DNA of 39,890 nucleotides, taken from NCBI GenBank assembly GCA_030602585.1, contig JAUVZJ010000013.1:1-39890 (forward strand), given 5' to 3'. The stretch's first letter is position 1. Every line of letters starts with the position of its first letter. Position numbers and translations under genes: made by a program. This document shows positions 1 to 39,890 of this stretch, one piece after another. The notes under the pieces are model-generated. The model was not told where the DNA came from, searched no databases, and was given only the letters and a program-made list of their open reading frames with translations. This stretch comes from Candidatus Methanophagales archaeon (GTDB lineage: Archaea > Halobacteriota > Syntropharchaeia > Alkanophagales > Methanospirareceae).

Positions 1-690
1 CCTGCCTACGATCGTTGGCATCCAGAGAACGTGCCATAGCTTCTTGCCTATTGTGTCCTTCAACTGGTCTGCCTGCTCTCCAGGCTTCGCCCAGCCTGCC
101 GGGAACTCCTTGTTTATGTCCAGCACCATTCTCCTGTCCAGAGCGTCTGCTAAGTCGTCATCACCGGTAAATGCCTTTGTGTAACAGTCAGACACCAATC
201 CCGGCTTCGTCTCCACCATGTGCTCCTGAATGGTCGCTGCACCAGGCAGCGCGTGGTTCACCACCTCTAAGTAGTGGCTTATGGTGTCAGGTGTGACTTC
301 CTTACCCAATCTCGTCTCCAGCAGTGCATGCGCATCGTCCATTCCCAAGATGATCATTCTCCTCATGTCATCCCAGCACTGTTGCATCGCCGCATTGTTT
401 ACCCAGTGCAGGTCGTCATGGTTAACCAGCATGTCTGTGTGGTTCATCATGTAAGGCATCAAGAGTCGCTGTCCTTGTGGCATTCCCACATCGGGGTTGT
501 ATGCCGGAGTTTGTGTAACCCGGTCCTGTACGATCTTCTTCGCGTCCTCTATGAACTCTCTCTTCCTCAGTCCTCTCTTCTGGTTTATACCGTCATATAC
601 ATAGTACGGTGTCTTTGTGCTGTCAGGTGCCTCGATAAATTTCTCGGCCATCGCCTTCATGAAACTATGTTGTACATCTTTATATGGCAT
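1..690 (-). CDS. mcrA: methyl-coenzyme M reductase alpha subunit, N-terminal part (truncated by window edge)
   Basis: Reverse-strand frame from ATG at 690 is open to position 1: MPYKDVQHSFMKAMAEKF...HALPGAATIQEHMVETKPGLVSDCYTKAFTGDDDLADALDRRMVLDINKEFPAGWAKPGEQADQLKDTIGKKLWHVLWMPTIVGR, an McrA-like N-terminal region. Downstream of mcrB/mcrG and preceded by an RBS-like GGAGGT. Confidence 0.95.
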   Translation of the reverse strand, partial: MPYKDVQHSFMKAMAEKFIEAPDSTKTPYYVYDGINQKRGLRKREFIEDAKKIVQDRVTQTPAYNPDVGMPQGQRLLMPYMMNHTDMLVNHDDLHWVNNAAMQQCWDDMRRMIILGMDDAHALLETRLGKEVTPDTISHYLEVVNHALPGAATIQEHMVETKPGLVSDCYTKAFTGDDDLADALDRRMVLDINKEFPAGWAKPGEQADQLKDTIGKKLWHVLWMPTIVGR

Positions 691-707
691 TTTTCCTTTT
701 TACCTCC

Positions 708-1547
708 TTATTCCACTCCTCCTTTTGGAGTGTATAACTTCATTCCCTTTACGCCTACGCCTTTGTTTCCCTTTATCTTATCTCTCGCTGTGAACGGCTG
801 GAATCCTCCACATGTTCTGTTCCAGTGTATCTCTGATATTACGTCAGCTACCTCAGGGTCCTCTCCTTCCATCCAGACACCACCCTGTGCGTTCCTGAAC
901 ATCGTTGTTCTCTTCCTCAGCTCGTCATCAGAGAGTGGCTTTCCCAGTGTTATCTCCTTGTCCATTGCACCACCGACCATGTCCTTCACGTATTTTACGT
1001 TGCCTGACTTCTCATCGTATGCCCATCTCCTCAGTGCGTCGAACATGTTACCATTCGGGTCTAACCTCAATGAATGCCCGTGCACCGATCTCCCTCTCAG
1101 TCCTGTTCTCGCTGTATCGTATGTCTCGTTGTCCATGTACTCTTTTGTTATCTTCTCTACGTCTCTTTCCCTTCCTTCTACTATCGTTCTTCCTGATAAT
1201 ACACCGACGTCTATCCCTCTATGCCTGTTATACCACATCATCGGTCGAATTCTCGGCGTTGTCGGTGCGAACTGCATAGAATCTGTGAACTGCACGTATC
1301 TTATCCTGTCGCCTGCTTTTGCTCCCTCTGTCGGCTCCACCATCTCACGAACAGCGCATTCCGGCTCCTCCATCTCCGCTATTGGCGGATGGATGCTCTT
1401 GTATTCTTCTCCAGGCGCGCGGTGTGCAAGCAATCTCACTATGTCTTCCTCTGATATGTCCCTCAACTTCTCTAACTTCTGGCTCTTGTCCATGAATTTC
1501 CTTCGGTTTTTACCTATAATACTACTTCCAGGTGTATATTGTGGCAT
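708..1547 (-). CDS. mcrG: methyl-coenzyme M reductase gamma subunit
   Basis: 279 aa with McrG-like sequence (YTPGSSIIGKNRRKFMD...LAHRAPGEEYKSIHPP...GLRGRSVHGHSLRLDPNGNMFDALRR); sits between mcrB and mcrA. Confidence 0.96.
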   Translation of the reverse strand: MPQYTPGSSIIGKNRRKFMDKSQKLEKLRDISEEDIVRLLAHRAPGEEYKSIHPPIAEMEEPECAVREMVEPTEGAKAGDRIRYVQFTDSMQFAPTTPRIRPMMWYNRHRGIDVGVLSGRTIVEGRERDVEKITKEYMDNETYDTARTGLRGRSVHGHSLRLDPNGNMFDALRRWAYDEKSGNVKYVKDMVGGAMDKEITLGKPLSDDELRKRTTMFRNAQGGVWMEGEDPEVADVISEIHWNRTCGGFQPFTARDKIKGNKGVGVKGMKLYTPKGGVE

Positions 1548-1563
1548 TTTTCTTTTCCTCCTT

Positions 1564-2880
1564 TTACATCACCTTCTTTGCGCCTTCGGCAACTGCCTTC
1601 AGCGGCTCTGCAAACTCAGGTATCGCACCCAGCACTTCTCCATACAGTCCCGACGTCCTCGCAGGTGTGAAATACAGCGTGTCTGCATCTATGCACATCG
1701 CAGCGCAGAAGCATGGAATGAACTGCCCCTTCGCATGCCTCGTAACGATATGGTTACCATGGAACACACCAGGTCCTCCGCCTCCATAAATCGAGTGTGA
1801 GAAGAACGCACTCGCTACGGATGCTCCCTGTGCTTTTCCATAGTCAACGCCTGGTAGTCCTGTCTCGTGCTCTATCATCTCGTTGAAATACATTACGTTC
1901 GATGGGACAGACTGTCCTGCACGCATTGCCGCCGCATTCACCATCACGGCAGCAAGCATTCCTGCGGATGCGTATGCATTCCACATCTGCAAGTCATTCG
2001 TGCCATAGACCGTATAACCGGAGCCAAGCTTCGTCTTCGCTTTTATCACGCCATCTGCTTTCGCCTTCTCCACCAGAGAATACGTAACGCTTGCAACCGT
2101 CCCGTCCTTTCCGTTTTCCTTTACCATGGTGTACAGCATGTTGTTCGCATTCAGTCCCTCGTATGCAAGGTCTAACAGATGTCCTCGCTCGAAAGGTCCT
2201 ATCGCATCTCCCATCTCATAGCACGCCGCCTCTTCCAGTATCATACTCAAAGCAGCTCCAGGCATCGCTCTCTTCCTTACCGTTGCCGCTATGTGGTTCA
2301 CCGGGATATTCCTCAGTGCGAACCCAGGTCCTTCGTTCCTTATCGGCACGTCCACTAACGTCGCCACTACTGTGCCCGTCATGTCCGGGTCCTGGGGATA
2401 CCCTCCCCATACGCCGCCTTTCACTATGTCCGCATGCCACATGTCCACGTTGCATACGTCCATTACTGCTTGCGTCAGCGCCGCCATTGTGTTTACCCGC
2501 GCAGCCGAGTAATCCGCTAAGATTCTCTCCGGTGGCACTTCTACCAATATTCGCTTTCCGCCCATTATTGGATCTACTCTCGCCGCAGCTCCGTCAACCG
2601 AGAGCATGTCCTTCATCTCGCTCGCTATCGCACTTGCCTTGCCCACGATGTCCAGGTTCATGGTCTTGCCTCGGATTACCATCTCTTTCCCTGCTATTGC
2701 CCCTGTCTTTATCCGCATTTCCAGACCTGCTAAGTTAACCGCTGCTGACCGAGTCACCAGACTGCATATCTTCTTCATCGCAGGGTTTCTCAGAGGGCTG
2801 ATCGCAGTTATTGGTACGTCTCCAACCAGTTTGTTACCTCTGTCGTCGTATAAATCTACTTTATCTGCTATCTTAGCCAT
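1564..2880 (-). CDS. mcrB: methyl-coenzyme M reductase beta subunit
   Basis: 438 aa; MAKIADKVDLYDDRGNKLV...GLNANNMLYTMVKENGKDGTVASVTYSLVEKA...SIYGGGGPGVFHGNHIVTRHAKGQFIPCFCAAMCIDADTLYFTPARTSGLYGEV is characteristic of McrB. Confidence 0.97.
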   Translation of the reverse strand: MAKIADKVDLYDDRGNKLVGDVPITAISPLRNPAMKKICSLVTRSAAVNLAGLEMRIKTGAIAGKEMVIRGKTMNLDIVGKASAIASEMKDMLSVDGAAARVDPIMGGKRILVEVPPERILADYSAARVNTMAALTQAVMDVCNVDMWHADIVKGGVWGGYPQDPDMTGTVVATLVDVPIRNEGPGFALRNIPVNHIAATVRKRAMPGAALSMILEEAACYEMGDAIGPFERGHLLDLAYEGLNANNMLYTMVKENGKDGTVASVTYSLVEKAKADGVIKAKTKLGSGYTVYGTNDLQMWNAYASAGMLAAVMVNAAAMRAGQSVPSNVMYFNEMIEHETGLPGVDYGKAQGASVASAFFSHSIYGGGGPGVFHGNHIVTRHAKGQFIPCFCAAMCIDADTLYFTPARTSGLYGEVLGAIPEFAEPLKAVAEGAKKVM

Positions 2881-2904
2881 AACTTTTTTTTCCTCCTTTT
2901 TTAT

Positions 2905-2955
2905 TTCACCCTTTACGGGTGAATATACCGTTGAAAAATGCTACTTAAAAGCCTT
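2905..2955 (-). promoter_or_regulatory. putative mcrBGA promoter/leader: TATA-like box plus a 7-bp hairpin in the 5' leader
   Basis: Minus strand reads CTTTTAAGTA (about 2944-2953) as a candidate TATA box. A hairpin TTCACCC-TTTAC-GGGTGAA lies at 2905-2923, followed by a GGAGGA RBS upstream of the mcrB ATG. Confidence 0.4.
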
Positions 2956-3112
2956 CCGCTTTTTTCCGAGCGTCCAAAATTGAGAAGCCTGTTTTGTGAC
3001 AATCATAATATTTGCTCATACTAATTAGGACGATTGTGTGAAGAACGTGGAGTAAAAGCCTCCAGTTTCCCATAGATGTGAATGCGGTGAAGATGGGATT
3101 TTGCGTTGAGCA

Positions 3113-3670
3113 CTATGCGCTCATCTTCTCCCCTTCCACCAACATTAACTCGCCTTCTTTATTGAGTTCGATTCTTATGCCAGTGAAGCCTGCTTCTGAA
3201 AGCACTTCTTCCAACCTCTCCGAACTGAAATACTTCTTCGCATGCGCATGACTTCTTGTCCGGGCAACACCGCCTATCCAGTCAATAATAAATATCTTAC
3301 CTCCTTCTTTCAGCACACGCCTCGACTCCCTCAACGCTTCTCTGGGATTCGCCGTTTCATGTAACGCCTTTAGCGAAACGACAAAATCGAAGCTGTTATT
3401 TGCAAATGTCATTCCCTCCGCAGATTGAACCTCAAACTCGACCTCGACTGACGACGCGTTCATTCTCGCCTTTTCTATGCTCTCTCGTCCCGGGTCAATC
3501 CCTGTCACATCACATCCCGTCTCTTCCTTTAAATATATAGCAAGTTTTCCCGTGCCGCACCCAATATCCAGCACTCTTATCTTTGTCTTTCCTTTTTCAG
3601 TTTTGATTCCGATTTTTACCCTCTCGCAGAGTTCTTTCACCAGCTCGACTTCATTCTCTAATAAGTCCAT
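3113..3670 (-). CDS. class I SAM-dependent methyltransferase
   Basis: 185 aa; motif I VLDIGCGTGKLAIYL and post-I DVTGIDPGRESIEKA are typical of UbiE/Methyltransf_11-like enzymes. Confidence 0.85.
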   Translation of the reverse strand: MDLLENEVELVKELCERVKIGIKTEKGKTKIRVLDIGCGTGKLAIYLKEETGCDVTGIDPGRESIEKARMNASSVEVEFEVQSAEGMTFANNSFDFVVSLKALHETANPREALRESRRVLKEGGKIFIIDWIGGVARTRSHAHAKKYFSSERLEEVLSEAGFTGIRIELNKEGELMLVEGEKMSA

Positions 3671-3745
3671 AGTAATTATTCAATACTCCTGTGGAGTTAT
3701 ATGGAGTTATAAATACTAAACACCAAAAGTTTTTTAGTGAGATAA

Positions 3746-4099
3746 ATGACGCAAAACGAGATAATTGGTTATCAATTCGCAGAGCGGATAAAATCTGTGC
3801 TGATAATCGGCTCTAAGATGCTGATGGTGGTAGAAACGCTGAAGGAAACAGAATTAGAGGGCGCGAAAAAAGCGTTGTTTGCTTTCTTCGACGCTTTGTC
3901 CACCGAGACGGGAATAGCATTGAACGTGACTGGAATGCAAGAATTCGTGCTTGTGGAAGAAAAGGTAACGCAGGTAAAGAGAAGTATAGAAGAGAAGGAT
4001 TATCAGGAGGCGCATGCAAACCTCGGAAGAGCAGTATCACATGCTACAACTGCTTGTGATAGAACCATGAGGGCATTGATGGAAAAGGGGTTGATGTAG
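3746..4099 (+). CDS. hypothetical protein, probably all-helical
   Basis: 117-aa ORF in an intergenic gap with a plausible start and no recognised domain. Confidence 0.6.
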   Translation: MTQNEIIGYQFAERIKSVLIIGSKMLMVVETLKETELEGAKKALFAFFDALSTETGIALNVTGMQEFVLVEEKVTQVKRSIEEKDYQEAHANLGRAVSHATTACDRTMRALMEKGLM

Positions 4100-4141
4100 T
4101 AGTATTTGAAATAGGGATTTATCGTCCAGTTACATGTGATG

Positions 4142-4534
4142 TTAGAAGTAGAATTCCCTCACATACTCCGGCTTCCTTGTTAACATGTCACGAATACTTA
4201 CGATTCCTACGAGCACGTCATTTTCAACCACCGGCAGTCTTTTTATCCGCTTCCTTGCTGCGAACTTGCACGCTTCCTCCATAGATGCTTCTGGTTCGAT
4301 GGTGACCAGAGGAGCGGACATGATTTCTTTTGCTTTTATTTCGCTTGCCCTTCTATTCTTCCGCAGAACCTTTAATGCTATGTCTCGTTCAGTAATTATT
4401 CCTGCTGGTTTACCTTCTTTTGTTATCACCACACTCCCTATTCCCAACTCTTCCATATCCCCCGCAATTTTAGTGACCAAAGTTTCTTCATCTTCCGCGA
4501 TGATTGGCCGGCTCATTATATCCTTAACTTTCAT
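4142..4534 (-). CDS. tandem CBS-domain protein
   Basis: 130 aa; two CBS repeats (VKDIMSRPIIAEDEETL...GIGSVVITKEGKPAGIITERDIALKV and AKEIMSAPLVTIEPEASMEEACK...RLPVVENDVLVGIVSIRDML). Confidence 0.92.
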   Translation of the reverse strand: MKVKDIMSRPIIAEDEETLVTKIAGDMEELGIGSVVITKEGKPAGIITERDIALKVLRKNRRASEIKAKEIMSAPLVTIEPEASMEEACKFAARKRIKRLPVVENDVLVGIVSIRDMLTRKPEYVREFYF

Positions 4535-4610
4535 CTTTCTTTTTCACCTCTTTTGCACTTTCTCTATTGGCTATAAAAATAAATAACTACGACTGTCAAT
4601 CAAAATTCAT

Positions 4611-5021
4611 TCATCCGGGATAAATTCTCTCTACACACGCAGGGTTTCTCGTCAATACATTTCTAACGCTTATAATGCCCACGAGCTCATCATCTTCAAT
4701 CACAGGCAGCCTTCTTATGCCCTTCTCTGCCAGGAGTTCGCATGCTTTCTCCAGCGGTGCGTATGGATCGATGGTGATCAAAGGTGAAGACATAACTTCT
4801 TTTGCTTTTATTTTACTTGCCTTTCTATCCTTCATTATAACTTTTATTGCTATGTCACGGTCAGTGACAATTCCTACGGGTTTGCCCCCCTTTGTTATCA
4901 CTACGCTCCCTGCTCCCGATACTTCCATGTCCTTTGATAGTTCAGTGACCGGCGTGTCTTCATCCTCAGTGATGACTATGGGTGTCATCACATCCCCCAC
5001 CTCTAATATTTCCATCGTCAT
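4611..5021 (-). CDS. tandem CBS-domain protein (paralogue of the adjacent gene)
   Basis: 136 aa; same two-CBS layout and strong similarity to the 4142-4534 product. Confidence 0.92.
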   Translation of the reverse strand: MTMEILEVGDVMTPIVITEDEDTPVTELSKDMEVSGAGSVVITKGGKPVGIVTDRDIAIKVIMKDRKASKIKAKEVMSSPLITIDPYAPLEKACELLAEKGIRRLPVIEDDELVGIISVRNVLTRNPACVERIYPG

Positions 5022-5050
5022 TTTTTCACTATATTATTGAAAATAAGTCT

Positions 5051-6295
5051 TCATAATTCTTTCGCTTTTTTCACTGTCTCGCCATTCGCAGTTGGAGAAC
5101 GCAAAACGCCGATAATATCCTCTTTCGCCAGATCGAGTATGCGATGCTTCAAATCCTCAAATTGTAGTTCAACGTCACCTTCCAGTTCGATTTCATCGCT
5201 ACCTTTAAAAATATCTTCCTTTACCCTTCTCCCTATAATATCGTCCCTTTCAGGCTTCAATCGTATTATCACCGAATCAGGTGGCAGGAATTTCACGTAT
5301 TCTTCCAGCGCTCCACTTTCTATCCCTTCTATCAATCCATCTGCGTCGCCGTCTGTAATCCCTATCATGCGAATACCAAACCTTTTCAGTATATCGCCGG
5401 CAATGCTTGTCGTATCGTCTCCTATGGCTACTGCAACTTCAACATCAATGTCCCTCTCCTCTATCTTCGGAAAAATGTTCTCAACGGTGTAGAAAAAGCA
5501 TGCTATCTTCTTTCTCTTTCCCTTCCTTGATACTTCATCTATTCCCATCCTTTTCGGTTTCGTCCTCCTGATTACACTTGCCGTTTTTATCATCTCTTTC
5601 TCCAGATCTAATGGTGGCAGCTTCTCCAGATTATGTTTTATCAACGTGCCGCCCAAGATTTTTACAAGTTTTCCCTCTTTCGCAACCAGCGTAACACTAT
5701 TATTTTTGTTTTCGTGCGAGGAGATTCCAATAACAACACCATCCACAACGATTTTCTCACCGGGATGGACACCCCTTATCTCGCGATACACCAAATCCGA
5801 ATGAACATCTTTTTTGCATCTTGATTCAAGTTTGTGAGGTTCTTTCTCTTCGAACTCACTGAAAACTCCCCTTATCTTTCCATATATATTCTCATCCTCA
5901 TCCCCGTGCTTCACAAACCATCGAATAATAATCCTGCTGCGGTATTCTAATTGCACAAATGAAAGATTCTCCTTCGCACTACCTCTATCAATAAAATCCC
6001 TTAGAATGCCTTCACCAAGCATGAAGCCGCTCTCTTCGGTCTTCGCATGATTCACCAACACGATAAAATCCACTCCACGATCAACAAAATCTTCCACTAC
6101 TTCTGAGGGTTTCAAATCCTTGCTTATGTCTATTACGTGCCGCATACCCGCGTCTATAACCGCGGTTTTACCCGTTATTCCACCTAAAGCCGCTTCTACT
6201 TCAAATCCCGCTTCCTTTAGCGTTTCTACCGCTTCTTCCGCTTCGCCTTCGTCTATTACCTCAGGTCCGTGAATTAGTAATCCTATGGGTTTCAT
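5051..6295 (-). CDS. DUF2117-like conserved archaeal protein
   Basis: 414 aa; N-terminal MKPIGLLIHGPEVIDEGEAEEAVETLKEAGFEVEAALGGITGKTAVIDAGM resembles DUF2117 proteins of methanogens. Family assigned by memory. Confidence 0.7.
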   Translation of the reverse strand: MKPIGLLIHGPEVIDEGEAEEAVETLKEAGFEVEAALGGITGKTAVIDAGMRHVIDISKDLKPSEVVEDFVDRGVDFIVLVNHAKTEESGFMLGEGILRDFIDRGSAKENLSFVQLEYRSRIIIRWFVKHGDEDENIYGKIRGVFSEFEEKEPHKLESRCKKDVHSDLVYREIRGVHPGEKIVVDGVVIGISSHENKNNSVTLVAKEGKLVKILGGTLIKHNLEKLPPLDLEKEMIKTASVIRRTKPKRMGIDEVSRKGKRKKIACFFYTVENIFPKIEERDIDVEVAVAIGDDTTSIAGDILKRFGIRMIGITDGDADGLIEGIESGALEEYVKFLPPDSVIIRLKPERDDIIGRRVKEDIFKGSDEIELEGDVELQFEDLKHRILDLAKEDIIGVLRSPTANGETVKKAKEL

Positions 6296-6355
6296 CGCAC
6301 TTTCTTTTATAAAATAAGAGTTTGAAATATAAATTTAAAAATCCAAAATAATCTC

Positions 6356-7498
6356 ATGGCAGTAAAGAATAAGCCGAACACGAAGGCAAAACCGCTTCTA
6401 ATGGTCAGCGAGAGCATGCGTAACGCAGACATGTATTACGCCACTCGGTTTCTCGCCGCAGACCCTTTTATTTATCTCTGCTTTCCTCAAGAAGGAAAAG
6501 ACATTCTCATTGTGTCACAGATGGAGTATGAAAGAGCGAGAAAGGAGTCAGTTGTAAATGGAGTTCGCTCTTCGCTCGATTACGGCTATGACATTAAAAC
6601 GGAAGAGCTTATTATAAAAATCCTTCAGGAAGAGCACGTAAAAACAATAGAAGTGCCAAAGTATTTTCCTTTATACACAGCCGAGGCGCTGAGGAAGAAA
6701 GGCATAGAAGTGGTTCCCGTGGAGGAAGTGATGATGACGAAAGAGCGGGAGATAAAGGATGAACAGGAGATAAATTATATTTGGAAGGCACAAAGAGCAT
6801 GCGAACACGCAATGGAAATCGCCTTAGAAGTCATAAATAAGTCTTCGGTGAATGACAATCTTCTTATGGAGAACGGTGAAATTTTAACGTCTGAAAAGGT
6901 AAAGGCATATATAGAACACGCTTTGATTGATTCCGGATGCACCTGCGATAGCGGAGAGCCAATAGTAGCATGCGGGAAAAGCGCTGCCGACCCTCATTTT
7001 ACTGGACGCGGTCCTATTTTCGCATACGAACCTATCATCATAGATATTTTCCCACGATTGAAGTTGGAAAGATATTACGCGGATATGACAAGAACCGTCG
7101 TTAAAGGAAAGCCGGAAAAGGAGATAGAAGAGATGTATGAAGCGGTAAAGCATGCTCAAGATGCCGCATTAGCTCTTGTACAGGAAGGGGTAACGTGCAA
7201 AGAAGTGCATAACCTGGTGTGTGATGTAATCGAAGAAAGAGGTTATGAGACGATAAGAAAAGGGAGTAAGAAAGGACTCGTTCATTTCACCGGGCATGGA
7301 GTGGGGTTGGATTTGCATGAGAACCCGAAGGTTGGCGATAATGACTACGAACTACAAAGAGGGAATGTGATTACAATAGAGCCCGGATTGTATGATTCCG
7401 AAGCGGGGGGCGTCAGACTGGAGGATATGGTACTCGTGCTGAAGAACGGCTGTGAGAACCTGACGAGGTTTGAGAAGAAGTTGAGCCAAGACTCATGA
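6356..7498 (+). CDS. M24 family (Xaa-Pro) peptidase
   Basis: 380 aa; pita-bread metal ligands: IIIDIFPRLKLERYYADMTRTVVKG, HFTGHGVGLDLHENP, VITIEPGLYDSEAGGVRLEDMVLV. Confidence 0.9.
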   Translation: MAVKNKPNTKAKPLLMVSESMRNADMYYATRFLAADPFIYLCFPQEGKDILIVSQMEYERARKESVVNGVRSSLDYGYDIKTEELIIKILQEEHVKTIEVPKYFPLYTAEALRKKGIEVVPVEEVMMTKEREIKDEQEINYIWKAQRACEHAMEIALEVINKSSVNDNLLMENGEILTSEKVKAYIEHALIDSGCTCDSGEPIVACGKSAADPHFTGRGPIFAYEPIIIDIFPRLKLERYYADMTRTVVKGKPEKEIEEMYEAVKHAQDAALALVQEGVTCKEVHNLVCDVIEERGYETIRKGSKKGLVHFTGHGVGLDLHENPKVGDNDYELQRGNVITIEPGLYDSEAGGVRLEDMVLVLKNGCENLTRFEKKLSQDS

Positions 7499-7571
7499 TG
7501 CAGGATACATGATACAAGATTAGGGATGCGCCATTCATCTTGCACCTTCAATTATTTTCTCGTGAAAATTA

Positions 7572-7663
7572 GGGAGCTCTGCCCCATGCCCCCTTTCTTT
7601 GGTAAAGCTTTCTTTTCACATTGCTAAAGCAATGGAACGGCGAAGCCGTTCAAAAGAAAGGTT
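7572..7663. repeat. nested palindromic intergenic element between convergent genes
   Basis: Outer 9-bp arms CTTTCTTTT (7608-7616)/AAAAGAAAG (7652-7660) enclose ATTGC-TAAA-GCAAT (7620-7633) and GAACGGC-GAA-GCCGTTC (7635-7651). Flanked by GGGAGCTCTGCCCCATGCCCCC (7572-7593), which resembles the 32840/36820 repeat. Confidence 0.6.
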
Positions 7664-7683
7664 TATTTTGACTTTTGCACTTT

Positions 7684-8151
7684 TCATTTTTCATTGTAAG
7701 CAAGTAAAGACCCGTGTTCATCTATCTCACCCGCTTTTATCCTCGTAGAAGAGATTGCCTTTCCATCTGCTGCTTTTAGATGCTCCACCTTCACTATCTT
7801 TATTGGCTTCTTCCCACGCTCTTCTCTGAGCTCGTTTATCTTCAACGCCACATTATACGTTTCTGGCGATATGACAATATAATCAATATCCTCATCTAAG
7901 GTGACGCCATATCTGTCATTTAATTCCACCGTTCTTACCTTTACCCCGTATTCCTTATACATATATTGTCTGACGTTCGCTGTCCTGACTTTGTAAGGAA
8001 GAACTGCTCTGTTCTTATTGGCTCGTGCCATCATATCTGATGTCACGCCTATGACTATTTCGCCGCCTTCGCTCAACTCGTACACCTTTTTCAATAATTT
8101 CTTATGCCCATCGTGCAGCGTGTCAAAAGTGCCACCCATCGCTACTTTCAT
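7684..8151 (-). CDS. coaD: archaeal-type phosphopantetheine adenylyltransferase
   Basis: 155 aa; MKVAMGGTFDTLHDGHKKLLKKVYEL nucleotidyltransferase (T/HxGH) motif and AISSTRIKAGEID. Confidence 0.88.
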   Translation of the reverse strand: MKVAMGGTFDTLHDGHKKLLKKVYELSEGGEIVIGVTSDMMARANKNRAVLPYKVRTANVRQYMYKEYGVKVRTVELNDRYGVTLDEDIDYIVISPETYNVALKINELREERGKKPIKIVKVEHLKAADGKAISSTRIKAGEIDEHGSLLAYNEK

Positions 8152-8384
8152 GTTACATTAAAAATGTTTTTTTGCCATTATATAGCTCACCTTTACAAAA
8201 ATAACGAATCCTGGCAATCTTTTTAGCACCTTATAAATGCTCTTTCCCGGCAATTGTCAAAAGAAAGTGCTTCTCAAAATTGGAAGCAGTGAAAAAACCG
8301 AAAAACAGTTTACTAATGTTGACAAAATAATTTACTATCGTGTTATCTTTTTAGGTAAAAAGGAGGGGACTGCGAAGTCTTTTG

Positions 8385-8407
8385 ATCAAACTTTCTTTAA
8401 GTTTGAT
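8385..8407. repeat. palindrome ATCAAACTT-TCTTT-AAGTTTGAT
   Basis: Perfect 9-bp arms with a 5-nt loop; related palindromes occur at 10289-10316 and 10332-10350. Confidence 0.75.
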
Positions 8408-8490
8408 GGTGCGAATCCATGAGGGGGCTAAAAGGAGAAAGGGAAGGTGGAATAAAAAATGAATAATTACGATGCTTTAAACATTTTGCG

Positions 8491-8556
8491 TTCATCCCCC
8501 CGGATGAAAGTGCCGAGGAGGGGCGCTATAAAAATACCCCCCCCAAAAAAAAAAAA
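8491..8556 (+). promoter_or_regulatory. structured 5' leader: two abutting hairpins followed by C8 and A12 tracts
   Basis: Hairpin 1 TTCATCC-CCCC-GGATGAA (8491-8508); hairpin 2 AGTGCC-GAGGAGG-GGCGCT (8509-8527, one G-U); C8 at 8537-8544, A12 at 8545-8556; RBS GGAGGTG just downstream. Confidence 0.5.
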
Positions 8557-8579
8557 TTAGGAGGTGAAAAAAAGAAAAA

Positions 8580-10151
8580 ATGAAAAAAACAAGTAGTAAA
8601 AAGATATTATCAACAACGGTGTTTGTAGCGATGTTAGTGATTTCTGTATTTGCGGTGTTTCCAATGACTGCAAGTGCTGCCCCTCAAGAAGAGATACAGC
8701 AGAGTATTGAAGATGGACTAGCATGGCTGGCAACTCAGCAAAATCAAACCGATGGAAGCTGGGACGGTGGCGTCGGTGTTAATAGTGATATAGGAGCTAC
8801 AGGATTAGTATTGCTGAAATTCATAGACTATGCAAAGGAACAGGACATGAATCCAACCGACCCGACCTATGAGTACAGTGACAACGTAACTAAGGGTCTG
8901 GAGTTTCTGGACAGCCATCTAACGAATGTCTCAGTTGGTACGGGATATGATGGAAATTCAAATGGGAATATGACATACCTTGACGGTTTGCACAAGACAT
9001 ATGTAACCGGCATAGCTACAATGGCTTATTCAGCAAATCCCGATACACCAGCGTATCTGGTGCAGGACTTGACCGACTGGCTGGTCAATGCACAGTGTAA
9101 TGATAGTATGTCCACTTACTATGGTGGTTGGTATTACACTGGGTTCACTTGCATTTCTGCTGATAACAGCAATACAGGGTATGCAACTTTGGGTCTTGGA
9201 TACGCATTGAATTCTGGTGCGACCATTCCAGCCACTACAACCACAGCTCTGAGTTCTTATGTGGACTATATCCAGAACGATCCAGGAGTGACTGATGATG
9301 GAATTGAGGATGCCCCCGATGGTGGTTCAGGATATAGTGGCCCAAGTTCTTGGGTAAATAGCTTGAAGACTGGCAATCTGATCTTTGAAGCCGTGCTCTC
9401 AGGTGATGCTGTTGATTCACAAAGGATACTCAACGCTACTGATTACATAGATAGGCATTGGGATGACGATGTTGAAGGGTGGAAAGGAAACCTATCAGCA
9501 CCAACCCCTTATAACACACAATATCAAGCCACCTACACAATTATGAAGGGGCTGGAAGCTATTGGACTGGATGATCTTAACGGTAAGGACTGGTTTGATG
9601 AAATATCTACAGCTATAGTAGACGAACAATTGCCTGATGGAAACTGGACTAAAGGTCCTAACTATGTATCGGGAGGAGGATACGCCTACATTGCAACCGA
9701 TGAGCTTTGTACTGCATGGGCACTGCTAACCTTGGAAAAAATCACTCCACTAATGCCGATGACACCTGGCAAGGTAACTGGCGGAGGTCAAATCAAAGCA
9801 CCAGTACAGACGGGCGGTAAAAAGGTTGATAAAGCCAGCTTCGGCTTCAACGTGATGTACCAGGAAGGCGATCCAGCACCCAAGGGAGAGCTTGAATACA
9901 TCGACCACGCTACTAAAATGAACGTTCATGCCCATGATATGACTAGTTTGGTTGTATCTGCTGACAAAACTGAGGCTTGGTTTGAAGGGACTTGCACCAT
10001 TGATGGAGTCAGCGGATATACCTTTGAGGCATACGTCCAGGATAACGGCGAACCGGGTAAGAATGATGTGTTCGAAATAACATTGAGCACTGGTTATACA
10101 GCAGGAGGACAATTGCTTAACGGCAACATCCAGATACACAAAAAACCATAA
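8580..10151 (+). CDS. secreted alpha/alpha-toroid (prenyltransferase/squalene-oxidase-repeat-like) protein with a C-terminal beta-rich domain
   Basis: 523 aa; signal peptide (KKILSTTVFVAMLVISVFAVFPMTASAA); toroid-like repeats (IEDGLAWLATQQNQTDGSWDGG...ATGLVLLKF, GYATLGLGYAL, IVDEQLPDGNW...TAWALLTLE); C-terminal GKVTGGGQI...ASFGFNVMYQEGDPAPKGELEYIDHATKMNVHA resembles the post-COAP-1 type domain. Confidence 0.8.
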   Translation: MKKTSSKKILSTTVFVAMLVISVFAVFPMTASAAPQEEIQQSIEDGLAWLATQQNQTDGSWDGGVGVNSDIGATGLVLLKFIDYAKEQDMNPTDPTYEYSDNVTKGLEFLDSHLTNVSVGTGYDGNSNGNMTYLDGLHKTYVTGIATMAYSANPDTPAYLVQDLTDWLVNAQCNDSMSTYYGGWYYTGFTCISADNSNTGYATLGLGYALNSGATIPATTTTALSSYVDYIQNDPGVTDDGIEDAPDGGSGYSGPSSWVNSLKTGNLIFEAVLSGDAVDSQRILNATDYIDRHWDDDVEGWKGNLSAPTPYNTQYQATYTIMKGLEAIGLDDLNGKDWFDEISTAIVDEQLPDGNWTKGPNYVSGGGYAYIATDELCTAWALLTLEKITPLMPMTPGKVTGGGQIKAPVQTGGKKVDKASFGFNVMYQEGDPAPKGELEYIDHATKMNVHAHDMTSLVVSADKTEAWFEGTCTIDGVSGYTFEAYVQDNGEPGKNDVFEITLSTGYTAGGQLLNGNIQIHKKP

Positions 10152-10202
10152 TAGAAGAAATCAAAGCGAATAGAATACCTGAAAATATACGATTGGGAAA
10201 TG

Positions 10203-10236
10203 GTATAGGGAAATACCCTATACTTTTTTCTTTTTT
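10203..10236 (+). terminator. intrinsic-terminator-like hairpin plus T-tract after the secreted protein gene
   Basis: GTATAGGG-AAATA-CCCTATAC (8-bp arms, 10203-10223) followed by TTTTTTCTTTTTT. Confidence 0.65.
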
Positions 10237-10288
10237 GAGAGAAACCAAACTATGGTTTAAACAATCTGAGATGCACGGGAATTTGCCC

Positions 10289-10350
10289 ATCAAACTTTTT
10301 AAAAAAAAAGTTTGATCGAAATATTTCGCAGCAAACTTTCTTAAAGTTTG
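10289..10350. repeat. two further AAACTTT/AAAGTTT palindromes
   Basis: ATCAAACTTTTT-AAAA-AAAAAGTTTGAT (10289-10316) and CAAACTTT-CTT-AAAGTTTG (10332-10350). Confidence 0.7.
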
Positions 10351-10367
10351 ATTCAATAACACAAAAT

Positions 10368-11246
10368 TTACAAGCGAACCAAAGCACCGCAAACAAATGC
10401 AATTAACCCGATAACAAGTGCTATTAACGTCTCTTTCCTCATATAGTTATAGTCTATATCCGCACCTTTTCGCAGTTCAAAACACGTGTGCACAAACAGC
10501 GCATCCGCTACCATCACAGGGAGCAGATATGCAAAATTAAAGTTGTAAGTGGTATCGCTCAGGAAAAAAGGTATCACACTCATTATAACTGCGAGTGAAT
10601 AAGCACAAACTGTAATTAACTTCGCTTTCTCCACCCCGTATACCCGTGCAACACTCCTTATGTTCCGTAGAGCATCGCCTTTTACGTCTGCTATGTCCTT
10701 CATCACTTCTCTTCCGAAACCTGCAAGAAAAGCAATGGAAGAAAGGATAAGTAGCGCCGTTCCTATTCTTCCCTGTTCTGCGATTAACCCGCCGAAGATA
10801 AAAGGAACTGCCATCGTAAATGCGATATAAATATTACTTACTGCGAAGAATTCCTTTATTTTCACGTCGTAAAGAATACCCAGCACAGCTAATATAAGTG
10901 CTAAGAGGAATAAGATAGGGGTCTTCAGGAATACTGCAAGGAATACTGCGAATATAATACCGAGTGCAGTGGCGACGCAAGCAATCAGTAACGCCTCCTC
11001 TTTTCTTATCTCTCCTCTCACCAGCGGTCTATCCATCCTCCGGTTAGCAATGTCTGATTCCAGGTCACAATAATCGTTTAACGCAAACGTGCCTGCTTGA
11101 ATGAAAAGAGCGGTAAAGAAGCCAAAAATCGCAGTTTCATAAACTCTCCCGCCCGCTATGACTATCCCTATTATCACACCAAATCCATACATCAACCCAT
11201 GCTCCGCCCTCGTTAATTCCCAGATGGTTTTTATTTTGCGTATCAT
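10368..11246 (-). CDS. UbiA-family prenyltransferase, probable digeranylgeranylglyceryl phosphate synthase
   Basis: 292 aa; polytopic membrane protein with NDYCDLESDIANRRMDRPLVRGEI and GREVMKDIADVKGD Asp-rich motifs. Confidence 0.88.
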   Translation of the reverse strand: MIRKIKTIWELTRAEHGLMYGFGVIIGIVIAGGRVYETAIFGFFTALFIQAGTFALNDYCDLESDIANRRMDRPLVRGEIRKEEALLIACVATALGIIFAVFLAVFLKTPILFLLALILAVLGILYDVKIKEFFAVSNIYIAFTMAVPFIFGGLIAEQGRIGTALLILSSIAFLAGFGREVMKDIADVKGDALRNIRSVARVYGVEKAKLITVCAYSLAVIMSVIPFFLSDTTYNFNFAYLLPVMVADALFVHTCFELRKGADIDYNYMRKETLIALVIGLIAFVCGALVRL

Positions 11247-11361
11247 AGACCTTTTTTTATTTGTTTACCGCCGAGAGCGCGGAGATAAGGTAACTGATTT
11301 TCCTGACTCTCTGTGTTCTCTGCGTGCTCCGCGGTAAACCAAAAGAATTTAATCTCATAAA

Positions 11362-11390
11362 TAAAACTTTCTTTGCCAAAGAAAGTTTTA
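11362..11390. repeat. perfect 14-bp-arm palindrome adjacent to the tRNA-Arg 3' end
   Basis: TAAAACTTTCTTTG-C-CAAAGAAAGTTTTA. Confidence 0.75.
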
Positions 11391-11392
11391 AG

Positions 11393-11464
11393 CGGAGTCG
11401 CTGGGATTCGAACCCAGGTCGTCAGGTCCGGAACCTGACAGGATATCCTCTACCCTACGACCCC
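11393..11464 (-). tRNA. tRNA-Arg (anticodon CCG)
   Basis: Cloverleaf by eye: acceptor GGGGTCG/CGACTCC, anticodon arm TCAGG-TTCCGGA-CCTGA, T arm CTGGG-TTCGAAT-CCCAG, discriminator G. Confidence 0.92.
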
Positions 11465-11509
11465 TCGTTCATGGCGTTACAAAATGGATTTTCAATTTGC
11501 ATTTTGCAA

Positions 11510-12712
11510 TTAACGTCTCTTTAACACCGCTATCCCGGGCAGACGATTCCCTAAGAGATACCGCAGGAATGCACCTCCCGCAAGGCTAACATGGGCATTC
11601 GCCATCTCTCTTTTATCCATTCCCACATCGCTTATCGCCGCCGATGTATGCCCACCACCGAGTATAGAGAAAGCATCTGAATTTGAAATTGCTTTAAAAA
11701 TCTCTCTTGTGCCTTTCGCAAAGTCTTCCTTCTCATAAAACCCCGCAGGTCCTTTCATTATCACCGTTCTCGCATTTTTTATTATTTCTGAATATTTCTC
11801 AATCGTTTTCTGCCCTATATCGTATATTGGTTGGTTTGGCTTTACCTGTTCCACGGGAATTTCTTCTCTCTTACCTTCCAGCTCAATTGCGAGATCCCAG
11901 GGATACTTTATTTTATTACCCGCTCTTTCCTGTATACGCTTCGCTCTACTCACGCTCTCTAAAAGGGATTTATCTACTTTCATCGGAATCATACCGTTCG
12001 CGTACATGAAAAGATTTCCAATTCCACCTGCTGTAAGTATGTAATCCACTTTTCTCGAGTCCAATGCAAACTCTATTATATCAAATACCTCTTCTGGTTT
12101 CACACCTCCAAGAACATACACACACGGTCTTTCTATGCGGTGGACCGCTCGTTCCAGAGCGCTCAGCTCGCTTTCCATCAATCTGCCCACACCAGCATCT
12201 AATACCTTTGGAAATCCAACCACTGATGCATGCGTCCTGTGAGCCACCGAGAACGCATCATTTATGTAAATATCGGCGAGCGGGGCAAGTCTTTGTACAA
12301 AAACCGATTTTGAATGCCCTTCCGGCGTTTTGTCAAGTGTCTCCTCTGCAAGCATTCTCACGTTATCAAGCAATAAAACTTCACCATTATCAAGATTTCT
12401 TATCGCCGCTCGCGCAGCAGGTCCTATTATGTCATCAATATACGTTAAATCCACGATTTTACTGAGCAATTGCGCATGCTGCTCCAGCGGTAGGAAATCA
12501 TTACCGCCCGCGCGTCCCTGATGTGCGAGGATAACAACCTTTGCTTTACCCTCTGAAAGTTCACGTATCGTCTTTGCATTCTCCACTATCCGTTCCTTCA
12601 TCTGCACTTTGCCATCTATAACTACGGAGTTGAGATCTGCTCTGAAAAGCACTGTTTTCCCCGCTACATCAAAATCATCCAATGTCAAAACTTCTAACTC
12701 TTCACCCATCAT
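11510..12712 (-). CDS. pgk: phosphoglycerate kinase (archaeal type)
   Basis: 400 aa; VLFRADLNS, ILAHQGRAGG, INDAFSVAHRTHASVVGFP, VIMKGPAGFYE, ILGGGHTSAAI. Confidence 0.95.
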   Translation of the reverse strand: MMGEELEVLTLDDFDVAGKTVLFRADLNSVVIDGKVQMKERIVENAKTIRELSEGKAKVVILAHQGRAGGNDFLPLEQHAQLLSKIVDLTYIDDIIGPAARAAIRNLDNGEVLLLDNVRMLAEETLDKTPEGHSKSVFVQRLAPLADIYINDAFSVAHRTHASVVGFPKVLDAGVGRLMESELSALERAVHRIERPCVYVLGGVKPEEVFDIIEFALDSRKVDYILTAGGIGNLFMYANGMIPMKVDKSLLESVSRAKRIQERAGNKIKYPWDLAIELEGKREEIPVEQVKPNQPIYDIGQKTIEKYSEIIKNARTVIMKGPAGFYEKEDFAKGTREIFKAISNSDAFSILGGGHTSAAISDVGMDKREMANAHVSLAGGAFLRYLLGNRLPGIAVLKRR

Positions 12713-12750
12713 CCTTAGCTCTCCCCTACTTTAAATACTTCGGACTCACA

Positions 12751-13773
12751 TCACAATCCCAGCTCGGCTATCCGCTTTATCATATCCACTACTCTGCACG
12801 AGTAGCCCCATTCATTATCATACCACGCAAGCACTTTCACGAAATTGCCTTTACCGCCAATCACATTTGTATACTCCGCATCAACAATGGAAGAATAGTT
12901 TGAGCCGATGTAATCTATGGAGACAAGAGGTTCATAAGAAACGGCGAGAATACCGCTCAAAGAAGATTGCGACGCTTTCTCAAGAGCACCGTTAACCTCT
13001 TCCCGCGTAACTTCGCTCCCCAACTCTGCCACGAGGTCAACCACGGAAACGTTAAATGTCGGAACTCTCAATGCTATTCCATCCATTTTCCCGGCTAACG
13101 AGGGTAACACGATACCCACCGCTGCCGCTGCTCCGGTTGTCGTTGGTATTATGGACATCGCCGCCGCACGTGCCCTTCTCAAGTCCTTATGCCGTCCATC
13201 GAGAATCTTCTGGTCGTTTGTGTAAGAATGTATAGTAGTCATAAAGCCCCTATTTATGCCAAACGCGTCGTTCAATACCTTTGCCACTGGCGCCAGACAA
13301 TTGGTGGTACAGGAGGCAAGCGAAATTATGTTATGCTTAGCATGGTCGTACATCTCGTCATTAACACCAGGAACAATAGTTACATCAGGTTCCTTCGCGG
13401 GCGCTGTTATTATCACCTTTTTGCACCCCGCTTCGAGATGTTTCGATGCATTCTTCCTATCTCGAAACGCTCCCGTAGATTCTACTACCAAATCCACGCC
13501 TAAATCACCCCAGGGCAACTTCTCAAGGTCGGTTTCCGCCAATATCTTTATCTCTTTTCCATTTACCATTAACGTGTTCTTGTCTTTACCCGCTCTTACC
13601 TCGGCATCAAAAATACCGTGCACGGAATCATACTTCAAGAGATGTGCCACCCAGGAAGCCTCCGCAGCTCGGCTATTTAGTGCCACAACATCTATGTCTG
13701 ATTTGTCCCGTAGCGCTGATCTAAATAGAATTCGCCCTATTCTACCCCATCCATTTATCGCTACTTTCATCAT
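12751..13773 (-). CDS. gap: type I (bacterial/eukaryotic-class) glyceraldehyde-3-phosphate dehydrogenase
   Basis: 340 aa; KVAINGWGRIGRILFRSAL, catalytic SLASCTTNCLAPVAKVL, TTIHSYTNDQKILDGRHKDLRRARAAAMSIIPTTTGAA, WYDNEWGYSCRVVDM. Confidence 0.95.
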   Translation of the reverse strand: MMKVAINGWGRIGRILFRSALRDKSDIDVVALNSRAAEASWVAHLLKYDSVHGIFDAEVRAGKDKNTLMVNGKEIKILAETDLEKLPWGDLGVDLVVESTGAFRDRKNASKHLEAGCKKVIITAPAKEPDVTIVPGVNDEMYDHAKHNIISLASCTTNCLAPVAKVLNDAFGINRGFMTTIHSYTNDQKILDGRHKDLRRARAAAMSIIPTTTGAAAAVGIVLPSLAGKMDGIALRVPTFNVSVVDLVAELGSEVTREEVNGALEKASQSSLSGILAVSYEPLVSIDYIGSNYSSIVDAEYTNVIGGKGNFVKVLAWYDNEWGYSCRVVDMIKRIAELGL

Positions 13774-13811
13774 ATAAAGTCATTTACTGTCTTTTTATAT
13801 AAATATAATCT

Positions 13812-15146
13812 TTAGATCTGCCACAGCCATACAATTATCGGCAATAGCAAAGCGCCCATGCAATTGCTCCTCCGCACGCCGAAATAAATCGGGATAAGAC
13901 CTATGCACATGGCTACGAGAAGAACCAGCAATCCTAAAGCACCGGTAAAAAGGAAAACAAGCACAAAAAGGAAAATTGCAATGCCGATAAGCATCTTTCG
14001 ATACGGTATTTTCACGAAGAACAACGCGAATTGCTTTCCCATGTATTTTGTAATGAAAAAAGAGAATGCGGATGCAATTAAAGCCGCTATTAGCAAGTAA
14101 ACCAATGCCAAAGGCGGAATGACCATTTCCCATGATTGAACTTGTAAGAGTTGGCTTATTGCTATCGTTGCTCCGCTTCTCGCTCGAAAAATAAGAAATA
14201 GCGTCGCCAGGCAGAAAATTACGTTTGCCGTGTTAACACCGCTTAAAGTCATAATTACCTGCTCTGGCTCCCTGGTTCTTCTTGCAAGCATAGCCATTAC
14301 AGTTGCGTGTGCAGAAGTTATGCCGGGCAGGACGCTAACCAGCGAGCCAAAAGCCGAGCCTGACATAACGGATTTCATAATTTCTCCTTTCTCCATTACC
14401 GGCTCCTCTATCCTTTGCTCCGGTATCTCCGGCGTGTAAAACAGCGAAAATATGATGGCTGAGAGTCCGAATAAACCTGTAAGTGCAGGAAAAAGCATGG
14501 AAGACCGAAAAAAGAATGGCGGGTGCACCGGTATGTTCAGTATCACATAACCAAACAATCCGGAGAGGATAAAGACAAAGGAAGAAAGAAGAATAGCCTT
14601 GTATGCTTCCATCCTTTCACTGAAACTCTCTGTGAGAATAAACAAGGTAGTTATTCCAATGAGTATATAAAGCATCTGGCTCCGAAGGATTTCGTAGAAT
14701 TGCAAAGAGGAGAAGATGAAATAGAACGGAATAAGGAGGAGGAAAGAGAAAATAACCGCACCGAAACTGCCCATTACCGAAAGAACCGTTGCTTCATAAG
14801 CGCGGCCTTCCAGCAGTAAACGGTGTGCAGGCAGCAAACTGAGTGCAGTATCTCCTTCAGGCGCGCCTATAAATGCCGCGGGTATGAAACTCAAAAAGGT
14901 ATGCGCTACGGAAGCAGAGAGTATGATAGAAGCAACAAGGATAAGTATGGTTTCAGAAGGGACAAAAGCATTTAAAAAATGCAGCTCTGCTAATATTATA
15001 GGCGAGATGGAGAGAAGGATAACGGCGACGTTATTTGGATGAAAGCCCGGAACAAGTCCTGTTATTGTGCCGAACAGCACGCCGAGCATTGAAAATGCAA
15101 AGAGCAATAGTAACGACAACGGCAACAGCAAAAATAAGTCCATCAT
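13812..15146 (-). CDS. TctA/DUF112-like integral membrane permease
   Basis: 444 aa, about 10 or more TM segments; GTITGLVPGFHPNNVAVILL and LVSVLPGITSAHATVMAML duplicated motifs resemble TctA-type permeases. Confidence 0.78.
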   Translation of the reverse strand: MMDLFLLLPLSLLLLFAFSMLGVLFGTITGLVPGFHPNNVAVILLSISPIILAELHFLNAFVPSETILILVASIILSASVAHTFLSFIPAAFIGAPEGDTALSLLPAHRLLLEGRAYEATVLSVMGSFGAVIFSFLLLIPFYFIFSSLQFYEILRSQMLYILIGITTLFILTESFSERMEAYKAILLSSFVFILSGLFGYVILNIPVHPPFFFRSSMLFPALTGLFGLSAIIFSLFYTPEIPEQRIEEPVMEKGEIMKSVMSGSAFGSLVSVLPGITSAHATVMAMLARRTREPEQVIMTLSGVNTANVIFCLATLFLIFRARSGATIAISQLLQVQSWEMVIPPLALVYLLIAALIASAFSFFITKYMGKQFALFFVKIPYRKMLIGIAIFLFVLVFLFTGALGLLVLLVAMCIGLIPIYFGVRRSNCMGALLLPIIVWLWQI

Positions 15147-15228
15147 TGTTCAGTCCATCGCATATAATGTCCTCCAAAAGTTTTTAAACCCTTTTCTTTT
15201 ATAAAGAAAAAATATTTTTTTAGTAAAG

Positions 15229-15270
15229 TAAGCCCTTTCGGGGCTTGCGGGGACGCGGCCGGAGCCCGCG
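15229..15270 (+). repeat. dispersed palindromic element (divergent copy)
   Basis: TAAGCCCTTTCGGGGCTTGCGGGGACGCGGCCGGAGCCCGCG, same two-stem plan as the copies at 32840-32890 and 36820-36868. Confidence 0.6.
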
Positions 15271-15290
15271 ATTGCGAAGCAAAAAAGTTT

Positions 15291-16310
15291 ATGAACATAC
15301 TTGCCATAGATATAGGAGCCGGAACACAGGATATAATGGTCTATGATGACGAGAAAGGATTTGATAACGCTTACAAGCTCGTTCTACCTTCTCCCACTCG
15401 CTTCTTCGCCGCGGAAGTTCGGAAATCCACCGAGGATCTGGTTATCTTTGGTGACACAATGGGCGGAGGTCCTTTCTCTCGTGCCGTGCTTGAGCATCTC
15501 AGGAATTACAAAGTTTACATGACGGAAAGTGCCGCAAGGACACTCAAAGACGATTTGGAAGTCGTTAAAAACTATGGAATCGAGATTATAGCCGAGGATG
15601 AGGTAGGGAGTATGAACGAAGAAGCGAAGCCTATAAGAATTTCTGACTTTAATCCCGGGCTTCTGCCGTTTCTTTCTTCTTCCGGTATAGAAACATCTTT
15701 TGACGTTATTGCGATTGCGGTTCAGGACCACGGTGTAGCACCACAGGGCGTTACCGATAGAGAAAATAGGTTTCGTTTAATCGCGGAGAAGGTAGGAAGT
15801 GGAATAGAATCCTTTGCTTATCTCGACGGTGTGCCGGAAAATCTTAGCAGGATGAACTCGCTATTTCATTCAGTGAGAATGTGGTATGATGGGCACATCC
15901 TTTTGATGGATACGGGACCTGCTGCGGTCCTGGGCTCGCTTGAAGATGAACGCGTGAAAGAGAAGAAGAAGGTGGTGTGCATAAATGTCGGAAATGCACA
16001 TACCATTGCGATGTCCGTGAACGAGGAACGAATAGCCGGTGTTTTTGAGCACCATACGCACCTCCTCGATAAACAAAAGCTCGGTTACTACATTAAAAAA
16101 CTCGCAGATGGAGAAATAACATTTAAAGAGGTGTTTGATGATGGTGGACATGGCGCATTGGCAATAGAAGAAAACCAGCCTGAGATAATATCGTTGACAG
16201 GACCAAAGCGTGAGAAAATGAAAGGACTCGGTATTTCTTCCGCTCCCGCCGGCGATATGATGATGACAGGACCGGTTGGCTTGATAAAAGCGGTGTTGAA
16301 TAGGCTTTAA
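15291..16310 (+). CDS. DUF1786-like protein with actin/ASKHA-like N-terminal motif
   Basis: 339 aa; MNILAIDIGAGTQDIMVYDDEKGFDNAYKLVLPSPTRFFAAEVRK and internal VVCINVGNAHTIAMSV; family assigned by memory. Confidence 0.75.
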   Translation: MNILAIDIGAGTQDIMVYDDEKGFDNAYKLVLPSPTRFFAAEVRKSTEDLVIFGDTMGGGPFSRAVLEHLRNYKVYMTESAARTLKDDLEVVKNYGIEIIAEDEVGSMNEEAKPIRISDFNPGLLPFLSSSGIETSFDVIAIAVQDHGVAPQGVTDRENRFRLIAEKVGSGIESFAYLDGVPENLSRMNSLFHSVRMWYDGHILLMDTGPAAVLGSLEDERVKEKKKVVCINVGNAHTIAMSVNEERIAGVFEHHTHLLDKQKLGYYIKKLADGEITFKEVFDDGGHGALAIEENQPEIISLTGPKREKMKGLGISSAPAGDMMMTGPVGLIKAVLNRL

Positions 16311-16328
16311 GTCAGAAAAGCAACTTTG

Positions 16329-17030
16329 CTACTTCTCCGTCAAATATTTACACCCCTGAATCTGCTGCGGGAATACACCTTCCACAATTTTCCTCTTCTT
16401 CTTTAATTCTTTAAAAATGTCCTCATGACGATCTTTGATGGAGTTCCAAGCCTCTTTGGAATTTTCAGAATCTCCAACTTCTATTTTAAGCATCCCCGCA
16501 GCTTTCAGTAAATGGTCTTCTATGCTATGCTTGTCTGTATGGATTTCATCAAGACCGTTTATAACGAGTATCAACTCAAATTCCTTGCTACCATATTTAT
16601 ATTTACATTCATAAACTTTCAGCCTTTTTTCGCTTTCATCTTCTTCGTCAATTATTTTGATTTCGCACTTTGCGAGATTTTTCAAGCTCTTTTGAATTCC
16701 CTCATAAATTGTATGTAGTGATTCGTCTTCCTGATCCATTAAAAATATGATTTTGCGAATGTTCCCTTTCAAGTATGCCGGAATCAAACCAATGCAGTCA
16801 ATCCTCTTTTCCTCTTTAGGTTTAACTATCCCTGCAATTTTGTCCCCCTTTAAATGGAAAGCAATTATACTGAAAGCAATATCATCGGGAGTCCCGTCAC
16901 CTATGACCACAAGAGTATCCAAATCCTGTGTAGCCACTTCTTTGACAAGAACATCCATCTTAAGACGCCTCGAAATTTTGGATATGTTTGTTGCTAATCT
17001 ACTGCTCGGCTCTAGCGTATAGAGTTTCAT
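16329..17030 (-). CDS. hypothetical protein, possible TOPRIM-like partner of the AAA ATPase
   Basis: 233 aa; LDTLVVIGDGTPDDIAFSIIAFHL and KIIFLMDQEDE acidic motifs at TOPRIM-like spacing; 4-bp overlap with the upstream AAA gene. Confidence 0.55.
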   Translation of the reverse strand: MKLYTLEPSSRLATNISKISRRLKMDVLVKEVATQDLDTLVVIGDGTPDDIAFSIIAFHLKGDKIAGIVKPKEEKRIDCIGLIPAYLKGNIRKIIFLMDQEDESLHTIYEGIQKSLKNLAKCEIKIIDEEDESEKRLKVYECKYKYGSKEFELILVINGLDEIHTDKHSIEDHLLKAAGMLKIEVGDSENSKEAWNSIKDRHEDIFKELKKKRKIVEGVFPQQIQGCKYLTEK

Positions 17031-18067
17031 AGTAAAAATGGCTCCGCAACTCTCACATCAATTCCGGCTTCGAGAAACTCCTCTATGTCCTTTAACGTGA
17101 GACTCTTAGCTTTAAGATTGCTCTTCTCCAACGAAGTCAGATAAATCGCTGCTTTTTCTTCGTTCAAACCTGCTATCGTTCTCGCAGCCTCTAAACTGTG
17201 CGTTGTAAAAATGACCTGATTGCCATTTTCTACTATATCAAAAAACCATTCAGCAATACTCAGCAGCATTCTCGGGTTGAGATGCGCTTCAATATCATCC
17301 CATAACAAGACCTTCGGTTTCTCTAATTCGTAAAGAATCCTCGCAATTATATAACTCTGGACGCCTTCACCAAGGTCACCAAGTCGTATCCTCCGCCCAT
17401 CTTCTAAGAATCCGTAAATCGCCAATTTCCCACCAAGAAAGGGTTCTATCGTTATGTCCCTGTAATTATCATAAACAAGCCCTGAAACTTCCTCAGCAAC
17501 TTTTTTGCAAATCCCTAAATTTATTATTGATGCCCAATTTCTCTCTAAGTATTGATAACCCATTTTGACCAATTTCGAGCTTATTAAGAGCGTATTATCT
17601 ATGAACAATTCTGATATCTCCCCACTCGGATGCGCCTCGGACATAGGCATACTTCCAATCCTGCGTGTTTCTACCTTTTCACCATTAATTGTTGCTGGAT
17701 AAATCTCTCCTGTCTTTTGCTTGTTTGTAGACGCAAAGATATATGGAGCGTTTTTAGTGAATAGAAGTAAATAGTCATCGCTATCCACTTTACAGCCAAT
17801 TTCGGCTTGGTTTGCCGTATAATTATAGAGCAAAAACGCATATCCCTCACTGCTGAGAGTTTCATGCATTGAATGTATGACTTCTGCTGCTGTGTTATAT
17901 CTCGTCACATAAGGAACCGTGCGAAACGGATTTGGTGCTAAGAACAGCGCTTCAAGAATCGTTGTCTTCCCCGAATTATTTCCTCCCAAGAGGATTGTCA
18001 GTGGTTTTAATTCTATCTCACCTTCTTCTATCCCTCTGAAATTCTTTATTCTCAGTTTCGTTATCAT
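17027..18067 (-). CDS. AAA (AAA_15/21-like, RecF/OLD-type) ATPase
   Basis: 346 aa; Walker A LLGGNNSGKTTILEALFLA, signature LGDLGEGVQSYI, Walker B KVLLWDDIEAHLNP, H-loop IFTTHSLE. Confidence 0.9.
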   Translation of the reverse strand: MITKLRIKNFRGIEEGEIELKPLTILLGGNNSGKTTILEALFLAPNPFRTVPYVTRYNTAAEVIHSMHETLSSEGYAFLLYNYTANQAEIGCKVDSDDYLLLFTKNAPYIFASTNKQKTGEIYPATINGEKVETRRIGSMPMSEAHPSGEISELFIDNTLLISSKLVKMGYQYLERNWASIINLGICKKVAEEVSGLVYDNYRDITIEPFLGGKLAIYGFLEDGRRIRLGDLGEGVQSYIIARILYELEKPKVLLWDDIEAHLNPRMLLSIAEWFFDIVENGNQVIFTTHSLEAARTIAGLNEEKAAIYLTSLEKSNLKAKSLTLKDIEEFLEAGIDVRVAEPFLL

Positions 18068-18168
18068 AATTGTTGTTCGTAGTTGGTAATAAATAAAGTT
18101 TGCTGCTAACTTTTATTCCTGAACATCTTAAATAATTTAAAAGACTGTATAAGGACAGAGGAATAAAA

Positions 18169-19440
18169 ATGTTTTTAAAACCCATCCTTCCGTTTATTGC
18201 AATAGGTCTTTTCCTTCTGGCGCTGTTATTCCGTAGAAGAGAAGTAGGCGCTTCAGGTTGGCTATTTATCGCCGGTTACTGCTATTTCGAAGCTTCCGAC
18301 TATTTCGCGTTGGAAGAATACTTTGACGCCTCTGTAACGCTGGTATTTATTACTTTCTCGCTTCTTTTGGCTTTCTTTTTGGTAAAAACAAGTGAAAATG
18401 AAGATTTGTTTTTGTTTAGAACGGACATAAGACTCGAAGAAGACTTGAATAAGGGTATCCTCACGGAAAAGTTGAAGAAAGTGTTCAAAACCAATGGATT
18501 TTCACTTTCTGATAGTGTCACTATTGCAAAAAGAAAAGAGAATGAATGGGTGATAGCTGATGAAAAAATGGGGTATTTGTTTAGCATAGGTGCGGGATTA
18601 GAAGATGATTTGAACAAAAGCACTGTTCCGGAAGAATTGAGGAATATATGCAAAGCAAAAAAACTTCCACTTTCTGATAATGCCACTATTACGAAAGGAA
18701 AAGAGAATGAATGGGTAATAGCCGATGAAGAAAAGTTTATTGTCAGAAAAGAAGCCCGGAAACTAAATCTTTACAAAATGAGAAAGTTCTTTGCCAGAAA
18801 AGAGGATGAAAAGCTAAACATTTACAAGGACTACAAAGTCCTTGATTTATTTTTCTTGGTAACAAAAATTGCACTTATAACCGCTGTATTTTACTTCCCC
18901 TTCTCGGAAATTTCTTCTCTCTCGGAACTTCTCATTTACATCACCACTAAAATAACTGCGACGATGTTGAACCTTTTTAATCCGGGTAGTGTTTACATGA
19001 TTTCTTCCTTTATATATCCCACATCTACTTCCTTTGAGGTGGAAATAATCTTAGCGTGCACCGCGATACAAAGTATGGTTCTTTTTACTGGTTTGGTTTT
19101 TGGTGTAAATGCTCCTATGAGAAGAAAGCTAAAAGCCTTTTTTGTCTCTGTTCCTGTTATTTATGGATTGAACATAATCAGAAACGTGTTTGTCGTAACC
19201 GCTTATTTCGAGCAGTGGTTTGCTTCTCCTCGCTGGCAATGGTTCTTGCAATGGTTTATTAGAGCTCCTCCAGTGCAAAGCTTTGACATAGCGCATGGAG
19301 TAATAGCAAGAATAGGCATAATGATTTCGCTGATTGTTATTGCCTACGCAGTGTTCGTCATACTCCCGGAGGCATTGGACTTAGTAGAGGATTTCTTCCG
19401 CTTTTTAAAAAAGACCGTTTCAACACGCATCAAAGGATAA
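18169..19440 (+). CDS. archaeosortase/exosortase-family transpeptidase with a repetitive soluble insertion
   Basis: 423 aa; C-terminal membrane domain with IILACTAIQSMVLFTGLVFG (Cys), GLNIIRNVFVVTAYF (Arg) and FDIAHGVIARIGIMISLIVIAY (His). Insertion at aa ~88-224 carries tandem repeats ending ENEWVIADE. Confidence 0.85.
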   Translation: MFLKPILPFIAIGLFLLALLFRRREVGASGWLFIAGYCYFEASDYFALEEYFDASVTLVFITFSLLLAFFLVKTSENEDLFLFRTDIRLEEDLNKGILTEKLKKVFKTNGFSLSDSVTIAKRKENEWVIADEKMGYLFSIGAGLEDDLNKSTVPEELRNICKAKKLPLSDNATITKGKENEWVIADEEKFIVRKEARKLNLYKMRKFFARKEDEKLNIYKDYKVLDLFFLVTKIALITAVFYFPFSEISSLSELLIYITTKITATMLNLFNPGSVYMISSFIYPTSTSFEVEIILACTAIQSMVLFTGLVFGVNAPMRRKLKAFFVSVPVIYGLNIIRNVFVVTAYFEQWFASPRWQWFLQWFIRAPPVQSFDIAHGVIARIGIMISLIVIAYAVFVILPEALDLVEDFFRFLKKTVSTRIKG

Positions 19441-19802
19441 TCCATCTCCTCTTCGTATTTCATCCTTGCATGCACTTCCACATCCGCGTACCTGACCACG
19501 ACTTTCACGTCCAGCATTTCGCCATTTAACTCACAATATTTGAATTGCTGCTCATTCTCGCACAGCCTTACCTTCTCTCTGTCTATTTCCACTTCTACGC
19601 TGCTTACCCACGGTTGAAGCGATACACTTCTCTCTATTGCCCTCTCTAACTTTTCCAATGTTTCCGTGCTCACAGGCGTGCCTATAAACTGATGGTATAG
19701 AGCACCCAATTTGATGCCTGCTTCGAATAACGCTTTGTCTCTATCCGATATTTCCTTTTCCACTTCCACTTCCTCTGCCCTCAATCCGCTTTCCTCTTTC
19801 AC
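19344..19802 (-). CDS. mptD: archaeal dihydroneopterin aldolase (DUF372/MptD-like)
   Basis: 152 aa; ISDRDKALFEAGIKLGALYHQFIGTPVSTETLEKLERAIERSVSLQPWV resembles MptD. 3' end overlaps the convergent archaeosortase gene. Confidence 0.8.
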   Translation of the reverse strand: MKEESGLRAEEVEVEKEISDRDKALFEAGIKLGALYHQFIGTPVSTETLEKLERAIERSVSLQPWVSSVEVEIDREKVRLCENEQQFKYCELNGEMLDVKVVVRYADVEVHARMKYEEEMDYPLMRVETVFFKKRKKSSTKSNASGSMTNTA

Positions 19803-19841
19803 TTTCGCCTAGACATTTAAACTTCCCAATTACTATATTCT

Positions 19842-21317
19842 TTACTTCTTCCTCACCTCTGCGTACTTCCCTATTTCTTCAATCAACGGATGTCCTTCCC
19901 AACTGCAGTCGTAAAGGAAAGCAAAGTTTGCTCTTCCCTTGTTCATTGCCAGCAGTTTCAATACATTTTGCAACGCCACCGTCTTGGCTTCGTTATCCAC
20001 TTCTGCCGGTATTTCCGACTGCCCCACCGGATAGCTCTCTGATAGCTCCGCGGGATAAGGTCCAAACGGTGGTTTTACGAAAAATACATGGTCATAGTTT
20101 CCACTTTCCACCTCTTTTTCCTTTAACCTTTCTGTTGTTGCTGCTGTCGCTTTTATCAATACGTTACCGGATAATTTGAACCTGTCCATTTTATAAACAT
20201 GTCTCAATACCTCCGGTCGGTGTGCAGAGCACTCGCTGAGATAAAAGAAAGTATGTTTTGTAGCAGGGTCGTATTTCTCAATCAACGCCGAATATTTCGC
20301 CATCCGCTTCAATGCGTTCAGCAAAGCAGGATATGCCCTGCATCTTCTCTCGCATAACTCCCACAGGCTTCCCTCCGCTATACTCTGCTTTACCATCCGC
20401 ATCTCCTCAAACGTAACCCACAAGTTATGCGACGCCAGTAAATCCTTGCTTTCTTTTAACTCGTTTACGCTGTAAGAGGAACACACAGGGCAAGAACATG
20501 GAAGATAACGTAAACCCTCCATTTTTCTCGTCCCATCGCTCGTTATATACCTCTTCCCTTTTGCATATAATGCATACGCTGCGGAGTCGAAGAGGTCGCA
20601 GCCCAAAGCCACCGCTAAGGGAAAGAGCATCGGATGACCTGCGCCGAAGAGATGAACCGGTGCGTTCGACGGCAAATTCGTTTTCGACGCCACGATTATA
20701 TCCACCAGTTTATCAAATTTGTGGGATTCCAGCAAGGGCACCACACCCCCTATTGCATACACGTCAAAACCGATTTCTGCAACACGCTTTGCGCTCTCCT
20801 CTCGCAAGTCCAAAAAAGTGGAACCTTGCACAACTCCCGCAAGCATATTATTTTGAATTATGCTCCTTGCTTCTCGCATCCTTATCAGTGTTTCCTCTAA
20901 ATCATCCTTTGCTCTTTCCCTCTTCACGTATGGCGCTGTTGGTATGTCCAGAGGCACACATACATCAGAGCCTATACGCTGCTGAAATTCCAATATTTCC
21001 GTATTACTCACCTCTACGTCTTTATACTCGTAGAGTTGGTAAGAACCTGAATCAGTCATTATCGGCATTTCGCATCCCAAAAGCGAATGAATGCCTTTCT
21101 TAACCGCTTCTTCTCGTAAATTTGCTTTCCTGTATATTATATACGCATTTGCAATGAGCATCTCTGCTCCATACTTCTTCATTTCATCAGCCCCGATTGA
21201 CATGAGGTTCGGGTTTATTACTGGCATTATCGTCGGCGTCTCTACGTTCCCATGCGCCGTTCGAAGCTTTCCTATTCTTCCCATTAAGTCCTTATGCTGT
21301 ATTTCAAACTCGATCAT
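19842..21317 (-). CDS. tgtA: archaeal tRNA-guanine(15) transglycosylase (archaeosine biosynthesis)
   Basis: 491 aa; ETPTIMPVINPN, MTDSGSYQLYEY, PLDIPTAPYV, HLFGAGHPMLFPLAVALGCDLFDSAAYALYAK, CSCPVC zinc ligands. Confidence 0.95.
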   Translation of the reverse strand: MIEFEIQHKDLMGRIGKLRTAHGNVETPTIMPVINPNLMSIGADEMKKYGAEMLIANAYIIYRKANLREEAVKKGIHSLLGCEMPIMTDSGSYQLYEYKDVEVSNTEILEFQQRIGSDVCVPLDIPTAPYVKRERAKDDLEETLIRMREARSIIQNNMLAGVVQGSTFLDLREESAKRVAEIGFDVYAIGGVVPLLESHKFDKLVDIIVASKTNLPSNAPVHLFGAGHPMLFPLAVALGCDLFDSAAYALYAKGKRYITSDGTRKMEGLRYLPCSCPVCSSYSVNELKESKDLLASHNLWVTFEEMRMVKQSIAEGSLWELCERRCRAYPALLNALKRMAKYSALIEKYDPATKHTFFYLSECSAHRPEVLRHVYKMDRFKLSGNVLIKATAATTERLKEKEVESGNYDHVFFVKPPFGPYPAELSESYPVGQSEIPAEVDNEAKTVALQNVLKLLAMNKGRANFAFLYDCSWEGHPLIEEIGKYAEVRKK

Positions 21318-21474
21318 ATTCCAATCCGTATTTTAAAAGAGAGTGTTTCAGGTAATTGATAATTGATTAACAAAGTTTAGTTATATATTCTATTTTGTAA
21401 AAGTAATAAGGATAGAGGGAAGATAGAACTATTACTAAACCGAACAATTACAGATAGGAGGTGCAGATACAGAT

Positions 21475-22275
21475 ATGGCAAACGAAAAGGGAAAAATTTT
21501 GATTACACTCACGCCTTCGGAATCGAAGAGGCTGATTGCAAAGGGCGTGAAGAATTTGGACGAAGTGCAGCGAGCATTGAAGCATGGCATCGTTATAATA
21601 GCACTGGGAACCACAAACGCTTATGTAGCCGATGCGATTTTGAATGCCTTGCCAGGGTCGGGAAAGAAAATTGACATGCAGAGATACGCAGCAGGTGTCA
21701 TAACTGACGAGGGTACCTGCGTAGTCCCAAAAGAAGAAAGAGAAAAAGAGGTGATAATAAAGAATGGGAAGATAAGCGATGAGGGCATAAAAAAAGCGAT
21801 AGGGGGGTTATCAGCGGAAGACGTGTTCATAAAGGGAGCAAATGCGTTGGATGCAACCGGAAACGCAGGTGTACTCATGGCAAATCCTGTCGGCGGCACG
21901 ATAGGTTCTGCGCTCGGAACGGTTATGGCGAGAGGCGTGAATTTCATAATACCCGTAGGCATTGAGAAAACAGTGCCCTATTCCATTATAGAGGCGGCAA
22001 AGCGTGTGGGAAACGAAAAATTCTACAAATCGGTGGGTATTCCAGTAGGACTGATGCCCGTGCATGGTAAGGTAATTACAGAGATAGAGGCATTGAAGAT
22101 ATTGGGTGCTGAAGATGCATTCCCCATAGGTGCAGGCGGTGTAGATGGCGGTGAGGGTTCTGTCGTTATATGTGCTGAAGGCAGCGCTGAGAAGATGGAC
22201 GAATTGATGACGCTTATAACACAAATAAAGGGAGAAGCGCACGTAAAAGTGGTGAGAAAGGACTGTGGGACTTAA
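21475..22275 (+). CDS. conserved hypothetical protein, Gly-rich
   Basis: 266 aa; clear RBS and promoter-like upstream region; MANPVGGTIGSALGTVMARGVNFIIPVGIEKTVP; no domain named with confidence. Confidence 0.8.
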   Translation: MANEKGKILITLTPSESKRLIAKGVKNLDEVQRALKHGIVIIALGTTNAYVADAILNALPGSGKKIDMQRYAAGVITDEGTCVVPKEEREKEVIIKNGKISDEGIKKAIGGLSAEDVFIKGANALDATGNAGVLMANPVGGTIGSALGTVMARGVNFIIPVGIEKTVPYSIIEAAKRVGNEKFYKSVGIPVGLMPVHGKVITEIEALKILGAEDAFPIGAGGVDGGEGSVVICAEGSAEKMDELMTLITQIKGEAHVKVVRKDCGT

Positions 22276-22316
22276 CGCTACAAATTTTTATAGTATCGAA
22301 TTAAAAATAATAAAGT

Positions 22317-22976
22317 ATGGAAAAAAGGAAGAGACCCTCTATATTTGATTTGGTGGAGCGGTATATGGAGCAGATGGTCGAAGAGATGGGGAGTCTGCCC
22401 GCGCCATTCGAGGAGGAATTTTCGAGACGGATGAGAAGAGAGCCGGAGGAGAGAGAAGAGTGGTTAAAAGACCCGTTTGAAGAGATGATGAGGAAGTTAG
22501 AAGATGAAATGCCAGAGGAGCTCAAGAGTTTTGTAACGGAGGAGGAGACGCCGGAGGGTAAAATGAGAAGATACGGTCCTTTCATCTATGGGTTCTCTTA
22601 CACGAAGGAGCCGGGAAAGGAGCCGGAGATAGAGGAATTTGGGAATATAAGACCTTCGCATAGAAGGATAGAGCCTTTTCCGAGGGGTGAGCGCGAACCT
22701 TTAATAGATGTAATTGACCAAAAGGATGCATACGAAGTCGTTGCTGAATTGCCCGGTGTCGAGAAGAAGGATATAAAGTTGCATACAACCGAGGACTCGC
22801 TGGAAATAAAAACCGAAAACGAGAAAAGGTTTTATAAGGAAATACCCTTCGATATGCCCGTAAAGCAGGAAACTGCAAAGGCGACTTATAAAAACGGTGT
22901 TCTCAGCGTGACGATAACAAAGAAGGCGGAAGGGGGGAAAGGGGGAGCGAAGAAGACTGCTATATCATTAGAGTGA
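22317..22976 (+). CDS. Hsp20/alpha-crystallin small heat-shock protein with N-terminal extension
   Basis: 219 aa; EPLIDVIDQKDAYEVVAELPGVEKKDIKLHTTEDSLEIKTENEKRFYKEIPFDMPVKQETAKATYKNGVLSVTITKK. Confidence 0.93.
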   Translation: MEKRKRPSIFDLVERYMEQMVEEMGSLPAPFEEEFSRRMRREPEEREEWLKDPFEEMMRKLEDEMPEELKSFVTEEETPEGKMRRYGPFIYGFSYTKEPGKEPEIEEFGNIRPSHRRIEPFPRGEREPLIDVIDQKDAYEVVAELPGVEKKDIKLHTTEDSLEIKTENEKRFYKEIPFDMPVKQETAKATYKNGVLSVTITKKAEGGKGGAKKTAISLE

Positions 22977-22991
22977 GCGAAGGGGGCAACC

Positions 22992-23585
22992 TTAAGACAA
23001 TACCTTTATCAATTCAAAAAACTCCTTAGCCGCTTTACTTAGCGCTCCATCGTGATTCTCTATTATTTTCACCGATGCGCCGGTAAGACAGGCATAAGCC
23101 ATTGACATCGCACGGTTCATGAATTGATGCTCTTCTATGCCCTTTTCATCCTCAACGTCCCGCTCTCGCGCCTTATCCCTTTGCCTTCGCCCGGAAATCT
23201 CAGCCGGATTCGCTTCTATCAGCACGAACTGGTCTGGCTTTATTTCACGCAATACATATTCAGGCAATCCCGGAAGATACCCCGAAGGCGTCTTTATCGT
23301 GCAATGCGTGTCTATTAGAAGGTTCGTGTTTTTTTTCCATTCCGAGATTTTGTTACAAGCAAGCATCTGTATCTCAAACTGCTTTACACCGGGCAACTTT
23401 CGCAGCTCGTCTCTTTTCTCCACAAACCCTTCTTCTTTCGCCGTTTCAAACATCACGTCGCCATAGTTTATGGGTCTGAAATCAACGTTTACGCCTTCCT
23501 CTTTCAACTTCAAAGCCTCTTTTATCACCGTTGACGACCCCGCTCCAGGCATTCCCGTTACTACAACCAAGGTCATTTTTAGCAC
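22992..23585 (-). CDS. adkA: archaeal adenylate kinase
   Basis: 197 aa; VVVTGMPGAGSSTVIKEAL, NYGDVMFETAKEEGFVEKRDELRKLP, LLIDTHCTIKTPSGYLPGLP. Confidence 0.92.
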   Translation of the reverse strand: MLKMTLVVVTGMPGAGSSTVIKEALKLKEEGVNVDFRPINYGDVMFETAKEEGFVEKRDELRKLPGVKQFEIQMLACNKISEWKKNTNLLIDTHCTIKTPSGYLPGLPEYVLREIKPDQFVLIEANPAEISGRRQRDKARERDVEDEKGIEEHQFMNRAMSMAYACLTGASVKIIENHDGALSKAAKEFFELIKVLS

Positions 23586-23651
23586 TCCTTTTTCTTTTGA
23601 TTTAGTCGCATCTCACTTCAATACCATTGGTTTTACTCTGTTTATTAAAAG

Positions 23652-24410
23652 TTACCTGATTCTTTGGTATTCCGAGCCAAGCCGCATAAGTAGCATCTCT
23701 CTGATCTCATTTGCCTCTACACTCGTTCGCTTCCTCGGTCTCGCTATATCAATATCCATGCACTCAACAATGTGACCGGGTCTTGCGGACATCACCGCAA
23801 CTCTATCCGCGAGATATACCGCTTCGTCAACGCTATGCGTCACGAACAAAACAGTTTTCTTTGTTCTTTTCCAAATCCCCAGCAGCTCTTCCTGAAGCAC
23901 GTTTCTCGTTTGCGCATCTACGGAGCCAAAAGGTTCATCCATTAATAAAATGGCAGGGTCCATCGCAAGAGCTCTTGCAATCGCCACCCTCTGCTTCATA
24001 CCGCCCGAAAGTTCGTATGGATAACAATTTTCAAAGCCTTTTAGACCTACAAGCTCTATGTATCTCTCTGCAATTTCTCTTCTGCCGTTTACACCAAGAT
24101 TTTCCAGTCCGAATTCCACGTTCTTCAAAACCGTTCTCCACGGGAATAACGAAAATTCCTGAAATACCATTCCTCTATCCGGAGAAGGTCCTTTCACTTC
24201 GTTACCATCCAGGATAATCTCTCCACTGCTTGGAAGGTCCAAGCCCGCAATCAGTCTTAGCAACGTTGTTTTTCCACACCCCGAGGGACCTATAATACAT
24301 AAAAATTCATTAGGCTTAACGTCCAGATTTATGTCTTCCAATGCCTTTATCTTCCCCTCTTCTGAATTAAACGTCTTTATTACGTTACGGAGTTCGAGTT
24401 TGTGGTTCAT
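23652..24410 (-). CDS. ABC transporter ATP-binding protein (NitT/TauT/SsuB type)
   Basis: 252 aa; [57 protein letters not shown]. Confidence 0.95.
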
Positions 24411-25420
24411 TTTTTACTTCTTATTTCATCATAGAAGCTGGTATCAAAAATATCATCCTTTTTTAGCAGTTCGATCCCCTTTTTCTCATACCTTTCTCTA
24501 TTCAATTCGTAAATAACCCTCGCATATTCGAGTCCGTCTTCTATCCCTATATCTGGGTCATGAATCCAGCGCATGCCAGTTACGTTTAGAGAATGCATTA
24601 TCGTTGACTCCTTTATGTTATACCGCTTTGCGAAGATTTCCACCGCTTCATCCGGATGTTTATTTATGTATTCAGTGGCACGTATATGCGTTTTGATTAT
24701 CTGCTTAACTACCTCAGGATTTTCTCTTATTATTTCACCACTTGCAACTAAGCAGCAACATGCATGATGTTGCCACATCTCTCCTCCCACTGTCACAATT
24801 CTTCCATACCCCGCCTCTTCGATCATTGAAGGATATGGAGTGCAAATGAAAGCAGCATCTACGGCTTTAGCTCCAATAACAGTAACAGCATCGCTTGGTC
24901 CCATTACTTTTATATTTACATCCTTTTCCGGATCTACCCCGCTGTCTAAAAGCCATTTTGAAAGTATTGTATGCGGAATAGAACCAGGGGGATAGGTTGC
25001 TATTGTCATGCCTTTTAAAGAATGAGGTCCCTTATATTCACCAGCAAGATCTGAACGAATAACTAATGCATCCCCCTGGGTCTCCACACCTGCAATTAAC
25101 TTTGCATCTAAGCCCTCATACATGGCTGCAATTGGTGGTGCCATCCCCACATATGCTACATCGATGTCCCCAGCAAGCATTGCGCGCATCTCTAAAGGTC
25201 CCGTGGGGAACTCTTTCATTTCAACCTTTTCTATACCAAATTTTGCAAGGTCCTCTTCCCACCATCCTTTTTCGGCTGCCAGCATTGCTGCTGTGTGGTG
25301 GTTGATTGGTTGATATCCTATGGTAATTGTGGGCTCATCCATGAGATGAGAATAAGTACCTATACCGATTACTACAACTGCAATTACTATCCCAACTGCT
25401 ATAAATCCTTTCCTTTTCAT
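24407..25420 (-). CDS. ABC transporter substrate-binding protein (NMT1/SsuA-like), membrane anchored
   Basis: 337 aa; N-terminal hydrophobic segment; [45 protein letters not shown]; paralogue of 27400-28428. Confidence 0.92.
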
Positions 25421-25443
25421 TTTAGTTTCCTTCCAATCTTTTT

Positions 25444-26634
25444 TTACATACCATATCTTATCAACTCATGTAGTGGAAAACAACCATTGCATCTGCCACA
25501 ACCTGCCTCCGTTTTTAATGGCTCTAATCCATAATCTCTAATCGTATCTAACCATGCGTCATAAACCACAATAGCGTCTTCCAGAGTCGGAGGTCTTTTA
25601 CTTCCATAATCTGCTCCATACAATGGTCTGAAAGGTTTAGGCAGGGGTATCGCTCCTGTTTCTGCTATCGCTTTGATTCCTTCAATGGTCTTTTCCTTTG
25701 GTTCAAGTCCTATCAATATCCATGATTCCACTTGATTCTCTCCAAATATGCCTACGGCTTCTCTCATCGCCGCTAAATATTTTTTCGCTGGATTACCCTT
25801 TGTTTTCCCTGGAATTACTTCTTTTCTCGCATGCTCATCGTAAACCTCTAAATTAAAACTGATTTCAGTAGCACCCGTGGAATAAAGGTTTTCCATTTCT
25901 TCCTTATCAATTGGACAAATTTCTATACCAATCGGGAGCTCGCTAACTTTTCTTATAGCAGAAATTGTTTCTTCATACACTCCTACTGCGTCTTTCAGCG
26001 TCCCTGAATTTAAGTTTACATCTTTTGCTTCTATGTATTTTTTCCTTTTTTCGAGCTCTTGCTCTGTGAGGTTTGGATTATATTTATCCTCAATATCATA
26101 GCATGCCCTGAGTTCTGAGTTCATTTCTATTTCCTGTATTGCCCTTGCAACATCTTCCGGTTCATGAATTACTATCTCTCCACCAACGTCAATTATGCAA
26201 AACTTGCAGCCTTCCCCCTGCTGCTTATAAATACAGACGTTTGATAAGGCAGTTGCAAGAGAATCTTTTCCATGCAATTGGATCTCATTAAACAAGTGAG
26301 TGGAATGCCATTTCGGTTTCCTTAGTGTAGCACGAACAGCCTTTTCACCATCTTTTAGTATCCACCCCTCGTTATTTGTTATTTTAAATTCGTAAGGTGA
26401 CTCTTCCAGAAAGGATTGTAAAACACCTATATTGCAGGGTTCTTCATGATTTAAAATAAAGGCTTTACCACTTCCCGCAATCCCTGCCCTTGACTTCCCG
26501 CCTCCTAGATATTCATCTGGAACTATCTCATGGTAATACCTCTCATTTGAATTCACTTTTAGCCCTTTGCATAGCAACTCGATTTTTAACTTGGTAATAT
26601 CTTTATTTCTCATTTTACTATTCCCTTCTTCCAT
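25444..26634 (-). CDS. radical SAM protein with atypical CX8CX2C cluster motif
   Basis: 396 aa; CIYKQQGEGCKFC cysteine triad followed by TIM-barrel-like sequence; C-terminal CGRCNGC. Sits within the ABC operon. Confidence 0.75.
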   Translation of the reverse strand: MEEGNSKMRNKDITKLKIELLCKGLKVNSNERYYHEIVPDEYLGGGKSRAGIAGSGKAFILNHEEPCNIGVLQSFLEESPYEFKITNNEGWILKDGEKAVRATLRKPKWHSTHLFNEIQLHGKDSLATALSNVCIYKQQGEGCKFCIIDVGGEIVIHEPEDVARAIQEIEMNSELRACYDIEDKYNPNLTEQELEKRKKYIEAKDVNLNSGTLKDAVGVYEETISAIRKVSELPIGIEICPIDKEEMENLYSTGATEISFNLEVYDEHARKEVIPGKTKGNPAKKYLAAMREAVGIFGENQVESWILIGLEPKEKTIEGIKAIAETGAIPLPKPFRPLYGADYGSKRPPTLEDAIVVYDAWLDTIRDYGLEPLKTEAGCGRCNGCFPLHELIRYGM

Positions 26635-27389
26635 TTAAATAGTTTATCCTCCACAAAATGTCTGAATAATCGGTCTAAGCATAGCGCTACCAGCCCTAAA
26701 ATAAGCATGTAAGCTACGACATAGTCCATCTGATGTAACCAGTAAAACTCATTGAAAAGCCTGTACCCAAGTCCATTTTCACTCACGCCAAACATCTCCG
26801 CTGCGACAACACACATCCACCCGACTCCCATTCCAACCCTCGTGCCAGTAGCAACCGAAGGAAGCGCATAAGGAAAAGCAACGTATTTTATCAGATTTCT
26901 ATCACCAATGCAACCTAATACTTTACCTGTTTCCACTAACACCTTTGGCACATCTCTAAATCCCGTATAGCTGGCAATCAGTATGGGAAAGAATGCACCA
27001 AGGAATATAATAAATCCCGCGGCATAGTGCGTAAGATGAAACCAGACCATTGCAATAGGTATCCAGGCAAGAGGGGGTATGGGTCTTAAGATTTCAACTA
27101 TTGGGTCCAAAGCTTTAAATACATTTCTAAACCACCCCATACCAATTGCGAGAGGAAGCGCTACGGAAAATGCCAATGTCAGTCCTATACCAAAATGAAG
27201 GAGACTGACCAGTATATCAAGAATTATATCTTCCCGGAGCATATAAAAAGAAAAAATAACCTCTGAAAATCTCGGCAGCATTGCCGGGTTCTTTATCACA
27301 TATCTTGCTGCGAGTTCCCAGAGTATAAGGACTGTGAGAAGAGGGGCTAACCACAACCCCTTCTCTTTTATCCTTGCCAGTGTCTTCAT
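26610..27389 (-). CDS. ABC transporter permease (NitT/TauT/SsuC type)
   Basis: 259 aa; polytopic; PIPPLAWIPIAMVWFHLTHYAAGFIIFLGAFFPI EAA-loop region typical of SsuC/TauC. Confidence 0.94.
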   Translation of the reverse strand: MKTLARIKEKGLWLAPLLTVLILWELAARYVIKNPAMLPRFSEVIFSFYMLREDIILDILVSLLHFGIGLTLAFSVALPLAIGMGWFRNVFKALDPIVEILRPIPPLAWIPIAMVWFHLTHYAAGFIIFLGAFFPILIASYTGFRDVPKVLVETGKVLGCIGDRNLIKYVAFPYALPSVATGTRVGMGVGWMCVVAAEMFGVSENGLGYRLFNEFYWLHQMDYVVAYMLILGLVALCLDRLFRHFVEDKLFKWKKGIVK

Positions 27390-27399
27390 CTTTTGTCTA

Positions 27400-28428
27400 T
27401 TATGCCATTATTTCGTCGTAGAAGCGTGTATCAAAGATATCTTCTTCCTGAAGCGGTTCTATCCCCTTTTCCTCGTATCGCTCTTTGCTTAGTTCATAGA
27501 TAACCCTTGCATATTCGAGCGAGCTCTCTACTTCCAGATGCGGGTCGTGAATCCAGTGCATATCCGTTATGTTCATGGAATGCTTCATCGTTGAGACGTC
27601 TGCTCCATGCCACTGTGCAAATATTTCCGCGGCTTCGACAGGATGCTCTATTGCATATTCAGCGGCTTTTTTGTGCGTTTTGATTATCTGCTCGACTATA
27701 TCGGGATGTTCCCTCATCATTTCTCCACTTGCAACCAGACAGCAGCATGCGTGGTTTGGCGATATGTTGCCCGACCATTCAACGATCTTTCCCGTGCCCT
27801 CCACTTCGATTATTGCAGGGTGAGGACTGGGTAGAAAGACGACGTCCACGGTCTTTGCTCCAATAGCAGAAGCAGCATCACTCGGTCCCATTCGTTTTAT
27901 ATCTACATCCTTTTCAGGGTCTATTCCATGATCTAAGAGCCATTTTGAAAGAACAGTATATTGAATAGAACCTGGCGGGTATGTTGCTATTGTCTTCCCT
28001 TTTAAAAAAGCGGGACCCTCACGCTCATATTCGTCGGCGAATTCCGGGCGGATAATTATCGCAGAACCCTGCGTCTGAACACCTGCAACTATCTTTGCAT
28101 CTAAGCCCTCATATATATGAACGATAGGCGGTGCAGTCCCTACGTATGCTACGTCGAGGTCGCCAGCAAGCATCGCCTTCATCTCCGGAAGTCCTGAAGC
28201 GAATAAATGGAGTTTTACTTCTTCTATACCAAATTTACTCAAGTCCTCTTCCCACCATCCTTTCTCGGCTGCTAATATCGCTGCGACCTGATGTGTGCTC
28301 GGCTGATGACCAATGTTTATTGTGGTCATTTTTGCAGGAGTTTCTTCTTCTACGCACCCTACAAGTATCACAGATGTCACAATCGCTACTATGGCTATCA
28401 ACAAGCAGGCTATGGTTCTTCTTTCCAT
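27400..28428 (-). CDS. ABC transporter substrate-binding lipoprotein (NMT1/SsuA-like)
   Basis: 342 aa; lipobox [50 protein letters not shown]. Confidence 0.93.
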   Translation of the reverse strand: MERRTIACLLIAIVAIVTSVILVGCVEEETPAKMTTINIGHQPSTHQVAAILAAEKGWWEEDLSKFGIEEVKLHLFASGLPEMKAMLAGDLDVAYVGTAPPIVHIYEGLDAKIVAGVQTQGSAIIIRPEFADEYEREGPAFLKGKTIATYPPGSIQYTVLSKWLLDHGIDPEKDVDIKRMGPSDAASAIGAKTVDVVFLPSPHPAIIEVEGTGKIVEWSGNISPNHACCCLVASGEMMREHPDIVEQIIKTHKKAAEYAIEHPVEAAEIFAQWHGADVSTMKHSMNITDMHWIHDPHLEVESSLEYARVIYELSKERYEEKGIEPLQEEDIFDTRFYDEIMA

Positions 28429-28580
28429 GTTAATCCCCCCAAATTTTTTATACCACTCAGCATTTTTTTATACATAAATGCTTTTTATCGTTTGTCAGTA
28501 TATAAATTTTTCTATTTTGCATAGTAAATTGTCTAATTGTATAATTAAGAACACCAAAAGATATGAATGAGAATGGCGCT

Positions 28581-28656
28581 TATACTATAAGATACAGGTG
28601 TCATGTTGTATAAGCTTCCTTAAATCTTCTCTTTATTTGCTCTGCTCTTAATTTTA
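28581..28656. repeat. left copy of a direct repeat flanking the R-M island; duplicates the 3' end of the comDE-like gene
   Basis: tatactataagata (28581-28594) and taaatcttctctttatttgctctgctcttaatttta (28621-28656) match 32762-32775 (14/14) and 32801-32836 (33/36). Minus strand encodes KLRAEQIKRRFKEAYTT*. Confidence 0.8.
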
Positions 28657-28971
28657 AACGATGTTTAAACCCCCTAAAAGGACCTTTATGGATTATGCTC
28701 CAAACCCCAGCCAACAAAATCTTTATATATGAGAAAAAATAGGAATGCTTTTATGTGCTCTATGATGACGGTATATTGAAACTTGAGTTACGTGCCCTGT
28801 GTTTAAGTACAGGCTTCGTACTTAAGTACGGGATATAGTGACTGTAGGAGGGGATCGTGATATGTATATGGAGGTCGGGTTGGCTGTGTGGACGGTGTGG
28901 TTTAGTGGGGTGGGTAGATGGATGGAGGGGGGTATACTCGAAACAGTCTAAAGCAGGATTTTGCAGGCATT

Positions 28972-29094
28972 ATGGATATAATACCTTTCGGGAGTCAAAA
29001 AGCTTTTAAAAGAGAATATACTACTTTATCAATAGAGAATTCAGATAGCCCCATAGGGATTAATGAAATGGCGGATAAAGTGAGAAAAAAATAG
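28972..29094 (+). CDS. small 40-codon ORF upstream of the methylase
   Basis: MDIIPFGSQKAFKREYTTLSIENSDSPIGINEMADKVRKK*, ending 14 nt before the methylase ATG; below the ORF-track length cut-off. Confidence 0.3.
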   Translation: MDIIPFGSQKAFKREYTTLSIENSDSPIGINEMADKVRKK

Positions 29095-29108
29095 ATTGGT
29101 GAAGAAGG

Positions 29109-32012
29109 ATGGATGTATTAAAAGAACTTAATTTTCAACAATCGGATTTTTCACTATCAGTGACCAATGTTTTTGAATATGTTTATGATTTAGGTTCTCT
29201 GTCTTTCATCAAGATGGAGAGTAATAGAGAGTTGGACCAACAGTTTTATGAGGTACATAGAGATATCTGGAATGAAAATAAATCAGAGATTTTCATTACA
29301 ATAATTGATGAAAGTAAAATAATTATTTGTGATTCAAAAACTCGTCCAGAGCGAGATAATCCAATAGAGAGAGTTAAAATAAAATCGTTTGATTACGGTG
29401 AAGATACGGTAGAAGCGCGGAAATATAGAGAGCTTCTAAAAAAGGAAAACATAGATACTGGGGTTTTCTGGGAAGAGATATCAAGATTCATAAGAGAAAG
29501 AAAAAAGAGAAAAAAAAGATCCCCAATTGATGAAGATCTGTTAGATAATTTGATAAAAACAAGAGGAAGATTGCAAGAGATTATTGAAAATGATGCAAAG
29601 GACATCTCACAGAAATTAATTGATAGATGTCTTTTTATTAGATTTATCGAAGACCGTTTGGAATTTGATAAGTTAAAACAGGTTCTCAAAAAAGGAAAGG
29701 TTGACCAATTATTAAGTTTATTTGAATACTACAATAAGGCTTTAAATGGGGACCTGTTCGACGAAGACGATATTCATATTACCGATTCCGGCGTATTGAA
29801 CGAGCTTGATAAGGTCTTTGGAGAATATTATGCGTATTCTCATGGACAACAGACAATTACACCCTATAAATTTGATAAAATTCCAATATTATTGATTAGC
29901 CATATCTACCAAAAATTCCTTAAAAAAGATAAAAAGGACAGAGAAGGTATTGTATTCACTCCAGAAAACATCGTTGATTTCATGGTCAGTACTGTTTTTG
30001 AATCTCAAGATATAGTTAATAAGGCTCAAAAAGGTAAAATAAAAATTCTGGATAGTGCATGCGGTTCAGGCATTTTCTTGGTCAAATCTTTCGAAAGACT
30101 ACTAAATGAAAGACAACAATCCTTGAAAAAGCAATTAGACATCCATGAAAAGACCAATTTACTTAAAGAGTCTATTTACGGGATAGATTTAGATCAAGAT
30201 GCTTTAAGAGTGGCAGCATTTAGTTTATATCTGAAGATATTTGAAGGGATAGATTCAAAAACCATAAAAGAGGAAGTCTTTGATCGTCATGAACAGGGAC
30301 TTGAGCATTTTATGTTCCCGGGATTGAAAGAAAAAAACTTAAAAAATGCTAATGCCCTGTTTGACGAGGTATTTGATGATGAATTTGATCTAATTTTGGG
30401 AAATCCACCATGGGGCTACAAATTTAACGATGACGAAAAACAAAAAATAGATGATAAATGGGGAAAGAGCATTTCACAATATCAAAGCTCACAATGCTTT
30501 TTACATCAAACCAAAGTTTGGATGAAGAAGGATACTATAGTTGGTATGGTGGTGAATATATCAAATTTCACGAATACTCGAGCCAGAGCATTTAGAGCTG
30601 AATTACTCAAAACATATTCTATTTTGAATTTTACAACTTTAACAAAAGTCAAGGATATTACTTTTGAAGAGAGTGACGAACCTGCATGTATCTTGATTTT
30701 TACTTTGGAAAAACCAGGTTCTGAGATTGAATTTCTAATTCCTGAGTTAACTCAATTTTCAAAATTAACTGGGACAATAACAATCAGGAATGACGACAAG
30801 TTCAAGTTCCTGCAAGAAAAGTTAAAGGATGATGTTTGTTGGCACATTAGTTTATTAGGACTGAATAGATATTTGGATTTAATCAAAAAGATTGGGAATA
30901 AAAAGGATATTTTTGAAGATGAGCTACGAGATAACCTTAACCATTGTTATAGCCTTGATTATTATTCCATGATAGAAGAGGGAGCGCGTCTTTATTCGAC
31001 AGAGAAACATGGAACTATAGAGGGGGCAAAAAGAAAATATGAATCTAATGAGAAACTTGGCCCAGATTACTACCAAATGGTTCGTTCAACAAAGGCAGTT
31101 CAGCCGTTTTTATTTAAGAAGAATAATTTTAAATATCTAAAATATGGCCCCCATCTGGAAAGGGCAAGGGATATAGAATTGTTTGAAGGAGATAAATTAG
31201 TCATAACTCGAAGTTGGCCATTAAAAGCAGTATATGTTAATGATACTATAATTTTTAATAGTTCGTTTAATATTCTTAAGTTAAAGTCAGGGGTGAATAA
31301 AAATTATTTATCGATTTTTGAAGCTATATTGAACTCTAAACTAGGTTTTTTTTATTTAGACTCATTATATAGACAGCGACCTGAAGGAAATTTCTCTAAA
31401 GTAAATAAAGGTTCACTTGAGAGATTCCCTATACCCAATCTTGGAGGTAAAGGAAATATAATCGAAGATATAGTCAAAACTATTGAAAAAATAAGAAATG
31501 GAAAGAATATCAAAGAAAATCGATTAATGATAGATGAATTGGTTTTTGATCTATATGATCTTGATTATTATGAAAAAATGCAGATATTAGATTATTATAA
31601 GCTTCAAAATAGACGTAGAAAAAGTTTAGTAACAGGAGAAGATTTTGATGAGTATATAGATGAGTTCCAAGACTCTTTTAGTTTTTTGATCAAAGAAGGG
31701 TACGCACTAAATGCAGAATGTTATACATCTGATTTTTTGGGTGCTTTAATTAAATTTAGTTTTTCTAAAGAAAAGAAGACACCCCAACATAATCTCTCTA
31801 AGAGTTTGAAAAAACTTATTGATATTACGCAGAGAGATAAACTAATGGAAAGTGATAGAAAATCGATGCTTGAGGAAAAGAAAGTGAAAATTTATGATGA
31901 AAACAGCCTTATTATTTATAAAAGCAATCATTTAAGGGATTGGACAAGAACTGAAGCAATAAATGATGTTAAAGAGGAAATTGGGGTGATTTATAACCAT
32001 CTTCCTGAGTGA
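29109..32012 (+). CDS. N6-adenine DNA methyltransferase, type II/IIG-like (Eco57I-type) R-M protein
   Basis: 967 aa; SAM motif ILDSACGSGIFLVKSF, catalytic DLILGNPPWGYKF, C-terminal target-recognition-like region. Confidence 0.9.
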   Translation: MDVLKELNFQQSDFSLSVTNVFEYVYDLGSLSFIKMESNRELDQQFYEVHRDIWNENKSEIFITIIDESKIIICDSKTRPERDNPIERVKIKSFDYGEDTVEARKYRELLKKENIDTGVFWEEISRFIRERKKRKKRSPIDEDLLDNLIKTRGRLQEIIENDAKDISQKLIDRCLFIRFIEDRLEFDKLKQVLKKGKVDQLLSLFEYYNKALNGDLFDEDDIHITDSGVLNELDKVFGEYYAYSHGQQTITPYKFDKIPILLISHIYQKFLKKDKKDREGIVFTPENIVDFMVSTVFESQDIVNKAQKGKIKILDSACGSGIFLVKSFERLLNERQQSLKKQLDIHEKTNLLKESIYGIDLDQDALRVAAFSLYLKIFEGIDSKTIKEEVFDRHEQGLEHFMFPGLKEKNLKNANALFDEVFDDEFDLILGNPPWGYKFNDDEKQKIDDKWGKSISQYQSSQCFLHQTKVWMKKDTIVGMVVNISNFTNTRARAFRAELLKTYSILNFTTLTKVKDITFEESDEPACILIFTLEKPGSEIEFLIPELTQFSKLTGTITIRNDDKFKFLQEKLKDDVCWHISLLGLNRYLDLIKKIGNKKDIFEDELRDNLNHCYSLDYYSMIEEGARLYSTEKHGTIEGAKRKYESNEKLGPDYYQMVRSTKAVQPFLFKKNNFKYLKYGPHLERARDIELFEGDKLVITRSWPLKAVYVNDTIIFNSSFNILKLKSGVNKNYLSIFEAILNSKLGFFYLDSLYRQRPEGNFSKVNKGSLERFPIPNLGGKGNIIEDIVKTIEKIRNGKNIKENRLMIDELVFDLYDLDYYEKMQILDYYKLQNRRRKSLVTGEDFDEYIDEFQDSFSFLIKEGYALNAECYTSDFLGALIKFSFSKEKKTPQHNLSKSLKKLIDITQRDKLMESDRKSMLEEKKVKIYDENSLIIYKSNHLRDWTRTEAINDVKEEIGVIYNHLPE

Positions 32013-32623
32013 GATATTCTAATATGATCACACTTGAATATCTTTCAAATTTTGATATTGATAACAAACCTGAATTCATTGAAAGATTTATTTTCAATCC
32101 GTTGTTTGAGTCATATAACCACATAAAGAAGAAGGAAGGAATTGAAAACAGTGAAGAACCCCCAATTACAAAAGAGATATATAAATACATTAGAAATTCT
32201 TCGTCAATTTCAGCTGAAGTCAAAAGACACATAATTATTGTGAAGTATAATCCAACTGAAGTGGAAGACGAGGGGGAACGCAAGCCAGATTTGGAATTTA
32301 TTATACCTAATTGCTTTAGGATATTCTTTGAGGCAAAAAGAATTTACAAAGCCGATTCATGTTCCATATACTGTGGAAAAGATGGTTTAGGTCGGTTTTT
32401 ATCAGGATATTATTCCTCTGAAGATATTGATGGCGGCATGATTGCCTATGTTCAAAAAGGTGATATATTGGAAGTTCAAGAGAAAATAATTGGAGTGGTT
32501 AGGAAAAAGGATTGTATGAATTTAATTAGAGCTATTGGAAATGATTTTACTTTTTTATCTGTCCACAAGAGAAGATCAAATGATGATATAAAGATTTACC
32601 ACATGTTTTTTGATTTGACTTGA
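32009..32623 (+). CDS. putative PD-(D/E)XK-type restriction endonuclease partner
   Basis: 204 aa; RKPDLEFIIPNCFRIFFEAKRIYK fits a D...ExK nuclease core. Overlaps the methylase stop by 4 nt (GTG start; alternative ATG at 32024). Confidence 0.6.
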   Translation: MRYSNMITLEYLSNFDIDNKPEFIERFIFNPLFESYNHIKKKEGIENSEEPPITKEIYKYIRNSSSISAEVKRHIIIVKYNPTEVEDEGERKPDLEFIIPNCFRIFFEAKRIYKADSCSIYCGKDGLGRFLSGYYSSEDIDGGMIAYVQKGDILEVQEKIIGVVRKKDCMNLIRAIGNDFTFLSVHKRRSNDDIKIYHMFFDLT

Positions 32624-32731
32624 ATAGCTTGGCTCTGTCATATATATGGGACAAATCGGTAACATGCTCCTATCACCCACTTCACATCTGCCAGTGATTA
32701 CCCTATCGTCCGACCTCCATCCCATCGGATG

Positions 32732-32753
32732 CCTCGGTCTTTCCAGACCGAGG
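32732..32753. terminator. perfect 9-bp hairpin between convergent endonuclease and comDE-like genes
   Basis: CCTCGGTCT-TTCC-AGACCGAGG. Confidence 0.5.
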
Positions 32754-32761
32754 TCCGTGAC

Positions 32762-32836
32762 TATACTATAAGATATGGCTGCGCTGAGGCATAGCCTCCA
32801 TAAATCTTCTCTTTATCTGCTCTGCTCCCAATTTTA
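32762..32836. repeat. right copy of the direct repeat flanking the R-M island (overlaps comDE-like 3' end)
   Basis: See the left copy at 28581-28656; block spacing is conserved (40 vs 39 nt). Confidence 0.8.
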
Positions 32837-33959
32837 TGTTCCCCACTGTGGGGCTCTGCCCCACGACCCCGCAAGCCCTGTAAGGGCTTAAGGCATTGCC
32901 CGGTTTAACCATGACATGTAGAAACCTCGGACCTGCTTCCTCGTATAACCGCTCTAATGCGGACCGCAGCTCCTCTTCCGTATGAACCTTCATCGTATTC
33001 TCCACGCCGGCACTTATCGCCATCAGTTCCATATCACCGTAAGAAGGTGCAGGTTGGTCGCCGGTGCTTCCCCACGTGCCGTTATCGAGGCAAACAATAG
33101 AAAGATTTTCCGGCTTCTTCTCCGCTATTAGCGGCAAAATGTTGCTCATCAGCAGACTGCCATCGCCATCGAGCACCATCGTTTCTCTTTTTGTCTTCAA
33201 TGCGACGCCCAATCCTATGGAGGAAGCTTGACCCAGGCTTCCGAGCATGTAAAAATTCAAATTGCGGTCTTTAGCGGCATAAAGTTCCTTGCTTGGCACG
33301 CCTATGTTCGAGATAACGGCTTCTTCGTCTAAATATTCTGCTATTATCCGTATTGCATCGTATCTTCCCATTTCTGGCTCCTTAACCTCTCTTTCATACT
33401 TCAACGTCCATTTTCGAGACCTTTTTTGATGAGGAGCCGTGTTTTCTTTAATTACATCGTCGCTTCTTTCCCACGTTCTCGGCGAGATGAGTGCAATATG
33501 CGGTCTTTCATTGGTGAAGGCATCCTGAATGACTTCTTCTACTAACCTTATCTGTGAGGAGTCCTCTATTATCGTGTATTTCAGTCCCAGAGCATCTAAA
33601 ACTTGGGGCAACGCTTTCCCAAGTGGAACCTGCGCCTCTATACTCTCCTTGTAAACACCACGCCAGCTCGCTATTACAGGCAAAGGCAGTTTATAAGTGA
33701 CAGAGAGCGACATAATGGCATTTATAGAATTACATAAACCCGTGCTCTGGATAATCATCACGGGCTTACCGCCTGCGAGGTAAACGCCTGCGGAGAGACC
33801 GACGCCATTTTCCTCCCTGTTCAAACCCACATGACAGAATGCTCGCTCTCTCGCAACAAACCGCAACAATACACTTATTTTCTCACATGGTAGCGTGGAC
33901 ACAACGTCTATTTTGTTCCTCTTCAATATTTCTATTACTTCTCGCTCGATTTCATACAT
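32766..33959 (-). CDS. comDE: thiamine-diphosphate enzyme, probable fused sulfopyruvate decarboxylase (coenzyme M biosynthesis)
   Basis: 397 aa; N-terminal Pyr domain (VSTLPCEKISVLL...NREENGVGLSAGVYLAGGKPVMIIQSTGLCNSINAI) and C-terminal PP domain (MVLDGDGSLLMSNILPLIAEKKPENLSIVCLDNGTWGSTGDQPAP), as in ComD-ComE fusions. Confidence 0.82.
   Translation of the reverse strand: MYEIEREVIEILKRNKIDVVSTLPCEKISVLLRFVARERAFCHVGLNREENGVGLSAGVYLAGGKPVMIIQSTGLCNSINAIMSLSVTYKLPLPVIASWRGVYKESIEAQVPLGKALPQVLDALGLKYTIIEDSSQIRLVEEVIQDAFTNERPHIALISPRTWERSDDVIKENTAPHQKRSRKWTLKYEREVKEPEMGRYDAIRIIAEYLDEEAVISNIGVPSKELYAAKDRNLNFYMLGSLGQASSIGLGVALKTKRETMVLDGDGSLLMSNILPLIAEKKPENLSIVCLDNGTWGSTGDQPAPSYGDMELMAISAGVENTMKVHTEEELRSALERLYEEAGPRFLHVMVKPGNALSPYRACGVVGQSPTVGNIKLGAEQIKRRFMEAMPQRSHIL
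32840..32890 (-). repeat. dispersed palindromic element located in frame within the comDE-like gene
   Basis: Minus strand TTAAGCCCTTACAGGGCTTGCGGGGTCGTGGGGCAGAGCCCCACAGTGGGG closely matches the intergenic copy at 36820-36868 and encodes LSPYRACGVVGQSPTVG. Confidence 0.8.
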
Positions 33960-34077
33960 CGGTACTGTTTACCTTAGTCCAGGAGGTAATGAATATTATT
34001 CCATATTCCTTTACGACTTTGCATCAACGTAAACGTTTTTATAGTAGCTACATTCATGAGATTAAGAGAAAAGTATC

Positions 34078-34623
34078 ATGAACCCCATTATAGAGACCGT
34101 CATTGTTGCGATATGGCTGATGCTGCCCGCATACATAACGAATGCGAGTGCGGCGTTTTTTGGCGGTAAAACACCCATAGATAGAGGTATTTTTTGGGGT
34201 AAGAACAGGTTGCTGGGCGAAGGAAAGACATACGAAGGCTTCTTAAAAGGATTCTCTTGCGGTTTTCTCTTCGGTATCTTCCAACATCTGTTTTTGAGCG
34301 AATATATATTGATAGATTTTGGACTTTTTCCCTTCTTTTTAGTCACTTTATTTTGCTTATCGGCGGGTGCAATGCTTGGCGACATGCTTGCGAGTTTCAT
34401 AAAAAGGAGAGTCGGACTAAAACGAGGAGCTCCTTTTCCTCTGGTGGATCAACTGGACTTCGTGTGTGGTGCCTGGCTGCTTTTGTTCCTGTTTGCAAGA
34501 GATTGGTTTATCGAAGCCTTCTCATTAGATGTAATCATTGCTGTTATTATTATCACCCCGCTGTTGCATCTGTTTACAAATTACATAGGCTTTAAGATAG
34601 GAAAGAAAAGAGTCCCGTGGTAA
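34078..34623 (+). CDS. carS: CDP-archaeol synthase (DUF46/CarS)
   Basis: 181 aa; LMLPAYITNASAAFFGGKTPIDRGIFWGKNRLLGEGKTYEGFLKG and GDMLASFIKRRVGLKRGAPFPLVDQLDFVCGAW. Confidence 0.9.
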   Translation: MNPIIETVIVAIWLMLPAYITNASAAFFGGKTPIDRGIFWGKNRLLGEGKTYEGFLKGFSCGFLFGIFQHLFLSEYILIDFGLFPFFLVTLFCLSAGAMLGDMLASFIKRRVGLKRGAPFPLVDQLDFVCGAWLLLFLFARDWFIEAFSLDVIIAVIIITPLLHLFTNYIGFKIGKKRVPW

Positions 34624-34721
34624 AAACGCTCCTGTTTTAGGCGCTACTATACAAAACAAAAGCCAAAAGGCGAGCGAGCATCCTAATTTCTGCTAACCAG
34701 TTGTACGAACAACGGAGTCGC

Positions 34722-35912
34722 TTATCCTTTCCATTTTTTCTTCAACGGGCATTTCAAATCCTCGCTCCTCATTCTCGTCTTACAGCCACCACACACTGGC
34801 TCATATTCGCAGCCATCACATTCATTGTCACGGTTTGCATTATCATACCCGAACGTTTCTAAATTTTCCCATATTCTATCAAGTCCTTCCTTCCTCACAT
34901 TTCCCGCCGGGACGGAAAGAAAAGGACATGCCCATATATCACCGTTCGGCTTGATATACATCATTCCTTTACCAGCTAAACAACCGCCGAAGAACCGTCC
35001 TAAGAAATTTATCAGTTTCCTGCTGTGAATCCCACGGCTTTGAAGCACGTATGCCCAGTATTCGGGAGATGCAACCGGGATTATTATCGCCTTCACTTCA
35101 CGCTGTTTTTTGAGAATCAAGTCCAGAAGCGTTTTAAAATCATCATTTCCGAGTGCATAATCTCGAATCTCTTCTCCTCTGCCAAAAGGAACGAAATTAT
35201 AAATAAAATAAGAATAAACGCCTATTTTATCGCCATAATCTATGATTCGTTCGATTTCATCGAAATTCCGCATGGCTGCAACGATATTCAAATGTAAATA
35301 AAGATTTTCCGCGATGCAGTTCTCTATCCCTTCAATCACGGCATCGAATGCGCCTTTAACACCCCTGATGGAATCGTGTATCTCAGGATTCATACCGTCC
35401 AGACCTATTACCACACCAACGTCGAATTCTCGCAGCAATTTCGCCACTTCTTTCGTTATCAGCGTGCCATTCGTCGCTATGAAGACGGTGAACCCCGTTG
35501 ACTTTGCGTATGCAATCAACTCAAAAAGGTCTTCCCGTAACAATGGCTCGCCACCCGTGAATACGAATGACCTGATGTCTAACGAAGCAATCTGGTCTAT
35601 CAAAGCCATCCCTTCTTCTTTTGTGAGTTCATCATAAGACGCCTCCTCGCCACCGAACGCGTGGCAGTGGATGCACTTCAGGTTACACCTGTCCGTCATT
35701 TCCCATACCACATGTGGACTCAGCCCGAAGCAACATATCTGTTTTGCGCCAGCACCTGCGTGGATAAGGTTCTTTAGCTGAACCGCCCACTGAAGAAAAG
35801 CTTTTTTATTCCAGCCAGTGAGCAACGCATATAACATAACCGTGACTGCCTGCTTCAATACCAGATGTGGAGGATTATAGAAAGGTTTTACCTTTTTACG
35901 TCTATTTTTCAT
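34722..35912 (-). CDS. radical SAM/SPASM domain protein
   Basis: 396 aa; WEMTDRCNLKCIHCHA (CX3CX2C), FTGGEPLL, SPASM region CLAGKGMMYIKPNGDIWACPFL...CDGCEYEPVCGGC. Confidence 0.92.
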   Translation of the reverse strand: MKNRRKKVKPFYNPPHLVLKQAVTVMLYALLTGWNKKAFLQWAVQLKNLIHAGAGAKQICCFGLSPHVVWEMTDRCNLKCIHCHAFGGEEASYDELTKEEGMALIDQIASLDIRSFVFTGGEPLLREDLFELIAYAKSTGFTVFIATNGTLITKEVAKLLREFDVGVVIGLDGMNPEIHDSIRGVKGAFDAVIEGIENCIAENLYLHLNIVAAMRNFDEIERIIDYGDKIGVYSYFIYNFVPFGRGEEIRDYALGNDDFKTLLDLILKKQREVKAIIIPVASPEYWAYVLQSRGIHSRKLINFLGRFFGGCLAGKGMMYIKPNGDIWACPFLSVPAGNVRKEGLDRIWENLETFGYDNANRDNECDGCEYEPVCGGCKTRMRSEDLKCPLKKKWKG

Positions 35913-35988
35913 CTCTGAAAAACACCTTCCCTTACTATAACTATCAAATCTATTGTATTTTAAAAAACCACGAGATTACACAAGATTT

Positions 35989-36777
35989 CTATTCTTCCTT
36001 TTTTCTGTTCTGTGCAACAATCACGCATTTTGCTGCGAACGCCCCTGCGCCAACACCGTTGTCTATATTTACCACTGCTAATCCGGGCGAGCAGCACTGG
36101 AGCATAGAAAGAAGCGCTGCAACTCCTTTTCCGCCAAGTCCATAGCCCACAGAAGTAGGAACGCCTATCACCGGCACGTCCACAAGACTTGCTACTACGG
36201 ATGGCAAAGCACCTTCCATACCCGCGACCACGATTATCGCCGCTACGTCCGCGTTTACAATTTCCTCGATAGGCGCTGCCAGCCTGTGTATGCCTGCGAT
36301 GCCTACGTCGTAAGTTCTTATTACCTCACAACCGCAGACTTCGGCAACGACTCTCGCTTCCTCAGCAACAGGTATATCCGCGGTTCCCGCCGCAAGTAGC
36401 CCTATTTTACCCTGCTTGGGGAACTCATATCCTCGCCTCTTTACTAATATCGTCCTCGCAACCTCGTTATGATCAACTTCAAAATCCTCTTTTTTTTCCT
36501 CTCCTACACGCTTTTTTAGCTCCTCTGCATCCTTTTTCCTCGCCCTGCTTATCAACGCAAAGCCCTTAGCTGTTGCGTGTGCCATCGCTATGTCAGCTAC
36601 TTCATCACTGCTTTTTCCCTCTGCAAAGATTATCTCTGGTATGCCGGTCCTATGCGGTCTGTTCACGTCTATCCTTGCAAAATCCTTTACCTTTCTTATG
36701 CTTTCTAACTTCAGTTCCTTACATGCCGCTTCTATACTTATTTTCCCGTCGCCGAATCTTCTCAGTATCTCTTCCAT
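35989..36777 (-). CDS. larB: LarB-like nickel-pincer cofactor biosynthesis carboxylase (PurE-related)
   Basis: 262 aa; GIPEIIFAEGKS, GLLAAGTADIPVAEEARVVAEVCG, IIVVAGMEGALPSVVASLVDVPVIGVPTSVGYG. Confidence 0.88.
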   Translation of the reverse strand: MEEILRRFGDGKISIEAACKELKLESIRKVKDFARIDVNRPHRTGIPEIIFAEGKSSDEVADIAMAHATAKGFALISRARKKDAEELKKRVGEEKKEDFEVDHNEVARTILVKRRGYEFPKQGKIGLLAAGTADIPVAEEARVVAEVCGCEVIRTYDVGIAGIHRLAAPIEEIVNADVAAIIVVAGMEGALPSVVASLVDVPVIGVPTSVGYGLGGKGVAALLSMLQCCSPGLAVVNIDNGVGAGAFAAKCVIVAQNRKKEE

Positions 36778-36819
36778 AACACTTTTTCTTTTTACAAAAC
36801 ACTTTCTTTTAGAAAAAGA

Positions 36820-36868
36820 TAAGCCCCTACTGGGCTTGCGGGATCGTGGGGCAGAGCCCCAACACTGT
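36820..36868 (+). repeat. dispersed palindromic element, intergenic copy
   Basis: TAAGCCCCTACTGGGCTTGCGGGATCGTGGGGCAGAGCCCCAACACTGTG, near-identical over about 42 nt to the copy inside comDE. Confidence 0.8.
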
Positions 36869-36884
36869 GCTAAGAAAATAATCT

Positions 36885-36917
36885 TTTGGTAAAGCTTTTC
36901 TTTCTAAGAAAAGGTTT
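36885..36917. repeat. TTTGGTAAAGCTTTTC...GAAAAGGTTT palindromic repeat
   Basis: tttggtaaagcttttctttctaagaaaaggttt resembles the 7598-7663 element. Confidence 0.55.
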
Positions 36918-36986
36918 GTGCTAAAAGAAAAAATTTTTGGAGAAAGAATATAATAAACTTGAGGAAGCATTAATTAAACTACGGAG

Positions 36987-38006
36987 ATGAAAATAGAAGA
37001 GCTCGGCGAAATAGGATTGATAGAACGAATAGCGAAACAGTTTCGTGTGAATAAACAAATCGTAACGGTGGGTGCTGGAGAGGACGATTGCGCTGTTATA
37101 GATATAGAAAAAGCAAAAGAGGGATATAAATATCTCGTAGTAACCACAGATACGCTGCAAGAATCAACGCATTTCCCTACCGGCATTTCCCCTTTCCAGA
37201 TAGGTTGGAGTGCCGTTGCCGTGAACTTAAGCGACATTGCCGCGATGGGTGCACACCCTTTTGCTTTCACCATTGCGATGGGCGTCCCTGCACAGACCGA
37301 GACGTCATTTGTAGATGAGCTCGTGGCGGGAATAGAAAAATGCGCATCCGCCTATAACACAGCAGTAGTTGGTGGAGACATAATAAGTAGCAAAGAGCTT
37401 ATCTTAACCGGGACTTGTTTCGGATTTGCAGACAATCCCGTAAGGCGCGCCGGTGCTAAAGTTGGAGACTTAATATGCATGACAGGTTCGCTTGGAAATG
37501 CCGCTCTCGCATTGCGAACGATAAAAGGCGAGCTAAAAACAAAAATGCCGGGAAGTGTTGAAGAAGTAGCGAAAAAAACGCTTTTTCTACCAGTGCCAAG
37601 AATAAATGAAGGCATCATCATCGCAAACTCCGGCGTGGTAACCTCAATGATTGACATAAGTGATGGTCTCGCTCTTTCATTAGCCGAGATAGCAAAAAGT
37701 AGCAATGTAGGTGCTGAAATATACGTGGATAACGTGCCAGTATTGAGCGATGAGATAAGAAGTGAAGGGAGTTTGGATTTATCAAAGCTTGAACTCCGAG
37801 AGCTTGCGTTTTATTACGGTGGCGACTATGAATTACTTTTTACGATTAATGCAAGGGCGTTAGAAAACGAAGAATTGATGAACAGGATGAAACGAGAAGT
37901 GAAAATGAGCATTATCGGTAAAGTAGTGCCGCCAGAGGATGGTATTTATTTCAAAAAAGGCGAAGAGAAGGAAATGATGGAAATGAAGGGTTACCAGCAT
38001 TTCTAA
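36987..38006 (+). CDS. thiL: thiamine-monophosphate kinase
   Basis: 339 aa; GEIGLIERIAKQF, VGAGEDDCAVID, STHFPTGISPFQIGWSAVAVNLSDIAAMGAHPFAFTIAMGVP, DISDGLALSLAEIA, FYYGGDYELLFTI. Confidence 0.94.
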   Translation: MKIEELGEIGLIERIAKQFRVNKQIVTVGAGEDDCAVIDIEKAKEGYKYLVVTTDTLQESTHFPTGISPFQIGWSAVAVNLSDIAAMGAHPFAFTIAMGVPAQTETSFVDELVAGIEKCASAYNTAVVGGDIISSKELILTGTCFGFADNPVRRAGAKVGDLICMTGSLGNAALALRTIKGELKTKMPGSVEEVAKKTLFLPVPRINEGIIIANSGVVTSMIDISDGLALSLAEIAKSSNVGAEIYVDNVPVLSDEIRSEGSLDLSKLELRELAFYYGGDYELLFTINARALENEELMNRMKREVKMSIIGKVVPPEDGIYFKKGEEKEMMEMKGYQHF

Positions 38007-38133
38007 GAACGAGAAGTCTGGGCATATTTTTCTACCTCAATGTCTAAAAATGAGATTTTCCGACCCTTTGGAGCGAGTTCCATAAGGATTTGATAATGTT
38101 CTTCAAAAGCCTTTTGATTTTATTGAGCCCATA

Positions 38134-39354
38134 CTAAAGAAAGCTTGCCAACTCGTTCACTATCTCCTCTGCGATTATTTTTTTCGCACCTTTCACATGC
38201 TTTACCTCCTGACCTTCTCTCATTATATACACTTCGTTTTCTTCGGTCCCTATTCCACCTTTGCCAACGTCATTTGCAACAACCATCCCGAGGTTATATT
38301 TCTCCATCTTTTCACTCGCCCTTCGTATTAACTCATCCTTAGAAACGTTCGTTTCTGCTTTAAATCCCACGATAACGAGGTCAGGGAATTCATTCCTTAC
38401 TTCTTCTATCAATTTCGGAGTGGGAACGAGATGCAAATGGAAATCTCCACCCGAGGGGATTTTTACTTCCGACGGCTCAACAGTGAAATCAGAGATGGCA
38501 GCGGCGGAAATAAGCACATCACATCCTCTTCGAAGCTCATTCACGCATGCATCAATCATTTCACGTGCTGTTTCCACCCTGACTTCTTTTATTCCCATCA
38601 AATTCAGCGCTTTGCTGTGTATGAGTGTGACCTCAGCACCCTGTTTATACGCCTCCCTCGCGAGTTCAACCCCTGTTCGACCGGAACTTCTGTTTGTTAA
38701 TAACCTTATAGGGTCTATCGGCTCGATGGTAGGACCGCTTGTAATAATGACGCGTTTTCCGGCAAGTTTTTTCGGCGAAAGCAGATACTCAACGTTAAGA
38801 ATTATGTCCTCAGTCGAGACAATTTTCGCAAGCCCTTCTTCAAATCTGGGTCCTAATACGGTTACGCCGAGCCTTCTCAACTTCTCAAGGTTCTCTATCA
38901 GAACCGGGCTCTTATATATGGTCTCGTGCATTGCCGGCACCACCATAATAGGAATTCCAGAGCCGAAGGCAGTGGTTGCAAATGCCGTCACTGTTGTATC
39001 TGATACGCCCCCGGCTATTTTGTTTATCGTGTTTGCAGTGCACGGCGCGATGATAACAATGTCTGCTGACCCCTCCATGCCCAAAAACTCCACGTGTTCT
39101 ATATTTCCCATTAATTTCGTTATCACTTCGTGCCCCGTGGCATAATGAAGCGTATATGGATGAATTATTTCCGTTGCCGCTTCACTCATCACGCCATATA
39201 CGTCTGCACCGTGTCTTATCAATCCGCGTGCGAGTTCAACGGCTCTAACTGCTGCGATAGAGCCAGTGACACCTAAAACTATCTTCTTCCCCAGCAAAGA
39301 ATGACTTTTTGTCCCTTTAATCCTCAGTGTTGGATGTGGTCCTCTTTCTGCCAT
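38134..39354 (-). CDS. coaBC: bifunctional phosphopantothenoylcysteine decarboxylase/phosphopantothenate-cysteine ligase
   Basis: KIVLGVTGSIAAVRAVELARGL, PCTANTINKIAGGVSD, VPAMHETIYKSP, ITSGPTIEPIDPIRLLTNRSSGRTG. The listed ORF start at 39414 runs through a tRNA gene, so the internal Met at 39354 is preferred. Confidence 0.93.
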   Translation of the reverse strand: MAERGPHPTLRIKGTKSHSLLGKKIVLGVTGSIAAVRAVELARGLIRHGADVYGVMSEAATEIIHPYTLHYATGHEVITKLMGNIEHVEFLGMEGSADIVIIAPCTANTINKIAGGVSDTTVTAFATTAFGSGIPIMVVPAMHETIYKSPVLIENLEKLRRLGVTVLGPRFEEGLAKIVSTEDIILNVEYLLSPKKLAGKRVIITSGPTIEPIDPIRLLTNRSSGRTGVELAREAYKQGAEVTLIHSKALNLMGIKEVRVETAREMIDACVNELRRGCDVLISAAAISDFTVEPSEVKIPSGGDFHLHLVPTPKLIEEVRNEFPDLVIVGFKAETNVSKDELIRRASEKMEKYNLGMVVANDVGKGGIGTEENEVYIMREGQEVKHVKGAKKIIAEEIVNELASFL

Positions 39355-39356
39355 AA

Positions 39357-39429
39357 TGGACCGATCGGGATTTGAACCCGAGGCCTCTCGCACGCCAAGC
39401 GAGTGATCTTCCAACTGATCTATCGGCCC
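39357..39429 (-). tRNA. tRNA-Ala (anticodon GGC)
   Basis: Acceptor GGGCCGA/TCGGTCC with G3:U70, anticodon arm CTCGC-TTGGCGT-GCGAG, T arm with GGTTCAAAT, discriminator A. Confidence 0.93.
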
Positions 39430-39890
39430 TAACAGATATTCCCCGATGCATCCTCTATCATTCTCTCACAATAGAAGCATCTGAACAGAGGCGGGGTCTC
39501 GCTCACTGTGATGAATCGGGATATAACCGGCTCTTTTTCCGCATTGGATATGCAATTAGGATTCGCGCATCTTATAATACCCGCTATTGACTCTGGAAGG
39601 TAAACCTTATGCTTTGCTATTACCTTGGAATCCTCTATTATGTTTATCGTTGCGTTTGGTGCGATTAAAGCGATTTTATCCACTTCTTCTGGTTTTAACT
39701 CCCGGTCTTCCACCTTTACTATGTCCTTCCTGCCCATCATCTTGCTCCGCACGTTCATCACAACGCTTACAACCGTATCCGTCCTTGCGTTTATCTCTAA
39801 TATTTTCAACACGTTCAGCGCCTGCCCTCCTGTGATATGGTCAATGACAGTTCCATTTTTGATTGGCAACACCTTTAGTTCTTTTTCCAT
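39429..39890 (-). CDS. pyrI: aspartate carbamoyltransferase regulatory chain
   Basis: 153 aa; LKVLPIKNGTVIDHITGGQALNVLKIL and zinc ligands CANPNCISNAE...FRCFYCERMI; ATG at the right edge. Confidence 0.95.
   Translation of the reverse strand: MEKELKVLPIKNGTVIDHITGGQALNVLKILEINARTDTVVSVVMNVRSKMMGRKDIVKVEDRELKPEEVDKIALIAPNATINIIEDSKVIAKHKVYLPESIAGIIRCANPNCISNAEKEPVISRFITVSETPPLFRCFYCERMIEDASGNIC

Follow-up and report, generated by a model that had tools for sequence, protein, structure and literature searches.

A 42-nt palindromic element dispersed among ANME-1 archaea and carried in frame by comDE and other conserved genes

The comDE locus and its inserted element

The window analysed here, that is, the whole stretch of 39,890 nt, belongs to an assembly (G000) of 2.05 Mb in 89 contigs, 92.7% complete, whose host was identified as an ANME-1 archaeon (Methanophagales) because the closest named relatives of its ComDE protein are Methanophagales bins. 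The gene of this protein, comDE (32766–33959, minus strand), is an ORF of 397 aa for a sulfopyruvate decarboxylase alpha-beta fusion of coenzyme M biosynthesis. In NCBIfam, the ORF matched TIGR03845 (alpha) with 198.6 bits, above the cut-off, and TIGR03846 (beta) with 211 bits, slightly below it, scores that together support the label of a ComDE-like coenzyme M gene; the Pfam N and C domains of TPP enzymes were also matched. Adjoining comDE there is a 967-aa ORF (29109–32012, plus strand) that resembles a type II restriction-modification enzyme (NPPWGY motif), and then a 204-aa ORF.

Within comDE lies, in frame, a 42-nt element (32848–32889, minus strand; consensus AAGCCCTTACAGGGCTTGCGGGGTCGTGGGGCAGAGCCCCAC) that is read as (L)SPYRACGVVGQSP(T), and whose limits rest on its identity with the consensus and on the empty comDE genes of relatives. 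The alignment of copies with such empty genes resolved the layout AAGCCCTTACAGGGCTT-GCGGGGTC-GTGGGGCAGAGCCCCAC, where two 17-nt hairpins, each with a 7-bp stem and a 3-nt loop, are separated by 8 nt. On the minus strand, hairpin 1 (AAGCCCT-TAC-AGGGCTT) occupies 32873–32889, the linker GCGGGGTC 32865–32872 and hairpin 2 (GTGGGGC-AGA-GCCCCAC) 32848–32864, with a T preceding the element at 32890 and an A following it at 32847. Both hairpins are predicted by folding, as RNA and as DNA (z about −2.4 in each case), and their stem pairs are retained in 28–31 of 31 distinct 42-nt variants, with a compensatory change from G-C to A-T at the closing pair of hairpin 2 in 4 of the 31. The comDE copy is identical to the family consensus, a sequence shared by 55 of 117 unique copies from several genera. 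No known structured RNA was recognised in it by Rfam 15, where the best score, 13.5 bits, fell short of the gathering score of 40.

The window contains further copies of the element. A second one, intergenic and embedded in an AT-rich repeat, was located at 36821–36862 (plus strand) by genome match and motif scan, a third and diverged one (AAGCCCTTTCGGGGCTTGCGGGGACGCGGCCGGAGCCCGCG) directly follows an AT-rich stretch at 15230–15270 (plus strand; right end approximate), and an intergenic fragment made only of hairpin 2 (ATGGGGCAGAGCTCCCTA) is found at 7570–7587 (minus strand). With up to 3 mismatches allowed, the 18-nt H1 motif occurs three times in the window, compared to 0.01 expected by chance. 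As for the protein, the overall fold predicted for ComDE by AlphaFold is plausible (mean pLDDT 76, pTM 0.80), and the insert is modelled as a low-confidence loop (residues 351–369, pLDDT <50) from the last strand to the last helix.

Empty sites and insertion point

Comparison of 30 related ComDE genes, including the one of the window, revealed that the empty genes of relatives are shorter by exactly 42 nt and read VKPGN(A/T)(E/D)VENIKL across the site. The full insert was found only in two genomes of genus g1 (the window's own and another of the same genus), whereas 9 nt of it are missing in a genome of the sister genus g14 (G050), hairpin 2 alone is left in two more distant g12 genomes, the insert is apparently decayed in two g13 genomes, and nearly all the remaining aligned relatives lack it. 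The identical site is filled in the public bin CR_Bin_179 (L104; 93% protein identity), and Hel0.bin107 (L105) carries a shortened insert.

The same net difference of 42 nt was obtained for PheA, LeuRS, DUF1015 and MoaA. For a second set of genic copies, empty sites were sought by searching with the joined flanks, and gap-free 42-nt empty sites, with flank identities of up to 94%, were recovered for TiaS, acylphosphatase, PolD DP2, a ChlD-like gene, RadB, ArgRS, WecB, NFACT, ABCE1 and ArgC. No target duplication was found at these empty sites, apart from any that a single shared base might mask. In this regard, the base before the element is T in 91–92% of copies and the base after it is A in 84–95%, and the undivided T^A is seen in the empty sites of DUF1015, LeuRS, TiaS, acylphosphatase, ChlD-like, RadB and WecB. 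Where a filled site has A in place of T (ABCE1, the second site of TiaS and DP2), the empty sites likewise have A, which indicates that the preceding base is derived from the host; in ArgC, NFACT and ArgRS, on the other hand, T^A flanks the filled site and does not occur in relatives, a base change that may have either preceded or accompanied the insertion. Altogether, the element has inserted and dispersed across genomes with a net gain of 42 nt, mostly between T and A.

An earlier note, made from sequence alone, had placed a palindromic segment in frame on the minus strand of a comDE-like ORF, which held in view of the sequence and the profile matches. Its size of 51 nt, or 17 codons, did not hold, since ComDE genes without the insert are exactly 42 nt (14 codons) shorter, and the trailing TVGN that was counted as part of the element belongs to the host protein, as the sequence of empty ComDE indicates. 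The near-identical intergenic copy reported at 36820 was confirmed as the one at 36821–36862, to which the third copy and the fragment were added, and the expectation of an insert limited to this lineage also held, with related ComDE genes mostly empty and the full insert elsewhere only in the same-genus genome.

Reading frames of the genic copies

When flanked by T and A, the element is open in four of its six frames (KPLQGLRGRGAEPH, SPYRACGVVGQSPT, CGALPHDPASPVRA and WGSAPRPRKPCKGL), and the remaining two contain TAA. The use of these frames was followed in 102 unique copies selected irrespective of reading frame, 44 of which are carried by ORFs no shorter than 200 aa; removal of the element keeps 42 of the 44 ORFs at that length. 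The four open frames were used by 19, 9, 10 and 4 of these copies, with 2 more in the TAA-bearing sense frame, whose use is confined to copies preceded by A and not by T. Two non-spanning copies, whose removal opens a long ORF, are both probably cases of gene edges, so that a broken gene is conceivable for at most 2 of the 102. Stop frames account for at most 2 of 46 copies, in comparison with the one third expected under equal use of the six frames (P about 2e-6), a value that is only approximate because it assumes equal frames and independent copies, yet some copies share a site. Removal of the element lengthens an ORF at L036 and L038, which are apparent gene ends or upstream starts, and at L254, located 17 nt from a contig end.

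Length is likewise more uniform inside genes, with 42 nt in 53 of 56 genic versus 38 of 50 non-genic copies (Fisher P 0.01), the three genic exceptions being those of HD (39 nt with respect to its empty site), RtcA (tandem-like) and L121. Moreover, genic copies decay in threes, as observed for ComDE (−9 nt), HD (−9 nt) and MoaA, where 24 nt have gone and 18 nt are left, and 54 nt are missing from the LeuRS of a same-genus genome. Frames, stops and decay are strong grounds for inferring that genic copies are translated as a 14-residue peptide, for which there is no protein evidence.

Host genes

The host genes, identified by Pfam and NCBIfam, include in the window's own genome ComDE, prephenate dehydratase (PheA), LeuRS, a DUF1015 protein, NAD(P)H-hydrate epimerase/dehydratase, MetRS, MoaA, an HD phosphohydrolase, RtcA and a PIN protein. 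In relatives, the element was found in AlaRS, ArgRS, GyrA, PolD DP2, GuaA, ABCE1, TiaS, ArgC, methylguanine methyltransferase, WecB, acylphosphatase, RadB, NFACT and diphthamide synthase. The 42-mer of MetRS is itself nested in a second, AT-rich palindrome, and relatives are 78 nt (26 codons) shorter at this position.

LeuRS has two insertion sites. The window's genome is full at site 1 (L014 near 2711) and shows an apparent hairpin-2 fragment (LHGRGAEPHNF) at site 2, where a full copy is present in G023 (L077). Some inserts adjoin catalytic motifs (L089, L091, L178 and L119), namely PCHRV in methylguanine methyltransferase, VGYR in acylphosphatase and GVQFHPEV in GMP synthase.

Copy number and distribution

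The genome of the window gave 47 BLAST matches to the segment, and register alignment of the fetched stretches, from which copy counts were taken, resolved 37 near-full copies (about 40 copies) in both orientations. About a quarter of the near-full copies (9 of 37) fall within ORFs no shorter than 250 aa. Within the ANME-1 family, matches (E ≤ 0.001) were detected in 40 of 51 genomes, and several genomes that are more than 90% complete gave no match. Nor did the order's other family, represented by two genomes, yield any, and elsewhere in the class a single genome had one match. No exact match to the 32-nt core was found in viral contigs, which argues against a virus as the carrier.

In a sample of 197 genomes of the phylum, the only match from outside the class, a single copy, came from G062, a 1.1-Mb genome in one contig. 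This copy (L241; G062:C1:580546-580599) is in frame in what we take to be, from reading of the sequence, a gene for dTDP-4-dehydrorhamnose reductase, and it likely reflects a gene that moved together with its insert, probably from an ANME-1 donor. The host gene adjoins an apparent second sugar-nucleotide gene.

Copies at shared sites and proposed mechanism

The reading that we favour, with a probability of roughly 0.86, is that of a non-autonomous and very short mobile palindrome of ANME-1 archaea that would be translated as a tolerated peptide, translation being inferred. Under this proposal, movement may depend on a hairpin-recognising activity provided in trans, for which the single-stranded hairpins would be the recognition signal; this is the least certain step, as the enzyme is unidentified and neither a transposition intermediate nor a mobilising enzyme was found. 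Genic copies, once transcribed and translated, would appear in the host proteins as tolerated loops of 14 residues, with expression and effects on the enzymes still untested, and selection would have removed insertions that fell in stop frames, shifted the frame or broke essential folds. The length of 14 codons and the four open frames out of six would make many intragenic insertions survivable.

Copies that occupy the same site in different genera are in tension with simple inheritance. They are identical at 39–42 of 42 positions, whereas most flanks are only 65–89% identical (68% for WecB, 76.5% for PheA and 83% for ArgC), and congeners of genomes with shared-site copies can be empty at that site. 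Common descent of the shared sites was discarded as very unlikely under neutrality, given elements identical at 42 of 42 positions with flanks of 68–77% in WecB and PheA; near-identical elements between diverged flanks do not fit neutral vertical descent alone. It is possible that this identity arises from repeated targeting, allele transfer, gene conversion or homogenisation, or selection on the element. A bolder reading, which remains no more than a possibility, combines an architecture suited to genes (a fixed length of 14 codons and four open frames out of six) with repeated landing at the same positions of conserved enzymes across ANME-1 genera. The site might then be chosen by an unidentified mechanism, such as homing-like targeting or retargeting through transferred alleles.

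Alternative explanations

A different view of the shared sites is that of a functional structured element (a DNA- or RNA-binding site, an mRNA stabiliser, a terminator or a REP/BIME-like unit) selected on its sequence, spread and domesticated. The 55 of 117 unique copies that match the consensus in several genera, the near-identity of same-site copies between diverged flanks and the compensatory change in stem pairs all speak in its favour. Against it, unrelated genes read the element in four frames and in either orientation, copies are patchy within genera with clean empty sites, several genomes more than 90% complete have no match, and partly deleted copies persist, so that we consider this explanation unlikely. 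The proposal that the insert is not translated at all, being either an archaeal bulge-helix-bulge intron or a segment skipped by the ribosome like the byps of Magnusiomyces mitochondria, finds support in the presence of short hairpin inserts in essential genes and in the precedent of byps in coding genes (PMC8211752). Such an insert would need to keep neither the frame nor freedom from stops, yet stop frames are avoided and decay proceeds in threes. In addition, only T and A recur at the flanks, leaving no shared exon-side helix and no repeated take-off or landing codons evident, and this alternative is regarded as very unlikely.

An origin among REP elements, with a Y1 tyrosine transposase (RAYT or IS200/IS605-type) as the mobiliser, is suggested by the short hairpin-based repeat, by some diverged copies that read GTAG before hairpin 2 and by the four Y1_Tnp matches of the window's genome. 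However, the fetched regions of 2.5–3.3 kb around the four Y1 loci contain no copy of the element, the copy-rich genomes G002 (93% complete), G017 (98%) and G018 have no Y1_Tnp match, G028 and G034, with nine and seven Y1_Tnp matches, have only one or two copies, and neither end of the consensus bears a GTAG or CGTC tag. This origin is improbable in our opinion, and a Y1/IS200-type mobiliser was rejected for lack of copies in the fetched regions around the genome's own Y1 loci and of co-occurrence with copy number across the 51 genomes. Finally, chance similarity, a native loop of ComDE or an assembly error could only be supported by the fragmented host assembly, probably a metagenome bin. These possibilities are all but ruled out by the identical site filled in CR_Bin_179 and shortened in Hel0.bin107, by dozens of copies across the genome together with relatives that lack the insert exactly, and by the in-frame copy carried outside the class by single-contig G062.

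Comparison with known systems

In-frame palindromic inserts are already known in Rickettsia and some other bacteria, according to the reviews cited here. Rickettsia palindromic elements (RPEs) are about 150 bp long and form ten families in obligate intracellular bacteria, many of which sit in frame in unrelated metabolic genes; nearly half of the R. conorii RPEs of the first report fall within ORFs (reviewed in PMC10969869 and PMC3733652). The ANME-1 element is similarly dispersed and palindromic, occurs both between and inside genes, and has in-frame genic copies in unrelated genes where it is apparently tolerated. It differs in its 42 nt, its two consecutive short hairpins and its archaeal host, as well as in a T^A insertion resolved from empty sites. 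The analogy covers behaviour and not homology, no sequence relation being known, although RPE sequences were not compared directly.

Intragenic GTAG/CGTC REPs, the stem-loop repeats that decorate bacterial proteins such as tRNA synthetases and the products of DNA repair genes, hit homologous genes at about one site in one case (PMC3733652). The ANME-1 element is a short stem-loop repeat of similar size, but it ends in AAGCCC and CCCCAC, has GTAG only inside some variants and, unlike GTAG-type REPs, has no linked or co-occurring Y1/RAYT gene that we could find; a text search of PMC3733652 gave no methanogen or archaeal host. The failed criteria of size, host and tags indicate that the element resembles RPEs and intragenic REPs without being a member of either. 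With MITEs it shares a small size, dispersal and a non-autonomous nature, whereas it has no terminal inverted repeats (its AAGCCC and CCCCAC ends cannot pair together) and no target duplication was found. Byps are also short hairpin inserts of coding genes (PMC8211752), but ribosomes skip them, and the constraints on frame and stops point by inference to translation of the ANME-1 element.

The earlier note had invoked a mobile palindrome that invaded comDE and was tolerated as a peptide, an idea that is supported here, with translation, tolerance and the mechanism of movement remaining inferred. Neither of the two conditions that it had set for refuting the model was fulfilled, with related ComDE genes mostly empty and dozens of copies in the genome, and its Rickettsia precedent is valid for behaviour and not for any demonstrated homology. 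It had missed the exact size, the insertion point and the scale of the phenomenon, which extends to many essential genes and most of the ANME-1 family. No archaeal report of such inserts was found in the open-access literature searched, and priority remains unproven since the original RPE papers lie outside it.

The conserved genes hit in these uncultured methane-oxidising archaea number more than 20 and include those of four tRNA synthetases, of gyrase and of the replicative polymerase. The filled and empty pairs are a natural experiment on selfish DNA that adds peptides to proteins, from which target, exact size and frame rules can be directly measured. In annotation, extra loops of this kind in ANME-1 enzymes are to be taken as insertions and not as adaptations, and the activity of enzymes with inserts beside catalytic motifs would be a strict test of tolerance.

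Nested copies and associated repeats

Register alignment also showed that some copies of the window's genome are nested or tandem-like, and L040 and L043 resemble complete nested copies. Tandem-like copies of the form H1-H1′-H2 (L033 and L039) could have arisen when one copy inserted into another and the two hairpins 2 then recombined, a history that is only inferred. A recent change of this kind is seen at the rtcA site, where a congener has one element (L170) and the window's genome has the H1-H1′-H2 form (L039), with 8 codons more.

The 42-mer may also keep company with other palindromes, and its position between the arms of AT-rich repeats raises the possibility that these are favoured targets or co-travellers. 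Another AT-rich palindromic repeat, also dispersed (TTTCTTTGGTAAAGCTTTCTT...AAAGAAAGGTTTTTC and related forms), frequently has the 42-mer at its centre, as in L020 (2015–2058 plus flanks), L018, L021, L247, L252 and the window itself (36780–36920), and this repeat is itself in frame in MetRS, as a 78-nt composite in comparison with the shorter relatives. At least two more families of AT-rich repeats hold the 42-mer between their arms, one with AAATCCCAAATCCCAATACATACC (L015, L016, L028 and L036) and another with AACCACAAGATTACACA / TTTTCACGAGA (L032, L038 and L040).
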